From: a virus
Length of the DNA: 61,960 nucleotides
Reading direction: 5' to 3' (one strand)
IMG/VR virus record: IMGVR_UViG_3300020156_000031
Span: 1 to 61,960 of that record
Positions 1 through 61,960 of the stretch are shown piece by piece. A program made the translations under genes and the position numbers. Below the pieces are notes generated by a model that was not told the DNA's origin, ran no database searches, and worked only from the letters and a program-made list of their open reading frames with translations. The first letter of the stretch is position 1; each line of letters opens with the position of its first letter.

Positions 1-8
1 GTTTCTCC

Positions 9-1508
9 TTAGAAGAGGCCGCCGAGAATTGAGCCGAGGATGCCAAAGAGCCCGTCGTCGCTCTCGGTGGTGACCGTGCCTTCGCGCGGCGAGCCCTGCG
101 CCGCCTGCAAAAGCCGGATCGCGGAGTTGTAATCCTTCGCCGCGACGGCTTCCTGGAACCGCTGCTGCGTCTGGCGCTTCAGTTCTTCCTGGCTCTGGGC
201 GATCGTGCCGGCATTCATCAGCGCGTCGTTGACGGTCATGAAGTTCTGCAGGCTGTTGTTGCCGAGGCCCTGGATGGCCTGCGCCGTCGTGGCCTTGCGC
301 TCCGTGGCGTTCTGCCGTGCCGCCTGATTGGAAAGCTCGACCTGCTGGTTCATCTGAGAACCCGCGAGGCGGTTCTGTCCGGTCTGGATATCCCCTTGAA
401 GCTGACGGGCGAGAGCATCATTGGCCGATGCCTGATTCCTGCTTGCCGCATCGAGGTTCATCTGCGCGCCGGCTTGCTTGAACTGGCCGCTCTGCACGTC
501 GCCCTGGAACTGCCTCTGAAGGGCGTTCTCGCGCATGGCCTGATTGGCCTTGTCGGCATCGAGGCCCATGGTTGCCCCGGCCTGCCTGAACTGACCTGTC
601 TGGATATCGCCCTGCAATTGGCGCTGGAGCGCGTTTTCCTGCATCGACTGGTTGGACTGCCCGGCGGTCAGCTTTCGCCCCTGCGCGGCCTCTGTGAGCT
701 GCGCATCCTGCGATTTCATGGAGTCCATCCGGCCCATGTCGGCCTGGCGCTGGGTCAGTGCGTTGAGGAACGCATCCGCCATCGTCCGTCCGGTGGTGTC
801 GGAAATCGCCTCGTTGGTCTTGGCGAAGTTCTCGCCTTCCATGATGCCGTGCCGCGCATCGCCGAAGGCGCCGGACATCGCCGCCGAAGCACCGATCGAG
901 CGGCGCTGGCGCTCGCTCTCTTCCTGGATTTCGCGAACCTGCGGATCGAGAACCTGCTGCAGATACGGGCTGATATAGGAGGCGATGGCCCCGAGGGGGC
1001 CGCTTTCATCCATGATGCCGGTGGTCGAAAGCGCCGGCGCCGCCCGCCCATAGGCGTTCTCGTCGAGCATTCCGGCCTGACCGAGGCCCTTGGTCACGTC
1101 ATAGCTGAACCGCGGATCGCTCACCGCGCCCGCCTCGCCCAGCCCCTGCGTTACCGTGTGGCTGAAGTTCGGCATGGAAATGTCGGCGGCCTTGCCGAGG
1201 CCCTTGGTGATGTCGTAGCTGAAGTTCTGGGAATTGGCGAGTTCGGGCGCCGCGCCCTCGTATTCGTCCCAAAGCCCTTCCGCCTTGTTCAGCCCGAACA
1301 TGTCGTCGAGGTTCTGGTCGGCGAGCCAATCGACATTGCCGATCGCCCCTTCCTGCATGTCGTTCATGCCGGTGTAGAGGCTTTCCCCCTTCTTGGACCC
1401 GTAGACATAGTTCTTGTCGCTGCCGAGCCATTTTTCGATGTCGCCGAGCGCGTTCTTGGTCGGCTTCTTGATATAGCCGGGAAGGGTGGATTCTTGGGTC
1501 TGGGCCAT
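9..1508 (-). CDS. Repeat-rich virion protein, probable ejection/internal protein
   Basis: Encodes 499 residues. Two repeat families are visible. Residues about 95-150 hold three copies of a 20-residue unit built on SYD(I/V)TKGLG. Residues about 285-400 hold three copies of a roughly 35-residue unit built on LQRQLQGDIQTGQ. The protein is rich in Gln, Ala and Asn and has no signal peptide or membrane segment. It lies after the tail nozzle gene in the late operon and, if the window is circular, directly before the Gly/Lys-rich gene at 60872. The position and composition fit the internal or DNA-ejection proteins of podoviruses. I recognise no defined family, so this role is inferred from context. 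Confidence 0.7.
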   Translation of the reverse strand: MAQTQESTLPGYIKKPTKNALGDIEKWLGSDKNYVYGSKKGESLYTGMNDMQEGAIGNVDWLADQNLDDMFGLNKAEGLWDEYEGAAPELANSQNFSYDITKGLGKAADISMPNFSHTVTQGLGEAGAVSDPRFSYDVTKGLGQAGMLDENAYGRAAPALSTTGIMDESGPLGAIASYISPYLQQVLDPQVREIQEESERQRRSIGASAAMSGAFGDARHGIMEGENFAKTNEAISDTTGRTMADAFLNALTQRQADMGRMDSMKSQDAQLTEAAQGRKLTAGQSNQSMQENALQRQLQGDIQTGQFRQAGATMGLDADKANQAMRENALQRQFQGDVQSGQFKQAGAQMNLDAASRNQASANDALARQLQGDIQTGQNRLAGSQMNQQVELSNQAARQNATERKATTAQAIQGLGNNSLQNFMTVNDALMNAGTIAQSQEELKRQTQQRFQEAVAAKDYNSAIRLLQAAQGSPREGTVTTESDDGLFGILGSILGGLF

Positions 1509-1513
1509 TGCGT

Positions 1514-1771
1514 TCAGCCTTTCTTGGCCCCGCCTCTCGCGAGGTCGAGGAGAAGGGTTGCCACGACATTCGCGAGGTCGGTCAGCGTGGCTGTCGCCAC
1601 GTCGAGTTCGCGGGTTTCCGTGTAGTTTGTGATGGTGAAGTCGCTGGCGATCACGCCCGGGTCTTTCTCGAAACTCGCCATTTCGATCTCGCGGAGCGCG
1701 GACACGACAAAGCGCCCCTCCGCCGACTGGTGCATCGAGGGAGGGGGAGAGCCGACAAAGACACGTCTCAT
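1514..1771 (-). CDS. Small late-operon protein of unknown function
   Basis: Encodes 85 residues. The start ATG overlaps the stop of the tail nozzle gene in an ATGA arrangement, so translation is probably coupled. The protein has no cysteine pairs, no clear membrane segment and no family I recognise. Residues 50-77 are rich in Thr, Ala and Leu and could form a helix. The gene lies between the tail nozzle and the repeat-rich virion protein, so a small virion or assembly role is likely but unproven. Confidence 0.65.
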   Translation of the reverse strand: MRRVFVGSPPPSMHQSAEGRFVVSALREIEMASFEKDPGVIASDFTITNYTETRELDVATATLTDLANVVATLLLDLARGGAKKG

Positions 1772-3564
1772 GAGCTGGAATTTCGCTTCTTGCCGGCGGC
1801 GCTGACTTCGAGCCCGAACTTGCCGAGCCGGAAATCCCCGCCGAGGGTGTTGGAGGTGATCTTGAGCCCGACCTGCCGGCCCGCCACGCGCGGCTCCACC
1901 AGCTTGTCGGTTTCCGAGATCGTGATGGTTTCGCTCATCACCACCTCGTCGCGGGGGTGATCCTTGCCGTAGATGTAGAGGGACAGATCGCCGCTCTGCC
2001 GCTCGAAATCGGGCACGAAGCCGAAGATGTCGACCGGCTGGTTGCCGCCCTCCAGATCGAACGGGGCGAGTTCGATATGGGCCGACATCGCCGAACTGTC
2101 GTCATTGCTGACTTCCGCCACGTCATGCACCCACACGCGGCCCTGCCCCAGCATGACGGGCCGGGTTTCGCCGAATGCGAACTTGGTTCCGGCGGTGCGG
2201 TCCATCGTGCCGTTGACCCACGAGAAGTCATTGAGGTTGACCGCGACATAGGTGTCCGGCTCGCTTCCCCCGGTCGGGAAGAAGAACCACACCTCGTTGT
2301 ATTTGCTGTTGAAGATCGCGAAGGATTTCACGGCCTGCACGATGTCGATGTTGTCGAACACCCAATCGAGAATGTCGGAGGAATTGGGGATGGTCTGGAC
2401 GGTGCCGTTGAACAGGTGGAAGTTCCGGTTGGACATCCAGAACACCGCGCTGTCGGTCTTGCAGAAGGCGTGGGGGCCGATCAGCCCGCATTCGTCGCCC
2501 GCCGCACGGCTGTCATAGACCGCCGACGATCCGGTGAACTGGAACATGAACAGCTTGGCATCGCTCCACACCAGGGAGGCGCCGAGGGAGAAGGACGTTC
2601 CCGCGATCAGCTTCGTGCCGCCCTGAAGCTTGCGCTCGTTGGCGGTGTTGGTGCTGGATGGTGTCCAGTCCGTGAAATCCTCGATGTCCGGCCATCTCAC
2701 GGTCATCTTGTCGTAAGCGCCGGCCAGTGTGGTGCAGCCCAGCGCGAAGATATAGCGCTCCTGGGTGACGAACAGCGAGCGGACCTGCTCGGGCGCTCCC
2801 GAGACGCGCTCCGGCCGCACCGCGCCGGCGGATGCGTCATAGTGAAAGATCGTTCCGTCGCTGGGGCACAGCATCAGGTCTTCGCCGTAGAAATCCAGGC
2901 TCCAGATCATCGGCTCGGTGACGGCGCCCAGACCGAGCGAAACATCCATCCCGTAATAGCCGTAGCCGTAGAGCCCGACACCCCATCCGGTGAGATATTC
3001 AGGGTCCACCAGCCCGACATTGACGTAGTAGGAGACGGTGACGCTCCCGCCGCCGGTTGCCGTCGACGAGGCGTTCGAGCCGGCGGTGATGGTGTATTCG
3101 TCATCGCCCACTATCGAGGCGACGAGATATTCCCCGTCGATGGTCAGCCCGCCGACCGCGGTTGCACCGTCGAACAGCACCTTGGTTCCCACCGACGTAA
3201 TGCCGTGCGCGGTGTCGTTGACCGTGACGATCGGAGAGCCGCTGGTGGTCTCGAAGGGATCGGTCAGCGTGTCTTCCACGACGCGGAACGGCGTGATCGA
3301 AGTCAGGGAGCCGTTTCTGATCAGATGCAGATCGGTGGCGGTGCCGAAGCAGATGATCTGCGTTCCGTCGAAGGAGGTCCATGCCTTTACGCCGCGCGCA
3401 TAGCCTTCGTATTCGTCCTCGATCAGCCGCTGGAACCCGCCGATCTTCTCGGGATAGCCGCCATTGAACCGCACCTTGTCGGCGTCGATCCAGCGCCCGG
3501 AGGCCGCATAGGGGCTATCCGCCTTGACCACGCCAGGCGGTACGGTCATCGGAAAGAACGGCAT
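1768..3564 (-). CDS. Tail nozzle / DNA-stabilisation protein (T7 gp12 or P22 gp10-like)
   Basis: Encodes 598 residues starting from the ATG at 3564, just after the stop of the preceding gene. The N-terminus has the pattern PFFPMTVPPGVVKADSPYAA followed by GRWIDADKVRF and GGYPEKIGGFQRL. This pattern of entering Gly and Trp residues is typical of podoviral nozzle proteins that close the portal channel. The body is beta-rich, with many Gly/Asp/Thr turns, a series of paired strands and several Trp residues, as expected for a propeller-like nozzle. The gene follows the fibre genes and precedes the ejection-protein genes. Assignment to the gp12/gp10 class is by pattern, and I cannot tell which of the two is closer. 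Confidence 0.75.
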   Translation of the reverse strand: MPFFPMTVPPGVVKADSPYAASGRWIDADKVRFNGGYPEKIGGFQRLIEDEYEGYARGVKAWTSFDGTQIICFGTATDLHLIRNGSLTSITPFRVVEDTLTDPFETTSGSPIVTVNDTAHGITSVGTKVLFDGATAVGGLTIDGEYLVASIVGDDEYTITAGSNASSTATGGGSVTVSYYVNVGLVDPEYLTGWGVGLYGYGYYGMDVSLGLGAVTEPMIWSLDFYGEDLMLCPSDGTIFHYDASAGAVRPERVSGAPEQVRSLFVTQERYIFALGCTTLAGAYDKMTVRWPDIEDFTDWTPSSTNTANERKLQGGTKLIAGTSFSLGASLVWSDAKLFMFQFTGSSAVYDSRAAGDECGLIGPHAFCKTDSAVFWMSNRNFHLFNGTVQTIPNSSDILDWVFDNIDIVQAVKSFAIFNSKYNEVWFFFPTGGSEPDTYVAVNLNDFSWVNGTMDRTAGTKFAFGETRPVMLGQGRVWVHDVAEVSNDDSSAMSAHIELAPFDLEGGNQPVDIFGFVPDFERQSGDLSLYIYGKDHPRDEVVMSETITISETDKLVEPRVAGRQVGLKITSNTLGGDFRLGKFGLEVSAAGKKRNSSS

Positions 3565-3566
3565 GG

Positions 3567-4136
3567 TTATTCCGGCCAGGCCAGGGAGGGCAGTTCGCCC
3601 TCGATCTCGGAGAAGGCGGAGGGAATGTCGCGGGTGCCGGCTTCCACCTCCGCCAGCATGGCATAGAGCGCGCCCCACATTGCATCGCGCGCCGCGACGG
3701 CATAGGTGCCTTCCGCCGCGAATTGCGCATTGGTGGAGGCCGCATAGGTCGAAGCGGAAAGAATGCCGTCATAGCCGCGCGTTTTGGCGAAATCGTCCAG
3801 CCTGGCTTGCGCGGCGGCGACGATCGATGCCTTCAGCGCTTCGTGACGCTGGGCCGTCCAGTTGGCGACATAGGCGTCCTGTTCGGCCTGTGAGGCGAAG
3901 GAAGGCTCGAGCTTGTATTTCGTGCGCCAGACGCCATCGACCTTCTCGGCTCCGTCCTCGACCGGATGCTGCCATGGCTCGCCGGAGGGCGGCGCGGCTT
4001 CGGAAACCACGTCGATCCCGCTGAAGCCGGCGAGCGACTGCGCGGTGACGCTTCGGGGGAAGCTCGTATGGGGATTCCGCGCCTGGAAATCCGCCACCGA
4101 GATCACCTCGCCGGTCGATTTGATCCTGACTTTCAT
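3567..4136 (-). CDS. DUF4376-type tail fibre accessory protein
   Basis: Encodes 189 residues starting at MKVRIKST; longer upstream starts would overlap the preceding fibre gene. The C-terminal half reads as a DUF4376 domain: a helix beginning KASIVAAAQARLDDFAKTRGYDGI, an Ala/Ser-rich segment with STYAAST, and an aromatic AMWGALY motif. DUF4376 domains are commonly found next to or fused with phage tail fibre proteins. The gene sits between a fibre/receptor-binding candidate and the tail nozzle gene, which fits a fibre assembly or attachment role. Confidence 0.7.
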   Translation of the reverse strand: MKVRIKSTGEVISVADFQARNPHTSFPRSVTAQSLAGFSGIDVVSEAAPPSGEPWQHPVEDGAEKVDGVWRTKYKLEPSFASQAEQDAYVANWTAQRHEALKASIVAAAQARLDDFAKTRGYDGILSASTYAASTNAQFAAEGTYAVAARDAMWGALYAMLAEVEAGTRDIPSAFSEIEGELPSLAWPE

Positions 4137-4146
4137 GGTGCTTTCC

Positions 4147-4737
4147 TCATTCCGCCGCGAGCATTTCGATGACGACGGTGAACCATTGCTGGCCGCCCCC
4201 CATTGCTGCCGTGGCGCTCGACCAGCTCGTAACGAAATCGTTGTCGAAGAAGGATGCAAAGCCCTCGTGCCGCTCAGTGTAGCCGGTCGGCGTGTTCAGC
4301 CCTGTAATGTAGTCCCCCTCCCCCGCGGCCATGGCGAGCAGCCACGACGAGCCATCCGTTTCGTCAAGCGTTCCCCCAGCATAGGTCAGGGTCGGGCCGT
4401 TTCCGGTGTCTGTCTGTGCGGTTCCGATGCTTCCGACATTGCGATAGACCACGGTGAATACATTGGAGGCGTTGGTCCATGTCCTAGGCGGCTCACTAGA
4501 GGATGTTGCGAACTTGTAGCCGAGCCGAACGGCCCAGCCGGACCCTGAATAGGTAGTGATGCTTGTGTAGTCGCTTGCCAGGGACGGTACAGTGCTATTG
4601 TTCACGTTCCAGGCCGAGACGACGATCAGATCATCTGTCAGATGGCTAGGCACCGATGTGCCTGCGCCCTCAGTTTCGAGCTTTGACACAAAAGAGATCA
4701 GCAGTTTACCGGAATCAACCCCGTCACATGCGAACAT
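4147..4737 (-). CDS. Tail fibre or receptor-binding protein candidate
   Basis: Encodes 196 residues. The sequence is almost all beta-type: alternating Thr, Ser, Val and Gly with aromatic residues, ending in a QQWFTVVIEML strand. There is no coiled coil. Phage proteins of this type, which carry the phrase DLIVVSAW followed by sugar-type loops, are usually fibre tip domains. The gene starts 10 bases after the stop of the longer fibre gene. The codon usage and base composition around 4400-4700 look slightly more AT-rich than the neighbours, as expected for a fast-changing host-range gene. I do not identify the receptor. Confidence 0.6.
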   Translation of the reverse strand: MFACDGVDSGKLLISFVSKLETEGAGTSVPSHLTDDLIVVSAWNVNNSTVPSLASDYTSITTYSGSGWAVRLGYKFATSSSEPPRTWTNASNVFTVVYRNVGSIGTAQTDTGNGPTLTYAGGTLDETDGSSWLLAMAAGEGDYITGLNTPTGYTERHEGFASFFDNDFVTSWSSATAAMGGGQQWFTVVIEMLAAE

Positions 4738-4746
4738 CGACCGCCC

Positions 4747-5670
4747 TCACAGATAGTTCCGTCCGATGGTGCGCCCGAACCAGTAGGTGCCATCGGAGGT
4801 GAATGCGAAGAGATCGGCCTTGCTCGCGGTCGCTGTAAGAGTCGGCGCGGTTCCGGCGGGCCATTTCACGGCGGAGGGCCAGGTCACGGTGCGCGAGCCC
4901 GTCCCGTCCTGCTTCTGGACGAGAAGGAATGATTTCCCAGCCGATGCCGTGGGGAAGGTATAGGTGCAGTTCCCCGTCAATGTGAGGATTTGTACCGTCC
5001 CGTTGGCGAGGTCGATCGTGTAGGCCGTCGAGGTATTGGCGGAGACGGTTTCCTCGGTATAGCCGTTGTTGAAGGTGGCGCCGTTCACCGTCGGCGTGTT
5101 GAGCGTGGGCGACGTCAGGGTCTTCCCCGAAAGCGTCTGGGTGTCGGTCGTTCCCACAACCGTTCCAGAAGGCGCGGTCTTGCCCGCCCATGTCGTGAGA
5201 TCGGCATCATAGGCCTGAACGCTGACGCCGATATCGTCCTCATCCAGATAGCCGGAAAGATCGAGCGTGCTGGATTCGATCAGCTTGATCGCCGTCTCGC
5301 CGTCCGAATAGAAGAAGGCATTCTTGCCCTGGGTGATCGTCTCCCCGCTTCCCCCCGAAGGCTTCACGGTCACGGTATAGGCGCCCGACGTGCCGTTCTT
5401 GACCGCCCAGAACCCTTTTTGATCGGCCTTCAGGATGATGGAGCGGTTGCCGGTCAGTGCGCCGGACAGGTTGAGAAACAGAGAGCGGTGCTGCGCATCG
5501 GTCAGCGTGACATCGGCCGAGGTGACCGCGATATCGGAGCTTTCGGTGATCGCGTCCTCGAGAAATTCCAGATTGGAGGTGTTGGCCGCGCCCCAATTGT
5601 CGAAGCCGAGAACGCCGCTGTCTCCCAGCGCCAGGAGCGCCAGCAGGAGATTGGAGGATGTGGTCGCCAT
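4747..5670 (-). CDS. Tail fibre protein
   Basis: Encodes 307 residues from the ATG at 5670, which overlaps the stop of the adaptor gene by one base. The middle contains the stalk phrase LSGKTLTSPTLNTPTVNGATF, a repeat style seen in many trimeric phage fibres. The C-terminal part, with SFLLVQKQDGTGSRTVTWPS and FAFTSDGTYWFGRTIG, resembles the distal beta domain found at the end of many fibre proteins. The short hydrophobic N-terminus (LLLALLALG) probably docks on the tail rather than acting as a signal. Genes for the adaptor and a second fibre-like protein flank it. Confidence 0.8.
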   Translation of the reverse strand: MATTSSNLLLALLALGDSGVLGFDNWGAANTSNLEFLEDAITESSDIAVTSADVTLTDAQHRSLFLNLSGALTGNRSIILKADQKGFWAVKNGTSGAYTVTVKPSGGSGETITQGKNAFFYSDGETAIKLIESSTLDLSGYLDEDDIGVSVQAYDADLTTWAGKTAPSGTVVGTTDTQTLSGKTLTSPTLNTPTVNGATFNNGYTEETVSANTSTAYTIDLANGTVQILTLTGNCTYTFPTASAGKSFLLVQKQDGTGSRTVTWPSAVKWPAGTAPTLTATASKADLFAFTSDGTYWFGRTIGRNYL

Positions 5671-6302
5671 CAGTTTTCCTCCCAATTCATATCCAGTTCG
5701 ACCCCGCGCAGCGCGAAGTCGCTTTCGGACTTGATTTCCTCGATCTGCTGGAGCGCGCGGAGTTCGGACTGGTTCATCAGGTCGTATTCCTTGCGGGCCT
5801 CGGCGGCGAAGGTCAGGCACACCCGGCGCACCAGCGACGGATAGCGCTCGGTCAGCCAGTTTGTGGGATTGTCGGCGGAGAGAAGATCGGGCTTCTTGAA
5901 GAACACGAATTTCGCGGTATAGGCCTGATCCGCCTTGGTGTTGAACTGCATCAGCCCGTTGAAGTCGCACCAGTAGGACGGCGGGTCTTCGGGCAGGCTT
6001 GCGTCCTCATCCCATGCGAGATGGGTCCGGAACCATTCGGGGTCTTTGAGCCGCACCCTCGCGACATAGCCTGGAATGGAAAGCTGGATCGGATCGAGAT
6101 AGCCGGTCGGAAACGAGGCGGTGGAGGCTTCGGCGGCAATCGCGACATCGGCGGTCGCCGACATCTGCCGCACCCGGAGCTTTGAATAAATCCACGCCTG
6201 CGCCTCTTCCAGGATGCCCTCGGCATCGATCCGCGAATAGTTGATCGCGTATTTGATCGAGCCTTCGGTCGCGGCGTCGGCGACAAGCGTGGAGAAATTC
6301 AT
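5670..6302 (-). CDS. Head-tail adaptor protein
   Basis: Encodes 210 residues; a GTG one codon upstream is an alternative start. The helical C-terminal half contains NWLTERYPSLVRRVCLTFAA followed by a long charged helix. This WL-ERYP-L--AC---A pattern is characteristic of adaptor proteins that dock under the portal in podoviruses and related phages. The N-terminal helix (LVADAATEGS and IDAEGILEEAQAWIYSKLRVRQM) is also typical. The gene is located between capsid and tail fibre genes. It would form the dodecameric ring joining portal to nozzle. Confidence 0.75.
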   Translation of the reverse strand: MNFSTLVADAATEGSIKYAINYSRIDAEGILEEAQAWIYSKLRVRQMSATADVAIAAEASTASFPTGYLDPIQLSIPGYVARVRLKDPEWFRTHLAWDEDASLPEDPPSYWCDFNGLMQFNTKADQAYTAKFVFFKKPDLLSADNPTNWLTERYPSLVRRVCLTFAAEARKEYDLMNQSELRALQQIEEIKSESDFALRGVELDMNWEEN

Positions 6303-6306
6303 CACG

Positions 6307-6684
6307 TCACCACTTCACATCGTCATGGGAAACGACGCCGGCGTCCACCAGCGCGGTTTTCGTGGATTTGGCTGTGCCGACATCGGCGTCGGGATAAAGC
6401 GCCTTGACGGCCGCCTTCACGCTGAAGAAGCCGTATTTCTTTTCGCCCCTGGCCCAGCCAGCCAGATCGATCTCGTCTTCGCCTTTGTCGCCTTCGTCGG
6501 TAACGGGTGCCTTCTTGACTTCAGAAGCGGAAAGGGCGGCTTTCACCGCCCCATTCGCCCCCGCGTCACTTCTCAGATACCGGCCATCGACCCCGAAATA
6601 GTGTCCGTCCTGCCAGAAATGGGCATCGCTGGGTGGGCACAGGGTTCCGAAGTGCCGGTTCTTGTCGAGTTGCGGGAGAGCCAT
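6307..6684 (-). CDS. Small late-operon protein, possible HeH/LEM-like fold
   Basis: Encodes 125 residues from the ATG at 6684, which has an AAGGAAA ribosome binding site seven bases upstream. Residues about 15-40 are rich in His, Phe, Tyr and Gly (FWQDGHYFGVDGRYL) and read like the FHQDG-x-F phrase found near capsid genes in several phages. The C-terminus (VKAALYPDADVGTAKSTKTALVDAGVVS) alternates short helices. Similar short proteins near capsid genes are unassigned. It lies between two tiny genes and the adaptor. Confidence 0.65.
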   Translation of the reverse strand: MALPQLDKNRHFGTLCPPSDAHFWQDGHYFGVDGRYLRSDAGANGAVKAALSASEVKKAPVTDEGDKGEDEIDLAGWARGEKKYGFFSVKAAVKALYPDADVGTAKSTKTALVDAGVVSHDDVKW

Positions 6685-6686
6685 GG

Positions 6687-6875
6687 TCACTTTCCTTTCG
6701 GAGTGGACGCACCCGAAATCGAGTGACCGAGGTTGTTCTGGCCGCCGCCGATCTTCGAATTGCTGAGATTGGCGGTTGCCGAATAGCCCTTGGGCTGGAT
6801 CGAGGAGGTATCGACGCCCGAAGCCTTCATGAGCTTCGTGCCGCGGGCGCCGGAAATGGTGGTCTTGGTTTCCAT
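6687..6875 (-). CDS. Tiny late-operon protein of unknown function
   Basis: Encodes 62 residues starting with METKTT. It is rich in Gly, Ser, Lys and Asn and contains no predicted helix of note; it may be disordered. It follows the 74-residue gene with only a few bases between them, and the next gene begins directly after. No family recognised. Confidence 0.55.
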   Translation of the reverse strand: METKTTISGARGTKLMKASGVDTSSIQPKGYSATANLSNSKIGGGQNNLGHSISGASTPKGK

Positions 6876-6880
6876 GGGGA

Positions 6881-7105
6881 TCAATCCATCATGTAGGAGT
6901 CGAACAGGCAGTCGTCGTCGGTCTTCAGGTTCGGACTTGCGTTCCGGGCCTTGGACCAGCGATAGGGCTGCTCGTTGCGCTCGAAGTTTTCACGGCGAAG
7001 GATGGTGTATCCATCCCTCAGTGGATCGGTCCCGCCGCTCGGCTTGATCGGTTCTTCCGAATTGCGCGGGTTGCGGGAACGGTATCTGCGATTGTCGGTG
7101 GACAT
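6881..7105 (-). CDS. Small basic late-operon protein of unknown function
   Basis: Encodes 74 residues with an AAGGAAC ribosome binding site. The N-terminus is strongly basic and Asn-rich (TDNRRYRSRNPRN), and the C-terminus is acidic (KTDDDCLFDSYMMD). It contains the phrase DGYTILRRENFERNEQPYRW, which is aromatic and charged. A stem-loop lies just upstream. The position next to the decoration-like protein suggests a minor head protein, but I do not recognise it. Confidence 0.6.
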   Translation of the reverse strand: MSTDNRRYRSRNPRNSEEPIKPSGGTDPLRDGYTILRRENFERNEQPYRWSKARNASPNLKTDDDCLFDSYMMD

Positions 7106-7126
7106 TGGCAGGTTCCTTCATGTTGG

Positions 7127-7150
7127 GCCGCCCGCCCGAAAGCGAGCGGC
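7127..7150 (-). other. Stem-loop between late genes
   Basis: Read on the minus strand, GCCGCTCGC pairs with GCGGGCGGC around a TTTCGG loop: nine pairs with one wobble. No T-run follows, so this is more likely an RNA processing or stability hairpin than a terminator. It sits between the decoration-like gene and the small basic gene. Confidence 0.55.
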
Positions 7151-7156
7151 AGGGGC

Positions 7157-7552
7157 TCACAGAGCCCAATCGACGATCACGGTGACCGTGCCGATGCCTG
7201 CCGGCGTGCCGCCGGTCGGGGCGGTGCATGTCACCTCGACCTGGGTATCGGCCGGGATCGATGCGGAGATGATCGCGTCGGTGTCGGTGACGCCATCATC
7301 GGATGCCACGCTGTCCGTCGCCGCCGTGGTGCCGAGGTTCATCAGCGCGTAGGCGTCGGTATCGGCCGCCGTGCCGACCATGATGTTGGCTTCGGTGGTC
7401 GTGTTGGTGAAGGTTTCGGAGGCCGAGAGGTGGATGCAGACCAGACGGCCTGCCTTTCCCTTCGGTCCCTGGAACGAATGCGAGGTGGAGCCGGCGCCGA
7501 AATCCACGGTCGGGAAGACGTAGAACCGGCGGTCGGGGTTCGAATAAGACAT
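7157..7552 (-). CDS. Capsid decoration/stabilising-like protein
   Basis: Encodes 131 residues with an AAAGGGC ribosome binding site. The protein is beta-rich, with many Thr, Ala, Gly and Asp residues, one strand ending in TVTVIVDWAL, and few charged residues. It follows the major capsid gene after a 63-base gap with a hairpin. The size, composition and position match decoration or head-fibre proteins of tailed phages. The assignment is by context only. Confidence 0.6.
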   Translation of the reverse strand: MSYSNPDRRFYVFPTVDFGAGSTSHSFQGPKGKAGRLVCIHLSASETFTNTTTEANIMVGTAADTDAYALMNLGTTAATDSVASDDGVTDTDAIISASIPADTQVEVTCTAPTGGTPAGIGTVTVIVDWAL

Positions 7553-7586
7553 CGCGGATGCCCTTTCTTCTTCGAGTTGAGGAGAT

Positions 7587-7608
7587 GGACCGGGGCGAAC
7601 CCCGGCCC
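7587..7608 (-). other. TTCG-capped stem-loop after the major capsid gene
   Basis: On the minus strand GGGCCGGGG pairs with CCCCGGTCC around a TTCG tetraloop. There is no T-run. Hairpins of this kind after a capsid gene usually protect the abundant capsid message from 3' decay. Confidence 0.6.
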
Positions 7609-7615
7609 AGCCGGA

Positions 7616-8626
7616 TCAGGCGGCGCTGTCCCACAGGACGCAGCGCGCATTGGCCGCGTCGGAGTGGGTGAGGCCGAAGCCGCCGAGGTAGAACCAGGCG
7701 AGGCCCATGGAGCGGCCGTAGTCTTCCGGGATTTTGGCGCGCACTTCTTCCGGCACCGCCGGCGCTTCGATCACCGTGTCGGAGCCGAAGAACAGGCACC
7801 AGGACGACTTGGCGTTGTTCCAGTTGTCGTTCGTGGCCCGGTAGATGTAGTTGCTCGAAGCCGACGAGGCGGAGAAGGCCGCATCGTTGGCGTGACCCTT
7901 CGGCACTTCCGTCTGCTCGACGAAGCGAGCGTTGCGGTAGCGGCCGATTTCGCCCCGGAAGATCAGGGAGATGCCGGTTTCCGTGTACTGATGGATGTCC
8001 TCCATCTCGTCGCGGACATTGGTGAGGGTCGAGGCATGGCTGATGGCGGCGTAGTCGTCGCCGTCATAGGCCGGGATGTTACGATCCTTCATCGTGTCGG
8101 TGATGGCCTTTACGTGACCGAGGCCGAGCGCGACGTTGTTGGTCGTGGAGGCCGCGCCGTTCTCGGTCAGGACGATGGCGGTCGTCGAAGTGCCGGAGTC
8201 GGGCGAGACGCGCAGCGGGGTCTGGAAGAACTGGTAGGCGGCCGCACGATCGAGGGTTCCGCGTGCGTCGTCGCGAAGCACCTGGTCCACCGCGTCCTTG
8301 ACCGACAGTTCCGACTGAAGGTCGAGAAGGTTGGTGTAGGGCACGGAATTGCCGAATTCCTGGATCGTCAGTTCGGACTGGCCGATCGTGGCTTCGCTTT
8401 CCGGCATGCGCTGGAGTTCGCTGATGGGGCCGCCACGTGTTGCGATCGTGGAGATGCGGTCCCACCGATAGGTGTTGCCCTTGTGAAGGCCGAGGGCATC
8501 ACCCTTGGGGTCGGCAAAGGCGCGGAACTTGCAGGTGTTCTGCAGGGCCATGCGCAGATGCTTGTCGAGATTGTCGGCGTAGAGATACCCACCCTTCGCA
8601 GGGGTGGACCATACCATACCGGTCAT
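7616..8626 (-). CDS. Major capsid protein, N4-gp56-like
   Basis: Encodes 336 residues from the ATG at 8626, with AAGGAAC eight bases upstream. The region around residues 45-125 contains KGNTYRWDRIST, SELTIQEFGNSVPYTNLLDL and a D(A)RGTLDRAAAYQFF helix. That order (a GD-x-W strand, an EFGN-x-V strand, then a helix with DARGTLD) is the pattern of the N4 gp56 family, which has an HK97-type fold. It is preceded by a scaffold-like gene and followed by a decoration-like gene, the usual order of head genes. Confidence 0.8.
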   Translation of the reverse strand: MTGMVWSTPAKGGYLYADNLDKHLRMALQNTCKFRAFADPKGDALGLHKGNTYRWDRISTIATRGGPISELQRMPESEATIGQSELTIQEFGNSVPYTNLLDLQSELSVKDAVDQVLRDDARGTLDRAAAYQFFQTPLRVSPDSGTSTTAIVLTENGAASTTNNVALGLGHVKAITDTMKDRNIPAYDGDDYAAISHASTLTNVRDEMEDIHQYTETGISLIFRGEIGRYRNARFVEQTEVPKGHANDAAFSASSASSNYIYRATNDNWNNAKSSWCLFFGSDTVIEAPAVPEEVRAKIPEDYGRSMGLAWFYLGGFGLTHSDAANARCVLWDSAA

Positions 8627-8649
8627 GGGGAGTTCCTTTCGGGTCGAGC

Positions 8650-9939
8650 CTATCGCCCGCGCCGGGAGTATTTCGCCTGCCTGAGCCATTCACGATTGAG
8701 ATCGTCCTTGCTCTTGGCGGGCGCCGTATCCAGGCCGGGCGCGATGTTGGCCCGTTGAGGTTGGGGAGCCATGGCCTGTTTGCGCGCGATGCGCTCTGCC
8801 ACGGCCGATTGCGTGTGATCCTGCCTTGCCGGCGGGGCCGGGGTGCGGGGATCGGGCATTCCGAAGGTCTGGCGCACGCGGGCGGCAGCGGTCCTCATGG
8901 CAGAGGCGCCGTCGGGAAGCTCGTAGCCTATGGAGCGGAGATAGCGCGTTGCCGCGCCCACTGCTGCCTTCGGCGGAAGATTGAACTTCCTGCTGATCTG
9001 GTCGATCATCTCGTCGGGAACGTTGAGGGCATGAAGGTTTTCCCTCATCACCCCTTCCAGTTCGTCGGCCAGCACCCGTTGCCGCGTGGCTGAATCCGCG
9101 AAGTCGGAATTTTCGGAGATGAACTCGTTGATCACCGTCTCGGTGTCGGCCTTGACGCGGGCATCTTCCTGTTCCTGCCGTATGGTAGCGGCAACAATGG
9201 ACTTGATGTCTCCGACATCGGCCCTCGCCTTGGCGAGTACCTGTGCACCGAATTTATTGAGGGCTTCCGCCCCTTCTTCGAGAGAACCGGTCTGAATGCG
9301 CTCGATTATCTCGTCCAGCTCGTCGTCCGTTGCCGGTTTGGTATCCTCTGCAACCTGTCGGGCTGATGCGGGCTGCGGCTGGGCAGTCTGGCTATGGTCG
9401 GCCATCATGCGTTCAACGGCAGCCAATCTCTCCTGTGCGGCCTGTAGGGCCTGCTGTTCGCGCTGCTTGATGAGCTTGGCCTGGCTGAGAATGTCATCCG
9501 AGGCCAGCGCAACCTGCGCGAAACCGATTACCTGTTCTTCGTCATATTCGCGCTCTTCGCCGTTCACCTTGACCTTGACGCGGCGCGGCGCCGGCATGGC
9601 CTCGAGGCTTTCGTCGGCGCCTTCGGCCCTGGCCGCGGCTTCGGCGGCTTCGCGGTCGGCGCGGGTCTGGAGGTTGTGGCCTCCCATCATCCGCTCGGTT
9701 TCGTCGGCGCGGTCGATCTCGGCGCCCCTGCCGTCCTTGCGGAGGCTTTCGAATATCTCCTGGCGCTTGCGGTCGGTCTTGTTGCCGAACTGCGGCGGCT
9801 CGGGCTTGTCGTCCCGTTCCACCCGTTCCGGTTCGCGCTCGCGGGTTTCGATGACCGCTTCGGTGTTGTCGGCGGGGGTTTCGAGTTCACGCAGGTCGTC
9901 GGCCGGCATCTCGCCGGTATTCTCATTCATCGATGTCAT
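8650..9939 (-). CDS. Scaffolding protein
   Basis: Encodes 429 residues, highly charged and mostly helical. It is rich in Glu, Arg and Ala, with a long coiled-coil-like stretch at about residues 165-200 (AQAALSDDILSQAK-type region followed by REQQALQAAQERLAAVERMM). It has a basic C-terminus. A gene of this size and composition located between portal and major capsid is the standard position for the capsid scaffold. It overlaps the end of the 118-residue gene by 17 bases. No protease motif was seen, so the scaffold may be removed without self-cleavage. Confidence 0.75.
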   Translation of the reverse strand: MTSMNENTGEMPADDLRELETPADNTEAVIETREREPERVERDDKPEPPQFGNKTDRKRQEIFESLRKDGRGAEIDRADETERMMGGHNLQTRADREAAEAAARAEGADESLEAMPAPRRVKVKVNGEEREYDEEQVIGFAQVALASDDILSQAKLIKQREQQALQAAQERLAAVERMMADHSQTAQPQPASARQVAEDTKPATDDELDEIIERIQTGSLEEGAEALNKFGAQVLAKARADVGDIKSIVAATIRQEQEDARVKADTETVINEFISENSDFADSATRQRVLADELEGVMRENLHALNVPDEMIDQISRKFNLPPKAAVGAATRYLRSIGYELPDGASAMRTAAARVRQTFGMPDPRTPAPPARQDHTQSAVAERIARKQAMAPQPQRANIAPGLDTAPAKSKDDLNREWLRQAKYSRRGR

Positions 9940-10279
9940 CGTTTTCGCCTCTGACTATTGCACGGAGAATTTCGAGAGTGTCGGCATCGTGTTCCTGCGC
10001 CGTCTCGCGGCCTTCGAGGACAATCTGCCGTGTCCACGTCACGAGGTCGTCGTAGCGCTGGACCTGCCATTGCAGATTGCGGACTTCGGTATCCTGGGTT
10101 TCGACATAGACGAGGCGTTCAAGCGCCTCCTTGGCCTCGTCGAAGCCCTTTCGGAGCAGGGCGCTCAGCACGCCGCCCTTCTCCATCATGTCCTGCGCGT
10201 CGAACATGTCGGCGAGCGCCTGGATGCGAGGTTCGTCCATAGCCGTGTCGGCCGGATCCTCTCTGGGAAAGTCCGTCAT
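9923..10279 (-). CDS. Portal-adjacent helical protein of unknown function
   Basis: Encodes 118 residues, acidic and helical, with the phrase VRNLQWQVQRYDDLVTWTRQIV. It lies between portal and scaffold and overlaps the scaffold gene by 17 bases, so the two are probably translated together. It has no cysteines and no hydrophobic segment. Small acidic proteins in this position sometimes assist scaffold or portal assembly, but I recognise no family. Confidence 0.65.
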   Translation of the reverse strand: MTDFPREDPADTAMDEPRIQALADMFDAQDMMEKGGVLSALLRKGFDEAKEALERLVYVETQDTEVRNLQWQVQRYDDLVTWTRQIVLEGRETAQEHDADTLEILRAIVRGENDDIDE

Positions 10280-10308
10280 ATCGCCTCAAATCTGGTCGTG
10301 GAGCGCGT

Positions 10309-12585
10309 TTAGGCGCGCCGGGGTGCCATGGAGCGCAGAAGGTCCATGATCTGCTTCTGGTCCGCCATCTGGGCGTTCTGGCGCTGCGCGATCTGCTCCT
10401 GCTGCGCGCGCATCATTTCCAGGCTCTCGCGGAACTGCTGCTCGCGTTCCTTCAGGGCGAGTTCCCGGGCTTCGAGCTGGTTCGCCATCTTGGCGATGGC
10501 GACCTTGGCCTCGTTGTCCATCTTCTTCTCGGACATACGGCCTTTCTGCTTCATCATCTCCATCTGGACTTCGGGCGGCGGGCCGTCGTCCTGCTCGGGC
10601 GCGCGGATGAAGAAGCGGTCGCCGTCCTTCCATCCGCTCAGGCCCCAGAGCTCCTGCGCCAGTGCGGAGGCGTTGAGGGTGATCCCCTGCTCCTGAAGGC
10701 CCGGCATCAGTTCGGTGCTCATCTTGAGCGCGCCCATGAAGCGCTGCATCTTCTGGCTCGTGTCGAGCGCGCCGATGCCGACATTGACCCTGACCGTCAC
10801 CTGCGCATGATCGAGGTCGGACAGGACATCCGAGATCGATACCGGCGGTTCGAACGGGTTCTGCTCCTGCTGCGCCTCCGCTTCCTCCTTGACGGGATCG
10901 AGGCTCGGGCCTTCCTCTCCGGCGACGATGTTCTCGATCAGGCCCGCCCGCTCGCCGGCCACGCTGATCACCAGTTCGTCGGACTCGTAGCGCTTGACCA
11001 GCTTGATCATCTGGGCCAGCACCGGCTCGACCCATGTTTCGACAAACACCCTGAGATCGTATTCCGTCAGCGCGTTGGCGGAACTGTTGAGCAACTGCAT
11101 CCCGCCGACCGTCTCGTTCAACTGGCGGTTCGACTGCACCGAGGAGCCGGAAAACACCCCGGCCAGTTCATCGAAGTCGTTGGACAGCACGTTGATGTAG
11201 TTCATGCCGTTGGACGAGGGATCGGGGGCGCGGTCGAACGTCACGTCGTCAAGGTCCTGCACCATGACGGCGGCGTCGGGGCCACGGTTCTGCACCGCCT
11301 TGAGGTCCACGCCCCTGCCCCGCCTGATCTTGGTGATCGGCGAGATCGCCATCTTCAGGGCGTCGAGGGTCAGGTTGGTGATGTCGTTGATTTCCATCTG
11401 CGCCATCTGCCAGCTTTCGACAGGGGCCATGGGATGGGTCTTGTGGGGCTCCATTTCGCCGCGCCCCAGCACATAGGGCCGCTCGCCCTTCTGCTCGGGA
11501 TAGCTTTCGATGGTCGGGCGGGGATCGCTGAGAATGATGGCCTCGCCCAGCATCCACCAGTGCCAGTCCTCGCCATCGGTGCGGTAGAAGCATTCCCGCA
11601 GCCAGACGATATTGTTGTCCTTGCCCTGATAGGCCTTTTCATAGCGGTCGATGCCGTCGCCGCGCGCCCGGCGGACGCTGGACGCCTCCCCGTCGCGGTC
11701 GCTTCTGGCGGTCTTCAGCGCCTTGAGGTCGATATCGGAGCGCCATGCCTTGCCGCCCATCGGGTTGCGCTCGGCCTGGTTCTTGATGATATGCTCGACA
11801 TCATCGATCCGCATCGGATAGTCGATGATCAGAAACCCGCCTTCCTGGATCGGATCGCGCCAGTCGCCGGTATTGTCGATCTTGGCGTGTTCCGGGGGGA
11901 TGAGGGCGATCATCGGCCGGTCGCGCATCACCTCGGTTTCGTAGGTGATTTCCTCTTCCTCGAAATCCTCCATCAGCGGCTCGCCGGTGAGAAGATCGAC
12001 GATCGGCATGCCCGCCTCATCGAGGCTAAGGCGCTGCGATGTCACCTTGGAATAGACCGGAACCTCGCGCTCCTCGTACTCCCAATACTGCTTGGACACG
12101 CAGATGCCGTGAACCTGGGAGTCGTAGCGCGCGCCGCAGGTCGTGGTGAACCAGTTCGGGCCGGCCCAGCGGTTGGAGCGGTCGAGGCGATAGTTCAGCA
12201 CTTCATGCAGGAAGCGGGCGGTGCTGGCCTGCACCTTGTCGCTGCTGCGCTCGGCGGTGACGGACACCACGTCCTCGGTCGAGAACATCGAGGCGGCGAA
12301 TGTCGCGATGTTCTTGCGGACGGCGGCGCGGGTTTTCGTCTTGAAGATCTTCGAGCGGTTCTTGTAGCGGAAGGTGTCGTATTTGGAGCCTTGGAAATGC
12401 CGGTTCTGGACGGCGCGGAGATTGCGCGCCCATGCGGTTTTCAGCTTGGTTTCATGGTGATTGGTGGCGGTGCGGTAGCACTCCTTGAAGCGCGTGATCC
12501 ACTCGTCATCGCCCTCGACGGTCGGGGTTCCCGCGGTGCCGGAAATCCCGTCCTCGAGCGGAGCCATGTTATCGTAGGGGTTCAA
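10309..12585 (-). CDS. Portal protein
   Basis: Encodes 758 residues from a TTG start with GGGAGAGG upstream; the ATG at 12567 (MAPLEDG) is an alternative. The N-terminal part contains W-ARNLRAVQNRHFQG and RKNIATFAASMFS, the core has EMEPHKTHPMAPVESW, and a long C-terminal helix ends with EREQQFRESLEMMRAQQEQIA. The ordering and length are those of large P22-type portals with a barrel-like C-terminal helix. It lies between the terminase block and the head genes, and it would form the dodecameric ring through which DNA is packaged and ejected. Confidence 0.85.
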   Translation of the reverse strand: MNPYDNMAPLEDGISGTAGTPTVEGDDEWITRFKECYRTATNHHETKLKTAWARNLRAVQNRHFQGSKYDTFRYKNRSKIFKTKTRAAVRKNIATFAASMFSTEDVVSVTAERSSDKVQASTARFLHEVLNYRLDRSNRWAGPNWFTTTCGARYDSQVHGICVSKQYWEYEEREVPVYSKVTSQRLSLDEAGMPIVDLLTGEPLMEDFEEEEITYETEVMRDRPMIALIPPEHAKIDNTGDWRDPIQEGGFLIIDYPMRIDDVEHIIKNQAERNPMGGKAWRSDIDLKALKTARSDRDGEASSVRRARGDGIDRYEKAYQGKDNNIVWLRECFYRTDGEDWHWWMLGEAIILSDPRPTIESYPEQKGERPYVLGRGEMEPHKTHPMAPVESWQMAQMEINDITNLTLDALKMAISPITKIRRGRGVDLKAVQNRGPDAAVMVQDLDDVTFDRAPDPSSNGMNYINVLSNDFDELAGVFSGSSVQSNRQLNETVGGMQLLNSSANALTEYDLRVFVETWVEPVLAQMIKLVKRYESDELVISVAGERAGLIENIVAGEEGPSLDPVKEEAEAQQEQNPFEPPVSISDVLSDLDHAQVTVRVNVGIGALDTSQKMQRFMGALKMSTELMPGLQEQGITLNASALAQELWGLSGWKDGDRFFIRAPEQDDGPPPEVQMEMMKQKGRMSEKKMDNEAKVAIAKMANQLEARELALKEREQQFRESLEMMRAQQEQIAQRQNAQMADQKQIMDLLRSMAPRRA

Positions 12586-12949
12586 GATGGCCTCTCCCGT
12601 TCAGGGGTGCGCGTTCCATGGCATCAAACCAGTGGTGGGTGGAGAAGCCGCGGCGCGGCAACTGGTAGCGTTCGAGGATTTCGCCGGCGCCCTTGAGGAT
12701 GGTCCGACGCCCGCCGGGATCGGACTTCACGTCATGGAGCTTGCAGACATACCAGCGGTTGGACGGCATCAGGCCGCGAAGCTGGATCATGATCACGCCG
12801 CCCCTAGTGTCGCAGATCACGAACCAGGGATGGCCGGGATACTCGACATCGAGCTTTGCGCCGACCCACTTCGCCGTTTCCATGTTGACGAGCTTGAACG
12901 GGTCTATGCCGGTGTCGTCGACTTCGTGGCGGATGCTTAGATCGAACAT
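12569..12949 (-). CDS. Small protein before the portal, unknown function
   Basis: Encodes 126 residues from the ATG at 12949; a longer reading to 13018 is possible but runs into the terminator. The protein has a beta-rich core (WFVICDTRGGVIMIQLRG) and an R-rich C-terminus. Its start overlaps the stop region of an 18-codon leader reading frame, and it overlaps the portal start by 17 bases. No family recognised. It is the first gene of the portal-head block on this strand. Confidence 0.65.
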   Translation of the reverse strand: MFDLSIRHEVDDTGIDPFKLVNMETAKWVGAKLDVEYPGHPWFVICDTRGGVIMIQLRGLMPSNRWYVCKLHDVKSDPGGRRTILKGAGEILERYQLPRRGFSTHHWFDAMERAPLNGRGHLEPLR

Positions 12950-12993
12950 GCGTCTCCGATCGCCAGCTGGTGCTGGACGCTCCTGATGTTCAT
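12937..12993 (-). CDS. Possible 18-residue leader peptide
   Basis: Starts at ATG 12993 with AAAGGAC nine bases upstream and ends at TAA 12939-12937, just past the ATG of the next gene at 12949. This start/stop overlap is a typical sign of translational coupling. The peptide is MNIRSVQHQLAIGDACSI. It lies between a terminator and the portal block, so it may serve mainly to load ribosomes. Confidence 0.4.
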   Translation of the reverse strand: MNIRSVQHQLAIGDACSI

Positions 12994-13021
12994 GGGTTAT
13001 GTCCTTTTGGGGTGGCAAACG

Positions 13022-13046
13022 AAAAAGGCCCCCGAATATGGGAGCC
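13022..13046 (-). terminator. Rho-independent terminator upstream of the portal block
   Basis: On the minus strand GGCTCCC pairs with GGGGGCC around an ATATTC loop and is followed by TTTTTC. It would end transcripts arriving from the pyruvyltransferase gene. The next minus-strand start is less than 80 bases downstream, so the portal block needs readthrough or a very close promoter. Confidence 0.75.
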
Positions 13047-13049
13047 TTG

Positions 13050-13265
13050 ATGAATGTCGCCTTGGTCTGTTACTGGTCCGCGATGGACCCGATTTCAAAC
13101 ATGATGTTGCGCGTTGCCTATTGGCTACGGCACCCGCCCGCCAGATGGCAGGTCTTGATGATGGCGGTCGTCATAGTCGTGGCGGCGCTTCTCGTTGCCC
13201 TCGAATGGGCTGGATGGTGGCCCGCGTTCCTCACTGTGAACAAAGGCAAAGGCATCATTCACTGA
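13050..13265 (+). CDS. Small membrane protein, plus-strand accessory gene
   Basis: Encodes 71 residues from the ATG at 13050, which has GGAG five bases upstream; the ATG at 13038 is less likely. A single membrane segment is clear (VLMMAVVIVVAALLVALEWAGWW), preceded by a basic stretch PPARW. It is encoded against the direction of the late operon, and its end overlaps the end of the pyruvyltransferase gene. A short, independently oriented membrane gene beside a surface-modifying enzyme has the look of a lysogenic-conversion or superinfection-exclusion gene. This is inference. Confidence 0.55.
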   Translation: MNVALVCYWSAMDPISNMMLRVAYWLRHPPARWQVLMMAVVIVVAALLVALEWAGWWPAFLTVNKGKGIIH

Positions 13266-14458
13266 AGCAGGCGGTTCACGTTCTGTCGGAAATCGGCTTC
13301 TCGCTCCTCATATGCACGAACCGTGGCGACTGGGTCGTAGTCCTCCACGAACTTGCGCAGGACCGCCACCTTGTCGGCACCTTCGAGTGCGCTTCCATCA
13401 ATGTACGGAAGACCCGCGAAGGACAGCATCTCGCGCATGCGGTCATCGATAGAGACAAACAGGGCCGGAACACCTGCTTGCATAGCCGCGACCCCGCCGT
13501 GAAAGCGTCGGCCGAAGAACAGATCATGCCCCTCCGACCATTGCCGCCAATCGTCGTTGTCGAGGAAGGCATGAACCGATGTCGGCTTGTATTCAGGGGC
13601 CAGCCGTGTTGCCGGCTCATCGCCGCGCTTATGGCCGAAGCCAAGCTTTATCTCGCCCGTTGAACTCTCATAGACGCGAGCGCCGGGGCGGCCTTGATCG
13701 AAGGTGAGGCCGTAGTGAAGAAATTCATCCTGAAGGACGTATGCAACGCTGCGGCTGACGCTGGACATCAGCTTTATGTCCTCGTTCGAACTTTTCATGC
13801 TTCCGAGGTAGCCGCCGACCATTACGCTCCTGAAGTGGAAGTGTCCGATATCCTTCAACCGCCTCAATGCTTCAACCATGTTCACCGGACGAAGATAGAT
13901 CGACGGGCAGCCTGTCGCCGTGGCGTTCTCTACACCTTGAGCCTTCAAGTAATCTCGCGTCTCAATGCCTCGCGTGAAAGCGTGGTGCCCCTTGTCGGCC
14001 AGAAGCCGGACAAGACGCATCGTTCCCTCCGGTATGTCGGCCATCTTGGACTGCACCTGTAGCCCGACCCCGAGGACAAGCGTTGGCAGGTCGATTTTCT
14101 CCAGCAGGTCTGCCTCGGCGTGGGCCGAGTATCCTGGGCGCAAGAGGTTGGCGGTAGCGAGAACCACTAGATCGAACCGCTCCCGCAGCATCTCCAGACG
14201 CTCCGGCGAGTCCATCACTCCGTAGAGATACGAGAACGGCAGATACGTGCAATCATGCTCGCTGAATGCAGACACCGCTCCCTCGCCGATCAAAAGGTTC
14301 CCGGTGTTTCCGCAAAGTTGCGAATCATCGAGCAAATCCTCGAACGTCCTGATTTCCTTTCGGCGGCCATAAGCAATGCTGAAATCAGTCGTTTTTGCCG
14401 CATAAAAGAGCCTGGGCCCCGGAATTCCCGTAACAAGTACCTTGCGCTTCTTCACCAT
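13259..14458 (-). CDS. Polysaccharide pyruvyltransferase family protein
   Basis: Encodes 399 residues. Features of the PF04230 family (CsaB, ExoV, WcaK) are visible: an N-terminal strand (KVLVTGIPG), a Gly-rich LIGEGAVSAFSE segment, the LVVLATANLLRPG and LVLGVGLQVQ strands, the C-terminal FFGRRFHGGVAAMQAGVPAL motif (R-x-H-G-x-x-A---G-P), and a final DD/ID acidic segment. Members transfer pyruvate as a ketal to sugars of exopolysaccharides or other wall polymers, using phosphoenolpyruvate. The gene lies in the late operon directly downstream of the tailspike gene and is followed by a terminator. The context suggests that the phage changes the host surface sugars that its tailspike recognises. 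Confidence 0.8.
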   Translation of the reverse strand: MVKKRKVLVTGIPGPRLFYAAKTTDFSIAYGRRKEIRTFEDLLDDSQLCGNTGNLLIGEGAVSAFSEHDCTYLPFSYLYGVMDSPERLEMLRERFDLVVLATANLLRPGYSAHAEADLLEKIDLPTLVLGVGLQVQSKMADIPEGTMRLVRLLADKGHHAFTRGIETRDYLKAQGVENATATGCPSIYLRPVNMVEALRRLKDIGHFHFRSVMVGGYLGSMKSSNEDIKLMSSVSRSVAYVLQDEFLHYGLTFDQGRPGARVYESSTGEIKLGFGHKRGDEPATRLAPEYKPTSVHAFLDNDDWRQWSEGHDLFFGRRFHGGVAAMQAGVPALFVSIDDRMREMLSFAGLPYIDGSALEGADKVAVLRKFVEDYDPVATVRAYEEREADFRQNVNRLLQ

Positions 14459-14488
14459 ATCATCCTACCTGATGCCAATTCGGCGCAC

Positions 14489-14515
14489 GCTATAGCCAGC
14501 AGCGCATTCAGGCAA
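14489..14515 (-). promoter_or_regulatory. Possible promoter for the pyruvyltransferase gene
   Basis: On the minus strand a TATAGC box lies at 14494-14489, with TTGCCT 15 bases upstream at 14515-14510, about 30 bases before the gene. The spacing is short. It would let this gene be expressed apart from the late operon, as expected for an accessory gene. Confidence 0.3.
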
Positions 14516-14531
14516 CGGCCAAGGAAGTGAA

Positions 14532-14819
14532 ATGGCTGATCGGCAACCACGTATCGTAGCGTCCGGTGACGCCCTCCTTTCGGCCGGTGGGGTAACTGTG
14601 GGCGTTACATTTGTCATTTACGTGCTTGGCGTGGACCGTTTTTTCGGCCGCGTGTTTGGCGCAATGGATGAATTGGGCACCTTTCACCAAGCGGACGATG
14701 TGTACCTGATCGTGCCGCCAGACAAGCGGTTTTTGGTGCAACTTGGCCCACCCTATCTAGATGAAATGGGAACCGCAGATTTCATCCTGCCGGAAATCCC
14801 CGAATTGATCCTTCACTAG
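14532..14819 (+). CDS. Small membrane protein between tailspike and pyruvyltransferase genes
   Basis: Encodes 95 residues with AAGGAAGTG ending four bases before the ATG. One hydrophobic segment is present (GGVTVGVTFVIYVLGV), followed by a soluble part with DDVYLIVPPDKRFLVQLGPPYL. It is transcribed opposite to the late operon and converges on the end of the tailspike gene, overlapping it by four bases. Together with the plus-strand gene at 13050 it brackets the pyruvyltransferase gene. I recognise no family. A role in host surface change or exclusion is only a suggestion from position. Confidence 0.6.
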   Translation: MADRQPRIVASGDALLSAGGVTVGVTFVIYVLGVDRFFGRVFGAMDELGTFHQADDVYLIVPPDKRFLVQLGPPYLDEMGTADFILPEIPELILH

Positions 14820-16438
14820 AGGTTGATATTTGAAACCTGCGCAATGAAGTGGATGCCGTCGAGGCACACGTCCGTGCTGTTGCAGGTCACATTGCCGTTG
14901 TTGTTGTTCACGGTGACCATGATGGCGGTCCCGTCCGATTTAGGCGTCAGGTACGTCATCAGCCGCTCTGGTCGGTGGGTGGTCGGAAGCGTGAAGATGA
15001 TCTGGTTCGCGGTCCCGCTGTTGGCATAGCCACGCAAGGTTACAAGCCCGTCTGCCGCTTTGCGATAACCGAGGGTGCGAGTGCCAACGGCAGTATAGCC
15101 GTTGCTAAGCGTGGGCGTTTTGAACGGGGGCGCCGACACGGAGACATTCGTCCCGTAGACGGTATGGCCGATGTCAATGTCTTCGCAGCCGTTGGTGACA
15201 AAGTTGACAGCCATTTCATTGACAACGTTGCCAATGAACTCGCCGCCAATCGTCTTGGGGAAGGCCCAATCCAGGCAGTCGTTGAGTTGGTTGTAGTTGA
15301 ACATCAGGCCACGGAACGTGCAGGAGCCAGACGTGACGATGATATATTCCGAGATGTATTCGAGGTAGTTCCCCTCGATGATCCAGGTCTTCCATGTACC
15401 AGCCACGACGTTCCAGACACTGCCGCAAACCTCGATATCGTTGTCTCTGAACACGCAGTTCAGACTCTGTGCTTCGATCCTGAACACACCGCAGCCAGTT
15501 TCGCCAGAGGTTGCCGTGTTGGTGATCTGGTTGCAGTTGGCGACAAGGTTGAAGCAGGCGGTCTCGCTATGGAAGAAATTGTCGCTGAGATAGCGGGCTT
15601 TGTTATTCAACAGCCGCACCGCATAGGACTCGTTGCCGACTATGCCCTTCTTGAGCGTATGGAACTGACAACGCTCCACCACCGCACCGTTTGCATGGTC
15701 CAGATAAAGCGCGACACCAGCACCCGTCGATCCGGTAAACTGGATGTTGCTGACGGTGAGCGTCCCGTCCGTTGCTGGATCGCCATCATCACCGAGATAA
15801 AACGCCGCGCCCTCGTAATCCGTCGTCGTGACCTTATGGCAGACAATGACTGATCCGTGGCTCACGCCCTGAAGCCGCACGGTGCGGTAGGACTTCGGAA
15901 TGACCACCTGAGTGAGAACGTCATATTTCCCTTCGGGGACGAGGACCAACCCGCCGTATGTCTTGGTCATTATGTAGTCAGCGACCCGCTGGATAGGAGG
16001 GCCGTTATCGAACCCGTTGACCGCCCTCGCCCCCGCCATTTCGATATCAACGAATGGTTCAGCGATCTCCCACCATCCCCCGGTCGTTGAATCTGTGGTG
16101 CCGTTCGGCATGTAGCGATCGGTGGAACGGAACTTCAGGTCATGTGAGGGTTCAGCCGTGACGCGCTTGTACCTCGCCCCACCAACGCCATAGGCCGCCT
16201 CCGCGCTGTAGGACTGCGTATGGCAGACCTTGGCATAAGCGGGGATGGTTGCATCTTCGCCAGTCGCAATATCAGCCACCTGGAAGGACCGCACGTCCAG
16301 CTCTGCCTGCGTTGCCGTCCCAATGAGGGTGTTGAAGCCCACGGCATCGCGCAAATTCCCCGGCATTTGCCCTGCGAGGGCTTCCGCATCCGTGAGGTTG
16401 CGGTTCAGCGCTGTGATGAATTCGCGGCCGGTGGTCAT
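14816..16438 (-). CDS. Tailspike / beta-helix tail protein
   Basis: Encodes 540 residues from the ATG at 16438, which overlaps the stop of the upstream gene (ATGA). After a 60-residue helical N-terminus comes a long right-handed beta-helix region: repeated short strands with Asn, Gly and Val such as LTVSNIQFTGS, VVERCQFHTLKKGIVGN, VRLLNNKARYLS and CVFRDNDIEVCGS. The C-terminus is a smaller beta domain. This architecture is that of pectate-lyase-like tailspikes that bind and cleave host polysaccharide. The gene lies between the terminase and pyruvyltransferase genes, an unusual location for a spike. Confidence 0.75.
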   Translation of the reverse strand: MTTGREFITALNRNLTDAEALAGQMPGNLRDAVGFNTLIGTATQAELDVRSFQVADIATGEDATIPAYAKVCHTQSYSAEAAYGVGGARYKRVTAEPSHDLKFRSTDRYMPNGTTDSTTGGWWEIAEPFVDIEMAGARAVNGFDNGPPIQRVADYIMTKTYGGLVLVPEGKYDVLTQVVIPKSYRTVRLQGVSHGSVIVCHKVTTTDYEGAAFYLGDDGDPATDGTLTVSNIQFTGSTGAGVALYLDHANGAVVERCQFHTLKKGIVGNESYAVRLLNNKARYLSDNFFHSETACFNLVANCNQITNTATSGETGCGVFRIEAQSLNCVFRDNDIEVCGSVWNVVAGTWKTWIIEGNYLEYISEYIIVTSGSCTFRGLMFNYNQLNDCLDWAFPKTIGGEFIGNVVNEMAVNFVTNGCEDIDIGHTVYGTNVSVSAPPFKTPTLSNGYTAVGTRTLGYRKAADGLVTLRGYANSGTANQIIFTLPTTHRPERLMTYLTPKSDGTAIMVTVNNNNGNVTCNSTDVCLDGIHFIAQVSNINL

Positions 16439-16704
16439 ACTGCGAACTCCGCTTCGTATTCCTCGACGGTGATTTCCTGGGTCACCATCACGCCCTCGTC
16501 GGAGACGACGAGGCCCTGGTCGATGATCGGAAATTCCATCGGGAAATAGTTGTCGTAGAGCCTCCGGGCCATGAACCGCCGGCCGTTGGAGAACTCGTAA
16601 ACGGTGGTGTTGATCGGGGCGGACTTCTCGTAGAAATCCGGCTCGGCATCGAGGACGAGGCTCTTGTAGGACCGCTCGACAAAGCGGACGCGCTGTGCAG
16701 CCAT
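16435..16704 (-). CDS. Small protein between large terminase and tailspike
   Basis: Encodes 89 residues. It contains KSLVLDAEPDFYEKSAPINTTVYEFSNGRRFMARRLYDNYFP and is beta-rich and acidic at the C-terminus. Its stop overlaps the tailspike start, so the two are coupled. No family recognised. It could be a spike adaptor or a packaging-related gene. Confidence 0.6.
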   Translation of the reverse strand: MAAQRVRFVERSYKSLVLDAEPDFYEKSAPINTTVYEFSNGRRFMARRLYDNYFPMEFPIIDQGLVVSDEGVMVTQEITVEEYEAEFAV

Positions 16705-16713
16705 CAGGGTTCC

Positions 16714-18492
16714 TCACACATCTTCGGGTACGCGCTCCCAGCCCCCGACATGCCATGTGGCGTCGGGGTCGAAGCTCGGGTCTTCCTTCACCATGCTCGC
16801 GGGCATCGGCTCCATGTCGTAGATCCGGCTCACGGCGTCGATCAGGTCGTCGTGCTGGGCGAACGGGAAGAAGGTCATTTCCTTGATCAGTTCGTCCGTC
16901 AGGTCGTAGGCCTTGCCGTTTTCGTCCTTGCGCTTGATCGGGCTTGCCAGCAGGTGTTCCTGGCCCCGCTCCTTGAGCCGGCGGGCGATGGCGGATTGCG
17001 TCACCACCTCGCTGCGCTTGCCGTCCCTACCCATCCCGACCGGGGTGTAGACCATGCTCTGCTGGTCGGTATCGACCTTCCAGTGGCAGTCTCCGGTCCC
17101 GGCGACATAGACCACCGCCGGGAGGTGGAAGGAGCCATACTGAACATCGGGCTGCAGCCGCTCGACGCGGTGTTCCTTCGAATTGCCGCCCTCTCGGGGC
17201 CAGGCCAGTTCCTCGATCGCGAAATGGTATTTCTCGGCCAGCATCCGCTCGGCGAAATACTCGTCGTCCGACTGCTGCCCGAAGCGCTCGTAGCCGACCT
17301 TGAGCAGATCGACGCCGGGCATGGCGGACCATTTCTTGTGCAGGAACTTCATATGGTCCCAGCGCTCGGAGAGCTTCATGCGGTGGCAGAAGCCGTCCAG
17401 CAGGTACTTGTTGCCCCGGTTGTCTATCCCGATGACGGGCATGGCGGTGCGGTCGGATCGGGCGTTCCTGCCTCGAGAGGGATCGACCATGATGTAGACG
17501 TTGAGGATCGAGGGCCGGATTTCCCAGGCCTTGAACCATGTCGGGTCGAACATGCGCTGGTTGCCGGCCAGCGGGTTCTGGAGCATCTGCGCAGCCAGCG
17601 TCGATAGCTGGGTCTTCTTCTTCTTGTCCCACTCTTCCTGGGACAGCAGCACCGGCTTTCCGTCCGGATGGCCATCGTCGGTGGCGGGGTATCTGCGCTC
17701 GGTGACGATGCCGCGGGCGATGATGTCGCCGTATGTGTCGCCGAAGTGATAGCGGGTGCCGACCATCCACTTGCGGCGCTTGCCGGCGCCGAGGTTGTCG
17801 GACAGTTCCCACGCTTCCGTGGTCTTCTTGATCTGCTCGGGATTGGTGACGCTTTCGCGGGTCACCACGTCATCGTAGAGCAGCAGGGCGAAGTGGCGCG
17901 ATGTCGGCTGGCCGTCGACGAGGCCGTGCGCCTCCATCGTGGCCTCCTTCGGGTTCGATCGCCGGCGGACGGTGAATTCCGACGAGGACCAGACCGGCGC
18001 TTCCGAAGTCGGCTTGAGCCAGCACACATCGGGATAGATGCGGCGGAGCGTCGGGTTGCTTTCGAACTCCCGCTTTACCTGCGCGACGAACTTCGCCGAG
18101 ATGCCCTTGGTATGCCCGAAGACCCCGATGGTGATTTCGGGATCGTTCAAAATCTCCTGTATCGAGCCGCAGAAGGTGATCAGCGTCGATTTGTAGTGCT
18201 CGCGCGCCCACAGGTCGAGATAGCCGTCGGGCTCAAGCTCCACCTCCCGGCAGCGGTCATAGAGCCAGGGATGAAACCCGTCGTGCCGTCCGAGGATGCA
18301 GGTGAACAGGAAGAACCTGTCCACGCATCCGAGATAGGCCATATCCGCGTCGGAGAGCGTTTCCGCCGTGAGCGCATAGAACTCCATGGCCGCGTCGTAA
18401 TCGAGCGTGTGAAGCTCGTCGGCCTCGACATAGGCGACCAGATCGGGATTGGCCGAATCCCGGTAGCGTGCGCCAGTGTAGCGGGTGAGCAT
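16714..18492 (-). CDS. terL: Terminase large subunit
   Basis: Encodes 592 residues. Motor and nuclease features are visible. The segment REHYKSTLITF at about residues 97-107 is the Walker A-like loop with its Lys-Ser-Thr. LLLYDDVV at 203-210 is the Walker B motif with two Asp. YIMVDPSRG carries the first nuclease Asp, and QHDDLIDAVSRIYD the late nuclease acidic cluster. The overall order matches headful-type large terminases. The protein pumps genome DNA into the procapsid through the portal and cuts it. The gene follows the small terminase gene through a few small coupled genes. Confidence 0.9.
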   Translation of the reverse strand: MLTRYTGARYRDSANPDLVAYVEADELHTLDYDAAMEFYALTAETLSDADMAYLGCVDRFFLFTCILGRHDGFHPWLYDRCREVELEPDGYLDLWAREHYKSTLITFCGSIQEILNDPEITIGVFGHTKGISAKFVAQVKREFESNPTLRRIYPDVCWLKPTSEAPVWSSSEFTVRRRSNPKEATMEAHGLVDGQPTSRHFALLLYDDVVTRESVTNPEQIKKTTEAWELSDNLGAGKRRKWMVGTRYHFGDTYGDIIARGIVTERRYPATDDGHPDGKPVLLSQEEWDKKKKTQLSTLAAQMLQNPLAGNQRMFDPTWFKAWEIRPSILNVYIMVDPSRGRNARSDRTAMPVIGIDNRGNKYLLDGFCHRMKLSERWDHMKFLHKKWSAMPGVDLLKVGYERFGQQSDDEYFAERMLAEKYHFAIEELAWPREGGNSKEHRVERLQPDVQYGSFHLPAVVYVAGTGDCHWKVDTDQQSMVYTPVGMGRDGKRSEVVTQSAIARRLKERGQEHLLASPIKRKDENGKAYDLTDELIKEMTFFPFAQHDDLIDAVSRIYDMEPMPASMVKEDPSFDPDATWHVGGWERVPEDV

Positions 18493-18765
18493 TCACGCCC
18501 ATTCCCTCGGATTGCCGCCGATCTCGAACACCTTGCCGGGCCCGACTTCCTCGCGAGCCGCGAAGGACTTCTCCGCGATGTCGCCCGGCATGAACCCCTC
18601 CGGCCATATCTCGAACATCGTCACACGGTCGGGATCGCCCTCGTCCACGACAATGGTGATCATCCGCCTATGGTGCGCGAACATGTCGGCGTGGATGACC
18701 TTCAAGCCCTTGGCCTCGATGGCGGCAACGATGGATGCGAACTCGTCTTGTGTCGGGGCGCCCAT
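18493..18765 (-). CDS. Small late-operon protein of unknown function
   Basis: Encodes 90 residues from the ATG at 18765. The start overlaps the stop of the 29-residue membrane gene (ATGA), and its stop abuts the large terminase start. The sequence alternates helix and strand (FASIVAAIEAKGLKVIHADMF, then RMITIVVDEGDPDRVTMFEI). It reads as a small alpha/beta domain; I do not recognise it. Confidence 0.6.
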   Translation of the reverse strand: MGAPTQDEFASIVAAIEAKGLKVIHADMFAHHRRMITIVVDEGDPDRVTMFEIWPEGFMPGDIAEKSFAAREEVGPGKVFEIGGNPREWA

Positions 18766-18851
18766 CACCACCACCCCGCGACATGCCCGGCGATCATCAG
18801 CGCGGCCAGAGCGATCGGCGCCCATATGGCGAGACGGTCAACGCGGGTCAT
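18762..18851 (-). CDS. 29-residue single-span membrane peptide
   Basis: Starts at ATG 18851, two bases after the stop of the preceding gene, and ends with TGA at 18764-18762, overlapping the next ATG. The peptide begins MTRVDRLAIWAPIALAALMI and ends in three Trp, giving one membrane segment after a short basic start. Tight coupling on both sides argues that it is translated. Such short membrane peptides are easily missed in annotation. Confidence 0.55.
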
Positions 18852-18852
18852 C

Positions 18853-19089
18853 TCACACATCCTCCGGCCAGCGAAGGCGCTTCGCGAGCGCGTCATCGCG
18901 CATTAACTTCGCCAGCCGATAGATCTTGGCCATCTTTTCCTCGCGACATACGAACGTTGCGCTGACAACCTGGCCAACTTCCGGGACGAAGGCAGAAACC
19001 GTTGCCGAGGATGGGTTGAGGGGGAGCCCGCTGAATGCAGGCGCAATGGCCGCTGAACTCAACAGCCTCAGAAATGTTCGACGGTTCAT
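18853..19089 (-). CDS. Small exported protein with Tat-type signal
   Basis: Encodes 78 residues. The N-terminus NRRTFLRLLSSAAIAPAFSG has the twin Arg followed by Phe-Leu and a hydrophobic stretch, the pattern of a Tat signal. The mature part is short (about 50 residues), with a Cys and the ending RLRWPEDV. It sits in the late operon just before the large terminase. Function unknown. The partner exported protein at 33159 has the same organisation. Confidence 0.55.
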   Translation of the reverse strand: MNRRTFLRLLSSAAIAPAFSGLPLNPSSATVSAFVPEVGQVVSATFVCREEKMAKIYRLAKLMRDDALAKRLRWPEDV

Positions 19090-19090
19090 C

Positions 19091-19345
19091 TCACGCCTCC
19101 CCCGGCTTCTTGCCGGTGAGGAACGCTACCAGCCGCTCGCGCTTGCCGGCGTCGTCAAGAAGCACCAGCGCCAGATCGACGTACAGTGGGGCGGGGTCGC
19201 CGCCATAAGCGTTAGCCTTGAGGCAATCATCGTGGGTGAAGGCACATTCCTCGAACAAGGCCGCGAGGCCGATCACCGTTGGGTCGCGATCCTTCACGGC
19301 CGCATGGTATCTTTCGGGCACCTTCCATTCGTACAGAGCTTCCAT
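19091..19345 (-). CDS. Small late-operon protein of unknown function
   Basis: Encodes 84 residues from the ATG at 19345, preceded by AGAGGCG; upstream starts lack a ribosome binding site. Hydrophobic and acidic helices alternate (VIGLAALFEECAF, then YVDLALVLLDD). It lies one base before the Tat-signal gene. No family recognised. Confidence 0.6.
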   Translation of the reverse strand: MEALYEWKVPERYHAAVKDRDPTVIGLAALFEECAFTHDDCLKANAYGGDPAPLYVDLALVLLDDAGKRERLVAFLTGKKPGEA

Positions 19346-19471
19346 TTTCGCCTCTTTCTGCCTTTCGGGTTCGCCTAAAACTGCCATTTTCAACCGGCGG
19401 TCGGTATAAACCCCGTCTCAGGGGCCATTTTACCGCCTCGCTTCGCCTGAAATGCAATCTCCGGTATTTGT

Positions 19472-19939
19472 CTAAGCCCGCCTCTTGAACTTCTTCAGCG
19501 CGTCCGCGAACTGCATGACCTGGCTGGTATCCCGTTCCGGGGCTTCCTCGCCCTCGCGGGGCTTGGTGTCGGGGATCTTGGTCCCCTTCACATGCTCCTG
19601 GGTCAGGGTCGGGGAGTCCTCGTATCCGAAGCATCGGATGAAGAACTTCCTCAGATCGGCGGCGGCCTTGAAGTCGCCGGCCTTCTTGGCGTCCTCGATG
19701 TCCCCGAGGAGATCGCGGAACATGGTCTTGGCATCGAATACGCTGTCGTCGAGGGCCTTGGAGGCCGTGACTTCCAGCAGTTCCTTGACGCGGGCCTGAA
19801 CGTTTTCATTTGCTTTCAGGCGTGTTGCGTTGCCTCGGTTGGGCTTGTAGCCGGCTTCCTGATACGCCTTGTCTGAGGTCATCCCCTTGGCGAGGCATTG
19901 CGCGAACGCCTCGTGCTTGGGGTCGGGGAGGACGGGCAT
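19472..19939 (-). CDS. terS: Terminase small subunit
   Basis: Encodes 155 residues. The N-terminal helix-turn-helix reads HEAFAQCLAKGMTSDKAYQEAG followed by NRGNATRLKANENVQARVKELL. This is the Terminase_2 pattern, in which a variable helix is followed by NA--L--N--V--R. The C-terminal half is charged and probably oligomerises. The protein recognises the packaging site and hands DNA to the large subunit. The gene starts about 160 bases downstream of the last replication-side gene, and the gap probably contains the main late promoter. Confidence 0.8.
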   Translation of the reverse strand: MPVLPDPKHEAFAQCLAKGMTSDKAYQEAGYKPNRGNATRLKANENVQARVKELLEVTASKALDDSVFDAKTMFRDLLGDIEDAKKAGDFKAAADLRKFFIRCFGYEDSPTLTQEHVKGTKIPDTKPREGEEAPERDTSQVMQFADALKKFKRRA

Positions 19940-20101
19940 TCCGGTTTCGCCTTTGGTTGAGATTTCCTGCGCGCAGCAATTCCACGCAATATGTCAGGGG
20001 CGCACCCCTTGGCCGGACGTGGCGGTTCTCAGCCGCGATTGACTGCATTAGTGACGCATGGCCCGCAGGGGAGCCATCGAGAGTCCCGGCCGGGAAGAAC
20101 G
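19940..20101 (-). promoter_or_regulatory. Intergenic gap, probable late control region
   Basis: A 162-base gap between small genes of the early operon and the small terminase. It contains the palindrome GGGGTGCGCCCC, and on the minus strand CATATT and TAATGC, which could serve as -10 boxes. No convincing -35 partner is seen. The small terminase has AAAGGCG upstream of its ATG. A packaging (pac) site could also lie here. Confidence 0.35.
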
Positions 20102-20341
20102 TTAAGCCGGTATGATTGCCGAGATACGGCCCGCGACGGTGAGGCTCTGCTTCATGGCGTTGACGCGGTTTTCAGCGTCTTCCCATGAATAGGCCGGGAT
20201 GTCGGCGGCCCATGTCTTGCCGTCCATCTCGTAGTGAAGGGCGAATGTGTAGAGCGGGACACCCTGATCGTCGTATGAGATGCAGTCCTCGTCCGGTCCC
20301 TCGCGCTTGGCGCGCTCTCGTCCAAGGTCGATCACGGTCAT
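20102..20341 (-). CDS. Small phage protein of unknown function
   Basis: Encodes 79 residues from the ATG at 20341, which overlaps the stop of the upstream gene. It has two halves: an acidic one (DEDCISYDDQG) and an aromatic one (KTWAADIPAYSWEDAENRVNAM). The pattern AYSWEDAENRV-AM is seen in many small phage proteins of Rhizobiales, to my recollection, but no function is known. Confidence 0.6.
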   Translation of the reverse strand: MTVIDLGRERAKREGPDEDCISYDDQGVPLYTFALHYEMDGKTWAADIPAYSWEDAENRVNAMKQSLTVAGRISAIIPA

Positions 20342-20580
20342 CAGCACATCTTCCATACGGTGATTTTCGCCACCTGCCGCATTCCGCCTCCGGGCTCCAC
20401 CATGAAGCGATGAACCGTTGTGGCTTCAAGGCAGCGCTCTATCGTCTTTTCCGCGTCCCTGGGCTTCTCTGGCCGAATGACGGGCATTTCCGCTTCGGGG
20501 TTGACCGCCGCATAGGCATAGGAGGCGACCGACAGCGCCAGCAGGGCGACGAAGATCATCCACCAGAGCCATTCGCGCAT
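20341..20580 (-). CDS. Small membrane-anchored protein
   Basis: Encodes 79 residues. The N-terminus MREWLWWMIFVALLALSV is a single membrane segment or uncleaved signal, followed by a soluble region. The stop overlaps the next start, and its own start overlaps the previous stop, so it is part of a tightly coupled string. No family recognised. Confidence 0.6.
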   Translation of the reverse strand: MREWLWWMIFVALLALSVASYAYAAVNPEAEMPVIRPEKPRDAEKTIERCLEATTVHRFMVEPGGGMRQVAKITVWKMC

Positions 20581-20768
20581 CAGTGCACCGTCACCAGTTG
20601 GATTTGATAGTCCGCGGCGAAGAAGAACAGATTGGAGCGATCGAAGGAGCAGGCAACCGCGTTGCCCTCGTCATCGAACAGCACCCACGCCTGATCGCCA
20701 TCGATTTTCGTCTCGCGGATATAGGCCTCGGTGACATCCTGCCCGTCCGCTTTCTGGATGGTCTGCAT
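20580..20768 (-). CDS. Small protein of unknown function
   Basis: Encodes 62 residues from the ATG at 20768, with GAGGGTGA seven bases upstream. It is beta-rich (DQAWVLFDDEGNAVACSFDRSN) and compact, and coupled to the following gene by overlap. No family recognised. Confidence 0.6.
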   Translation of the reverse strand: MQTIQKADGQDVTEAYIRETKIDGDQAWVLFDDEGNAVACSFDRSNLFFFAADYQIQLVTVH

Positions 20769-20794
20769 GGGCGTCACCCTCGAATGAGAAGTAC

Positions 20795-21049
20795 TCAGCA
20801 GGTCGATATGGGCTGAAGGCGCCAGTAGTCTCCGGTTCCGGGGCTCATCCTATCCGGGAGACGAGGCTGATTATGCCACCACTCGCTTTCCAATGGGGCC
20901 CAGAACGCGGGAGAAGGCCAGGTCGAAGGTGTTGGCACCGGAGCCTTGCGCGTTACCTTGCCGATCTTGCAATGCCGGACCAAGACGTTCAGCCTATTCT
21001 CGTAGCGGCGTGCACGCTCTTGCTCGTCAACGACGATGGTGTAGCTCAT
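20795..21049 (-). CDS. Small basic protein of unknown function
   Basis: Encodes 84 residues with GAGG five bases before the ATG. It is basic and Trp-rich at the C-terminus (WPSPAFWAPLESEWWHNQPRLP). A strong terminator lies 24 bases upstream of its start, so it opens a new transcription unit or depends on readthrough. No family recognised. Confidence 0.5.
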   Translation of the reverse strand: MSYTIVVDEQERARRYENRLNVLVRHCKIGKVTRKAPVPTPSTWPSPAFWAPLESEWWHNQPRLPDRMSPGTGDYWRLQPISTC

Positions 21050-21072
21050 GGATGCCTCGGCTTTGGAATGAG

Positions 21073-21102
21073 AAAACCCGCCCTGCAGATTTACAGGACG
21101 GG
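21073..21102 (-). terminator. Rho-independent terminator of the replication operon
   Basis: On the minus strand CCCGTCCTG pairs with CAGGGCGGG (nine pairs, one wobble) around an eight-base loop, followed by TTTTCTC. It lies downstream of the DUF6362-like gene and directly upstream of the small gene starting at 21049. Confidence 0.7.
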
Positions 21103-21154
21103 CTGGTTTGCCTTATCAGGCTGGCGATGTGGTGCGGCGATCCTGCCGCGAACT

Positions 21155-21796
21155 CTATGCCGCCTCTGCCTTACGGCGCTTCGCTTCGCGCTGGCGGCGC
21201 AGCTCGTTCTGACGCTCGGCCCAGGCATACTCTTTCAGCCCGGCATCGAAGTCGCAGATCAGGGGCCGGGAACCCGGCTCCGCATATGACTGAATTCCGT
21301 TGATGATGACACGTTTATCCCCGATTTCGGCCTCGGTTGGCAACAGGCTTTCGAAGGTGAAATCGTGCGTAGAACCGTCCTCCACGCATGATGTTGCGGA
21401 AATGATCGCATTTACTGCGCGATCCTTGCGCCGACGCCCCGTTTCCTGGTGAATTCCTTCATCGCGGCACCACTTCGAAAACGACCGCTTTCCGGCCTTC
21501 GAGATGGCCCATGACAGCAGGCACCGCCGCTGGCTTTCATCCGGGACCAAACGGATAAGCTCGTTGGCTTGTTCCCACAAGGTCACATCGGCGGGATTGA
21601 CGCGGGATGAAATGCGGTCGCGGTATTCTTGCTCCTCCTCATCGATCCGGTCTACGCCCCATCCATTCACGTCGGCCCAATCGTAGACATAGGGCAGGCT
21701 CATGGACTTGACCGGCGAGGGTCGGACCTGGATGGGCAGCCGGCGATCGATCTCGGCGGCGGCGATGAAGAGTTCCTGCACCTCGGTTGCGTTCAT
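21155..21796 (-). CDS. DUF6362-like phage protein
   Basis: Encodes 213 residues. The layout fits DUF6362: an early DRRLP motif, a PYVYDWADVNGWG segment, an acidic helix, and a core LLSWAISKAGKRSFSKWCRDEGIHQETGRRRKDRAVNAI that reads as a degenerate helix-turn-helix. The C-terminus is basic and Ala-rich (NELRRQREAKRRKAEAA). Members are found at the end of phage replication operons, ahead of packaging genes. A role as a late regulator is possible but unproven. Confidence 0.6.
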   Translation of the reverse strand: MNATEVQELFIAAAEIDRRLPIQVRPSPVKSMSLPYVYDWADVNGWGVDRIDEEEQEYRDRISSRVNPADVTLWEQANELIRLVPDESQRRCLLSWAISKAGKRSFSKWCRDEGIHQETGRRRKDRAVNAIISATSCVEDGSTHDFTFESLLPTEAEIGDKRVIINGIQSYAEPGSRPLICDFDAGLKEYAWAERQNELRRQREAKRRKAEAA

Positions 21797-22251
21797 GCCC
21801 TGCTCCTTGCCCTGTCGTCCAATAGGTCCGGCTGCTCGACGCCAAACAGCCTCTTGATGCGTTCGTAAATCTGGCCCGCGATGGCGAAGCGCTTGGGAAT
21901 GATCCCGTCAACGTCCCGCGCCCAATCCTGCAACCACCCTACATGGAGCCCGTCCACGAACGAGAACCATTTTTCCACGTCCTTGCCCATCAGGTCAGGG
22001 AAATTCCTCTCTGCGGCCAGTATGACGTCGCTGAAGGCCCATAGCGTGGCGGCGTCCAGTACCGTCTTGCGGATCATCGTCTCGGCCCACGTCATGATGA
22101 CGAACCGCGCATGGTCGTATCCGCGCTTGTTGACGATCTTCTGAAGGCTGGCAACGGCTTTGGTCTGGCCCGGCTTGGCATGGGCGCTCGAATGGATCGG
22201 CTCTATGCCGAACTCATCGAGGATCGCCCTTGCTTCCGGGTGGTCGATCAT
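21793..22251 (-). CDS. Conserved phage protein of unknown function
   Basis: Encodes 152 residues from the ATG at 22251, which overlaps the stop of the DnaA-like gene; the ATG at 22263 is an alternative. The centre reads KGYDHARFVIMTWAETM-type and ATLWAFSDVILAAERNF, an all-helical domain with conserved Trp. Similar proteins are, to my memory, common in rhizobial prophages next to DnaA-like genes. No catalytic motif is seen. Confidence 0.6.
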   Translation of the reverse strand: MIDHPEARAILDEFGIEPIHSSAHAKPGQTKAVASLQKIVNKRGYDHARFVIMTWAETMIRKTVLDAATLWAFSDVILAAERNFPDLMGKDVEKWFSFVDGLHVGWLQDWARDVDGIIPKRFAIAGQIYERIKRLFGVEQPDLLDDRARSRA

Positions 22252-22955
22252 GGCCGGGTCCATCCGTTTCGCTTGATGAATTTGGAGACGGCAGACGGGC
22301 ACGACCCTATCTCCGCGCCGATGGCCGCGATGGTTTCGCCGCGGTCGAACATCTCCCTGACGATGCCTGCGCTATCCTTGATGCGCGGAATAATCTTGGC
22401 GTGGGGCCAATGCCTGTGCGCGATCAAACTCACAGTCGAGGGCGAGATTTCGAGCTTTGCCGATATCTCCTTGAACATCATGCCCTGATTCAGCATCGTC
22501 ACGATCTGGGCCTTGTGAAGCTCTTCCAAGCAAGGCCGGCGGGGCCGCTGTCCGATTTTCGAAAGCGAGTTCATGATCGACGTTCGGTCCTTCCCGAACA
22601 GCTTGCCGATCTGCCCGGCGTTCAGGTTATACTTTTTGCTCACCTCTCCGATGATACGATCGCGGGCCGCGACGATGGGCTTTCTCCGGTTGTCAGCCAT
22701 GATGTCATCAAAGCTGACGCCAAGAGCTTCGCATCGGTCGGCTATGAATTCGACCGGCCGCATGTTCTTGCGCTTCCGCTTGGGCTTGGCCTTCACAGGC
22801 TCCACAGGCGGCTCAGGACGCGCTTCGACCTTCTCCACCACTCTCAGGACCGGAGCGGGACGTTTCGCTATGGGTGAGCCCAGCAGGCGGTTTCTGCGGG
22901 CAATTGCTGCGGCTCGGGCTTGGGCCTCTATCGGGCCGATGGGATGGGGCATCAT
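22248..22955 (-). CDS. DnaA-domain-IV-like DNA-binding protein with further HTH segments
   Basis: Encodes 235 residues. After a basic Pro-rich N-terminus, residues about 65-130 read VEFIADRCEALGVSFDDIM, then KPIVAARDRIIGEVS and IGKLFGKDRTSIMNSL. This matches the DnaA C-terminal helix-turn-helix, where (I/V)-AR is followed by an IG--FG-RDH-T signature. Here the His position is Thr-Ser-like. Two more helix-turn-helix segments follow (FKEISAKLEISPSTVSLIA and IAAIGAEIGSCPSAVSKFIK). There is no ATPase part. It probably binds DnaA-box-like DNA or controls phage replication. A perfect DnaA box exists at 33456. Confidence 0.7.
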   Translation of the reverse strand: MMPHPIGPIEAQARAAAIARRNRLLGSPIAKRPAPVLRVVEKVEARPEPPVEPVKAKPKRKRKNMRPVEFIADRCEALGVSFDDIMADNRRKPIVAARDRIIGEVSKKYNLNAGQIGKLFGKDRTSIMNSLSKIGQRPRRPCLEELHKAQIVTMLNQGMMFKEISAKLEISPSTVSLIAHRHWPHAKIIPRIKDSAGIVREMFDRGETIAAIGAEIGSCPSAVSKFIKRNGWTRP

Positions 22956-23725
22956 GGCAACACCGCCTCGTACTGGATAGGCTTCGAAGCATTTTCCACA
23001 CCGTGGTAGGTGCCGAAGAAGCAGGGGTCGCTCAGGCCATATGGATTGATCTCAATAAGCGCTGGCTCTTTCCCGATCGGCATCCACAAGTCAAAGACGA
23101 CGGTGTCGATGTGCAGGACAGGCTTGAGCGTTTCGGAAAAATAGTGATCTATCTTTTCCCGTACCGCTCTGCCCCCGTCCGGCGCGGCCTTGATCGGCTT
23201 CCGATAGTCATAAGCGGTGACGGCAATCAACTCGCCATCCTTGACGAAACACCGATACTCGTCTTCCGATCTCAGCCCGTATTGCCACTCGCGCAGGCAG
23301 ATGAAAGCTGGTTGCTCTGGCACCCATTTGAATTCGTATAGGTCATCAAGCACGCGCTCTGACGCGGACAAGAAAAGGATTGCCTCTTTACCTGACACAG
23401 TGGCCGGTGCCTCAAACGGCCATGGATAATCCTTCGGTGATCTGCTGTTGAGCCGAACGAAATGCCTCCTCCAGCCCATGCGATTATCTATCTCAGCCGC
23501 GACTTCCCGCATGATCTCGCCCGGCGGGTTTCCGTCATGCATACCGAAGAACTCTTCAACAAGCCCACTAGGCACGCGGACGAACTCCGTTGCGAATGAC
23601 AGCGCTGCAAGGGGTTTTGGCCACTGGTCAATGAGGCATGGTTGGACACGCGCGAGCCACCTCAGCGAGGTTTCACGATGCTGCTCGTCGGTAGGCATTA
23701 CCAAATCTGGGATAGTGAGTTTCAT
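22952..23725 (-). CDS. CDC123/D123-like ATP-grasp enzyme
   Basis: Encodes 257 residues from the ATG at 23725, overlapping the upstream stop. Three blocks match the eukaryotic CDC123 family: WRRHFVRLNSRSPKD at 85-99, CLREWQYG then DEYRCFVKDGELIAVT at 143-170, and VVFDLW then ALIEINPYG at 209-230. The R-C-F-V-K strand, the Asp of FDLW and the Glu and Asn of IEINPYG are the expected ATP/metal-binding positions of this divergent ATP-grasp clade. Eukaryotic CDC123 helps assemble eIF2. Bacterial and viral relatives have been proposed to modify proteins. What a phage version joins is unknown. It lies inside the replication operon. Confidence 0.8.
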   Translation of the reverse strand: MKLTIPDLVMPTDEQHRETSLRWLARVQPCLIDQWPKPLAALSFATEFVRVPSGLVEEFFGMHDGNPPGEIMREVAAEIDNRMGWRRHFVRLNSRSPKDYPWPFEAPATVSGKEAILFLSASERVLDDLYEFKWVPEQPAFICLREWQYGLRSEDEYRCFVKDGELIAVTAYDYRKPIKAAPDGGRAVREKIDHYFSETLKPVLHIDTVVFDLWMPIGKEPALIEINPYGLSDPCFFGTYHGVENASKPIQYEAVLP

Positions 23726-24036
23726 TCCGCCGCCTCCCGCATCGCTTCCTTCAGCCGCTGCTCTGCCACCCGTCTCCGGCCCGCTGCGCTTCTGGCCTGA
23801 AACACCATCGGCGTTTCCTTGATCTGGTCGGGGTCGTGGCGCAGCGCGTAAACCCTGCATTCCTCCGCATAGAGAGCCCGCCAGGCGTGCGCCTCGGCCT
23901 CCCATCGGTCCCGAAATGACCTCGGCTTGCCGTTGGCGCCCTTCAGCGTCATCGTCTGGCTGGTCCATGATGGGCGGAACACCGCGATGTATCCGTCATG
24001 TTTGGTCCAATGCGCCTCAGCCGTGGGGATGTTCAT
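23722..24036 (-). CDS. Small basic protein upstream of the CDC123-like gene
   Basis: Encodes 104 residues from the ATG at 24036; both ends overlap neighbours in ATGA style. It contains AHWTKHDGYIAVFRPSWTS and KPRSFRDRWEAEAHAWRAL, then a basic Arg/Ala-rich helical C-terminus (AAGRRRVAEQRLKEAMREAA). The tight coupling to the CDC123-like gene makes it a possible partner or substrate, though this is only context. No family recognised. Confidence 0.6.
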   Translation of the reverse strand: MNIPTAEAHWTKHDGYIAVFRPSWTSQTMTLKGANGKPRSFRDRWEAEAHAWRALYAEECRVYALRHDPDQIKETPMVFQARSAAGRRRVAEQRLKEAMREAAE

Positions 24037-25664
24037 GCTGCCTGATCCTTCATGATGTCCTCGACCATTTCGATGCGGGTGCCGATCCACCGCATTACGT
24101 TGACAGCCATGCTATTCCCAAGCGCTTTGTACCGAGGACCATCAGCCGCCGGTTTGCCGCGATAAGGGACATTCGTGTAATCGTCGGGGAACCCCTGTAG
24201 GCGCTCACATTCCCGAGGAGTGAGGCGGCGCACCGCCCATGTTTGCGCTACATAAGACCGGGATGAGCCGCCGGACGCCGCACGAATGTTGGCCGTCTCG
24301 TGAGGGCCCTCAAACTGCGCGCCCCCTTCACGGCCCCGCATATCGTAGGCTACCGCTGCGGGCTGGCCACCTCCAGAGGGGCTTGGGACTGTAAGCGTCG
24401 GGCTTATATCAACTCCAAACTTTGGTGTGACGCTTGTGGCTAAGCCATAGGCAACGGCTTGGACTTCCGACCGAGCTTCGAGCGTGTACGAAATGCCTTC
24501 CTGCACACCAACGCCATCGGGTCCGCTATTCGGGTTCTCGCGCAACGCACCAGCCTGGATTGCGATCGGCAATAGCGCACCTTGTTCATGAGGCATCCGT
24601 GCTGCGCTTGCTGCCATGCCAGAAGTCAGTGGATATGCCACAAGGTTGTCGTCATCTTCCTGCCGCCGACCTGCATAACCGCCCTCCCCTGCGCTCTCAG
24701 CGCCGCGGGTGAGTGTCTTGGCTACGACCGGAACAAGCGGCGTTCCCCGCCCCGTACCATCCTCTGAGGCGTCGAATCCTTCGCCCTTAAGGGTGTGAGC
24801 GACGAAGTTCTCCGTCTCCCAATCAAGGCGCTGGGCATAGCCTCGTGTGACACACGAGGCTACCGGATCGATGTGAGCGGCAATGTCATTGCCGCTGGCA
24901 CTCTCGTCTGTGCCTAGCTTGGCTCCGTATCCTTGAGTGACACTGCCAGTAATGCCGAAGCCAGTGCGGGCGGCAGAACTTTCCCCCGCTTCTCGGCGCG
25001 GCGGAGAATCCCCGCGCAAGCCTTCGCGCTCAAGTAATACCGCTGCGGCACGTCGCCAGTCTCCAAGATATCCGACAACGAACACACGCCGCCGTCGTTG
25101 AGGGACAGCCCGTCCAAACCCGTCCACTCGGATATATTGAGCGTCAAGCACTCGCCATGCGAGGCCGTACGCGCCTTGGTAGCCTGGGACAACTCCCGCA
25201 TTCCGCCATCCGTCGTGAGGGACTTCAATCCGTCGCCCGGAGAGCAATCCCAGAAGGCTTGCAAATCCTCGTCCTCCATCGTCCGAAAGGACGCCGGGGA
25301 CGTTTTCCCAGACCACCCACGAGGGGCGATATCGTTGAGCAATGGCACCAAAGGTGAGCATGAGGTTGCCACGAGGGTCATCCAGTCCCTTGCGGAGCCC
25401 CGCGACGGAGAAGGATTGGCATGGGGTTCCGCCGACAAGAAGGTCAATTGCATAGTCAGGCCACTCCTCGAATTTTGTCATGTCGCCAAGGTTCGGGACA
25501 CCGTTGGTCGTCAGCGCATCTCCGGGCATGTTGCTTCCGTAGTGATGAGCCAGCACCGCGGACGGAAACTTTTCGATCTCGCTGAAGAAAGCGGGCGTCC
25601 AGCCGAGGGGATGCCATGCCTGGGTCGCGGCCTCGATGCCGCTGCAAACGGAGCCGTACCTCAT
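24033..25664 (-). CDS. DNA (cytosine-5) methyltransferase
   Basis: Encodes 543 residues. All main motifs are visible: SVCSGIEAA (motif I) at 5-13, GGTPCQSFS with Cys82 (IV), WENVPGVL at 119-126 (VI), PQRRRRVFVVG (VIII), LTPRECERLQGFP (IX) and ALGNSMAV (X). Between VIII and IX lies a long target-recognition region of about 240 residues with many Gly, Ala and Thr and short repeated phrases such as VTQGYG and VTRGYA. The enzyme would methylate phage DNA at C5 of cytosine to avoid host restriction. It lies between the primase-helicase and accessory genes. Confidence 0.9.
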   Translation of the reverse strand: MRYGSVCSGIEAATQAWHPLGWTPAFFSEIEKFPSAVLAHHYGSNMPGDALTTNGVPNLGDMTKFEEWPDYAIDLLVGGTPCQSFSVAGLRKGLDDPRGNLMLTFGAIAQRYRPSWVVWENVPGVLSDDGGRGFASLLGLLSGRRIEVPHDGWRNAGVVPGYQGAYGLAWRVLDAQYIRVDGFGRAVPQRRRRVFVVGYLGDWRRAAAVLLEREGLRGDSPPRREAGESSAARTGFGITGSVTQGYGAKLGTDESASGNDIAAHIDPVASCVTRGYAQRLDWETENFVAHTLKGEGFDASEDGTGRGTPLVPVVAKTLTRGAESAGEGGYAGRRQEDDDNLVAYPLTSGMAASAARMPHEQGALLPIAIQAGALRENPNSGPDGVGVQEGISYTLEARSEVQAVAYGLATSVTPKFGVDISPTLTVPSPSGGGQPAAVAYDMRGREGGAQFEGPHETANIRAASGGSSRSYVAQTWAVRRLTPRECERLQGFPDDYTNVPYRGKPAADGPRYKALGNSMAVNVMRWIGTRIEMVEDIMKDQAA

Positions 25665-25727
25665 GCAAAAAGCCCTCGTCCGTTCATCGCCTGTGCAAAC
25701 GGCGGTCCGTAGCTGGTCGTGGTGCCG

Positions 25728-27344
25728 TTACCCTGCATTGGCGCGAATCCTCCACATTGGCTCGATGCCGTTCATGCTCTCGTATCCCTCGATGTCTGGG
25801 AGATAGCGTAGGGTCACGTCGCCCTTCTTGCCGGACCATGAAAAGCGGGCCTTCTTGACCCACACGACGGTTTCGTCGTCGTCGGGGTTGGGCACGTCGA
25901 TCACCACGCCGTGGTCGGGCTTGTTGTACCAGGCGGCGGAACCCTCGATGTCGTAGAGCGTCGGCACACGGCTCTTGCCCTCCCTGCCGACTTCCTTCGT
26001 CGGGTGAGCCAGCACGATCGCCAGCACCTTGTACTGGAGCGCGAAACGGCGGATCTGCCGAAGTGCGCGGTTCACATATTGCGTCTCGCTCTCATTCTTC
26101 GGCCGGGAATGCTCAACCTCGTTCCATGGATCGATGACCAGCACCTTGATTCCGTCCCGGATCACAGCATCGGCAGCGCGATCAAGAAGCCATTCCAGCG
26201 TCATGTCTTCGTCACTATCGCCCGTAGGATCAGCGTCGATGAAAACAAACTTGCGCTGTATGAACACGTCGGCTTCCGCGATCATCTCCCGGTTCCACGA
26301 CGAAGCCGGCCGCTGTAGGAACGCCAGTCTCAGCTTGAAGCGAAGCGCAGGAACCGTGGGGATTTCGAACGACGCGACCGCAATGGTCCAACCATGACGG
26401 CGAGCAAGATTGGTGCAGAGGTTCATGGTCCACGTCGATTTTCCGTGACCTGGAATGCCGGTGATCACCAGCAACTCGCCAAGCCACAGGCGCAAATGCG
26501 GGTCAAGGTCAGTCCAACCGGTCGAGAAGGTGCGGGGCTCCTCTGTCTCGGGGTAGTCGTCCAGGCGGTAAACGCCTTTCACCGGATACGGTCGGGCCTC
26601 ATTGAGAACACGAACAACGGCATCGGGACCGAAATTCATCCTGACATCGTTGAGGTCTTTGCACCCCTCGGGATAGACTACGAACGAACACCTCGCCGGC
26701 CCGAACCGCCGCACCAGTTCTGCCGAAAGGCGACGTCCTGGACCATCGTTGTCAGCAGCGATGATGAACCGCTTGATCTTCTTGATGCGGTGCCGATTAT
26801 TCCAGACGAACTCAAACTTGCCCTTCGCGTCTTCTTCCGGATCGGCTTCGTCAACTTCTTCCGGCTCCTTGCCTTCCGGCACGGGCGGGGCGCCATCGGG
26901 AACCGAGACTGTGAGGTAGAACCCGCAATCGATCGCCGTCAGCGCGTCAAGCTCTCCTTCAGTCACTACGAGCGGCTTATGCCCCTCGGCAAGCGCCGGA
27001 TCGTCCATGCAGTCGGCATTCCAGAATGTCTTGCGCCCGCCGGCGCGTTGCCAGAATTTCTTGCCGGGTGCCCGATACTTCTCCCCGACCACCGCGCCGC
27101 CATCGATGAATGGGAAAACGATGATGTTACCGTCTTCCGCCGGGACAACCGATGTCTCGCCGCTTTCATCGCGCACCGACTTAGCCGTAAACACTCCTGA
27201 AAGTCTTGCTACGTCCAGACTGATTTGCCGGTTTGCGAACGCCTTCTGCCCGATAGGTCCCAGCGCGTTTGTTGTCGTACCATTCACCGCCGTGTTCTCC
27301 GCAATGGTGGCAATTCCACCGAACGCCTTCCGTGCCGATCTCAA
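25728..27344 (-). CDS. Toprim primase-helicase, 5' end broken from zinc domain
   Basis: The open frame gives up to 538 residues. It has a Toprim-type segment (KPLVVTEGELDALTA) with a later acidic DN-D (IIAADNDGPG), then a RecA/DnaB-type helicase core with Walker A GIPGHGKST and Walker B VLVIDPW. This is the T7 gp4/Twinkle layout. No ATG is present until about residue 112, and the frame opens with a TTG that has no clear ribosome binding site. The zinc domain expected at its N-terminus is encoded in the other frame at 27181-27474. A change of frame near GCT GGG ACC (about 27277) would fuse them. Confidence 0.75.
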   Translation of the reverse strand: MRSARKAFGGIATIAENTAVNGTTTNALGPIGQKAFANRQISLDVARLSGVFTAKSVRDESGETSVVPAEDGNIIVFPFIDGGAVVGEKYRAPGKKFWQRAGGRKTFWNADCMDDPALAEGHKPLVVTEGELDALTAIDCGFYLTVSVPDGAPPVPEGKEPEEVDEADPEEDAKGKFEFVWNNRHRIKKIKRFIIAADNDGPGRRLSAELVRRFGPARCSFVVYPEGCKDLNDVRMNFGPDAVVRVLNEARPYPVKGVYRLDDYPETEEPRTFSTGWTDLDPHLRLWLGELLVITGIPGHGKSTWTMNLCTNLARRHGWTIAVASFEIPTVPALRFKLRLAFLQRPASSWNREMIAEADVFIQRKFVFIDADPTGDSDEDMTLEWLLDRAADAVIRDGIKVLVIDPWNEVEHSRPKNESETQYVNRALRQIRRFALQYKVLAIVLAHPTKEVGREGKSRVPTLYDIEGSAAWYNKPDHGVVIDVPNPDDDETVVWVKKARFSWSGKKGDVTLRYLPDIEGYESMNGIEPMWRIRANAG

Positions 27345-27474
27345 CCGACAGGCACGGTTCCTTCTTGTTTCGCCGGCCCGGTGAGCACTTCGGGCAGGTG
27401 GTTTTCTGATTGCCGGACACTTCGCGACGGACGCGGATGCCGTGAGCCGACAAGATTTCGCTTGCGGTTCTCAT
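27181..27474 (-). CDS. Primase zinc-binding domain, N-terminal piece
   Basis: Encodes 97 residues and starts in an ATGA overlap with the DUF1376 gene. Four Cys form a zinc site: CPKC at 27-30 and CHHC at 55-58, within a sequence typical of phage primases (KKEPCLSVEIGTEGVRWNCHHCGEHGG). After about residue 70 the reading becomes unlike a primase and stops at TAA near 27181. The helicase frame, one base on, continues with the expected sequence (QKAFANRQISLDVARLSGV). So this is either a separate small protein, or half of a gene split by an indel or a programmed shift. Confidence 0.7.
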   Translation of the reverse strand: MRTASEILSAHGIRVRREVSGNQKTTCPKCSPGRRNKKEPCLSVEIGTEGVRWNCHHCGEHGGEWYDNKRAGTYRAEGVRKPANQSGRSKTFRSVYG

Positions 27475-28181
27475 ATCCGTCCATCGATGTGCTGATAGGT
27501 GCTGCGGCTGCGATCACGGCCGAACTTGCTGCGCCTGTCGTCTGCCGCCTTGCGAATCCAGTTCCGCCAGGTGCTCGTCCAGTCGATCTTGGTTCCCGCC
27601 TGACCGCCCTTGCCTCGCCAGTGATCGCGGAAACGGTCGGCTTCGCGGTTTGCCTCGGCAGCAGTCAAACCCTCGGAGATCGCAAAATCGATATCCGGTT
27701 GCCAATCTGGAGAAAGCCTGGTCGCTCTTTTTGAAGAACCGCTAGGTTCTTCTTTTTCTTTCTTATCTTCTCTCTTCTTATCTGCTTCAACAGACCGTGA
27801 AGCAATTGCTTGGCTCACATCTATGTTTTCCAATGACTTAGACCGTGAGATTGCGCTTTCGATCCCGCCCCGACTTCCCGCCGACTTGCGTTCGACGCTC
27901 ACTCGGTCACGGGTCGAAATCTCTTCGATCGCCCGCCGGTTCGAAATGAAACCGAGTTCGCGGGTGAGTTTTCCAGCTGCGACGAGCTCGCTGAGGAGCC
28001 GTTCTGCCTTGCGGTCGTTGCAGCGCAGGAGACCCGCGACGATAAATTTATTGTCCGCTACCGGCCTCCCGGTGACGTACATGGCATGGCAGATGCGAAG
28101 ATATGCCGCCTCCTGCTCAAGCGTCAGGTCGTCGGTTCCCTCGTTCCAATCCACCGGATGCATCTTGTACCAGTCGGTCAT
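27471..28181 (-). CDS. DUF1376 (YdaU-like) replication protein
   Basis: Encodes 236 residues. The N-terminus MTDWYKMHPVDWNEGTDDLT and EQEAAYLRICHAMYVTGRPV is the DUF1376 winged-helix domain, with NDRKAERLLSELVAAGKL as the recognition part. A charged Lys/Glu linker follows (KKREDKKEKEE). The C-terminal segment (DIDFAISEGLTAAEANREADRFRDHWRGKGG and WTSTWRNWIRKAAD) resembles the DnaT/DnaC-contacting tail of phage replication initiators. It lies just before the primase gene. It probably loads the helicase at the phage origin. Confidence 0.75.
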   Translation of the reverse strand: MTDWYKMHPVDWNEGTDDLTLEQEAAYLRICHAMYVTGRPVADNKFIVAGLLRCNDRKAERLLSELVAAGKLTRELGFISNRRAIEEISTRDRVSVERKSAGSRGGIESAISRSKSLENIDVSQAIASRSVEADKKREDKKEKEEPSGSSKRATRLSPDWQPDIDFAISEGLTAAEANREADRFRDHWRGKGGQAGTKIDWTSTWRNWIRKAADDRRSKFGRDRSRSTYQHIDGRI

Positions 28182-28444
28182 GGCGCGTTCTCCTGCTCGT
28201 CGCGGGCCTGGGCATAGGCCAGATAAAGGCGGGACGCTGTAAGCCTGTCCTCGGGCTCGCCAGAGCGCTTTGCGAGGTCAACCGCGTCCAGGTATTCGTC
28301 CCACTTGATTTGAAGTTCAGGGCAGCCCGTATGGGCCTCAGAGCCGCGCTCGATCTCCGCGCGGGCCAGTTCGTCCGACAAGCGAGCGAACGGCGGCACG
28401 ACGGCGGCAAAGCGGGGCTGATGCTTGAGGGCGAAGCGGCTCAT
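28178..28444 (-). CDS. Small helical protein of unknown function
   Basis: Encodes 88 residues, mostly helical, with ELQIKWDEYLDAVDLAKRSG and RLTASRLYLAYAQARDEQEN. It overlaps the stops and starts of both neighbours by four bases. No family recognised. The position, between a DNA methyltransferase and a replication initiator, is the only clue. Confidence 0.6.
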   Translation of the reverse strand: MSRFALKHQPRFAAVVPPFARLSDELARAEIERGSEAHTGCPELQIKWDEYLDAVDLAKRSGEPEDRLTASRLYLAYAQARDEQENAP

Positions 28445-29115
28445 GCTGCGTCTCCAAACAACTCGCCCTGCCGAGCATCCTTGCGATCGAGCATCCGCAG
28501 CACGGTTTCACCCTGCCATTTTCGATCCCACACGAACCAGGCGTTGAGCATCGGCGGCGCGCCCTGCCCCGTGAAATCGATCTTCCACCGCATGAGGTAG
28601 ACTCGCGCTGGCGGATGCTGGGCATAGAACGGGCCGAGTCCGCCGGCGCCGGGCCATCCCCAATTCATCAGGAGGGCCATGTAATCCACGTCCAGCGTGT
28701 CGAGCGCGTGCTTCAGCCAACGGGCCTTGCCGTTGCCCCAGCCGCATTCCCCGAAAGGAGGATTTGTCACAATCGCTTTCGGGCCGCTGGTGAAATCATA
28801 GAAGCTGGCGATCATCGCGCCGCAGCCCCGATCCACCATATCCGACTGTTGGACCTTGAGGCCGAGCGATTCCATCTCGCGCACCATGGCGCCGTCGCCG
28901 CAGGCCGGCTCCCAAACGCAAGGGAATTCCCTCAGCCGGTCGATTTCGGCATGGAGGAAAGCCCGCGTCGGTTCGGGCGGCGTCGGGTAGAAATCATCCT
29001 TCTCGCGCTCGAGGTCGTCGGTCTTGATGATTGAACCGTCCAACTGCCGGACGGCGACCGGCTTTGACTTCTTGCCGGTGGCGCGGAACAGCCCGCGTGC
29101 TGATACCGCCGTCAT
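28441..29115 (-). CDS. Adenine-specific DNA methyltransferase-like protein
   Basis: Encodes 224 residues. Motif I reads WEPACGDGAMVREME (P-A-C-G-D-G, SAM binding) and the catalytic motif is VTNPPFG at about residue 115, the NPPF form seen in N6-adenine and N4-cytosine methyltransferases. The sequence also has an FYPTPPEPTRAFL segment, usual in phage enzymes of this type. It is smaller than restriction-type methyltransferases and has no separate target-recognition domain. It is probably protective modification of phage DNA. Confidence 0.8.
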   Translation of the reverse strand: MTAVSARGLFRATGKKSKPVAVRQLDGSIIKTDDLEREKDDFYPTPPEPTRAFLHAEIDRLREFPCVWEPACGDGAMVREMESLGLKVQQSDMVDRGCGAMIASFYDFTSGPKAIVTNPPFGECGWGNGKARWLKHALDTLDVDYMALLMNWGWPGAGGLGPFYAQHPPARVYLMRWKIDFTGQGAPPMLNAWFVWDRKWQGETVLRMLDRKDARQGELFGDAA

Positions 29116-29483
29116 TTCACCACCTCGACATCTATGCCGAGCAGCGCCTTCATCATCTTGCGCTTGAGGCGGAATTCCCTGGTAACGTATCCCTTCACGT
29201 CGATGACGCGAAACCTGTCCTCGACATGATCCCAGAAGGCGAAGTCTGCCTTGTACGTGGCGATCAATTCGCCCTTGGGGCCAAGCATCTTGAAAGGGCG
29301 CTGCATCTCTACAGCGGACACCTCTCCGGCTTTCTCGCGGATTTTGAGCGCGGCGTAATAGTCTCCCTCTGCCTTGCTATCAAACGTGATGCCGTCGATC
29401 ACGGTTTTGCGGTTGCCGTACTTGGCCCGCTTGGGCTTCGCTGCCTGCGCCTGAAATTCCGCTGCTGTCATCCGTTCTGTCAT
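29112..29483 (-). CDS. DUF1064 nuclease-like protein
   Basis: Encodes 123 residues; the ATG at 29471 is an alternative start. The family pattern KYGNRKTVIDGITFDSKAEG, then ATYKADFAFWD, then FRVIDVKGYVT is clear. The E, D and D-x-K residues (KAE, KADF, IDVKG) are those expected of a PD-(D/E)XK nuclease fold. DUF1064 proteins are short phage proteins in replication operons, and some act as Holliday-junction or recombination-related nucleases by prediction. The gene starts just downstream of the tandem hairpins at 29503-29617. Confidence 0.75.
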   Translation of the reverse strand: MTERMTAAEFQAQAAKPKRAKYGNRKTVIDGITFDSKAEGDYYAALKIREKAGEVSAVEMQRPFKMLGPKGELIATYKADFAFWDHVEDRFRVIDVKGYVTREFRLKRKMMKALLGIDVEVVK

Positions 29484-29502
29484 GCCGCTCGTCTCTGTCT
29501 GG

Positions 29503-29617
29503 AAAATGCTGCCCGACCTGGGAGGAGGAGTGGTCGGGCAGCAGGTTGTGGGCGCGCCTGGGAGGAGGACGAGCGCGCCCCTTCGCGCTGGCGGGAGCGG
29601 GAACAACCGCCAGTGAA
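29503..29617 (-). ncRNA. Triple-hairpin RNA with two anti-Shine-Dalgarno loops (alpha-r14/NfeR1-like)
   Basis: Three hairpins follow each other on the minus strand. First, CTGGCGG/CCGCCAG (29613-29588, 12-base loop). Second, GGGCGCGC/GCGCGCCC (29580-29550). Third, TGCTGCCCGAC/GTCGGGCAGCA (29543-29507), followed by TTTTCC. Loops two and three are both 15 bases and both contain CCTCCTCCCAG. A roughly 115-base RNA with three stems, CCUCCUCCC in two loops and a terminator-like last stem is the signature of the alpha-r14 (suhB, NfeR1) sRNAs of rhizobia. No clear promoter is seen upstream, so it may be cut from the operon message or have a weak promoter. Confidence 0.65.
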
Positions 29618-29622
29618 GCTCA

Positions 29623-29991
29623 TCAGCCGAGGCGGGCCCCGGCGAAGAAACAGAACCGGCTATGGCCGTCGCGGGCGAGGCAGATGTGATAGGCCCCGTC
29701 CTCGCTGTCGCGCGCCGACTGGTACGGAACCACGCCGGAATAGCCCTGGGTTTTCAGTTGGGGATGGGTGCCGACCGGCAATTCGACATGGTAGCCGTCG
29801 GCGGCTTCCGTGACATAGCGCGCATCGATCGGCGCGCAGTCGCCGTTCTTGTGGGTCGCCGCGGAATGGCAGCACTGAGGCGGATATTCCATGCCGCTCT
29901 GGGCGGTATGGGCCTTTGCCATGGTGACGGCGACCAGCGATGATACCGCGATGACGGCAACCGCCATGGACGAGATGATAAGTCTGCTCAT
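29623..29991 (-). CDS. Small exported protein with conserved cysteines
   Basis: Encodes 122 residues. It starts with a clear signal peptide (MSRLIISSMAVAVIAVSSLV then VTMAKAHTAQ). The mature part has Cys in QCCHSAATHKNGDCAP and in ICLARDGHSRFCFFAG, and a beta-rich middle (GYHVELPVGTHPQL). Proteins with this exact plan, to my memory, are widespread in Rhizobiales and their phages without known function. It is likely periplasmic. It sits directly upstream of the hairpin RNA. Confidence 0.65.
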   Translation of the reverse strand: MSRLIISSMAVAVIAVSSLVAVTMAKAHTAQSGMEYPPQCCHSAATHKNGDCAPIDARYVTEAADGYHVELPVGTHPQLKTQGYSGVVPYQSARDSEDGAYHICLARDGHSRFCFFAGARLG

Positions 29992-30110
29992 CGGATTTTC
30001 CCTGATAAACGTTGTCCGGTCATTCGCTCCGGTGGGTTCCCGCCAAGGCTCCCTCCGGCTATTCCCTCACGTCATCCTTTTCGGGGTTGACGCTGTAGGC
30101 CTGCGCCAGG

Positions 30111-30473
30111 TCACATGACCCGGCGCTTCGCAGCGCGGACTTTCGCAGCCAGCGCTTCAACCTCATGATCAAGATCTCTAAGAGCAGCATCCCCGTACCT
30201 CGCTATGTCTGCCGCGATTTCATGTTTCAGCTTCACGATCTCGCGTTCGCAAAGCCGCAGATATGCCGCCCTGATCCGGCCGCACAGCGATATGCGGGGG
30301 TCCGCCATTTCGCCGTTGATCAGCCGCCGAAGCGAGCGGGCCGTCATCCCCACATCGCGACCGACACGCTCGAGCGCGTTCATCTGGTCGCCGTTGCCCC
30401 GGCTTTCGCGCTCCACCATCTTCCGCGCGTAGGCTGCGGCCGTCTCGGGGGTGAATGCGTCTGTACTCAACAT
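30111..30473 (-). CDS. Helix-turn-helix phage regulator candidate
   Basis: Encodes 120 residues from the ATG at 30473, preceded by GAGAGGCG. The reading frame is open up to 30638, so a longer protein (from 30611) is possible. The segment ALERVGRDVGMTARSLRRLI reads as a helix-turn-helix, followed by long charged helices (YLRLCEREIVKLKHEIAADIA). The position early in the operon after a structured intergenic region suits a regulator, though I recognise no specific family. Confidence 0.6.
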   Translation of the reverse strand: MLSTDAFTPETAAAYARKMVERESRGNGDQMNALERVGRDVGMTARSLRRLINGEMADPRISLCGRIRAAYLRLCEREIVKLKHEIAADIARYGDAALRDLDHEVEALAAKVRAAKRRVM

Positions 30474-30668
30474 TGCTTTCGCCTCTCGATTGAAGTTGTC
30501 GTTTGCCAAAAACTGGTCTGAAGTTTTCCTGTCCACGTTCCCGATCTCCGATAATTTCTCCCTATCGGAACCGGGGCATTTGAAAGGAGCCTCCGCCCCT
30601 CTCTCTTCCATTGTCAGGCGACCCGTACCGCCAAGCACTGTCGCCGTTGATCCCTTTTCAAACCCCTC

Positions 30669-30759
30669 GGAAGAGGGCGAGGCCCATGCCCTGCGTGCCT
30701 CAAACCCTCTTCCAGGCCCTCCCCGGCGCCGTTACGCCGCACTGTCTGCGCCGGGGAGG
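30669..30759 (-). other. Two tandem long hairpins between early genes
   Basis: One hairpin is a perfect 12-pair stem CCTCCCCGGCGC/GCGCCGGGGAGG (30718-30729 and 30748-30759) with an 18-base loop. The other pairs GGAAGAGGG (30669-30677) with CCCTCTTCC (30705-30713), with an inner GAGGC/GCCTC stem. They lie in the 5' leader of the gene ending at 30111. No T-run follows. The function is unknown. Confidence 0.55.
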
Positions 30760-30768
30760 CATTCAAAT

Positions 30769-31065
30769 TCAGGAGGAAAGACCTTGCGGTTCGATCCAGT
30801 ATTCGTCGAAGGCGGAACTACTCTCCTGCATCAGCCAATAGCCGGAGCACTCGACCAGACGGCGGGCGCGGATCACGGCATTGAGGAATTCGACCAGTGC
30901 GGTTTGCGGGAGGATGACGCCGGGAAAATTCAAGCTCTCGGAGAATTCGATCCCCACCGCCTTCATCAGGCCAGTCGCGGACATCCGCTTTGGGCGGATG
31001 CTATTGAGGACACGTACTAGCCGTGCCTCTGTCGAATCGCCTTCCATGGCCAAGATCGCGCTCAT
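30769..31065 (-). CDS. Small early protein of unknown function
   Basis: Encodes 98 residues. The start overlaps the stop of the 59-residue gene in ATGA style. It contains STEARLVRVLNSIRPKRMSATGLMKAVGI, which may be a winged-helix-like DNA-contact segment, and ends in an acidic, aromatic stretch (SSSAFDEYWIEP). No family recognised. Confidence 0.55.
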   Translation of the reverse strand: MSAILAMEGDSTEARLVRVLNSIRPKRMSATGLMKAVGIEFSESLNFPGVILPQTALVEFLNAVIRARRLVECSGYWLMQESSSAFDEYWIEPQGLSS

Positions 31066-31241
31066 TTGCCAACCCTCGTGAATTCGAGGTCGGAAAGCTC
31101 AAGGATCAGCGCGCCTTCGCAAGCTGCCTCGATCTCATCCTCGGTCGACTCCCGATCTCGGGCTTCATCCCGCATCCGCAGAACGACGCCGACGACGATC
31201 AGGACAGCCAGAGTGAGCCCGGTTAATGCGAGATAAATCAT
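31062..31241 (-). CDS. 59-residue single-span membrane protein
   Basis: Starts with ATG at 31241 and ends in TGA overlapping the next ATG (31065). One membrane segment (YLALTGLTLAVLIVVGVVL) is followed by a charged acidic tail (RDEARDRESTEDEIEAACEG). The high G+C third positions and the four-base overlap with the next gene support that it is translated. Confidence 0.65.
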   Translation of the reverse strand: MIYLALTGLTLAVLIVVGVVLRMRDEARDRESTEDEIEAACEGALILELSDLEFTRVGK

Positions 31242-31245
31242 TGCC

Positions 31246-31596
31246 TCAATCCCCCATGATCGGCTGCAGTCCAGCCGGGATGCGAATGAACTCGTCGATC
31301 CGCCGGAGCATTTCGCGGCGGTTCATCCGCACCGGGCGCCCCTTCTCGCCGTTCTTGCGCAGCGTGTACCAGCCGCGATCCATGCCAAGGGTAAAGCCGT
31401 GAGAGGTGCAGAAGTCCTGCAAGGACGAGAAGTCCGTCTGGAAACCCCGCTCGAACCGGCGCGGGGCTTTTGCCATGTGCTCCGCCATGCCGGCGATCTG
31501 CGCGCGGAGCGGATCGGTCTTGCCGAAAAGCTCGTCCAGAGTTCCCGTGTGTTGAGGGGCGGGGTTCATCGTTATGTTGGCGTCTGGGTTGTGCAT
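31246..31596 (-). CDS. Early phage protein of unknown function
   Basis: Encodes 116 residues; the ATG at 31569 (MNPAPQH) is an alternative. It contains LQDFCTSHGFTLGMDRGWYTLRKNGEKGRPVRMNRREMLRRIDEF, a basic alpha/beta mix. The protein lies in the early string with four-to-five-base spacing. No family recognised. Confidence 0.6.
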   Translation of the reverse strand: MHNPDANITMNPAPQHTGTLDELFGKTDPLRAQIAGMAEHMAKAPRRFERGFQTDFSSLQDFCTSHGFTLGMDRGWYTLRKNGEKGRPVRMNRREMLRRIDEFIRIPAGLQPIMGD

Positions 31597-31836
31597 CTAT
31601 GCTTTCCCCCGGATCATATTGCGGATGGCAAACGCCATATGCTCGTTGCCCTTGATGTATTGAGGATTGGTCCAGTCGGCAGAGGCCCATTTGACCCGCT
31701 GCTCTTCCGCGATCCCAGCGCACCGATCGCGCTCTGCGAGAATGGCTTCGGCAATGATCATCGGAACGGACTTATACCCGCCCTCGTCATACAGGCGCTC
31801 CGCGTGCATCATCAGTTCGTCGGGTATAGGGCTCAT
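31597..31836 (-). CDS. Early phage protein of unknown function
   Basis: Encodes 79 residues, helical, with SVPMIIAEAILAERDRCAGIAEE and QYIKGNEHMAFAIRNMIRG. This helix style (a central AEAILAERDRC-x-x-IA) occurs in many small phage proteins of Alphaproteobacteria. No function known. Confidence 0.6.
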   Translation of the reverse strand: MSPIPDELMMHAERLYDEGGYKSVPMIIAEAILAERDRCAGIAEEQRVKWASADWTNPQYIKGNEHMAFAIRNMIRGKA

Positions 31837-32070
31837 CTACCCCTCCCCCTTCAATGCGGCTTCGGCCATGTCAGCCATGCGGTTGACAGTGGCGTTGGCT
31901 TTGGGAGTGCGCTGGGAGGCGATCTTGCGGAGGGTGAAGCCCCGGCTCATCGCCTTCGTGGACCACTCCATTCCTGTCTCTTGGCAGATGATCGCGTAGT
32001 ACTCCCATTCGTCGCGCGCTCTGAACACTTCCGGCGCGAGCCACTTGGCGATCTTGATACGGAGGGTCAT
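31837..32070 (-). CDS. Small early protein of unknown function
   Basis: Encodes 77 residues from the ATG at 32070, overlapping the stop of the GIY-YIG fusion gene. It is basic, with WLAPEVFRARDEWEYYAIICQE and KAMSRGFTLRKIASQ. No family recognised. Confidence 0.55.
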   Translation of the reverse strand: MTLRIKIAKWLAPEVFRARDEWEYYAIICQETGMEWSTKAMSRGFTLRKIASQRTPKANATVNRMADMAEAALKGEG

Positions 32071-32531
32071 TGGGCTGCCTCCGAAGAATTCGCGGCTTCG
32101 AAGATATCGGGCCGCAACTGCTGGCGAGGAATGCCGGTGAAAGCCTCGACCCGGAGTAGATGCTCGACCGGCACCTTGCGCCATTGGCTGATGTTCGACC
32201 GCGTGACGTTCAAGTGCTTCGCAAGCCGAACCTGCGAACCCCTGTTGGCCTTGATCCAGTTTGTCAGGATGTCGTTTCCACCAACGCTGAGCGTTGCCGC
32301 CCACGCCGCGACTTCACCTTCATCCCTGAACCATTCCGAGCCATTGACGCGATACGGGGAGAACTGGATGTGAATTTCCCGCTCCCGGCGATCCTCAGCA
32401 TCGAAGAACCCGACCAGCTCGACCGGGTGGGGGTTGAACGTCTTGGCGATCCTCAGTCTGGATTCCGGGTTCCGGGACCAGCCGATCTTGAGGAAGCCTT
32501 CACTTCTGAGGACGTAGATGAAACCCATCAT
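32067..32531 (-). CDS. GIY-YIG (T5orf172-like) nuclease domain fused to Cro-like HTH
   Basis: Encodes 154 residues; ATGs at 32531 and 32528 are both possible. The N-terminus MGFIYVLRSEGFLKIGWSRN followed by PESRLRIAKTFNPHP is a T5orf172/MUG113-type GIY-YIG nuclease domain, ending with REREIHIQFSPYRVNGSEWF. The C-terminal 55 residues (GSQVRLAKHLNVTRSNISQWRKVPVEHLLRVEAFTG) form a helix-turn-helix of the YdaS/Cro type. It is the second gene of the minus-strand early operon, right behind Cro. The domain pair suggests a nuclease steered to, or controlled by, operator-like DNA. Confidence 0.75.
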   Translation of the reverse strand: MMGFIYVLRSEGFLKIGWSRNPESRLRIAKTFNPHPVELVGFFDAEDRREREIHIQFSPYRVNGSEWFRDEGEVAAWAATLSVGGNDILTNWIKANRGSQVRLAKHLNVTRSNISQWRKVPVEHLLRVEAFTGIPRQQLRPDIFEAANSSEAAQ

Positions 32532-32731
32532 CCCGCTGCCTCCGTTTTGGAAGCAAGCATGGTTTCCATGTCCACGCCGGTATGCTCCCGGATCGCGACC
32601 GCCACCTTCAGGGACGGCGTTGCATATCCGAGGCGGATGCGGGCGATCATGGAACGGTCACAGCCGACCAACTCCGCGAGCTGGGCGTCCTTCATTCCGG
32701 TTTCGGTCATGTGCTGCTGAAGTGTTTTCAT
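32528..32731 (-). CDS. Cro-like transcriptional regulator
   Basis: Encodes 67 residues from the ATG at 32731. It is a small XRE-type helix-turn-helix protein: MTETGMKDAQLAELVGCDRS followed by MIARIRLGYATPS. The ATG lies about seven bases downstream of the predicted -10 box and has no ribosome binding site, so the message may be leaderless. It is divergent from the repressor and first in the early replication operon, as expected for Cro. Confidence 0.75.
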   Translation of the reverse strand: MKTLQQHMTETGMKDAQLAELVGCDRSMIARIRLGYATPSLKVAVAIREHTGVDMETMLASKTEAAG

Positions 32732-32737
32732 GCCGCC

Positions 32738-32766
32738 ATGGTGCATCACATGAACGTTCATGTCAA
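32738..32766 (-). promoter_or_regulatory. Early promoter PR (minus strand)
   Basis: On the minus strand TTGACA (32766-32761), 17 bases, then CACCAT (32743-32738). The first gene's ATG follows at 32731. The layout matches the other early promoter at 34205: the same -35 box and spacing, GTTCAT at the same place, and a common ATGCAC(C/T)AT. Confidence 0.7.
32748..32763. promoter_or_regulatory. Operator, perfect 16-base palindrome
   Basis: ACATGAACGTTCATGT reads the same on both strands. It sits between the -35 and -10 boxes of PR. Half sites recur at 32786 and at 34189 and, less exactly, 34216, so this is the likely binding site of the repressor and/or Cro. Confidence 0.7.
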
Positions 32767-32785
32767 GCACAATTCGACGCAACAT

Positions 32786-32793
32786 GTTCATGT
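32786..32793. promoter_or_regulatory. Second operator half site
   Basis: GTTCATGT, identical to one half of the main operator, centred 34 bases away. It lies between PR and the repressor start and could tune repressor self-control. Confidence 0.5.
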
Positions 32794-32835
32794 CATGGAA
32801 TGGCCCTTAGAACGGGAATGTGGGACTTCTTCGCA

Positions 32836-33162
32836 ATGCCCCCGATTAAGAAACCAAAGCCGCAACTGGGCCGCACGTTCCTTCGAGAATGGAGGGAGTA
32901 CCGCGATCTCTCACAGGAAACCGCCGCCGATCTGCTCGGCATTTCGCGCCCGAATCTGTCAAAGATCGAGAACGGGGCTGTGCCCTATTCGCAGCCAATC
33001 CTCGAGGCTGCGGCCGTCGCCTATAGGTGCGACGTGACCGATCTGCTCCGCTACGATCCGTTTAAGGTCGGAGAGGCTGTTGACCTCCTGGCCCTGCTGA
33101 ATGCCAAGACAGATGCCCAGAGGGAGCAAGCAATCCGCATTCTCAAAGCTGCACTGAGTTAA
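32836..33162 (+). CDS. CI-like repressor (XRE family)
   Basis: Encodes 108 residues from the ATG at 32836; the in-frame ATG at 32818 is an alternative. It has one HTH domain: REWREYRDLSQETAADLLGI followed by SRPNLSKIENGAVPYSQPIL. The C-terminus (KTDAQREQAIRILKAAL) is helical and may dimerise. There is no LexA-type protease domain, so induction by RecA-driven self-cleavage is not expected. It is divergent from Cro, with the operators between, the standard layout of a lysogeny switch. Confidence 0.75.
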   Translation: MPPIKKPKPQLGRTFLREWREYRDLSQETAADLLGISRPNLSKIENGAVPYSQPILEAAAVAYRCDVTDLLRYDPFKVGEAVDLLALLNAKTDAQREQAIRILKAALS

Positions 33163-33362
33163 ACGGCTCGCTTCAGCAGCACGAAATCATGTTCGATTGA
33201 AAATGCCCATGTGCCGCCATCGAGCGCGGCAAGGGCGTGAGCCAGGCTCCCGACCAGTTCTTCCACGCGCGGCACCTCTTCCTGCGCTGGAACAGCCCCG
33301 AATACCTTCGTCGACAAAAACACTGCCGGTATGCCTGCAATCAAATTCCTACGCGTGGGCAC
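33159..33362 (-). CDS. Small exported protein with Tat-type signal
   Basis: Encodes 67 residues from a GTG start with GGAGGA eight bases upstream. The N-terminus MPTRRNLIAGIPAVFLSTKV is Tat-like with twin Arg. The mature part (VPRVEELVGSLAHALAALDGGTW) resembles a family of small exported proteins in Rhizobiales phages and genomes, as I recall it. It is convergent with the repressor (four-base overlap) and has its own promoter, so it may be expressed in the lysogen. Confidence 0.6.
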   Translation of the reverse strand: MPTRRNLIAGIPAVFLSTKVFGAVPAQEEVPRVEELVGSLAHALAALDGGTWAFSIEHDFVLLKRAV

Positions 33363-33406
33363 AATGGGTATCCTCCAGACGGAATGTAAGTTGGGTGCCT
33401 GATCAA

Positions 33407-33436
33407 ATATTAACGGTCTCGTGCAGTATCGTACAA
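33407..33436 (-). promoter_or_regulatory. Promoter for the Tat-signal gene
   Basis: On the minus strand TTGTAC (33436-33431), 18 bases, TAATAT (33412-33407), in AT-rich DNA about 45 bases before the GTG start at 33362. Confidence 0.5.
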
Positions 33437-33455
33437 TTCATAAGATCTTGGGATA

Positions 33456-33464
33456 TGTGGATAA
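33456..33464. promoter_or_regulatory. DnaA box in AT-rich segment
   Basis: TGTGGATAA is the exact complement of the DnaA box TTATCCACA. It lies in the most AT-rich part of the window (about 33400-33540). One box alone is not an origin, but the phage also encodes a DnaA-domain-IV-like protein. Confidence 0.45.
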
Positions 33465-34115
33465 CTTATTGGTGAGGTTGGCAAAATCAATTTTCACAAA
33501 GTTGTCATAGGGATTTTCTTCTTGGCAGGGTTAACGATTGAGGATCGTGCGGCGGAAAATCGCGGCTTCTTTGTGACGTGATGTGCCGTTTCAGTCAGGT
33601 GAACGACGAGGCAATATCCTGTCATTAAGATGGTCCTGTGAAGACCACCAGTCCATGCCGCGATCCTCCGCGACCAAGCATCCATGAAGTCGAATTGAAC
33701 CAGCAGGTAGTTTTGTTTTCCCGGACCCTACCGGGCTCTGTTGGCATCCTCCCGCCGGTCAAGCGGTGCAAACGGTACGCGCCAATTCTACAATCTTGCC
33801 CGAAGGCGGTCTTCACATGGTGTCCTGCTGTTATCCGGCAGCTTGCAAAGCTGTGTTCCCGGCGGGCCATCAACCCCGTCTGACTTCGCTCGGTGAGCCT
33901 GGCGCCGATACCGCGTCCGTTTCATGTACCGGATGATCGGCGGGCGCGGATGAAACCTCTAAAGACCGCTGCCTTTGCGCTTCCGAACGCTTCATCTTGG
34001 CGGGAACCTCCGAGCAGACCCAAGATATCGCGTTTTTCTGCGCCTGCAGGCAGCCATTCCGATTGCAAAACCTTACCAGTTTTGATAGACACTCGGTCGA
34101 AGCAATAGCGCCTGC
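33465..34115. other. Stretch without a supported gene
   Basis: About 650 bases. Several short open frames exist on both strands, but none has a ribosome binding site, coding-like codon choice or a recognised domain. A 9-base inverted pair GTGAAGACC/GGTCTTCAC spans 33638-33816. The stretch ends in a plus-strand terminator, so a non-coding plus-strand RNA may be made here. Confidence 0.4.
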
Positions 34116-34152
34116 AGCGCCGGTCGGATCATCCCGCCGGCGCTTTTCTTTT
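34116..34152 (+). terminator. Rho-independent terminator with no gene before it
   Basis: AGCGCCGG pairs with CCGGCGCT around a 13-base loop, followed by TTTCTTTT. The nearest upstream plus-strand gene is the repressor, ending almost 1 kb earlier. Confidence 0.7.
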
Positions 34153-34182
34153 GGCACAAGATTTTTCCCCCGTCAAAAAAAT

Positions 34183-34233
34183 TTCATCACATGAACATTA
34201 GATGTTGACAGACTTGTTCATCACATGCACTAT
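34183..34233 (+). promoter_or_regulatory. Early promoter PL with operators
   Basis: TTGACA at 34205-34210, 17 bases, CACTAT at 34228-34233. The direct repeat TTCATCACATG occurs at 34183 and 34217. ACATGAAC (34189-34196) equals an operator half site, and GTTCATCA (34216-34223) is close to one. This promoter drives the plus-strand early operon and appears to be under the same repressor as PR. Confidence 0.65.
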
Positions 34234-34296
34234 TCTCCCCATCAGCAGCACCGGCCTCGGTCGAAGTTCTCGCGCTGACAAACGGGGATCAGAGAC

Positions 34297-34692
34297 ATGG
34301 ATACCTTGGAACACCACCTCGATTTCGAGGAACTGAACATCAACGTCTGCGGCAAGTCCGCGCCGGGCATGATGCTCTACGGCACGGCAACGCTCACTGG
34401 CGACGAGGACGGCTTTTCGGTGGTCGCGGTTCGCCTGGATGGAGGCGCGTGGCTCCGGGCTCGTGGCAACGGTGCCGGCGGTTTTCCCGCTGCCTTCGAG
34501 GATGAGCTTTTCAAGCGCATCGCTGCCGTGATCGAAAACCCCAAGACGGCGATTGGCAAGTATGCCGAGGGCGAATGGGCCGATGTCGTCGAGGCCGCGA
34601 AGGCCGGCGATCCCGACCGCGCCTATGACGAGCGCCGCGATCATGCCGCCACCGAACGGGCCGATCGGGAACGGGAGGCGGAACATGCGTGA
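34297..34692 (+). CDS. First gene of the plus-strand early operon, unknown function
   Basis: Encodes 131 residues. The first 75 residues are beta-rich (TATLTGDEDGFSVVAVRLDG) and the last 45 highly charged and helical (DEEDRAYDERRDHAAT-type, ending ERADREREAEHA). It overlaps the next gene by eight bases. First genes under PL in other temperate phages often encode antirepressor or host-takeover proteins. I recognise no family here. Confidence 0.65.
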   Translation: MDTLEHHLDFEELNINVCGKSAPGMMLYGTATLTGDEDGFSVVAVRLDGGAWLRARGNGAGGFPAAFEDELFKRIAAVIENPKTAIGKYAEGEWADVVEAAKAGDPDRAYDERRDHAATERADREREAEHA

Positions 34693-34864
34693 CGCCAAGA
34701 AACCCTTCACCATCACCGTTCGGCTGACCGAAGAACAGCGCGCCCGCTTGGACCGCGCCGCCAAATTGGGTCCGTACAGCATCACCCTCACCGACATCAT
34801 CAATCGAGGCATCGAACTCGCCGCCGCCGAGCTTGAGCGGATGGCAGAAAGGGCAGGTGCATAA
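34685..34864 (+). CDS. Ribbon-helix-helix-like small protein
   Basis: Encodes 59 residues. The N-terminal strand KPFTITVRLTEEQRARLDRA, followed by two helices (SITLTDIINRGIELAAAEL), is the layout of an RHH DNA-binding protein such as Arc or CopG. It is short but complete for that fold. It lies second in the PL operon and may regulate it. Confidence 0.65.
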   Translation: MRDAKKPFTITVRLTEEQRARLDRAAKLGPYSITLTDIINRGIELAAAELERMAERAGA

Positions 34865-35115
34865 TGCTTAGGCGCCCCCTCTCCACCTATGCCGGCGGCT
34901 CGCCACGGGCCATTTCAGACGGCTCCAGTGCCCAGGTGTTTTATTTCGTCGATGACGCAACCCACGACATCGCAACGCTGGCGGCAGCCCTCCAGGAATG
35001 CGCCGATTACTTCGAGAACCGCGCGGACGCCGACTGCGATCAGGACGGATTCATTCCGAACAAGGAAATGCAGATGCTTGACGTGTGCAAGCGCGCGCTC
35101 GGGGAGGCGAAATGA
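34864..35115 (+). CDS. Small early protein of unknown function
   Basis: Encodes 83 residues; the start overlaps the previous stop. It has an acidic helix (DIATLAAALQECADYFENRADADCDQDGF). It is coupled to the next gene. No family recognised. Confidence 0.6.
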   Translation: MLRRPLSTYAGGSPRAISDGSSAQVFYFVDDATHDIATLAAALQECADYFENRADADCDQDGFIPNKEMQMLDVCKRALGEAK

Positions 35116-35354
35116 TGGATTGCACCCGCCATGCCTTTGACGGCTGCGCCGGCGACGGTGGACCGACCTGCCGGGATTGTCCCGCAACGATCTACATCCC
35201 AGCGTCCGAGACCCCGATGGGCCGTCACATCCTCAAGCAAAGCCTCTGGCGGCTTTACGCAGTCCTGGCCGTGGCTTGCCTCGCCTTCATCTTCGCCGCC
35301 GCACACGGGCTTACTCGCGCCGAGAGCGCCTATCAATCTTCAGAAAGGGTTTAG
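35112..35354 (+). CDS. Small cysteine-rich membrane protein
   Basis: Encodes 80 residues (an ATG follows immediately at 35115 as well). The N-terminal half has six Cys in the pattern C-x7-C then C-x2-C (DCTRHAFDGCAGDG and TCRDC), possibly metal binding. The second half is one membrane segment (LYAVLAVACLAFIFAAAHG). No family recognised. Confidence 0.6.
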   Translation: MMDCTRHAFDGCAGDGGPTCRDCPATIYIPASETPMGRHILKQSLWRLYAVLAVACLAFIFAAAHGLTRAESAYQSSERV

Positions 35355-35356
35355 TC

Positions 35357-36424
35357 ATGAACGCCATCAATGCAGGCATCGTCGCGCAAGTATCGATCAT
35401 CGAGCCGTGGACATGGTATTTCGGCGCGCTGAAGACCCCGGAAGCCATCGGCTCTGACCGTCTCCCCATCCATCCCGGCGAATACCAGCTCGGCTATTAT
35501 CGCGTCCGCCGCAAGGACGGCAACTGGGAGCCTGTCGGCATCTACCCGGACGACGAGCAGGACGGCAAGGTCGTGGCCTTCCGCGGCGATCGTCAGATTG
35601 ACGACATCCCCGAACTGTTCGTGTGGGCTTGCAGGAACCCCGTTACCCACGACGCCTACGTGAAGGCTCTCAACGGCGGCGGATGGGATGACGAGCCGGC
35701 GACCGCGCCGGGCATCGGCGACAATTCCGGCGAGGCTGACCCGTTCGACGCGCTGCGCATCGAATACCTGGGCGAGAAGGAACTGGCCGAGGAATACATG
35801 CGCCAGCCGGTTACGACCCAGGCGCAGGCCGACAAGGCGGCGATCTGGGCAAAGCGGCTCACCGCCATCAAGACCAAGGCCGAAGCGCTCCACAAGGTGG
35901 AGAAGCAGCCTCACCTCGACGCCGGCCGCGCCGTGGATGAGAAGTGGCGGGAACTCAAGACCGAGCCGGACGATCTCGCCAAGAAGCTCAAGGCGCACAT
36001 CAAGCCGTTCTTGCAGGAGCAAATCAGGCAGGAGGAGGAGCGCCAGCGGAAGGCCAGGGAGGAAGCCGAGGCCGCGCGCCGTGCAGCGCAGGAAGCCGCC
36101 AGGAAGGCCGCTGCGAGCGGCCAGCAGTCGGAGCAGGATCGCGTAGCAGCACAGGCCGAAGCCGAGCGGCAGGCCAACCTTGCCCGCCAGGCAGAGCAGG
36201 AAGCCGAAGCCCGGAAGGTCAATGCCGGCCGCACCGGCGCCCGCGTATCCATGCGTATCGAGAAGGTCGGCGTTGTCACCGACTACGCGAAAGCGGCGGC
36301 GGCTCTCGTCGCGATGAAGCACAAGGACATCATCGAGATCATCGATAAGCTGGCGCAGCGCGCGGCTAAGGCCGGAATGCCATTCGACGGCATGGAAATT
36401 CGGGAAGAGGAGCGCGTGGTCTGA
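35357..36424 (+). CDS. Large coiled-coil early protein
   Basis: Encodes 355 residues. The first 120 residues are a globular domain with GEYQLGYYRVRRKDGNWEPV. After LGEKELAEEYMRQPVTT comes a long charged coiled coil (about residues 215-290, rich in Glu, Arg, Lys, Ala and Gln) and a short C-terminal domain with SMRIEKVGVVTDYAKAAAAL. The gene directly precedes, and overlaps, the Bet recombinase gene. In many phages a protein of this layout (often annotated as unknown) sits in front of RecT/Bet, so a role in recombination is likely. Confidence 0.65.
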   Translation: MNAINAGIVAQVSIIEPWTWYFGALKTPEAIGSDRLPIHPGEYQLGYYRVRRKDGNWEPVGIYPDDEQDGKVVAFRGDRQIDDIPELFVWACRNPVTHDAYVKALNGGGWDDEPATAPGIGDNSGEADPFDALRIEYLGEKELAEEYMRQPVTTQAQADKAAIWAKRLTAIKTKAEALHKVEKQPHLDAGRAVDEKWRELKTEPDDLAKKLKAHIKPFLQEQIRQEEERQRKAREEAEAARRAAQEAARKAAASGQQSEQDRVAAQAEAERQANLARQAEQEAEARKVNAGRTGARVSMRIEKVGVVTDYAKAAAALVAMKHKDIIEIIDKLAQRAAKAGMPFDGMEIREEERVV

Positions 36425-37317
36425 TGAACGCTATCACCAAGACCGAGGCCGCCCGTCCGTCCCTGATCGACTCCATGGCGGCGCAACGGAACATGGATCC
36501 GGCCCAATTCGCGAAGACCGTCCGCGCCACGGTCATGCCCGCGCAGCACACGAACGAGCAGTTCGCCGCACTGATGCTGGTGGCGGACAAGTACGACCTG
36601 GACCCGATCCTGAAGGAAATCTATGCCTTCCCGGCGAAGGGCGGCGGCATCGTGCCGATTGTCTCGATCGACGGATGGGTAAACCTGATCAACTCTCACC
36701 CGCAATATGACGGGGTGGAGTTCGATTTCGAGCATGGCGACGACGGCGTTCTCGTCTCCTGCACCTGCCGCATGTACCGCAAGGACCGGAGCCGCCCGGT
36801 GACCGTCACCGAATACCTCTCCGAGTGCATTCGGAACACCGAACCCTGGAAGATGAAGCACCGGATGCTTCGTCACAAGACGATGATCCAGGCGGCGCGC
36901 TATGCGTTCGGCTTCGCCGGCATCTATGACGAGGACGAGGGCGCCAAGATCGCCGAGATGCGCGAGATCAATCCGGTAGATCGCAAGCCGCCGGCGCCTC
37001 CGAAGCCGCCCGAAGCCGAGCACAAGCCCGCGCCGGCAACCATCGATCACGTCGCCGACAGCATCGACGCCGACTCGGAGGACGAGCCGACCGCCGAAGA
37101 CATGGCGGAAGATCAGGCCGAGGTCATCGACGATACGACGTTCTTCGAACAACTCGAGGAAGCGCTCGCCGTCGCCGGCGATCTGGAAACGCTGGAGGAA
37201 GTCTGGACCGAGTTCGATCCCATGGCACGTTTCGACGGACAGAAGGGCGGCGAGATCAACCAGGGCATCGCGATGGCGATCCGCAAGCGCGCTGAAAAGC
37301 GCATCGGCGGTGCATGA
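36424..37317 (+). CDS. bet: Phage recombination protein Bet (RecT/Red-beta family)
   Basis: Encodes 297 residues. The Bet family signature is complete: MLVADKYDLDPILKEIYAFP, then GGGIVPIVSIDGWVNLINSH, HPQYDGVEFDFE, and WKMKHRMLRHKTMIQAARYAFGFAGIYDEDE. The C-terminal 120 residues are an acidic Pro/Glu linker and a helical tail that may bind single-stranded-DNA-binding protein. The protein anneals complementary single strands and drives strand invasion in phage recombination. A matching exonuclease is not obvious nearby; the DUF1367-like neighbour does not look like one. Confidence 0.85.
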   Translation: MNAITKTEAARPSLIDSMAAQRNMDPAQFAKTVRATVMPAQHTNEQFAALMLVADKYDLDPILKEIYAFPAKGGGIVPIVSIDGWVNLINSHPQYDGVEFDFEHGDDGVLVSCTCRMYRKDRSRPVTVTEYLSECIRNTEPWKMKHRMLRHKTMIQAARYAFGFAGIYDEDEGAKIAEMREINPVDRKPPAPPKPPEAEHKPAPATIDHVADSIDADSEDEPTAEDMAEDQAEVIDDTTFFEQLEEALAVAGDLETLEEVWTEFDPMARFDGQKGGEINQGIAMAIRKRAEKRIGGA

Positions 37318-38270
37318 TGACCAAGCACGAGATGCCGCCTTTCAACATGATCATCGAGAGCGGCCGGATGGTCCCGGCAACGCCTTACGACGCCGAGCGG
37401 CTGGACAGCTTCCGCCGTGGCACCAAGGTCAAGGTCCGCTTTACCGAGGAAAAGGACCGCGTCCTGGTGCGCAAATGGTTCGCCATCATCGGTCTGGTCG
37501 TCAAGACGTGCGCCACGCCGTGGAAAAACAAGGACGAGGCGCATGAGGCGATCAAGCTCGCCCTCGGCATCGTGAACCTTTCCAAGACGGTCGGCGGCGA
37601 TTTCATGGCCTATCCGAAAAGCCTGGCCGAACTCGAAGACCCGGAACTGCAGGATGCCCTTCGGGACATGACCGAACTCCTGTCGAGGATGACCGGCGTG
37701 GATGTGGAAACGCTGAACAAGGAAACGGCGCACATCGTCGCCGATCCCGAAGAGCCGCACGATCCCGAAACGGGCGAGGTAATCGAAAACGAAGCTTCCG
37801 GCGAGGTCTCCCCTGCCTCGCCGGCTGATGACGACGCATCCGGTCCCGCCGACCGTGATGACCGCACGTCGTCGAATGGTGAGCCGGTCGGGGAGGTCAC
37901 CCCCGTTGCCAATGATCCGGCCGGCTCGCCTGTTACCGATGATCAGCCAGCGTTGTTCGATCCCGATTTTCACTTCGTCGGCGACGAGATCAAGTTTCTC
38001 GTTGAGTTTGCGCAGAAGGCAATCCGCCTTGCCGCCGACCAGACGCAGGACGAGGCGTATCGGCGCTCGCAGCTGCGCACGATGTACGAGGCCTACCGCG
38101 ACAGCGAGGATGTCCGGTTTTCGGCTGATGCCTTGAAGGCACTCAAGGCCATGACGGTTCCGATCGCCAAAATCCTCGATCACAAAGACCCGGCTATCGC
38201 CCGCGATTTCATCGCCCGCGACATCCTCGGCTGCCGCCCGGATGAACTGGAGGGCCGGCGCCATGGCTGA
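37314..38270 (+). CDS. DUF1367-like recombination-operon protein
   Basis: Encodes 318 residues; the gene begins with overlapping ATG ATG. The N-terminal 130 residues (MIIESGRMVPATPYDAERLDSF, GTKVKVRFTEEKDRVLVRKWFAII, LALGIVNLSKTVGGDFMAYPKSLAEL) are close to DUF1367, a family seen in phage recombination clusters. After an acidic linker, the last 100 residues form a helical domain (LVEFAQKAIRLAADQTQDE and IAKILDHKDPAIARDFIARDIL). It overlaps the Bet gene by four bases. Its biochemical role is unknown. Confidence 0.65.
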   Translation: MMTKHEMPPFNMIIESGRMVPATPYDAERLDSFRRGTKVKVRFTEEKDRVLVRKWFAIIGLVVKTCATPWKNKDEAHEAIKLALGIVNLSKTVGGDFMAYPKSLAELEDPELQDALRDMTELLSRMTGVDVETLNKETAHIVADPEEPHDPETGEVIENEASGEVSPASPADDDASGPADRDDRTSSNGEPVGEVTPVANDPAGSPVTDDQPALFDPDFHFVGDEIKFLVEFAQKAIRLAADQTQDEAYRRSQLRTMYEAYRDSEDVRFSADALKALKAMTVPIAKILDHKDPAIARDFIARDILGCRPDELEGRRHG

Positions 38271-39114
38271 CGAAACCCTCATTTCATGGGCCGACCACAC
38301 CCATAATCATTGGATCGGATGCGCCCGCGTTTCGCCGGCGTGCGACGGCTGCTACGCCGCTCACCTGATGGAAACCCGCATGGGCCGCGTACAGTGGGGC
38401 GGACCCGGCAAAGGGCAAGGCACGCGGTCTTTCACAAGCGTGAGCAACCGTCGTAAGCCTCTCACATGGGACAGGAAGGCAGCGAAGGCAGGCACCCGCC
38501 CGTTTGTGTTCTGCTCCTCGCTTGCCGACGTGTTCGACAATCAAGTCCCGACCGAATGGCGCGCCGATCTGTTCGACCTGATCCGCAAAACGCCGAACCT
38601 GATCTGGTTGCTACTGACCAAGAGGCCGCAGTTGATCGTCAAGTTGTCCGAGGCCGCCGGCGGGTTGCCGGCTAATGCCGCGATAGGAACGACAGTCGAG
38701 GATCAAGATCGCTTCGACATCAACGTGCCGGCTCTGAGGAAAGCAAAGCGCCTCACGTTCCCGGCATTTACCTTCCTGTCGTGCGAACCCCTTTTGGGGC
38801 CGCTGATCGGCTCTTTCCATGAGATTGATTGGGTCATCACCGGCGGCGAAACCGACCAGGGCCAGCACAAGGCGAGACCGACCAATCCTCAGTGGTTCCG
38901 CGACATCCGCGACCAGTGCGCCGCCGCTGGCATCCCCTATCACCACAAGCAGAATGGCGAGTGGGTTTCAGTTTCTGAAGTCGCCGGGGATGGCCCGCAC
39001 TTCCGGTTTCCAGACGGTCGCACGGTGCGCCGCATCGGGAAGCACCGGACGGGCCGCACAATCGACGGCGCGACCCACGATGCCTTCCCCGCGATCAGGA
39101 GGGCAGCAGTATGA
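38263..39114 (+). CDS. DUF5131 (Gp37/Gp68) family protein
   Basis: Encodes 283 residues from the ATG at 38263. The family pattern is clear: ISWADHTHNHWIGCARVSPA followed by CDGCYA, the three-Cys CxxxxxxCxxCY arrangement thought to bind an iron-sulfur cluster, then PFVFCSSLADVFD, LIWLLLTKRPQ, NAAIGTTVEDQ, RFLSCEPLLGP-type and WVITGGETDQG. The fold is related to radical SAM enzymes. It is common in phages and plasmids and may act on nucleic acid. Its substrate is unknown. Confidence 0.8.
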   Translation: MADETLISWADHTHNHWIGCARVSPACDGCYAAHLMETRMGRVQWGGPGKGQGTRSFTSVSNRRKPLTWDRKAAKAGTRPFVFCSSLADVFDNQVPTEWRADLFDLIRKTPNLIWLLLTKRPQLIVKLSEAAGGLPANAAIGTTVEDQDRFDINVPALRKAKRLTFPAFTFLSCEPLLGPLIGSFHEIDWVITGGETDQGQHKARPTNPQWFRDIRDQCAAAGIPYHHKQNGEWVSVSEVAGDGPHFRFPDGRTVRRIGKHRTGRTIDGATHDAFPAIRRAAV

Positions 39115-39317
39115 CTCCCCGCACGATCCGCGTCCGCAAGCCAGCCGATCCTTTCGCCTCTGAAATCGCCGCCAGGCTTCGCGCCAAGCGCGACGGTGTT
39201 CCATACCGCCCGACGCCGAAACGCTCGCTGACGGCCAAATCTGACGGCCCAGCGCCGATCATGATTGTTGCCGAGCGGCGGGGATGGCTGGCGGCTGAGC
39301 AGGGAGGGCGGTTCTGA
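39111..39317 (+). CDS. Small basic protein of unknown function
   Basis: Encodes 68 residues, rich in Arg, Lys and Pro, with ADPFASEIAARLRAKRDGVPY. It overlaps both neighbours by a few bases. No family recognised. It could be a DNA-binding accessory to the HNH gene that follows. Confidence 0.55.
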   Translation: MTPRTIRVRKPADPFASEIAARLRAKRDGVPYRPTPKRSLTAKSDGPAPIMIVAERRGWLAAEQGGRF

Positions 39318-39688
39318 TGGCTCGCCTCGAGTTCTCCCGCAAGACGAAGGCGGCGATCATCAACCGCGCCGCCGGCAAGTGCGAGGCCTGCAAGGCTGCC
39401 CTGAAGCCCGGCGAAGGCGAGGTCGATCACATTCTCCCCTGCGAACTCGGCGGTGAGCCGACGATCGCCAACGGCCGTCTGATTTGCCGGGTCTGCCATA
39501 AGGCCAAGACGGCTGACGATATTCGGCGCATTCGCAAGTCCGATCGCCAGCGGGACAAGGCAACCGGCGCGCTCCGGGCGACGGGCAAGATCAAATCTCC
39601 CGGCTTTGCCCGATCGGAGAAGCCCGCCCGCGTCCCGAAACTCCCCCTCCCGGCTCCCAAGCCACTCTTTCGCGAGGAACGCACATGA
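39317..39688 (+). CDS. HNH endonuclease
   Basis: Encodes 123 residues. The HNH core reads GKCEACKAALKPGEGEVDHILPCELGG, then NGRLICRVCHKAKT. Two Cys pairs (CEAC, CRVC) bind structural zinc, and the DH of VDHILP with the Asn and His further on form the catalytic site. The C-terminus is basic and Pro-rich. It overlaps the 68-residue gene by one base. HNH nucleases of this size in early operons are often tied to recombination or to superinfection control. Confidence 0.8.
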   Translation: MARLEFSRKTKAAIINRAAGKCEACKAALKPGEGEVDHILPCELGGEPTIANGRLICRVCHKAKTADDIRRIRKSDRQRDKATGALRATGKIKSPGFARSEKPARVPKLPLPAPKPLFREERT

Positions 39689-39882
39689 CACCCCAAGAGC
39701 GAACGGCAATTGAGACAGCATACGGTCTTCTCTGGCTTGCCGTCACGGACGACCAGAAGATCCATGAAGCGCGGCGTACACTCTTAACCCTGATTGATAA
39801 GGACGGGCAAAAGCGAGGCATTGCACTAGCCGTCGAAAAGTACGGGCACAACACGCCGGAATTTTGGGTGGCCCTCCCATGA
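39685..39882 (+). CDS. Small helical protein of unknown function
   Basis: Encodes 65 residues (GLLWLAVTDDQKIHEARRTLLTLI then QKRGIALAVEKYG). Short helical proteins with this AYGLLW-phrase are frequent in rhizobial phages to my memory. Overlaps both neighbours. Confidence 0.6.
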   Translation: MTPQERTAIETAYGLLWLAVTDDQKIHEARRTLLTLIDKDGQKRGIALAVEKYGHNTPEFWVALP

Positions 39883-40241
39883 CCGCCGCAGACACCACCG
39901 CACTTCTAGAGAAGCTCGACAAGCCCGATGCGTGGCACAGAGACACAAGCTTCGATTTCCATTTCTATGCCGGGCCTGAAACGCCAGGGAACAGCACCAG
40001 CGATCCCGATGAATGGGCGCCCCTCTTCGCCCTCACTCCATCCGATCTAGAAGCCATAAAGGCTGCGCTGGTCGAACGGGAGGAACTGCGGGAGGTGCCC
40101 CATCGGGTGTGGGAGGCGTTCCAGCAGGAATACGAGGCAGAGATGGACCTTCACCCGCGAGAAGGCAATCAGGCGATGTATCAAGCCTTGCTGGTCGCCA
40201 TCAACGCGGACCGCGCAGCCCTCGGAAAGGAGCCATCATGA
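39879..40241 (+). CDS. Small acidic protein of unknown function
   Basis: Encodes 120 residues. It has an aromatic middle (SFDFHFYAGPETPGN) and helical C-terminus (HPREGNQAMYQALLVAINAD). It belongs to a run of short accessory genes linked by four-base overlaps. No family recognised. Confidence 0.55.
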   Translation: MTAADTTALLEKLDKPDAWHRDTSFDFHFYAGPETPGNSTSDPDEWAPLFALTPSDLEAIKAALVEREELREVPHRVWEAFQQEYEAEMDLHPREGNQAMYQALLVAINADRAALGKEPS

Positions 40242-41065
40242 CCCCCACCCCCACAACTATGACCGAGGCGGACGGTAACAGGGACAGCGGCTATCTGCTC
40301 CCCGGCGTCACGCTGGACATGAAGCTTGCAGCCGTGAAAGCTTATATCGCCCGAGCCGGGAAGTGTCAGCCAGTCGCCATCGTTGAGGCGCTTGCCGCCG
40401 CCCTCGCCGCTTCCCCCGCCAGTGCGGAACAGCCGGAGCGCATTGGTCGCGACCGAGATATCATACTCGAAGCCATCAACACCTACGAAGCTTGGAGCGA
40501 GGAAGACGAGTTTGACGCTCGCCGCGTCTTGGACGAAATCCTCTCTCGCATGAAGTGGCGCGTCAAGATGACCGAAGCCGCCGCACCACCCGCCCCCGCG
40601 CCGGATGATCTGCGGGAACTGCGAGAGGCTGCGGAACGGGCGAGCCAAGGCAGGTGGTGCCAGTTTCATCCGCAATACTGCGCCGAAGCGAAGGATGCCC
40701 CTCGATCCTCATGGGATAGCTCGCACGACATGAGTGCGGTCAATGGCGGGGAGCGAAAGCGGATCGCGACGTTTAAACACGCGGACGATGCAGCCTTCGT
40801 GGACGCCGCCAACCCCTCCACGGTTCTCTCCCTTATCGCCCGTATCACCAGGCTAGAGAGCGAGAACGCGAGGCTGCGGGAGGCGTTGAACAATCGCCCT
40901 AACATAGAGCCGTGGGGAGTGGTCCAGATCGGCAACGACGGACGGCCCGCGATCTTTTCGCAGAAGTACAACACCGTAAAGGCGAGGTTCACATCGGGGA
41001 ACCATGTCGGATGGAAATCTGGCGATATCGTTTACCGCGCAGCCGTATCGGAGCAGAAGCCATGA
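40238..41065 (+). CDS. Modular accessory protein of unknown function
   Basis: Encodes 275 residues made of short modules: an N-terminal part with LDMKLAAVKAYIARAGKCQPV, a linker with APPAPAPDD, a second part with LREAAERASQGRWCQFHPQYC, a coiled-coil (SLIARITRLESENARLREAL), and a C-terminal basic beta part. Such patchwork accessory proteins are frequent in temperate phages (the Ead/Ea22 style) and evolve by module exchange. No function assigned. Confidence 0.55.
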   Translation: MTPTPTTMTEADGNRDSGYLLPGVTLDMKLAAVKAYIARAGKCQPVAIVEALAAALAASPASAEQPERIGRDRDIILEAINTYEAWSEEDEFDARRVLDEILSRMKWRVKMTEAAAPPAPAPDDLRELREAAERASQGRWCQFHPQYCAEAKDAPRSSWDSSHDMSAVNGGERKRIATFKHADDAAFVDAANPSTVLSLIARITRLESENARLREALNNRPNIEPWGVVQIGNDGRPAIFSQKYNTVKARFTSGNHVGWKSGDIVYRAAVSEQKP

Positions 41066-41661
41066 CCGAGACAGAACGCACACCAGCCGTGGACGATTTG
41101 CCGAAGGACATCCGCAAAACAGCCTATGAACTCGCACGGAATTCCGGGTGGTCTTTCAATGAAGACTTCCGTCGCATAGCCAACGCACTCGTTGCCGAAC
41201 GCAACCGCCCCTCCACCCGCGCCAGTGTGAGCGAGGCGGCGGTGACGGACGAAGCTGGATTGCTGCGGAAGGCAAAGATGGTCATTGACCTGCGCGCCTA
41301 CGGCGAGGTCGCGCGAATACCGATCCACTCCACTACTGCCGCCCGCGAGATGATTGCGGAAATCGACGCCGCCCTCTCTGCCGCTCTCGCATCCACAGCC
41401 GAGACGCCCTTCGCGTGGTACTGGTACGACGCGACGGGATGCCTGATTATCACAGGCGACGATCGGCAGGCGGACATTCCCGATGATGCCAAGCCCCTCT
41501 ACACACTACGGCCCGCGCGGCGTGAGACGTGGGAGGAAGCGGCAAAGGTGGCTGACGACTACGGATTGGATGCGCTACCCGACAGCGAATATCGACTTGC
41601 TTGCACCGATCTTGCCGAGGCGTTCCGTGCCCGCGCAACAGAGGAGCGGGACGATGGGTAA
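41062..41661 (+). CDS. Modular accessory protein of unknown function
   Basis: Encodes 199 residues. Modules: DLPKDIRKTAYELARNSGW, then helices with MIAEIDAALSAALAS, the motif FAWYWYDATGCLIITGDDRQ, and a helical C-terminus with ETWEEAAKVADDYGL. The same type of short exchangeable segments is seen in neighbouring genes. No function assigned. Confidence 0.55.
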   Translation: MTETERTPAVDDLPKDIRKTAYELARNSGWSFNEDFRRIANALVAERNRPSTRASVSEAAVTDEAGLLRKAKMVIDLRAYGEVARIPIHSTTAAREMIAEIDAALSAALASTAETPFAWYWYDATGCLIITGDDRQADIPDDAKPLYTLRPARRETWEEAAKVADDYGLDALPDSEYRLACTDLAEAFRARATEERDDG

Positions 41662-42013
41662 GCCGTCATATGACGAGGTTCTCGCCAGGAATTCGTGCGA
41701 GGAGATTTGCGAAACACTGCGGCAGTGCGCATCAATGCCCTGCGACGAGGAATACTCGTACGGCATACCGGAAATCGTCCTGCCATTCGCGCTCGCGGTG
41801 GTCGCTGAACTCAAAGCGAAGAACCCCGATTGTGTCATCCTCATATTCAGCACACCGGGGGATGGAGTAACCTTGAAGGTTCACCAGCGCGCCGGCAGGG
41901 ACCACTACCTTTTCATCGAAAAGGATTACATCGGAGACGCGGAGTGCCCGGAGCAGAGCGCTCCGTCACCTCTTTTCTGGCGCGCCGCCCTTCAAGGAGA
42001 CAGCCATGGCTAA
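41654..42013 (+). CDS. Small accessory protein of unknown function
   Basis: Encodes 119 residues; the start overlaps the previous stop. Contains DEVLARNSCEEICETLRQCASM, then a beta segment DCVILIFSTPGDGVTLKVHQ. Reads as a small folded domain with several Cys. No family recognised. Confidence 0.55.
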   Translation: MGKPSYDEVLARNSCEEICETLRQCASMPCDEEYSYGIPEIVLPFALAVVAELKAKNPDCVILIFSTPGDGVTLKVHQRAGRDHYLFIEKDYIGDAECPEQSAPSPLFWRAALQGDSHG

Positions 42014-42221
42014 GCATCAGCTCGCGACCATTGAGTTTTCCGGCGGCGTCGTCGAGGTCATCACGCAATTCTGGGTGCCCGATGCCCACGTTATCGATCA
42101 GGCCCGCGAAAAACTTGGTCCGATTGCGGAACTCGTATCCGATTTCAATGTGACCATCCGCCGCCCGCTTAACGCATTCGAGGAGTATGTTTACAGCCGA
42201 GGAGACAGCCATGGCCGGTGA
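42006..42221 (+). CDS. Small accessory protein of unknown function
   Basis: Encodes 71 residues with ribosome binding site AAGGAG. It is alpha/beta (LATIEFSGGVVEVITQFWVP then DQAREKLGPIAELVSDFN). It overlaps both neighbours. No family recognised. Confidence 0.55.
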   Translation: MAKHQLATIEFSGGVVEVITQFWVPDAHVIDQAREKLGPIAELVSDFNVTIRRPLNAFEEYVYSRGDSHGR

Positions 42222-42576
42222 TGTCGATATCGTGGAACGGCTGAGACGGGCGGTATCCGTTGGGGATTATCCGTTCTATTATGATGATCATGGCGAGATG
42301 ATCCTTCACGAGGATACCATGTCCGAAGCCGCCGACACCATCACCGCCCTCCGCTCTCGCATTGAGGAACTGGAACGAGAGAGAGACGAGGCAAGGGCGA
42401 AGGCATTCGAGGAAGCGGGAGAATGGCACGACGACATGGCTGCAAAGCACAGCGCTGATAGGCGTGTCAGCAACCATCACGAGATGATGGCGCGGGAACA
42501 CCGCCGGTTTGCATCCGCCATCCGTTCTCTGGGGAAGGAGCGGACAGCCCCTGTGGAAAACGGGGAGAAGCCATGA
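42211..42576 (+). CDS. Helical accessory protein of unknown function
   Basis: Encodes 121 residues from the ATG at 42211, with GAGGAG seven bases upstream; an upstream ATG at 42187 lacks proper spacing. Strong coiled-coil (TITALRSRIEELERERDEAR) followed by a charged helix. No family recognised. Last of the accessory run before excisionase. Confidence 0.55.
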   Translation: MAGDVDIVERLRRAVSVGDYPFYYDDHGEMILHEDTMSEAADTITALRSRIEELERERDEARAKAFEEAGEWHDDMAAKHSADRRVSNHHEMMAREHRRFASAIRSLGKERTAPVENGEKP

Positions 42577-42920
42577 GCGAGGTCTATCCAACCTACGTCA
42601 CGCCGGAGAAATTGGCCGAGCATCTCGGCTGGTCGGCCCGGGAACTTCGGAAAAAGGCCCGCCAGATTGGCGCTTGCCGTATCATGGGCAATGCGATGAT
42701 ACTGACCCCGACCGACGTTGATGCTATTCTGGAGGCTTCGCGGCCATGCCCCTCACCATCTTCAAGCGAGGCGAAGTCTGGCACTACCGGGGCACGGTTG
42801 CCGGACGGAGACTTCGCGGCTCTACAGGCGCTAAAGACAAAAAAACAGCGCAGCGAATTGCAGCCGAAATCGAAACAAGGCAGTGGAAAGGTCATCTCGA
42901 TGGACCGGAAGCGGTCCTGA
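42573..42920 (+). CDS. xis: Excisionase-like protein
   Basis: Encodes 115 residues. The N-terminal 50 residues (TYVTPEKLAEHLGWSARELR and KARQIGACRIMGNAMILTPTDVDAI) are the winged helix-turn-helix of AlpA/excisionase proteins, with the wing at RIMGNAMILT. The rest is a Ser/Lys-rich tail. It overlaps the integrase gene by about 175 bases in another frame, so both proteins come from the same DNA there. It would direct the integrase towards excision. Confidence 0.7.
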   Translation: MSEVYPTYVTPEKLAEHLGWSARELRKKARQIGACRIMGNAMILTPTDVDAILEASRPCPSPSSSEAKSGTTGARLPDGDFAALQALKTKKQRSELQPKSKQGSGKVISMDRKRS

Positions 42921-43744
42921 CGTTCGCCCAGGCCGCGATCCTCTATCGCAAGGCCGGCAAGTCCGACCGCTTCCTTGATCCGGTCGAAGTCTACTGGAAA
43001 GACACCCCCGTCAAGAACATCACATCGGGCGCGGTTCGCAACGCGGCGATCGTCCTTTACCCTAACGCCAAGGGATCGACGCGAAACCGGCATGTGATCG
43101 TGCCGACCCAAGCCATAATCAATCATGCCGCCGAACTGGAACTTTGCCGCACGCTGAAGGTGACGCGGTTCCCGGTCGAGACGAAGCGCAAAAAGCCGAT
43201 CACATGGGAATGGGTTCAAGCGTTCATGGCGCACGCCAATCCGCACCTGGGGGCGCTGTGTTGCTTCATGTTCCTGACCGGCGCCCGAGTGTCCGAGGCC
43301 ATCAATCTCAAATGGGAAGATGTGGATATGGTGAAGCGCCGCGCGCTGATCCGCCAGACGAAGGTTGGAGCCGAGCGCTGGGCTCACTTGCCGCAGCCGC
43401 TGGTATTGGCGATTGCCAATATCGAAGGAGAGCGCAAGGGGAAGGTCTTCAAGTATTCGACCAGGGACACAGCTAAGCCGCAGTGGAACAAGGTGATCGC
43501 TCGGGCAGGCATCGAGTACCTGACCTATCATTCCTGCCGGCACGGATTCGCGACCGCGCTGCTGCACAAGAAGATCGACCCGATCACGGTTTCGAAGCTC
43601 GGCGGCTGGAAATCAGCGCAGCATGTGTTTGACACATACGGTCACGCGATGGACGACGATACCCTGGCAGACGTGATTATTGACACACCAGAGACACAAT
43701 CGTTGCAGGTCGCCTCAAGAAATGCTATGAAAACAAGCCGTTAG
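42746..43744 (+). CDS. int: Tyrosine-type site-specific integrase
   Basis: Encodes 332 residues; GGAGG lies ten bases before the ATG. The catalytic set is complete: Arg181 (FLTGARVSEA), Lys206 (IRQTKVGAE), His262-x-x-Arg265 (YHSCRHGF), Trp288 (LGGWKS) and the nucleophile Tyr298 (FDTYGH). The N-terminal 50 residues are an arm-binding type domain (LTIFKRGEVWHYRGTVAG). The protein joins phage attP to a host attB site. It is the last gene of the plus-strand operon, facing the lysis terminator. Confidence 0.9.
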   Translation: MPLTIFKRGEVWHYRGTVAGRRLRGSTGAKDKKTAQRIAAEIETRQWKGHLDGPEAVLTFAQAAILYRKAGKSDRFLDPVEVYWKDTPVKNITSGAVRNAAIVLYPNAKGSTRNRHVIVPTQAIINHAAELELCRTLKVTRFPVETKRKKPITWEWVQAFMAHANPHLGALCCFMFLTGARVSEAINLKWEDVDMVKRRALIRQTKVGAERWAHLPQPLVLAIANIEGERKGKVFKYSTRDTAKPQWNKVIARAGIEYLTYHSCRHGFATALLHKKIDPITVSKLGGWKSAQHVFDTYGHAMDDDTLADVIIDTPETQSLQVASRNAMKTSR

Positions 43745-43940
43745 GGAAATCGCGCAAAGCCCTCGTTGGGGAGAGGTGTCCCGCCGTCGTCTATAGGGAA
43801 AAGCCTGAAAACGCGCAAGATGGAAAAGAAGCCCCTGCAAGTTTGTGCTACTTCTTGCCAGAACGAGCATAGAACAGACTGACACGGCTGGCACAAAATT
43901 GACACAGCGGTTCTCAGAAGGTTCTCAGCCCACCAAACGC
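43745..43940. other. Region after integrase, possible attP
   Basis: About 200 bases between integrase and the lysis terminator. Repeats seen: GGTTCTCAG twice in tandem (43911-43930), GACAC twice (43881-43905), and AAAAGAAGCCCCT at 43824 (a second copy belongs to the terminator). No tRNA 3' end is evident. The location beside int and these repeats suggest attP arms, but the crossover core cannot be picked out. Confidence 0.3.
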
Positions 43941-43973
43941 AAAAAAGAAGCCCCTCAGCCGAAGCCAAGGGGC
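43941..43973 (-). terminator. Rho-independent terminator of the lysis genes
   Basis: On the minus strand GCCCCTTGGC pairs with GCTGAGGGGC (ten pairs, two wobbles) around a TTCG tetraloop, followed by TTCTTTTTT. Confidence 0.85.
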
Positions 43974-43994
43974 GAGGTCGGTCCTCGTTATAAA

Positions 43995-44318
43995 CTAGCT
44001 TGAGGTCTTCTTTTCGAACCACCTCAGAAACAGCGCCTGAACCCCGCCGGGACCGAGATATCCGACACCGACGGCAATGCTGGTCGATACCGTTCGATCC
44101 AAGGCGAAATAAGCCGCCAGGCCGTCGGCGATGATACCCATACCCACGGCGACGGGCAATTCCCAGATCAGGTTCTTGTCGAACGGCTTCCGGTTCATTT
44201 TCCGCACCTCTCCGGCATGGTACATGAGCCTTCCTATCGTCGCCCCGACGAGTGTAGCGACTGCGCCGCCCGCCCACGCAGAGATGAGCCCCGCGATTGT
44301 CTGTCCATCTTCTGTCAT
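43995..44318 (-). CDS. Holin candidate
   Basis: Encodes 107 residues. Up to three hydrophobic segments are visible: ISAWAGGAVATLVGATIGRL, LPVAVGMGIIADGLAAYFAL, and TSIAVGVGYLGPGGVQALFL. The C-terminus is basic (RWFEKKTSS). This size, number of spans and last position in the lysis cassette fit a phage holin, which opens the membrane for lysozyme at a set time. No known holin family recognised by sequence. Confidence 0.65.
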   Translation of the reverse strand: MTEDGQTIAGLISAWAGGAVATLVGATIGRLMYHAGEVRKMNRKPFDKNLIWELPVAVGMGIIADGLAAYFALDRTVSTSIAVGVGYLGPGGVQALFLRWFEKKTSS

Positions 44319-44362
44319 TGGGTGATCCTGAATGTAACGCGCGGGGCGGTAGGGTGGTTCGG

Positions 44363-44581
44363 CTATTTCCTGCAGCCGGGCTGGCGGGCGCAGATTTCAT
44401 TGTGGGCCGCAACCTGGCGGGCAAACCCGAGATCGTTCTTCACGATGAACTTGCGAGTGTCTGGCGACGGATGCAGCGCGGAGAAGCCGGAGCCGTCAAC
44501 CGCACTCGTTTTCGTCTGGCAGCCAGCGCCCGCCAAGGCGATGGCAAATATCGGCAGGAGAAGCAGTCTTAAGGTCAGCAT
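44363..44581 (-). CDS. Rz1-like outer membrane spanin lipoprotein
   Basis: Encodes 72 residues from the ATG at 44581, inside the Rz-like gene but in another frame. MLTLRLLLLPIFAIALAGAG then Cys gives a lipoprotein signal with Cys21; the residue three before the Cys is Gly rather than the usual Leu. Overlapping Rz/Rz1 reading is the classic design of two-part spanins, so the pairing is convincing even though the sequence is short. Confidence 0.65.
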   Translation of the reverse strand: MLTLRLLLLPIFAIALAGAGCQTKTSAVDGSGFSALHPSPDTRKFIVKNDLGFARQVAAHNEICARQPGCRK

Positions 44582-44735
44582 CGATCTTGTCCCTTTCGAT
44601 GACGAGTTCCATGGCACGCTTGAGGGTTTCGGCTCGTTCTGCTTCGCGGCCCGCGTCATAGAGCCTCTTGGCAGCGAGATAGCCGCCGGCGCCGATCGCG
44701 AGCACGGCCGCGAGGATGATGATGATCCGGGTCAT
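44496..44735 (-). CDS. Rz-like inner membrane spanin
   Basis: Encodes 79 residues from the ATG at 44735. The N-terminus (TRIIIILAAVLAIGAGGYLA) is one membrane anchor, followed by a charged periplasmic helix (YDAGREAERAETLKRAMELV). The second half of the gene is shared, in another frame, with the Rz1-like gene. Together they would fuse inner and outer membranes at the end of lysis. The start overlaps the stop of the 68-residue gene. Confidence 0.65.
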   Translation of the reverse strand: MTRIIIILAAVLAIGAGGYLAAKRLYDAGREAERAETLKRAMELVIERDKIDADLKTASPADICHRLGGRWLPDENECG

Positions 44736-44941
44736 CACACCACCGGAGGCTGGTGCTTGTACATGCCGTTCAAGCCGTCACGCAGCAAGTTGATGAGGAT
44801 CTTCGCCAGTGCGAGCCCGCCGACGATCTTCAGCGCGACCGCATCCGAGAAGAACGGCGTCCAGTCCATCGCCTCGAGCGACGGCACAGCGACGATCAGG
44901 AAGTTCAGGATGTTGTGGATTAGGTTGGTGTTGATCTTCAT
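44735..44941 (-). CDS. Small membrane protein of the lysis cassette
   Basis: Encodes 68 residues with one or two membrane segments (ILNFLIVAVPSLEAMDW, then AVALKIVGGLALAKILINLL). It resembles small proteins that accompany holins in rhizobial prophages. Its stop overlaps the Rz start. It could be the true holin, or an antiholin to the 107-residue protein. Confidence 0.6.
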   Translation of the reverse strand: MKINTNLIHNILNFLIVAVPSLEAMDWTPFFSDAVALKIVGGLALAKILINLLRDGLNGMYKHQPPVV

Positions 44942-45042
44942 CGTGGCGGCTCGCTTCTAGTTGTGGTACAAAATAACGAACGCGCCGGGTGTGTCACCAC
45001 CGCGAGCGCGTTCTAACCAAGCCAACCTGTCAGGAGGTCGAA

Positions 45043-45564
45043 ATGGCTCGTTCAAAGATATGCTCGGAAGAGCAATGCGAAAAGCCCCATTATGCAAAGG
45101 GGTTATGCTATCGGCACTATTACAAACAATTGCGGGCCCGTTTCCCGCCCTGTGCTGCTGAAGGCTGCGAGCAACGCAGTGATAGAAGAGGGCTCTGCCC
45201 AATACATTACCAGCGTCTCAGAAGGCATGGGAATTTGGATGGAGTGCGGACACCATCACGATCAACTGCTCGTTTCATCGACGCTGTATCTGCCACAGCT
45301 TCCGAGGATTGCATCCTATGGCCATTCTCTAGGCACAAAGACGGATATGGAAAGGCTAGACATGGTGGAAAGAATGGGTGTGCTCATCGCATTGTCTGCG
45401 AGTTGGTCCATGGCGCGCCACCCAGCGAAACACACCAGGCAGCCCATCAATGCGGTAACAGCGCTTGCGTTAATCCCCGCCACTTACGATGGGCCACGCC
45501 GCTGGAGAATGGGCAGGACAAAGTTGCGCATCGAACTATGAAGCGCGCACGAAGATCGCCTTGA
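45043..45564 (+). CDS. HNH endonuclease, inserted in the lysis region
   Basis: Encodes 173 residues from the ATG at 45043, with AGGAGGT five bases upstream. The N-terminal part has three Cys/His clusters (EQCEKPHYAKGLCYRHY and AAEGCEQRSDRRGLCPIHY), then an HNH_3-type core (DCILWPFSRHKDGYGKARHG, then HRIVCELVHGAPPS, then AAHQCGNSACVNPRHLRWAT). It runs opposite to the lysis genes and overlaps the end of the lysozyme gene by 29 bases. Free-standing HNH_3 genes are typical homing endonucleases of phages. Confidence 0.8.
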   Translation: MARSKICSEEQCEKPHYAKGLCYRHYYKQLRARFPPCAAEGCEQRSDRRGLCPIHYQRLRRHGNLDGVRTPSRSTARFIDAVSATASEDCILWPFSRHKDGYGKARHGGKNGCAHRIVCELVHGAPPSETHQAAHQCGNSACVNPRHLRWATPLENGQDKVAHRTMKRARRSP

Positions 45565-46186
45565 CCATTTCGATCAGGGCAGTGAGTAGGTTGGGATGGT
45601 CTTCAGGTGCCGGCGGGGCATCGATCGGAACGGGCGGCTCGCGCGGAATGACGGGCTTGGGGGTCGCAAGAAGGTGTTCGACGTTCACCCGCGTTCCCTT
45701 GCTCCAGAGAACGTTCCCCTTCGCATCGGCAGGGTATGCCGTGGCGATCGGCGGCGGGTACTTCCCGGTCAGAAACAGGGTGCTTTCGGCCTGACGACGC
45801 GGCTTGATTTCCTTCGGCTTGATCCAGTTCATGAATTCTTCGCCGGCCTTCTTGTAGTAGCCGGCGTTCAGGCTCTTGGTGAGCGTGGCCTTGGCGATAG
45901 CGCCGGTGTTGTAGTGAAAGCTCACGAGCGCGTCGAACTCGTGCTGCTTCAGCGACACCTTCACGGCATTGTTCACACCATTCTCGTATTTGATGATGTC
46001 GTCGCGGAGCAGGTCGAGGGCTTCCGCCATCGTCAGCGTGCCGGTGAATGTTTCGGGATTCAGCCCGCCTGCCGCCTTTGTATGGCCTACCCCGATCGTC
46101 CAAACGCCGACCGAATCCTTGTAGCGCGAAAGCACAATGCCCTCGTGCCCGATCAGGGCAATCAGCCCTTCGGTGCTCATCTTCAT
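45536..46186 (-). CDS. Lysozyme (GH24 endolysin)
   Basis: Encodes 216 residues with AAAGGAT upstream. The catalytic triad pattern E-8-D-5-T is present: Glu15 (IGHEG), Asp24 (RYKDSVG) and Thr30 (WTIGVGHT). Residues 1-150 form the T4-type lysozyme domain. A Pro-rich linker (KPVIPREPPVPIDAPPAPED) leads to a hydrophobic C-terminal helix (NLLTALIEMVKAIFV), which is unusual and could anchor the enzyme to the membrane. There is no N-terminal signal-anchor, so release depends on a holin. Confidence 0.85.
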   Translation of the reverse strand: MKMSTEGLIALIGHEGIVLSRYKDSVGVWTIGVGHTKAAGGLNPETFTGTLTMAEALDLLRDDIIKYENGVNNAVKVSLKQHEFDALVSFHYNTGAIAKATLTKSLNAGYYKKAGEEFMNWIKPKEIKPRRQAESTLFLTGKYPPPIATAYPADAKGNVLWSKGTRVNVEHLLATPKPVIPREPPVPIDAPPAPEDHPNLLTALIEMVKAIFVRAS

Positions 46187-46209
46187 GACGATATCCTTTG
46201 GTTGATGTT

Positions 46210-48915
46210 TTAACGGGTGCCGTCGGGATCATGCCCGCCGGTCGTTCCATATCCGCCTGCCGAACTGCCGGTCCCGCCGGGGCCGCTGCCGCTTGGCGTT
46301 CCTGCGGGACCGTGAGTGCCTGTCCTCATGCCTCCATCGGTGCCGCGCGAAGCAACGCCGGTGGGGCTGCCGCTCAACAGCCCCATCAAAGCGCCCAGAG
46401 GGCCCTGGTCCGGTACGCCGTCGCCTAGCTGCGTTCCGCCGATCTTGTTGCCCACGAGCCCGCCAATCACCGCGCCGGGAAGCCCGAGAAGCGCGCCAAG
46501 CCCGAGAGCGCCGATCACGCTTCCCGCCATGCTGCCGTTGGCGATGGAATTGCCCATCGTCTTTGCCGCCGAAGGACTGGCGGAAATAGAGGGGGAACTG
46601 AGGGTTTTCGTCGTCTGCTGGCCAGGGATCTTGTTGCCCTCGACAAGCCCGGTCCAGGTCTTGCCCTCGTCAGCCGTGAATTCCGTGTGGTCGTATTTCG
46701 GCGAGTAACGGGCCACGCGTCCATCATCGAGCCGCGAGACGGTCGAGCCGTCCGTCGCCGTTCCCGTCGTGATCTGCCCTCCCCAGACACCCATGGCGGT
46801 TCCGAGCGCCTGACTTGCCGAGAGCGGGGATGACGAAGCCGCCGGCGTGACCGAAGGCGTAACCGATGGCGTGACCGCCGTATCTTCCACCGCCGGCGCG
46901 ATGGTCGGCGTGTCGGCTACCGTGATCGTTTCAAGCGCCGGGGCCGGCTGATCCGTCACTTCCTCCGATAGCGTCGGCGTCGAAAGCGGGCTGGGCGTCG
47001 GGACCGGGATTTTCCCATACTCGACCATCGTGTTCTGTATTTCGGCGGGGGTGGCGACATCAGGAGCGAGTGCGGCTACCTTGGCTTCCGGCGGAATGTT
47101 GGACTTCAACTCACCGTATTTATTGATCCGCGTCATCCCGGAAAGATTGGTCAGACCGGCCTCAAAAGCCCTTTGGGCCATTTCCCGGTAACCGGAAATT
47201 TGTTCCGGTGACATGGTTTGTGCGGGCGTGGCCGCAGGCGCTGAAACCTCCGCCTCAGTCGCCGCAACCGGCGCATTCGGATCAACCGCCGTAACGGGCG
47301 CGACTTTCGCCATTTCGGACCAGGATTCAACCGTGGGCGTCTTAACGGCGGGCGCTGGCAACGTGGTCCGTTCCATCGTCAGCGGATTGCCCAACGCATT
47401 TGCGGCATCGCTGGCTTCCTGCACATTGGCGAGATTTGCCTCCGCCTGGCTAGCGATCTTCTGGTGTTCCGGCGAGTTGATGCCGGTGACGGCGGGTGAG
47501 ATCGCTGGCGCGGCCGAGATGAGAGACTGGATGGCGCCGCTTGCGTCCAGGCCGGGAGTGGTCGCCACCTCGCCAAGCGCCGTGACGCTGTCCAGAGCCT
47601 GGACTTGCTTAGCTCTCTCCGAGTTGACCATCGCGTCCTGCAACGCTGTGGCGGATGTGCTGAGGGCGGGAGAGTCCAAACGCGCCGGGTCCACCGTCGG
47701 CGCGATCCCCGCGAGCCGGCTCGTTTTCTCGGCGGCGGGTTGGGCGATTTGCCGTTGCGCCATCATGCCAGCCGGGAAGTTGCCGAGGTTCGCCGGCTCC
47801 GAGGCCGCAGCGACTGCTCCAGGCGTGATCGATGTCGTTGATACCCTTTGGGCCTCGACGGGTTGAGCCGCCAGCGTGTCAGCGAAGCCTTCAGGAATCC
47901 CCATCATCGCAATGTTGCCGAAGGCATGAGCGGGAGCCATCGGTGTTCCAAAGCGGTTCATGTCCACGTCAGGGTCCGCCACCACTGACTGGAGGGCCTG
48001 TGCAGCCCCCGGCAGGCGATCTGTTTTCGGAGCTGCGCCCTCCGCGATCCTGTCATTCGCCGAAGCTTCAGCACTTAATGTCGGCGCAGGGTTATTCAGA
48101 CGGTCCATTGCCGCAGCCACGTCGGAACCTTCAGGCGACGGAACATTGGAAAGCTGCCTCTGCGCCTGCATCGCCGCGGCGAAGGATGCAATATCCGCCG
48201 GCTGCTGCATGGACGGTTCCAGCGCAGCAAATTCCCCCGGCTGGATGGCGGACTGCATCAGGTTTTGCGCAGCTTGCATTTGAGTCGCGACGGCTGGATC
48301 CGGCGCTTCCAGCATCGTCGCCATGGTGGCCGGTGCTGAATACAAGTCGTCCTGCGGAGCGGATACCGGAGCAGCAGCCATCAGCGCGGGGTTCTGCGTC
48401 ATCTGAATGGTTTGCGGCCGGTCCTCGGGGGTCGGCATGTCCACTCCCGAGACAAGCGATTTCTCATACATCTGGCGCTGGGCCGCTGCGGCGCGGACAG
48501 TATCGATGTTGGTCGGAAGCCTCGTTCCGAGAGTGGTCCTGATCCCGCGCTCGGTCGGTTCCGAATAGTATTCGTGGCCGCCTTCGACCGCCGTTTCAAA
48601 CTGGCGCGTTGCCGGCAGGTGCTTCACAGCCTCGGGCATCGCATAAAAAGTTGCGATCGTCGTCGGGCCATACTGGGCAACATTGTCGATGGCCGCCTGA
48701 GCGAGATCGACGTCGGCGCCGGCCGGCAATGCTTTCGAGTAGGCGTTGAATTCCTTCTGAACGCCGATCACCTGCTGCTGGGTTACGCCGAGCGCGAGGG
48801 CGCGATTGGCGATGACGGAGGCGATATTCAGCGCATCCTGCCAACTCGCCTCTGGTGAGGAATACGTCATCTCACCCGCGACGACCTGCGCCGGAGTCCT
48901 TGCAATCACTGGCAT
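46210..48915 (-). CDS. Large virion protein with a putative cell-wall hydrolase domain
   Basis: Encodes 901 residues with GAGGTT upstream. Residues 1-150 (TPAQVVAGEMTYSSPEASWQ, ALNIASVIANRALALGVTQQ, FNAYSKALPAGADVDLAQ) look like a lysozyme-like or SleB-type (Hydrolase_2) wall-degrading domain, with VIANRAL as the core helix. The rest is Ala/Pro/Gln/Thr-rich and largely disordered, with a Gly/Thr-rich end. The lysozyme gene follows 23 bases later. The protein is probably carried in the virion and opens a path through the wall during DNA entry. Catalytic residues cannot be fixed by eye. Confidence 0.6.
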   Translation of the reverse strand: MPVIARTPAQVVAGEMTYSSPEASWQDALNIASVIANRALALGVTQQQVIGVQKEFNAYSKALPAGADVDLAQAAIDNVAQYGPTTIATFYAMPEAVKHLPATRQFETAVEGGHEYYSEPTERGIRTTLGTRLPTNIDTVRAAAAQRQMYEKSLVSGVDMPTPEDRPQTIQMTQNPALMAAAPVSAPQDDLYSAPATMATMLEAPDPAVATQMQAAQNLMQSAIQPGEFAALEPSMQQPADIASFAAAMQAQRQLSNVPSPEGSDVAAAMDRLNNPAPTLSAEASANDRIAEGAAPKTDRLPGAAQALQSVVADPDVDMNRFGTPMAPAHAFGNIAMMGIPEGFADTLAAQPVEAQRVSTTSITPGAVAAASEPANLGNFPAGMMAQRQIAQPAAEKTSRLAGIAPTVDPARLDSPALSTSATALQDAMVNSERAKQVQALDSVTALGEVATTPGLDASGAIQSLISAAPAISPAVTGINSPEHQKIASQAEANLANVQEASDAANALGNPLTMERTTLPAPAVKTPTVESWSEMAKVAPVTAVDPNAPVAATEAEVSAPAATPAQTMSPEQISGYREMAQRAFEAGLTNLSGMTRINKYGELKSNIPPEAKVAALAPDVATPAEIQNTMVEYGKIPVPTPSPLSTPTLSEEVTDQPAPALETITVADTPTIAPAVEDTAVTPSVTPSVTPAASSSPLSASQALGTAMGVWGGQITTGTATDGSTVSRLDDGRVARYSPKYDHTEFTADEGKTWTGLVEGNKIPGQQTTKTLSSPSISASPSAAKTMGNSIANGSMAGSVIGALGLGALLGLPGAVIGGLVGNKIGGTQLGDGVPDQGPLGALMGLLSGSPTGVASRGTDGGMRTGTHGPAGTPSGSGPGGTGSSAGGYGTTGGHDPDGTR

Positions 48916-48931
48916 TGATGAACCTCAAATG

Positions 48932-48956
48932 AAAAAGGCGACCCCGAAGGATCGCC
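48932..48956 (-). terminator. Rho-independent terminator after the ParB-like genes
   Basis: On the minus strand GGCGATCC pairs with GGGTCGCC around TTCG, followed by TTTTT. It lies 17 bases upstream of the start of the 901-residue gene, inside what would be its leader. Confidence 0.8.
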
Positions 48957-48986
48957 TTGTTGACTGCCTCGCCTCGGCTTCTACAG

Positions 48987-49505
48987 CTACGCCTTGCGCT
49001 TCCGCTTTTCTGTTTCGGACTCGGCCTGATCTGCTGCCAGCTTTTGGGCTTCGGGGAAGCTGATCTTCTGCTCTATCATGATGCCGCGTATCGGCTTGAT
49101 GCTGCGTTCCCAGCGCCGGAGCGCAGCCTTGGCGTTCTTGATGTTGTCCTTCTTCGACTTCGTTGCAGCATCAAGATCAGCCACACTCGCCATACGGAGA
49201 GGAATGTAGGCATACCCGCCGCCATCCTGTTTGACCGCCAGAGTTGCCGGCGCATCATCCTTAAGCAACTTGAGTTGATCGCCCTCGTCGTCGCCATTGA
49301 TGCTGTGGGCGTTCTTTAGGTGCGACTTGATCTTCGCCTTCACCGCGACTTGGGCGAGCATTCGCTCGCTCTCGAATATCTGGTCGCCATAGTGGTTGAT
49401 CATTCGCGCGTAGACGGACTCCACATCGAGGATGGTGCCCTGCTCATCCAGCATGTCGCGCGTGATCTTCGCGATCATCGGGCCAATATTAATCATTGTG
49501 GACAT
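48987..49505 (-). CDS. Partner of the ParB-like gene, unknown function
   Basis: Encodes 172 residues. It overlaps the ParB-like gene by 17 bases. Helical and basic at the C-terminus (SETEKRKRKA). It contains TRDMLDEQGTILDVESVYARM and a central KQDGGGYAYIPLRMASVAD. The gene pair ParB-like plus this protein appears to be one unit. No family recognised. Confidence 0.65.
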   Translation of the reverse strand: MSTMINIGPMIAKITRDMLDEQGTILDVESVYARMINHYGDQIFESERMLAQVAVKAKIKSHLKNAHSINGDDEGDQLKLLKDDAPATLAVKQDGGGYAYIPLRMASVADLDAATKSKKDNIKNAKAALRRWERSIKPIRGIMIEQKISFPEAQKLAADQAESETEKRKRKA

Positions 49506-50328
49506 TGCGGTACTCCCAGGTCTGGTAAATTGCGTGAAGGGCCTGCATGGTCATGAACGCCTTGCCGAAAACCCGATTTACATCCGGGGCTGCGTACCGC
49601 GGGCAGTCTCGGATGATTTGTTCCGCTGAGGCTTTTAGATTGGCAATCTGCGTCAGGGCCTCCACCAAGTCGTAACGGTCATCGAAAAACTTGTCATCGC
49701 TGACACGATGCAGGTCCATGTTCTCAATACCCGAACCGTGGAGCGCCTCGCGACGCTCCGCCTTAGGAAGTTCCACAATCTCCTTCTGCTTTTCGGGCTT
49801 GAGTTGAACGATTTTTGATGCCTCATTGAGGCTGATCTTGCCGGTGGAAACTGCCGCAACGACTTCAGGCTGACCGAGCTTGGTGACCGCCGCCGCCTTT
49901 TGCACACTATCGCGGCTCACGTTCAGAAGTTTGGCGGCTTCCGGCTGTGACTTTGCCTGAATTCCGGCAAGGTCAGTTCTGGCGCCCTGCTTCATCGTTG
50001 CGACCTTGGCAGCGATCATCGCACGCTGACTTTCCGTCAGGTGCCGGCGGTTGAGGTTGAGCGACATCACATACGGGATGATGTCTTCTTCCCGCCCGTG
50101 ATACTGCCTCACCTTGGGATCGATCTTCAGCCACCGGCAGGCCCGGAGACGGTTGCGTCCATCGATCACCTGCCCGTTGTGGACAACAATCGGCTCGCGC
50201 TGGCCGTTATCCCTTATGTCGGCGACGAACTTCACCCATTGATCGCCTTCCATTTCTGGGAAAAGCATGGCGGCTGGGTGGATTTGATAATGCACGCCGA
50301 TATCCTGTTCTATCTTTCGAATTATCAT
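49489..50328 (-). CDS. ParB-like DNA-binding protein
   Basis: Encodes 279 residues from the ATG at 50328, with AGGAGGG ten bases upstream; a longer reading to 50388 would extend into the promoter. The ParB/Srx N-terminal domain shows GQREPIVVHNGQVIDGRNRL and YVMSLNLNRRHLTESQRAMI, then a helix-turn-helix (QPEAAKLLNVSRDSVQKAAA). The C-terminal part is not that of chromosomal ParB. On the minus strand, TTGACG at 50413-50408 could be the -35 box. Such proteins in phages may partition a plasmid-like prophage or regulate genes. Confidence 0.75.
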   Translation of the reverse strand: MIIRKIEQDIGVHYQIHPAAMLFPEMEGDQWVKFVADIRDNGQREPIVVHNGQVIDGRNRLRACRWLKIDPKVRQYHGREEDIIPYVMSLNLNRRHLTESQRAMIAAKVATMKQGARTDLAGIQAKSQPEAAKLLNVSRDSVQKAAAVTKLGQPEVVAAVSTGKISLNEASKIVQLKPEKQKEIVELPKAERREALHGSGIENMDLHRVSDDKFFDDRYDLVEALTQIANLKASAEQIIRDCPRYAAPDVNRVFGKAFMTMQALHAIYQTWEYRNVHND

Positions 50329-50439
50329 GGGTTCTGAACCCTCCTGCTTGACGATTTCAACACCCCTTGACTCCGCAGACCAATTCATGGCATAGGGTGC
50401 AGCATCACGTCAAGCATCATTTTCAGAATAGGCACCGGC

Positions 50440-50658
50440 ATGAACAACAGTGAAAAAGTTCGGGAAAACAAAATCCGCCGAATGGCCGGCAGACAGGGTC
50501 TCAGGCTGGAGAAGAGCAAGCGCCGTGACCCTCACGCTCTTGACTATGGCATGTACATGCTCGTGGATATTCAGACGAATGGCGTGGTGCTTGGCTCGGG
50601 TCCGGTCGGGCCGAACGCCGATCTGGACGACATAGAGAAGTATCTGACTAGCTCATAG
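50440..50658 (+). CDS. Small basic protein of unknown function
   Basis: Encodes 72 residues. The pattern KVRENKIRRMAGRQGLRLEKSKRRDPHALDYGMYML, followed by VDIQTNGVVLGSGPVGPNA and DLDDIEKYL, is one I remember from many short proteins on rhizobial chromosomes and plasmids. It is divergent from the ParB-like gene. Function unknown. Confidence 0.7.
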   Translation: MNNSEKVRENKIRRMAGRQGLRLEKSKRRDPHALDYGMYMLVDIQTNGVVLGSGPVGPNADLDDIEKYLTSS

Positions 50659-50669
50659 GAAATGGATAT

Positions 50670-50693
50670 ATCGTCCTCCCCAAGGAGGATGAT
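50670..50693 (+). other. Stem-loop after the 72-residue gene
   Basis: ATCGTCCTCC pairs with GGAGGATGAT (one G-T wobble) around a CCAA loop, followed by TTGGGTT. It may be a weak terminator. Confidence 0.45.
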
Positions 50694-50710
50694 TTGGGTT
50701 AGCATTGGCC

Positions 50711-51025
50711 ATGAGCAAGTCGCCATGGTCCCTTACCATCAGTGAATTCGCCTTACTGGCCGCGTACTGGGTTCCTACCATTTACGTGGCCGGGGAACTT
50801 TCCGGTCATTTCATGATCGAAATCGCCGGGTGGCACATCCGCGGGAGTTCCGCAGCCTCCTGCTTGGGACTCGTAAACGGCGTACTATTTTTCGTTGGCG
50901 CTTGCGGCATGGCGCAGACCGAAAGGAACGCCCGCTGGCCATCCGATATTGCGACGATCCCGGCAATCCTATCCACGATCGTTTCTCTGCTATTTTACTT
51001 TGCCGTTCTGCCTACTCAAAATTGA
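50711..51025 (+). CDS. Membrane protein of unknown function
   Basis: Encodes 104 residues from the ATG at 50711. Three membrane segments are likely (FALLAAYWVPTIYVAGELSG, SCLGLVNGVLFFVGACGMA and IPAILSTIVSLLFYFAVL). It converges with the exported peptidase-like gene, overlapping its end by 14 bases. An accessory, probably host-altering, gene by position. Confidence 0.6.
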   Translation: MSKSPWSLTISEFALLAAYWVPTIYVAGELSGHFMIEIAGWHIRGSSAASCLGLVNGVLFFVGACGMAQTERNARWPSDIATIPAILSTIVSLLFYFAVLPTQN

Positions 51026-51896
51026 GGCTCGGATCGCGAGTATATGCCAACGGATCACTCACCTTGACGTCCATGTCTGAGCGAAAGCCTGCCTTGTAAC
51101 GCTTGTTCTTCACCGCCAATAGCGCCTCTGTCTTGAGATGGCATGCCCTCTCGGTGATGTCGAAATTTATGGCAACGCAGTCCAGTGTTTGGCCGCACTG
51201 CATGATGCAGTCCTCGATCCTTTGCTTGTTTCTCAGAGGACGCCCGATCGAGTTTCCAACGAGCATATAGCCATTCAGATACGTGAACCGCGCAGGGGCG
51301 TAAAACTCCTGGCCAAATGCCGCCTTATCACCGCTCTGCGTGTCTCGGTCCCTCAAGGATTTATAGGTTATGCCGAGGCGGTCGGCGTCCTCTGCGGTCA
51401 ACCATTGCATTCCCTTTGGTGGGGCCATGGAGGCATAAACGAGAACGGCATCCGAGTAGCCAAGATCACGGAGATAACCGCCGACCAACGCATTGCCGGC
51501 GGCGGAAACATCGAGGGAGGTACCGGTCGCGGTGTACGTCGCGTGAAACCCGACCCTCGAAGAATTGTAGATAAACCTCTCGCGTCCCGCCAGCCATATG
51601 AGTCCGCACGCGGATGCACACATTTGCTTCGCGCCGACGAAGGTTACCGCCTTCATGGCCCGCACCTTGCGCCCGATCTCAATTGCAGGGATGACGCGCC
51701 CGCCGGCACTCTCGAGCACCACCGCAGCCCATGGGTTTGCGTCGGCGATCTTGGCAAACCGAGCAGCGTCCTCGTCGTTTATGTAACCCTTGATCGTAAT
51801 CGTCGGGGCGCTATGACCGGCGACCACAATCTCCGCCGCCTGAACCGATCCGGCGAGCAAGAGCATTCCGAGGACTGCGAAGAACTGTTTGATCAT
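51012..51896 (-). CDS. Exported ClpP-like serine peptidase (COG3904 type) with PAN domain
   Basis: Encodes 294 residues from the ATG at 51896. A signal peptide (IKQFFAVLGMLLLAGSVQA) comes first. Residues 25-200 match the COG3904 group, with ITIKGYINDEDAARFAKIAD, VVLESAGGRVIPAIEIG, the Ser in KQMCASACGLIWLAG and the His in VGFHATY. The C-terminal 90 residues have the Cys pattern of a PAN/Apple domain (DCIMQCGQTLDCVAINFD and ACHLK). The catalytic Ser-His are in place, so it may cleave protein in the periplasm. The fused PAN domain would bind sugar or protein. This is an accessory gene. Confidence 0.7.
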   Translation of the reverse strand: MIKQFFAVLGMLLLAGSVQAAEIVVAGHSAPTITIKGYINDEDAARFAKIADANPWAAVVLESAGGRVIPAIEIGRKVRAMKAVTFVGAKQMCASACGLIWLAGRERFIYNSSRVGFHATYTATGTSLDVSAAGNALVGGYLRDLGYSDAVLVYASMAPPKGMQWLTAEDADRLGITYKSLRDRDTQSGDKAAFGQEFYAPARFTYLNGYMLVGNSIGRPLRNKQRIEDCIMQCGQTLDCVAINFDITERACHLKTEALLAVKNKRYKAGFRSDMDVKVSDPLAYTRDPSLNFE

Positions 51897-51943
51897 GCCG
51901 GCAAGGTGAAGCTTGATTGACCTCTCGTCAAGGTGGATATTGA

Positions 51944-51960
51944 CCCCTCCTGGGGAGGGG
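51944..51960 (+). promoter_or_regulatory. Hairpin covering the ribosome binding site of the 139-residue gene
   Basis: CCCCTCC pairs with GGAGGGG around a TGG loop, directly before ATGs at 51961 and 51967. The right arm is the ribosome binding site itself, so translation may be blocked until the stem opens. Confidence 0.5.
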
Positions 51961-51966
51961 ATGAAG

Positions 51967-52338
51967 ATGAACGACAACGAATTACTTCCAGACGAGATTG
52001 AAGTCTCGCATGATCCGCATACCGGCGAGATTAAGATCGACTTCCGGTCGGATCATCGTCTTGGAGCGGCGATAGTCCTTGATCGCGTTCGGGCAGCCAC
52101 TCTAGTTGCGCAGCTAACCCAGAAAATCGGGCACGGGAATGTAACTCCCATTTCCGCTCAACACCTGCAGGAACGGCAGACTTTGCAAACCGTGTCCGCT
52201 CGCTTTCAGAAAACCGACCTTGGGGCATTGGTGTTGGTCCTTGGGCTTAGCTTGGGCGACCGCATCGCTATGCTCCGAACCTCCCTCGATGAAGGGATGG
52301 TCGCGGATTTGAAGAAGGCGATCGAAGATCAATCCTGA
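51967..52338 (+). CDS. Small accessory protein of unknown function
   Basis: Encodes 123 residues from ATG 51967 (125 if 51961 is used; an ATG at 51913 lacks a ribosome binding site). The N-terminus is acidic (NDNELLPDEIEVSHDPHTGE), followed by alternating strands and helices. It is divergent from the peptidase-like gene. No family recognised. Confidence 0.55.
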   Translation: MNDNELLPDEIEVSHDPHTGEIKIDFRSDHRLGAAIVLDRVRAATLVAQLTQKIGHGNVTPISAQHLQERQTLQTVSARFQKTDLGALVLVLGLSLGDRIAMLRTSLDEGMVADLKKAIEDQS

Positions 52339-52352
52339 CCATCGACGTCGGT

Positions 52353-52604
52353 TCAACGCCGCTGTTCGGGCAGATGGAAGGTGCCGGCCGGTATGTGGTT
52401 TTTGAGTGAATTCAGGTCGATGTGCGGATTGAGATCATCTATATTTTGTGAGAAGGGCGGGTCAGGAAAGCGGTAACGGACTGCGACTTCCCATTTCTTT
52501 GGTGCATGCGGCTCGAATATCTGCGCTTCTCCGTACCGCGTTGACCGCCAGAGGACTGGCAGAGCCGCTAGAAAGCGTCGTATCCGACAAGATGCAGTGA
52601 ACAT
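52353..52604 (-). CDS. Small protein at the end of the late operon
   Basis: Encodes 83 residues. The ATG follows directly on the stop of the giant protein gene, with AAAGGAG six bases upstream, a convincing start. The sequence (RRFLAALPVLWRSTRYGEAQ, then WEVAVRYRFPDPPFSQN) is partly hydrophobic at the N-terminus. No family recognised. It is the last gene of the late operon if the window is circular. Confidence 0.55.
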   Translation of the reverse strand: MFTASCRIRRFLAALPVLWRSTRYGEAQIFEPHAPKKWEVAVRYRFPDPPFSQNIDDLNPHIDLNSLKNHIPAGTFHLPEQRR

Positions 52605-55600
52605 TCAATTCTCCTTTCCGGCCTCGAAATACTGCTTCCGCGCCTGGTTCATGATTTCAAGCTCCTGCTCGTCCAGCATCTTGAGCAAGGCCTTGGCATT
52701 GTCCGGCTCCGACTTCTCGATCTGCCGGCGCTTCTTGTTGATGGCGCGGCGCTGCTTTTCCGCCAGGTCGAACGCCTTCTGGGCATCGGCTTCCTGCTGG
52801 TTGTCCTTGACGAATTCCTTGAGCCCTTCGCTGTCGCCGGACTCGCTGAATTCCTTCATCTTGCCCTTGACGTATTGGACCTTCTCGCGCTGGGCGTAAT
52901 ATTCCGAGCGCTTGCCATGGTCGTCCACCTCCCCATAGAAGGACCGGATGAACGGGGTTTTCTTCGGCTCGAATTCCAATGCCGCCGCGCGATTGGCCGT
53001 CTCCACGCTTTGCGAGACAAACCGCCCGACGCCGCCGGTAAACCAGCCCCACAGATGTTCCAATGAATCCGGGTAGACATCGATCGCGCCGGGGAGGACT
53101 TCATTGCCGCCGCTGATCTTGTTGAGCGTTTCCGCGCCCCAGCGGAAGACCGGGCTCGTGGATTTGAACGCCTGCTCGCTCTTGGGCGGCGGTGCCGGGT
53201 CGTACTGGTTTTCCTGCGGATAGATCGGGTTGCCGGCGAAATTCTCATTGGTGCCGAGTTCCCAGACGGGATCAATCACCGAGGGAAGCGCCATGCTCAC
53301 CCAACCGCCGGAGCCCAGCGGATTGAACGCCTCGAAGGCAACGCGCGTGCTGTCGAGCATGGCAGGCAGGAAATCCTTGCCGCCCGATGTCACCGCGCCG
53401 CCCTGCATCCCGAGATGCCAGAAGGCGTTCATGCCGAAGCCCAGCGGGATCATCACGTATTCCTTCGATCCGGGAAGGAAGAACACCATGCTGCGCTCGA
53501 ATTTCCACGGCTCGTTTCGGAGCATCTTGAGATAGGCGTTTTCGCCGTCGTCGTCATCGCCGGCCATGGCGAGGTTCCAGAAGTGCTGCGCGAGCCCTGC
53601 TCCCATGATGCCGGCCATGGCGACCTTGATCTTGCGCGAGCGATAGACGCCCTTGGCGAAATTGAGGTTGCCCTGCACACTCGCATTGAAGAACGTGTAG
53701 AGGCTGTTCATCGCCGGCGTCATCTCGCCCTTCTTCTGGAAATCGACGGTCAGGTCGCGGGCGAGAAACGCGGCGCGGCTGTCGGTTTCGCCGCGGGCGC
53801 GGCTGGCGTCGAACACGGCGAGGCGCATGCCGTTCTCGATGGTGTCGTTCAAGTCCTCGATGAGGCTGATGAACCCCTTCCATGTTTTCCCGACGACGCC
53901 CTGCGAGGTGATCCGCGCCATGTCCTTCTGCAGACGCTTGGCGGTGCCCTCGATCGTGTCGTACTGGTCGAAGGTGATCTTGCCACCGGCGGCCTTGAAC
54001 GCCTTTAGGGTGTTGTCCCACTTGCCGGTTCCCGGCTTGCCGCGCGCGTCGTTCCACAGGGCTTTCCATGCCTTCGGGATATTGGTCACCATCTTGGCGA
54101 TTTCGCCGGTCGAGAAATCCTTGCTCAGCGCCAGGGTCGCGCCGGTCTGCACGTCGCGCAGGAAGTTGATCGGCACGAAGGCTGGATTCATCCTCGTGTT
54201 AACCATCGACTGCCAGTTCGACACCTTGCGGACGATCTTCAGCGCCACGCCCAATTCCGGGAACGTCATCTTCTTGAGCGCGAGCCCGACCTTGGGATCG
54301 GCGAATTCCATATAGTAGGTCTTTCCGCCGACCTTGGCCGCCAGCACGTCATCCTTCATCTGGAAGGCATTGACCTTGCTGTTCGTTACCTTGCCGTCCT
54401 TGCCCAGCTTGCGGCGGTAGACCGGCGGTGCCTTGGTGATGTCGCCCAACTGGTCCGGTTCGTCCGACCAATAGACCTTAGCAATGCTTTCGCCTTGAGG
54501 ATCAAACTCGTTGATGAAGCGAAGCGCGGCCGTGGCAGCCTTGTTTTTCTCGACACGAATGATGCTCTGCTCTGCGTTGTTGATGGCATAGACGACAACG
54601 TTGTCCGCCTTGGTATAGCGGCCCGTCGCGCCCTTGAATTCGTCGCCCCTGACATCGAAGCCCCGGCTCTTGGAGGGGAACGAGCCGCCGGTTCCGTCGA
54701 GGTCCGATTCCGCGCGGAGCGGGACATAATACTGCCATTGCGTGGTCAGCCGCTCATAGGTGGCCTTGTTGATGAGCCCCGCCTTGAGCTGGCGCTTCAA
54801 CCCATCGTCAAGCATGGCGCGGATATGGGCCGAGGCGCGGCGGATGCCCATGAATTTCTCACGGTCCTTGGCGAGTTCGCGGATGATCTCCTTGGCCTCG
54901 TTGGTCGACATGCCCGAGGCGCCCCGAATGCTCGGGTCGGTCGCCGCCTTGTAGAGGTCCGAGTCCTCGTCATTCCGCAAGCCGACGACGCGGTTCCGCT
55001 CGGGCGCGTGCATGGCATACATGAATTCGTGCAGGTCTTTTTCCGTCGCGCCGACCTTCGCCAGTTCCTCGATCGCCGGGGTGACGTACTTTTCATCGAT
55101 CTGGTGGATTTCGTGGCGGATCGTACCCTCTGCCAGGCGGGCGGTGAGATAGGCGTCGGCGAGGTCGTTGAGCTTGACACCGACCTTGTTCTGCATCTGG
55201 AGAACCGGATCGAGGTAATCCACGATCTTGCGGGTGGTGTATTCGCCGAAGGATTCGCCGTCATCGGCATTCGATCGGTCGAACCGGCTGCCCTTGGACT
55301 TGGCCTTCGATGTGAGGGCCTTGCTGGCTGCTGCTATTGCGTCATGGAGACGGATGCCGCGCGCCTTCTCCGGGGTGCGGATCGGCTCGTTCGGGGCGCG
55401 CTCGACGATGGAGAAGTCAATGCGCGGATCGTTCGGGTCGAAGGTGCCGCGATTGTTGATGGACTTGATCTGCGTGGGTTTGAACGCAACGAAAGTGTCG
55501 GTCGGCTTGGTCTTGGCGTCGTTGTTATAGTTATCGCGGACATTGCGGATAATGACGCCATCGTGGCCTTCTTCGCGCGCCTGATCGATCACATCGCTGG

Positions 55601-58600
55601 TTTTGCCACGCGCCTGCGCCTCGCGCCATTCCTTTCCACCGCCGTCAATGATAAGCGGATTTTGCAGGCTGACATAGAACGCCGCTACTCCACCTTCCGC
55701 GTTCTGGTAGTCGAACGCGCGGCGCTCATCGGCATAACTCAAAGCCGTGGCGCGGGATGAGGCAAACCAGAAAGCCCCATCATCTTCGCGCGGGGCCATA
55801 CCGAACCTTTCGGCTCTACCTTTGAACTGCGCATCTTCGCCTTTGAGAAATCTGGCGTCGGGACTCCCATGATACACGACCAGCGGCTTGCCCTTGTCAT
55901 CGACCACCTTGCTGTCACCGAACCACTTCTTGAAGGCTTCGGAATCAACGGCAGGGGCGAGCGAAAACTGCGGCGCGGCCTGCTCGCGCTTCCTCGGCGC
56001 GCGTTCCTTCATCTCCCCGCTCTTGGCCTTGGCGAAGACATCTTCCGCCGACTGGTAGCCCCGACCCAGAAGATAGTTGCGGACGCGGCGCAGCACGTCC
56101 CTGATCTTCGCCCACACCTTGCGCACGCCGATATGGACCTTCAGGGTTTCGCCCTTGTCCATGGCCTGCGCCCAGATGCCGAAGGACTCGGCTTCCACCT
56201 CACGGCGCGACATGGCGCGGACGGTCGCTGCGGAATGATCGCCTCTTTCCGCCACAATGGCCCGCAGGCGCGGTTCTTCCGCTGCCAGTACCTTGCGCTC
56301 CCGGCTGTCCACGAACAGGTTCTGGATGCGGTGGAAGGCTTCGTGATAGGCGGTCTTGTCCGCGCGCACCGAAGGGGTGTCGAGCGCCAGCACGATCACA
56401 TCGCGGACGGGATGATAGAAGCCCGCAGCGGTCGCGTCCTCGTTGGATTTGCCCCATGCCGCCAGACCGGGAGAACCGGCGGGAACCTTGATCTGGTCCA
56501 TGAAGGACGGATCGATGCCCGCGACCTTGGCGACAATGCCCGCGACACGCTTCTGTTCGGTTTCGGAGAGAAGGATGGCGGGCTCGCCGGGATCGGCGGT
56601 TTCCCAGCCCGAGGGCGCGGCGTCGAGGTCCAGCAAGTCCTTCTGGTCCATCTCGTCGCTAAAAAGCCCCCCAGGGTCTTTCTGAGGGGCTTTCGGCTTG
56701 AGGGGAGCATCGGCCTTGCGCTGGGCCATATCCGCGTCGGTGGCCCGCTCCGCGCCGGGAATGACGAGTTGCGGCTTGTTGTCGGCGCCGCGTTCTTCCG
56801 CGGGGGCCTTTTCCTTGGCCGGCTTGTTCAGGGAAGCCAGATGCTCCTGAACCGGGACAGCTTCGTATTTCTCTTTGTTGATGGCGTCGGCGGTGCTTTT
56901 GTTGAACGTCTCGAGGACGACATCGCCGGTTGCCTTTTCGCGGACAACCCACGACGCAACGGGTGCCTTTACTGGCTGCGGTCGCTCAGACCCTTCCCGC
57001 TCAGGCTCTTGGCGCTCAGGCGCGCTTTCTCGATCGCCGCGTTCGCTGTCTTGCCGGCTTCCGTCGCCCTCGCCTTCCGTCCGATCTTCGCCACGAACCG
57101 GCCGATCTGCGCGAGCTTCTTCAACTCCGCCTTCCGGTTCGCGTCCTGCGTCGAGTTCGCCTGTCTCTCGATCAACTGGACCGCTTTCAGGTGCTGTTCC
57201 GGGCTGTACTTCACGGTCGTCTCCAAAAAACGGGATGCCGGCAACGGTTTCGGTCGGTTCGACCAGCGACTTGCCGGCATCAAGGTAGGCCAACTCTACC
57301 GCATCATCGAAGCCTTTTCCATCGGAAACGAGACGTGCAACGGCAGCGATGAAATCGTCCGCGCCATCTACTGGAAAGCCCTCGGAGGCGAGACGGTCGC
57401 GCACTTCCTGCTGCGTTGCTTCATGGGAGCCTTCCGCTGCCGCCTCGGCCTCCACGCCCTGCTCGCCGCGCCATGCCGCCGTCCAGTCGTCATCGTACTG
57501 CGAGAACACCTGACGGCCGTTGCGGGTGTCCAGATCCAGCGCGTCATAGAAATCGGCAAGGGTGGAATCCATCGGCAGATAGCCGGCCTCGGCGGCAGCT
57601 TCACGCGCCTTGTCGGGGTGCATGCCCCTCGCCCGCACGACGGGACCGGCGCCGACCACGAAGCCGGTCTTGCGATCCGTAAGCCCCATGGCCCTCAGTT
57701 CGCCGGTTTCCTCATGCACACCACCACGGCGGGCGATGAACTCCATGAGGCTGTCGGGCTTCTTCACCCTGCCCTTGCGATCGACGGGAAAGCCCTGGTC
57801 ATTGAGGCGGACATCCGGCTTGCCCATCGAAAGCGGCTTGGTGGTGTCGCCATCGCGGAGCCACTTCCTGAACTCGGAAACCGACATCGGGGTAATGCCG
57901 CCGATCCGGTCGGCGCCCATCTTGTCGGAGAACGCGCGGGTGTAGAGATCGCGGGCTTCGGAAACCGAGCTCACGCCCATGATGGCCTTATGCTCATCAA
58001 AGCGGCGGGTGCGCAAATCCTTCTGGTCGATCACATAGACGCGCTTCGAGGAAGGGTTATCGCCGACATAGACATCGACCTGATCCTTGTCGGCTCCAAC
58101 GGTGCCCTTGATCCGCCCATAATGCGCCGGGAGTTCCACGGACCATTGCTGCCCGTTGGGATCGGTCCCGGAGCGCACCGCGCCCTTCGGGGTTTCGATG
58201 GCAATGTCCAGACCCGCAAGCTTCAAATGGCCGTGCTTATAGTTTCCCGCGACCTTCTGCGCTTCGCTCGGCTGGGTGTTGACCTTCTGCGCCGCGACTT
58301 CGACATGCTGCGGGGCCTGCACGACAACGGGCGCGCGGCGGGTGCCATCGCCCTTGATGTCCTCGGAAACGGACTGCTCGACGGTCTGGGAAAGCTGGGG
58401 GAGAACCGGCGCCACGGCGCGCTCCGCGTCCTGATCCTGATCTTCCGCAACGGAAGCCTGCACGGTCTGGGAGAGTTGCGGCCGCACCGGGGCGATGGCC
58501 TGCTCCGCCTCTGCGTCCTGATCGGCGGCGACGGATTGCCGGACCGCTTGCTGAAGCTGGGGAAGGACGGGGGAGACGGCTTGCTCGACCTGCTGCGCTT

Positions 58601-60086
58601 GATCGGCTTCGATCGACTGGCGCACGGTGTCGGCGATCAGGCTCTGGATTTCCGGCGTCAGTTCCGGCTCCGGCTGGGCCACTGGCGCGGGAAGCGGCTG
58701 CGGGGCGACAACCGGAGCCTCGACCGGAGAAACGCTCTCAGCGGGCATCTGGGGCGATTGAGCGACGAGTTCGGGGCGAGGTTCGGGGATGGGGATATTT
58801 TCGGGAGTGACTGCCTGCGGAGCCTGATACTGCTCGGCCTTGCGGACCATGGCGCCATTGACCTTGATGCCGGCGGCGATGGCTTCCGCCACTTTCGCAT
58901 CCACCTCTTCACGAGACATCAGGTCGATATCTTCATCGGGGATGGAGGTGCGGCGCAGGATGGCGCGTTCCTCGGGAGAAATGGCAGACGGCGGAGAGGC
59001 GCGAAGAGGCGAAGCAACGTCCTCCCCGCCGTCTTGCGTTGCGGGAGCCTCGCTGGGGAGGACAGCAGTCTCGACCGCATCGCCTTCTATGCCCTCGGTG
59101 GGCAAACTGGTTTCGTTGGGGGTGGCCGGGTCAGGCGAAAGGGCTTCCACTGTCGCGCTTGCCGTCCGAACCGCGCCGCCGACCGGAGCGCCGCCGACTG
59201 CGCCGGCCAGCATCTGATCGCCGGTTTTCATCGGATCGAACCCGGCTTCCGTGCCGAGCGTCGTCGCGGTGCTTTCAACACCCTCTTGCAGGGCTTCGGT
59301 CGCGCCTTCCTTGACGGCTGCTTTCGCAGCTTCCGCCGGAACTTCCTTCAGGGACTGGATTGCAACGTCATCCAGTCCAAACATGGAGCGCGCGCCAAAG
59401 CGGTCCAGCAACGCGGTCGCGGTCGATGCAGGGAGAACCTTGAGAAGGTCTTCAGGACGCGCACTCGCCAGACCGTCATTGACGGCGCGGTCCTGCGCAA
59501 GGCCGCCGGTGCGGGCGGCGACATAGCCGGGAAGGGCGAACACGGATGCAGCCATGTCCGGCGTCGAAATAAGGCCCTGCTCGAGCGCGAAGCCGAGGAT
59601 GTTCCCGGCGGTCGGATTTTCCTTGACCTGCTCCCATGTGGTGCCCGGAACATAGCCGAGGTTGAAGTCCCGCATTTCCTGCGAGGCCTTCTGCAGTTCC
59701 GTTTTGGTCGGGAACAGAGACTCTTCCGGCTTGCCCTTGTCGGAATACATGAAACTCGGCAGGGCGCGCACCACGCCGTCTTCGTCGCTAGGTGCGGTGG
59801 CGGCGATCAGGTTGCCGAACTGGCCGAAGAGATCGACCGTCTGCTCGCCGATGCCCTTGGCGATATTCGCGGCGCTATCGAGATAGCCCGGTTCTTCCAC
59901 CGGAACCGGAGCGGCGGAAACCTTGCCTGGCTCGTCCAGCGTGAATCCATCCGGCAGCGGCGGCAAAGCCGTGGACGCAACGGGTGCGTCGAGCGTGAAT
60001 CCCTCCGGCAACGGGGGGAGTTCGGCCTTCGGCTCGTCCAGCACGAATCCCTCCGGCAAGGGGGGCAGTGCGACCGCTTCGTTCAT
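52605..60086 (-). CDS. Giant polyvalent ejection protein (2,493 residues)
   Basis: Starts at ATG 60086, overlapping the upstream stop. Visible parts in order: three LPPLPEGFTLDEP repeats (residues 1-50); an Ala/Glu-rich region; Gln-rich LPQLSQTV-type repeats (about 480-570); an inorganic-pyrophosphatase-like domain (GNYKHGHLKLAG to DQVDVYVGDNP, about 610-750); charged linkers; a zincin with HEAFH at 1247-1251; an ADP-ribosyltransferase-like domain (KPLVVYHGS, FWFASSRATALSYADE, about 1384-1500); a long helical part; and an LPD38-like end (about 2100-2400) with FFLPGSKEYVMIPLGFGMN. This matches phage polyvalent proteins injected with the genome. It would act inside the new host cell. Confidence 0.8.
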   Translation of the reverse strand: MNEAVALPPLPEGFVLDEPKAELPPLPEGFTLDAPVASTALPPLPDGFTLDEPGKVSAAPVPVEEPGYLDSAANIAKGIGEQTVDLFGQFGNLIAATAPSDEDGVVRALPSFMYSDKGKPEESLFPTKTELQKASQEMRDFNLGYVPGTTWEQVKENPTAGNILGFALEQGLISTPDMAASVFALPGYVAARTGGLAQDRAVNDGLASARPEDLLKVLPASTATALLDRFGARSMFGLDDVAIQSLKEVPAEAAKAAVKEGATEALQEGVESTATTLGTEAGFDPMKTGDQMLAGAVGGAPVGGAVRTASATVEALSPDPATPNETSLPTEGIEGDAVETAVLPSEAPATQDGGEDVASPLRASPPSAISPEERAILRRTSIPDEDIDLMSREEVDAKVAEAIAAGIKVNGAMVRKAEQYQAPQAVTPENIPIPEPRPELVAQSPQMPAESVSPVEAPVVAPQPLPAPVAQPEPELTPEIQSLIADTVRQSIEADQAQQVEQAVSPVLPQLQQAVRQSVAADQDAEAEQAIAPVRPQLSQTVQASVAEDQDQDAERAVAPVLPQLSQTVEQSVSEDIKGDGTRRAPVVVQAPQHVEVAAQKVNTQPSEAQKVAGNYKHGHLKLAGLDIAIETPKGAVRSGTDPNGQQWSVELPAHYGRIKGTVGADKDQVDVYVGDNPSSKRVYVIDQKDLRTRRFDEHKAIMGVSSVSEARDLYTRAFSDKMGADRIGGITPMSVSEFRKWLRDGDTTKPLSMGKPDVRLNDQGFPVDRKGRVKKPDSLMEFIARRGGVHEETGELRAMGLTDRKTGFVVGAGPVVRARGMHPDKAREAAAEAGYLPMDSTLADFYDALDLDTRNGRQVFSQYDDDWTAAWRGEQGVEAEAAAEGSHEATQQEVRDRLASEGFPVDGADDFIAAVARLVSDGKGFDDAVELAYLDAGKSLVEPTETVAGIPFFGDDREVQPGTAPESGPVDRETGELDAGREPEGGVEEARADRPVRGEDRTEGEGDGSRQDSERGDRESAPERQEPEREGSERPQPVKAPVASWVVREKATGDVVLETFNKSTADAINKEKYEAVPVQEHLASLNKPAKEKAPAEERGADNKPQLVIPGAERATDADMAQRKADAPLKPKAPQKDPGGLFSDEMDQKDLLDLDAAPSGWETADPGEPAILLSETEQKRVAGIVAKVAGIDPSFMDQIKVPAGSPGLAAWGKSNEDATAAGFYHPVRDVIVLALDTPSVRADKTAYHEAFHRIQNLFVDSRERKVLAAEEPRLRAIVAERGDHSAATVRAMSRREVEAESFGIWAQAMDKGETLKVHIGVRKVWAKIRDVLRRVRNYLLGRGYQSAEDVFAKAKSGEMKERAPRKREQAAPQFSLAPAVDSEAFKKWFGDSKVVDDKGKPLVVYHGSPDARFLKGEDAQFKGRAERFGMAPREDDGAFWFASSRATALSYADERRAFDYQNAEGGVAAFYVSLQNPLIIDGGGKEWREAQARGKTSDVIDQAREEGHDGVIIRNVRDNYNNDAKTKPTDTFVAFKPTQIKSINNRGTFDPNDPRIDFSIVERAPNEPIRTPEKARGIRLHDAIAAASKALTSKAKSKGSRFDRSNADDGESFGEYTTRKIVDYLDPVLQMQNKVGVKLNDLADAYLTARLAEGTIRHEIHQIDEKYVTPAIEELAKVGATEKDLHEFMYAMHAPERNRVVGLRNDEDSDLYKAATDPSIRGASGMSTNEAKEIIRELAKDREKFMGIRRASAHIRAMLDDGLKRQLKAGLINKATYERLTTQWQYYVPLRAESDLDGTGGSFPSKSRGFDVRGDEFKGATGRYTKADNVVVYAINNAEQSIIRVEKNKAATAALRFINEFDPQGESIAKVYWSDEPDQLGDITKAPPVYRRKLGKDGKVTNSKVNAFQMKDDVLAAKVGGKTYYMEFADPKVGLALKKMTFPELGVALKIVRKVSNWQSMVNTRMNPAFVPINFLRDVQTGATLALSKDFSTGEIAKMVTNIPKAWKALWNDARGKPGTGKWDNTLKAFKAAGGKITFDQYDTIEGTAKRLQKDMARITSQGVVGKTWKGFISLIEDLNDTIENGMRLAVFDASRARGETDSRAAFLARDLTVDFQKKGEMTPAMNSLYTFFNASVQGNLNFAKGVYRSRKIKVAMAGIMGAGLAQHFWNLAMAGDDDDGENAYLKMLRNEPWKFERSMVFFLPGSKEYVMIPLGFGMNAFWHLGMQGGAVTSGGKDFLPAMLDSTRVAFEAFNPLGSGGWVSMALPSVIDPVWELGTNENFAGNPIYPQENQYDPAPPPKSEQAFKSTSPVFRWGAETLNKISGGNEVLPGAIDVYPDSLEHLWGWFTGGVGRFVSQSVETANRAAALEFEPKKTPFIRSFYGEVDDHGKRSEYYAQREKVQYVKGKMKEFSESGDSEGLKEFVKDNQQEADAQKAFDLAEKQRRAINKKRRQIEKSEPDNAKALLKMLDEQELEIMNQARKQYFEAGKEN

Positions 60087-60862
60087 TGAGCGGGAATCCA
60101 CGAGTTGCCGTCCGGCGAAAGGACAAGTTTCTGGCCTGCCTCATTGCTTGCTGTTGGAACCTGAGCCTTGGCTTCGGTCACGCCTGGACCTTGGCTGATG
60201 TCCTGCGCCTGTACCTGCTTGATGAGGCGATCACGTTCCGCCTCGTAAACAGCCTGCTTTTCCTTTGGATCATATACGTTTTCAGCCACCTTCTTCGCCG
60301 CCTCGTCGATGCGAAGCATGATGGTCGGGTCGATATCTTCCTTCCGCGCCAGGCGCACGGTTTCGGCAGCGGTCTTTTTCGTGGCGGCGTCCGCCACCAT
60401 CTGCGCTCGCCTTTCCCGCTGTTCTTCAAGCGTCATGTTGGCGTCGAACTGCGATTGGTCCTGCGACATCCGCGCATCGAACTGAGACTGGCTCTGGCCC
60501 AGGGTCGCGGCGTGCTGGCTCTGGTCCTGAAGCAGTCGAGCCATCGCCATGTCCTGATCGGCTTTCGCCTTAGCAGCCGCCGCCGCCCGGTCAGCGGCTT
60601 CCTTCTGCTGCTGTGTCGTGAACTGCTGGGAGCCGCCGAACCCTTGCGCGAATGCGAGATACCGGTCGCCGCCGGTCGGTCCCATATTCGCCATGCCGCC
60701 GCCGATCTTCTGAAGGATCGATCCGAAATCCGATCCCCCCGTCAGCAGGGCGCCGATATTGGAAAGCGGACCCGGAGGCGGAGGCTGGACAACCGGCGCG
60801 GCCGGCGTCTGCTGCGACTGCATTCCCGACAGCAGGGCGGAGAGCGGACCAGTATCGAACAT
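60083..60862 (-). CDS. Small ejection/virion protein with Gln-Ala coiled coil
   Basis: Encodes 259 residues. It begins with a short Pro-rich part (PAAPVVQPPPPGPLSNIG), then QQFTTQQQKEAADRAAAAAK and a region with repeated (S/D)QSQFDA phrases. The C-terminus is helical and charged. Composition and position match the gene at 9-1508 and the giant protein, so the three probably form the ejected protein set. It overlaps the giant protein start by four bases. Confidence 0.65.
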   Translation of the reverse strand: MFDTGPLSALLSGMQSQQTPAAPVVQPPPPGPLSNIGALLTGGSDFGSILQKIGGGMANMGPTGGDRYLAFAQGFGGSQQFTTQQQKEAADRAAAAAKAKADQDMAMARLLQDQSQHAATLGQSQSQFDARMSQDQSQFDANMTLEEQRERRAQMVADAATKKTAAETVRLARKEDIDPTIMLRIDEAAKKVAENVYDPKEKQAVYEAERDRLIKQVQAQDISQGPGVTEAKAQVPTASNEAGQKLVLSPDGNSWIPAQ

Positions 60863-60871
60863 GGCGTGTCC

Positions 60872-61951
60872 TCAGAATTTCGGGGTGAACCGCTTGGGGT
60901 CCACGGTCGGGTTCGAAGCCGCGAAACCGGAGTTCGGGCCAAGGTTCGTTGCAATCCCGGCATTCGTCTTCGGGATCGGGTTTGCCGGCATCCCTGGATT
61001 GGCCTTCGGACCAAGGTTTGTCGGGATCCCTAAGGTCGGGCCGTCCGACACGGAAATGGGACCGGATGGCTGCGGCGCGGGTATATCCACCTTCGGGAGC
61101 GGCGGGGTCGTAGGAAGGCCGTGGGGGAAGATCGGGCCGGGACCGGGATCGGGGCGGATGGGCTGGCCGCCCAGAAGGTCGGTCAAACCGCTGGTCATGC
61201 CGGTGCGCGCCGCGCTCGGCTGCTGGCTGCCGTAACCGATGGTGGGCGTATTCATGCCGAGATTGTTCTGGATGCCGACGGTGTAAGCCTTGGGGCCATT
61301 GTTGGCGATCTTGTTCATCTTCTTTTCGAAGCTGCTGAGATTGTTGCCGCCGCCGTTGCCGCCGCCATTGTTGCCCTTGTCGTTCTTCGGCTTCGGCTGC
61401 GGGTTTGTCGGCCAGTCGGGGCGGGAGCTTTGAACCGGGCCGCCCTTGATCGGGTTGCTCTGGATGGGCTGGGTGACGGGCTGGGTGACAGTGTTTCCGC
61501 CTCTGCCGCCACCAATGCCGCCGATGCCACCAATCCCTCCGCCGATGATGACGGGATTCTTGTTCTTGCCCTTTCCTTTTCCACCATTGCCCTTGCCGCC
61601 GTTGCCTTTGCCGCCCCCGTTTCCTTTGCCTCCGCCATTACCCTTGCCGCCGCCGATGATGACGGCTTCGTCACCCTTGCCGCCGCCTTTACCCCCGCCC
61701 TTGCCTTTCCCGTCACCCTTGCCCTTGCCATCCCCTTTGCCTTTCCCACCCCCCTCCTTGTCCTTGACGACGACGTTCTCCATCAGGGAGGCCGGATCGA
61801 ACAGGCGCTGGGTCTGGGGCTGCGCCACGGCCTTGCGGGGCGCGGTGGCGGTCGGCTGCCGCCCGACCTTCTTCGCCGGCTGCATGGGCTGCATGTTGCT
61901 CCGGGTGTTGACTGCCGGAAGGCCGCCGAGAAGCGGGCCGAGCATTCCCAT
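60872..61951 (-). CDS. Gly/Lys-rich low-complexity virion protein
   Basis: Encodes about 359 residues. The ATG is at 61951; a TTG one codon before it is an alternative. Residues about 65-160 are repeats of GKGK, GGGKGNGG and GGIGGIGG, collagen-like or silk-like in spacing. The rest is Pro, Gly and Asn-rich. The reading frame continues to the window edge with no stop, and the ribosome binding site for this gene may lie at positions 1-8 if the ends join. Repeats of this kind can bind nucleic acid or form flexible fibres. The function is unknown. Confidence 0.65.
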   Translation of the reverse strand: MGMLGPLLGGLPAVNTRSNMQPMQPAKKVGRQPTATAPRKAVAQPQTQRLFDPASLMENVVVKDKEGGGKGKGDGKGKGDGKGKGGGKGGGKGDEAVIIGGGKGNGGGKGNGGGKGNGGKGNGGKGKGKNKNPVIIGGGIGGIGGIGGGRGGNTVTQPVTQPIQSNPIKGGPVQSSRPDWPTNPQPKPKNDKGNNGGGNGGGNNLSSFEKKMNKIANNGPKAYTVGIQNNLGMNTPTIGYGSQQPSAARTGMTSGLTDLLGGQPIRPDPGPGPIFPHGLPTTPPLPKVDIPAPQPSGPISVSDGPTLGIPTNLGPKANPGMPANPIPKTNAGIATNLGPNSGFAASNPTVDPKRFTPKF

Positions 61952-61960
61952 CAAGTCCTG

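Follow-up and report, generated by a model that had tools for sequence, protein, structure and literature searches.

A twin-hairpin element of the cuckoo RNA kind in the early operon of a temperate tailed phage

Introduction

Cuckoo RNAs are regulators that occur in multiple copies in rhizobia and related bacteria. As Reinkensmeier and Giegerich are said to have described them in 2015 (RNA Biol 12:197), they consist of two to four adjacent hairpins, each with CCUCCUCCC in its loop, and are found in bacterial genomes. SmelA075 and SmelA099 are members of this family (PMC3927594). NfeR1, an RNA of the alpha-r14 (ar14) type, silences mRNAs by pairing its anti-Shine-Dalgarno loops with translation initiation regions (PMC10746234), and CcsR1-4 of Rhodobacter sphaeroides are freed from a 3' UTR in a process that involves RNase E (PMC8625941). 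Phages are also known to encode small RNAs; AgvB and AsxR act as sponges of other sRNAs (PMC12559287).

Here we describe an element of the cuckoo kind in the early operon of a temperate phage. A literature search on the motif, cuckoo RNAs, NfeR1 and phage sRNAs, with the founding cuckoo paper outside its reach, turned up no account of copies in phages. What appears to be new is that such an element occurs in a phage, that it is embedded in an early operon and that it recurs so widely, while priority is uncertain. The reading that we favour, by a modest degree, is that the element, which lies in the early operon, is released as a small RNA that blocks ribosome-binding sites.

Results

The window, that is, the whole stretch of DNA analysed, is a 61,960-base virus record from IMG/VR. 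Its genes for an integrase, portal, terminase, major head protein and Bet-like annealing protein mark it as coming from a temperate tailed phage. The minus-strand early operon opens with a cro-like HTH gene (32528-32791, minus strand), which is divergent from a repressor-like HTH gene (32818-33162, plus strand); after the cro-like gene come small genes, the element, DUF1064, a DNA methylase, DUF1376 and a primase-helicase. The element lies about 3 kb past the cro-like gene and occupies most of a 139-nt gap between two co-directional genes. The upstream one (29623-29991, minus strand) encodes a 122-aa protein of unassigned family and stops just before the first hairpin, and the downstream one, a Holliday-resolvase-like DUF1064 gene (29112-29483, minus strand), has its ATG 36 nt past the second motif. 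Genes were called with our own script, and an individual gap length may be inaccurate if a start was misplaced. The methylase (28441-29115, minus strand) is 57-86% identical to relatives in alphaproteobacterial prophages, which sit in genomes of Devosia, Aliihoeflea, Phyllobacterium, Aureimonas, Shinella, Rhizobium and others. The virus infects soil bacteria and, since the methylase relatives sit in such genomes, its host is most likely a member of Hyphomicrobiales.

The initial annotation had placed three consecutive stem-loops at 29503-29617 on the minus strand, and folding bore this out. The minimum free energy of this segment was -61.3 kcal/mol (z = -6.0), and none of 200 shuffled sequences was equally stable. 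Hairpin 1 (29588-29613) has a 7-bp outer stem and a loop that lacks CCUCCUCCC; cmscan aligned it to the first hairpin of ar14, and it may be either a degenerate third hairpin or unrelated to the other two. Hairpin 2 (29550-29580) combines a 9-bp stem with the loop CGUCCUCCUCCCA, in which the motif CCUCCUCCC spans 29558-29568, and hairpin 3 (29507-29543) a 12-bp stem with the loop ACUCCUCCUCCCA, in which it spans 29518-29528. Two of the three loops thus carry the motif, as had been noted from the sequence, but each is 13 and not 15 nt long. Hairpin 3 is followed by an AU-rich end that includes UUUU at 29506-29503; this TTTT run had also been pointed out, but it was not called as a terminator and would be a weak one at most. 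A simple consensus scan called neither a promoter nor a terminator at the element on its strand. With one mismatch allowed, CCTCCTCCCAG occurs twice in the window, both times in the element, and twin hairpins with CCTCCTCCC loops were found once in the window and in none of 300 dinucleotide shuffles. When a 281-nt context is folded, the upstream coding sequence can pair with hairpins 1 and 2 instead, and hairpin 3 persists.

The element had been taken for a phage-borne relative of the alpha-r14 (NfeR1/suhB) RNAs, and a covariance-model search had been suggested as a check. Such a search gave matches that lie below threshold: nothing in the window reached an Rfam cut-off, and at a permissive threshold the best two of 4227 families were ar14 and CcsR1, both aligned over the full model on the right strand. 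The element scored 51.3 bits with ar14 (RF02344; cut-off 58.8, E 1.6e-8) and 40.3 bits with CcsR1 (RF02791; cut-off 65.3, E 1.7e-8), in both cases below the cut-off and far above chance. The suhB model (RF00519) gave no match anywhere in the record, and none at the locus at E values up to 10; the suhB identity was therefore rejected. Strict membership in alpha-r14 also fell away, given the loop without the motif, the score of 51.3 against 58.8, and the promoter and terminator of its own that the consensus scan did not find. Scores of this order are the rule for the twin form, since four of five other phage twin elements checked likewise matched ar14 below the cut-off (38-45 bits); two of these also matched CcsR1.

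By structure the element is of the cuckoo kind and is not a strict member of ar14, CcsR1 or suhB. Like the cuckoo family it has adjacent hairpins with CCUCCUCCC loops (29550-29580 and 29507-29543) and freely variable stems, which are unrelated between distinct loci and covary in one phage lineage; unlike that family it lies in a phage early operon rather than a bacterial genome and has an extra 5' hairpin lacking the motif. It shares with alpha-r14/NfeR1, its best Rfam match, three hairpins, anti-Shine-Dalgarno loops and a similar length. It differs from them in that only two of the three loops carry CCUCCUCCC, in its position between operon genes, and in the lack of its own sigma-70 promoter and terminator in the consensus scan. 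The nearer architecture is the two-hairpin, operon-embedded form of the CcsR RNAs, which also place two CCUCCUCCC hairpins in a longer transcript beside protein genes (PMC8625941), and the alignment to CcsR1 extends over both hairpins of the model. CcsR1-4 differ in forming a row of four, as opposed to a single element, and in their association with a DUF1127 gene (ccaF1), which is absent upstream of the element and elsewhere in the window.

We then looked at how widely the twin form is distributed. Viral contigs were scanned for two copies of CCTCCTCCC 20-50 nt apart, and the locus counts that follow are lower bounds. Among the matches listed, both copies lay in hairpin loops in 95 of 190 pairs, compared to 2 of 123 pairs of the reversed motif. 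The 95 elements form at least 40 sequence-distinct clusters, at least 34 of them with two intact motifs, including the window element and L019, a three-hairpin element with one motif shortened; a few of the remaining clusters may be host flanks or chance. The twin form is thus present in at least about 30 other sequence-distinct viral loci. Homologues with the exact stem-loop pattern of the window element were absent from the viral contigs (0 matches), and close homologues from plasmids and phages; in 14 host genomes the only match, 66 nt long, was to a host copy (E 2e-5). The upstream ORF (29623-29991) had no relatives that we could find, and relatives of the DUF1064 gene were seen at only one viral locus. 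In one contig (L052:2463-3563, minus strand) and four related ones, a twin CCUCCUCCC hairpin lies in frame within an ATPase-like gene (phrog_1366), where it encodes a linker, PASSSRQ...PLSSSQEPAP, that is kept in the five related proteins and beyond which the protein continues.

To ask whether the stems are under selection, we relied on an alignment of one lineage with controls, and on the reversed-motif control above, since a pair count registered by hand is partly circular when loci have been selected for pairing; a sequence alignment of 31 distinct elements placed gaps inside stem 1. The lineage alignment (15 rows) consists of relatives of the same twin form, not of orthologues of the window copy. 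In it, 99.6% of cells pair, compared to 87.9% in shuffles, 7 of 19 pairs show changes on both sides, and the covariation score is 0.381, against 0.165 for shuffled alignments and at most 0.104 for slid partners. Compensatory base changes in related phages, which the initial annotation had named as a further check, are therefore present in the class, but an orthologue of the window element was not found.

Related elements were also identified in the isolated phages RHph_TM3_3_3 and RHph_N28_2 (Rhizobium) and phiLM21 (Sinorhizobium), where they occupy the early region after repressor and cro and none is annotated as an RNA. They resemble the window element in twin form and position, and differ from it in their stems and neighbours; RHph_N28_2 has one clear motif hairpin only and phiLM21 has degenerate loops. 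A close relative of the window phage, with a methylase 84% identical, carries a twin element that runs in the same direction in the operon but some 1.9 kb upstream of the methylase; the element therefore does not hold a fixed place. In some related prophages (four loci), single hairpins with CCTCCTCC loops lie near the methylase on the gene strand, and these are possibly one-hairpin versions of the element.

The gene order around the twin form bears on its function. Among the matches listed, the gene downstream shares the element's strand at 26 of 28 distinct loci (p = 3e-6), and the gene upstream does so at 24 of 33; since the downstream gene is so regularly co-directional, the RNA strand is the transcribed strand. 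The neighbours listed are mostly early DNA-metabolism or regulatory genes, with structural genes in two cases, and encode a Dda-like helicase, exonuclease VIII, a RecE-like exonuclease, SSB, an annealing protein, a DNA methyltransferase and an antirepressor. Neighbours this varied point to a portable module and away from control of a single gene. This weighs against a cis-acting intercistronic element whose hairpins and anti-Shine-Dalgarno loops tune translation or mRNA stability of the adjacent gene (DUF1064 in this case), for instance if they cover its ribosome-binding site or protect an mRNA end. Such a role would fit the start codon that follows the second motif at 34-48 nt in 13 of 26 distinct loci among the matches listed, and at 36 nt in the window. 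However, that gap is about the minimum needed for a stem and a ribosome-binding site, it exceeds 150 nt in another 11 of the listed loci, the neighbours differ in nearly every lineage, and in one lineage the element is in frame within a coding gene. We therefore consider a cis-acting role unlikely.

Besides the twin form, at least five viral loci, L019 among them, have free-standing three-hairpin elements with U-runs that score 73-81 bits with ar14, above the cut-off. In the two groups read in detail, the element lies between helicase and exonuclease genes on the opposite strand, and the phages encode an integrase, a Sak4-like annealing protein and a polymerase processivity factor. Phage 16-3 is among the relatives of this group, and the element was absent, in the stretches read, from phage 16-3 and from relatives of the free-standing form.

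Host genomes were richer in the motif. All 14 genomes with methylase-related prophages hold CCTCCTCCC pairs (2-9 each), compared to one reversed-motif pair across all of them, and in one of these genomes ar14 matched four times, three of them with a score above the cut-off. Such a pair occurs in only three of 52 phage records, almost all of which are methylase relatives; this indicates that the element is accessory in these phages and common in hosts. Taken together with the sub-threshold ar14 and CcsR1 matches and the compensatory stem changes in related phage elements, the host pairs uphold the earlier view of a phage-borne relative of the alpha-r14/NfeR1 kind, i.e. of cuckoo RNAs. A contig listed as viral (L105:757-1157, minus strand) has two tandem ar14 copies (108-109 bits) near a small ORF that by eye resembles DUF1127 proteins; it is probably a bacterial flank.

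Another possibility is that the loops act as a protein decoy, titrating Hfq, a CcaF1-like protein or another host RNA-binding protein rather than pairing with mRNAs. Identical loops would compete with the copies found in all 14 genomes, and host cuckoo RNAs do need such proteins, e.g. CcaF1 for CcsR maturation (PMC8625941). The long U-tail expected for Hfq is absent, however, no DUF1127 gene lies in the window, though a host protein could serve, and base pairing explains more simply why the full anti-Shine-Dalgarno motif is retained. A decoy seems to us distinctly improbable.

Discussion

Our preferred reading, a released RNA that pairs with ribosome-binding sites, has to be weighed against two further alternatives. 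The put RNAs of phage HK022 are two-hairpin RNAs that mediate processive antitermination, and two adjacent hairpins in early operons, on the transcribed strand only, could on this model form a processive antitermination or attenuation site. We regard this as very unlikely, as free-standing sRNAs of hosts and of other phages have this same loop motif, and the element lies kilobases beyond the promoter region and also occurs in structural operons. There is equally little probability that a captured host cuckoo RNA is decaying here with no present function for the phage, as the first hairpin without the motif, the sub-threshold Rfam scores, the patchy presence among related phages and the degraded loops of phiLM21 might suggest, since two perfect loops and near-perfect stems remain, and the twin form is seen again at about 30 or more distinct loci and shows strong covariation within one lineage.

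The element is thus most likely a portable, operon-embedded sRNA that pairs with ribosome-binding sites; its transcription, processing and targets we infer from the described relatives. The twin hairpin would be co-transcribed with the early polycistronic mRNA, and RNase E-type processing could then free it in the form of a stable small RNA, as happens with CcsR1-4. Like those of NfeR1, its loops might pair with purine-rich ribosome-binding sites and so keep certain mRNAs from being translated; in this way the phage RNA may imitate the cuckoo RNAs of the host, or compete with them, during induction or infection. AgvB and AsxR are likewise phage-carried small RNAs that enter host riboregulation, but they bind host sRNAs by complementarity, whereas the element has the same sense as the host sRNAs and so would mimic or compete with them rather than sponge them. 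The small-RNA reading is weakened by the lack of a promoter and strong terminator of its own, the scores below cut-off, the failure to find an exact orthologue, the patchiness (3 of 52 records) and the potential of hairpins 1 and 2 to re-pair.

Ribosome-binding sites of element-bearing phages showed neither avoidance of nor enrichment for complementarity to the loops, which likewise speaks against this reading. We also considered that the phage spares its own genes by weak Shine-Dalgarno sequences, and rejected this idea, as neither the host nor relatives lacking the element differed in this respect. Among the genes of the window, the best Watson-Crick match has 8 nt (TGGGAGGA) and lies before the gene at 4747-5670; it is at about chance level and should be read as a lead and not as evidence.

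More tentatively, and with rather less confidence than we place in the reading of this one locus, alphaproteobacterial temperate phages might share portable anti-Shine-Dalgarno modules, set into varied early-operon junctions and even in frame, that redirect host translation at lytic onset. The element may serve the control of protein synthesis during infection and would, if so, be a concrete case of a phage exploiting the cell's anti-Shine-Dalgarno logic. If phages carry operon-embedded cuckoo RNAs, they also offer a likely route by which these RNAs spread and multiply between genomes. Since published NfeR1 target reporters and culturable element-bearing phages both exist, the question is directly testable.

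Two other features of the window were observed. The C5-cytosine methylase gene at 24033-25664 (minus strand) contains, on its own strand but in a different reading frame, a 179-aa ORF (24914-25453, minus strand). Relatives show unusual conservation in parts of this stretch (up to 87% DNA identity), and the ORF on its own weakly matches a methyltransferase family; an overprinted gene or a frame-shifted or mosaic methylase is possible. The 2493-aa protein encoded at 52605-60086 (minus strand) matches minor head, endolysin and DarB-like antirestriction families.
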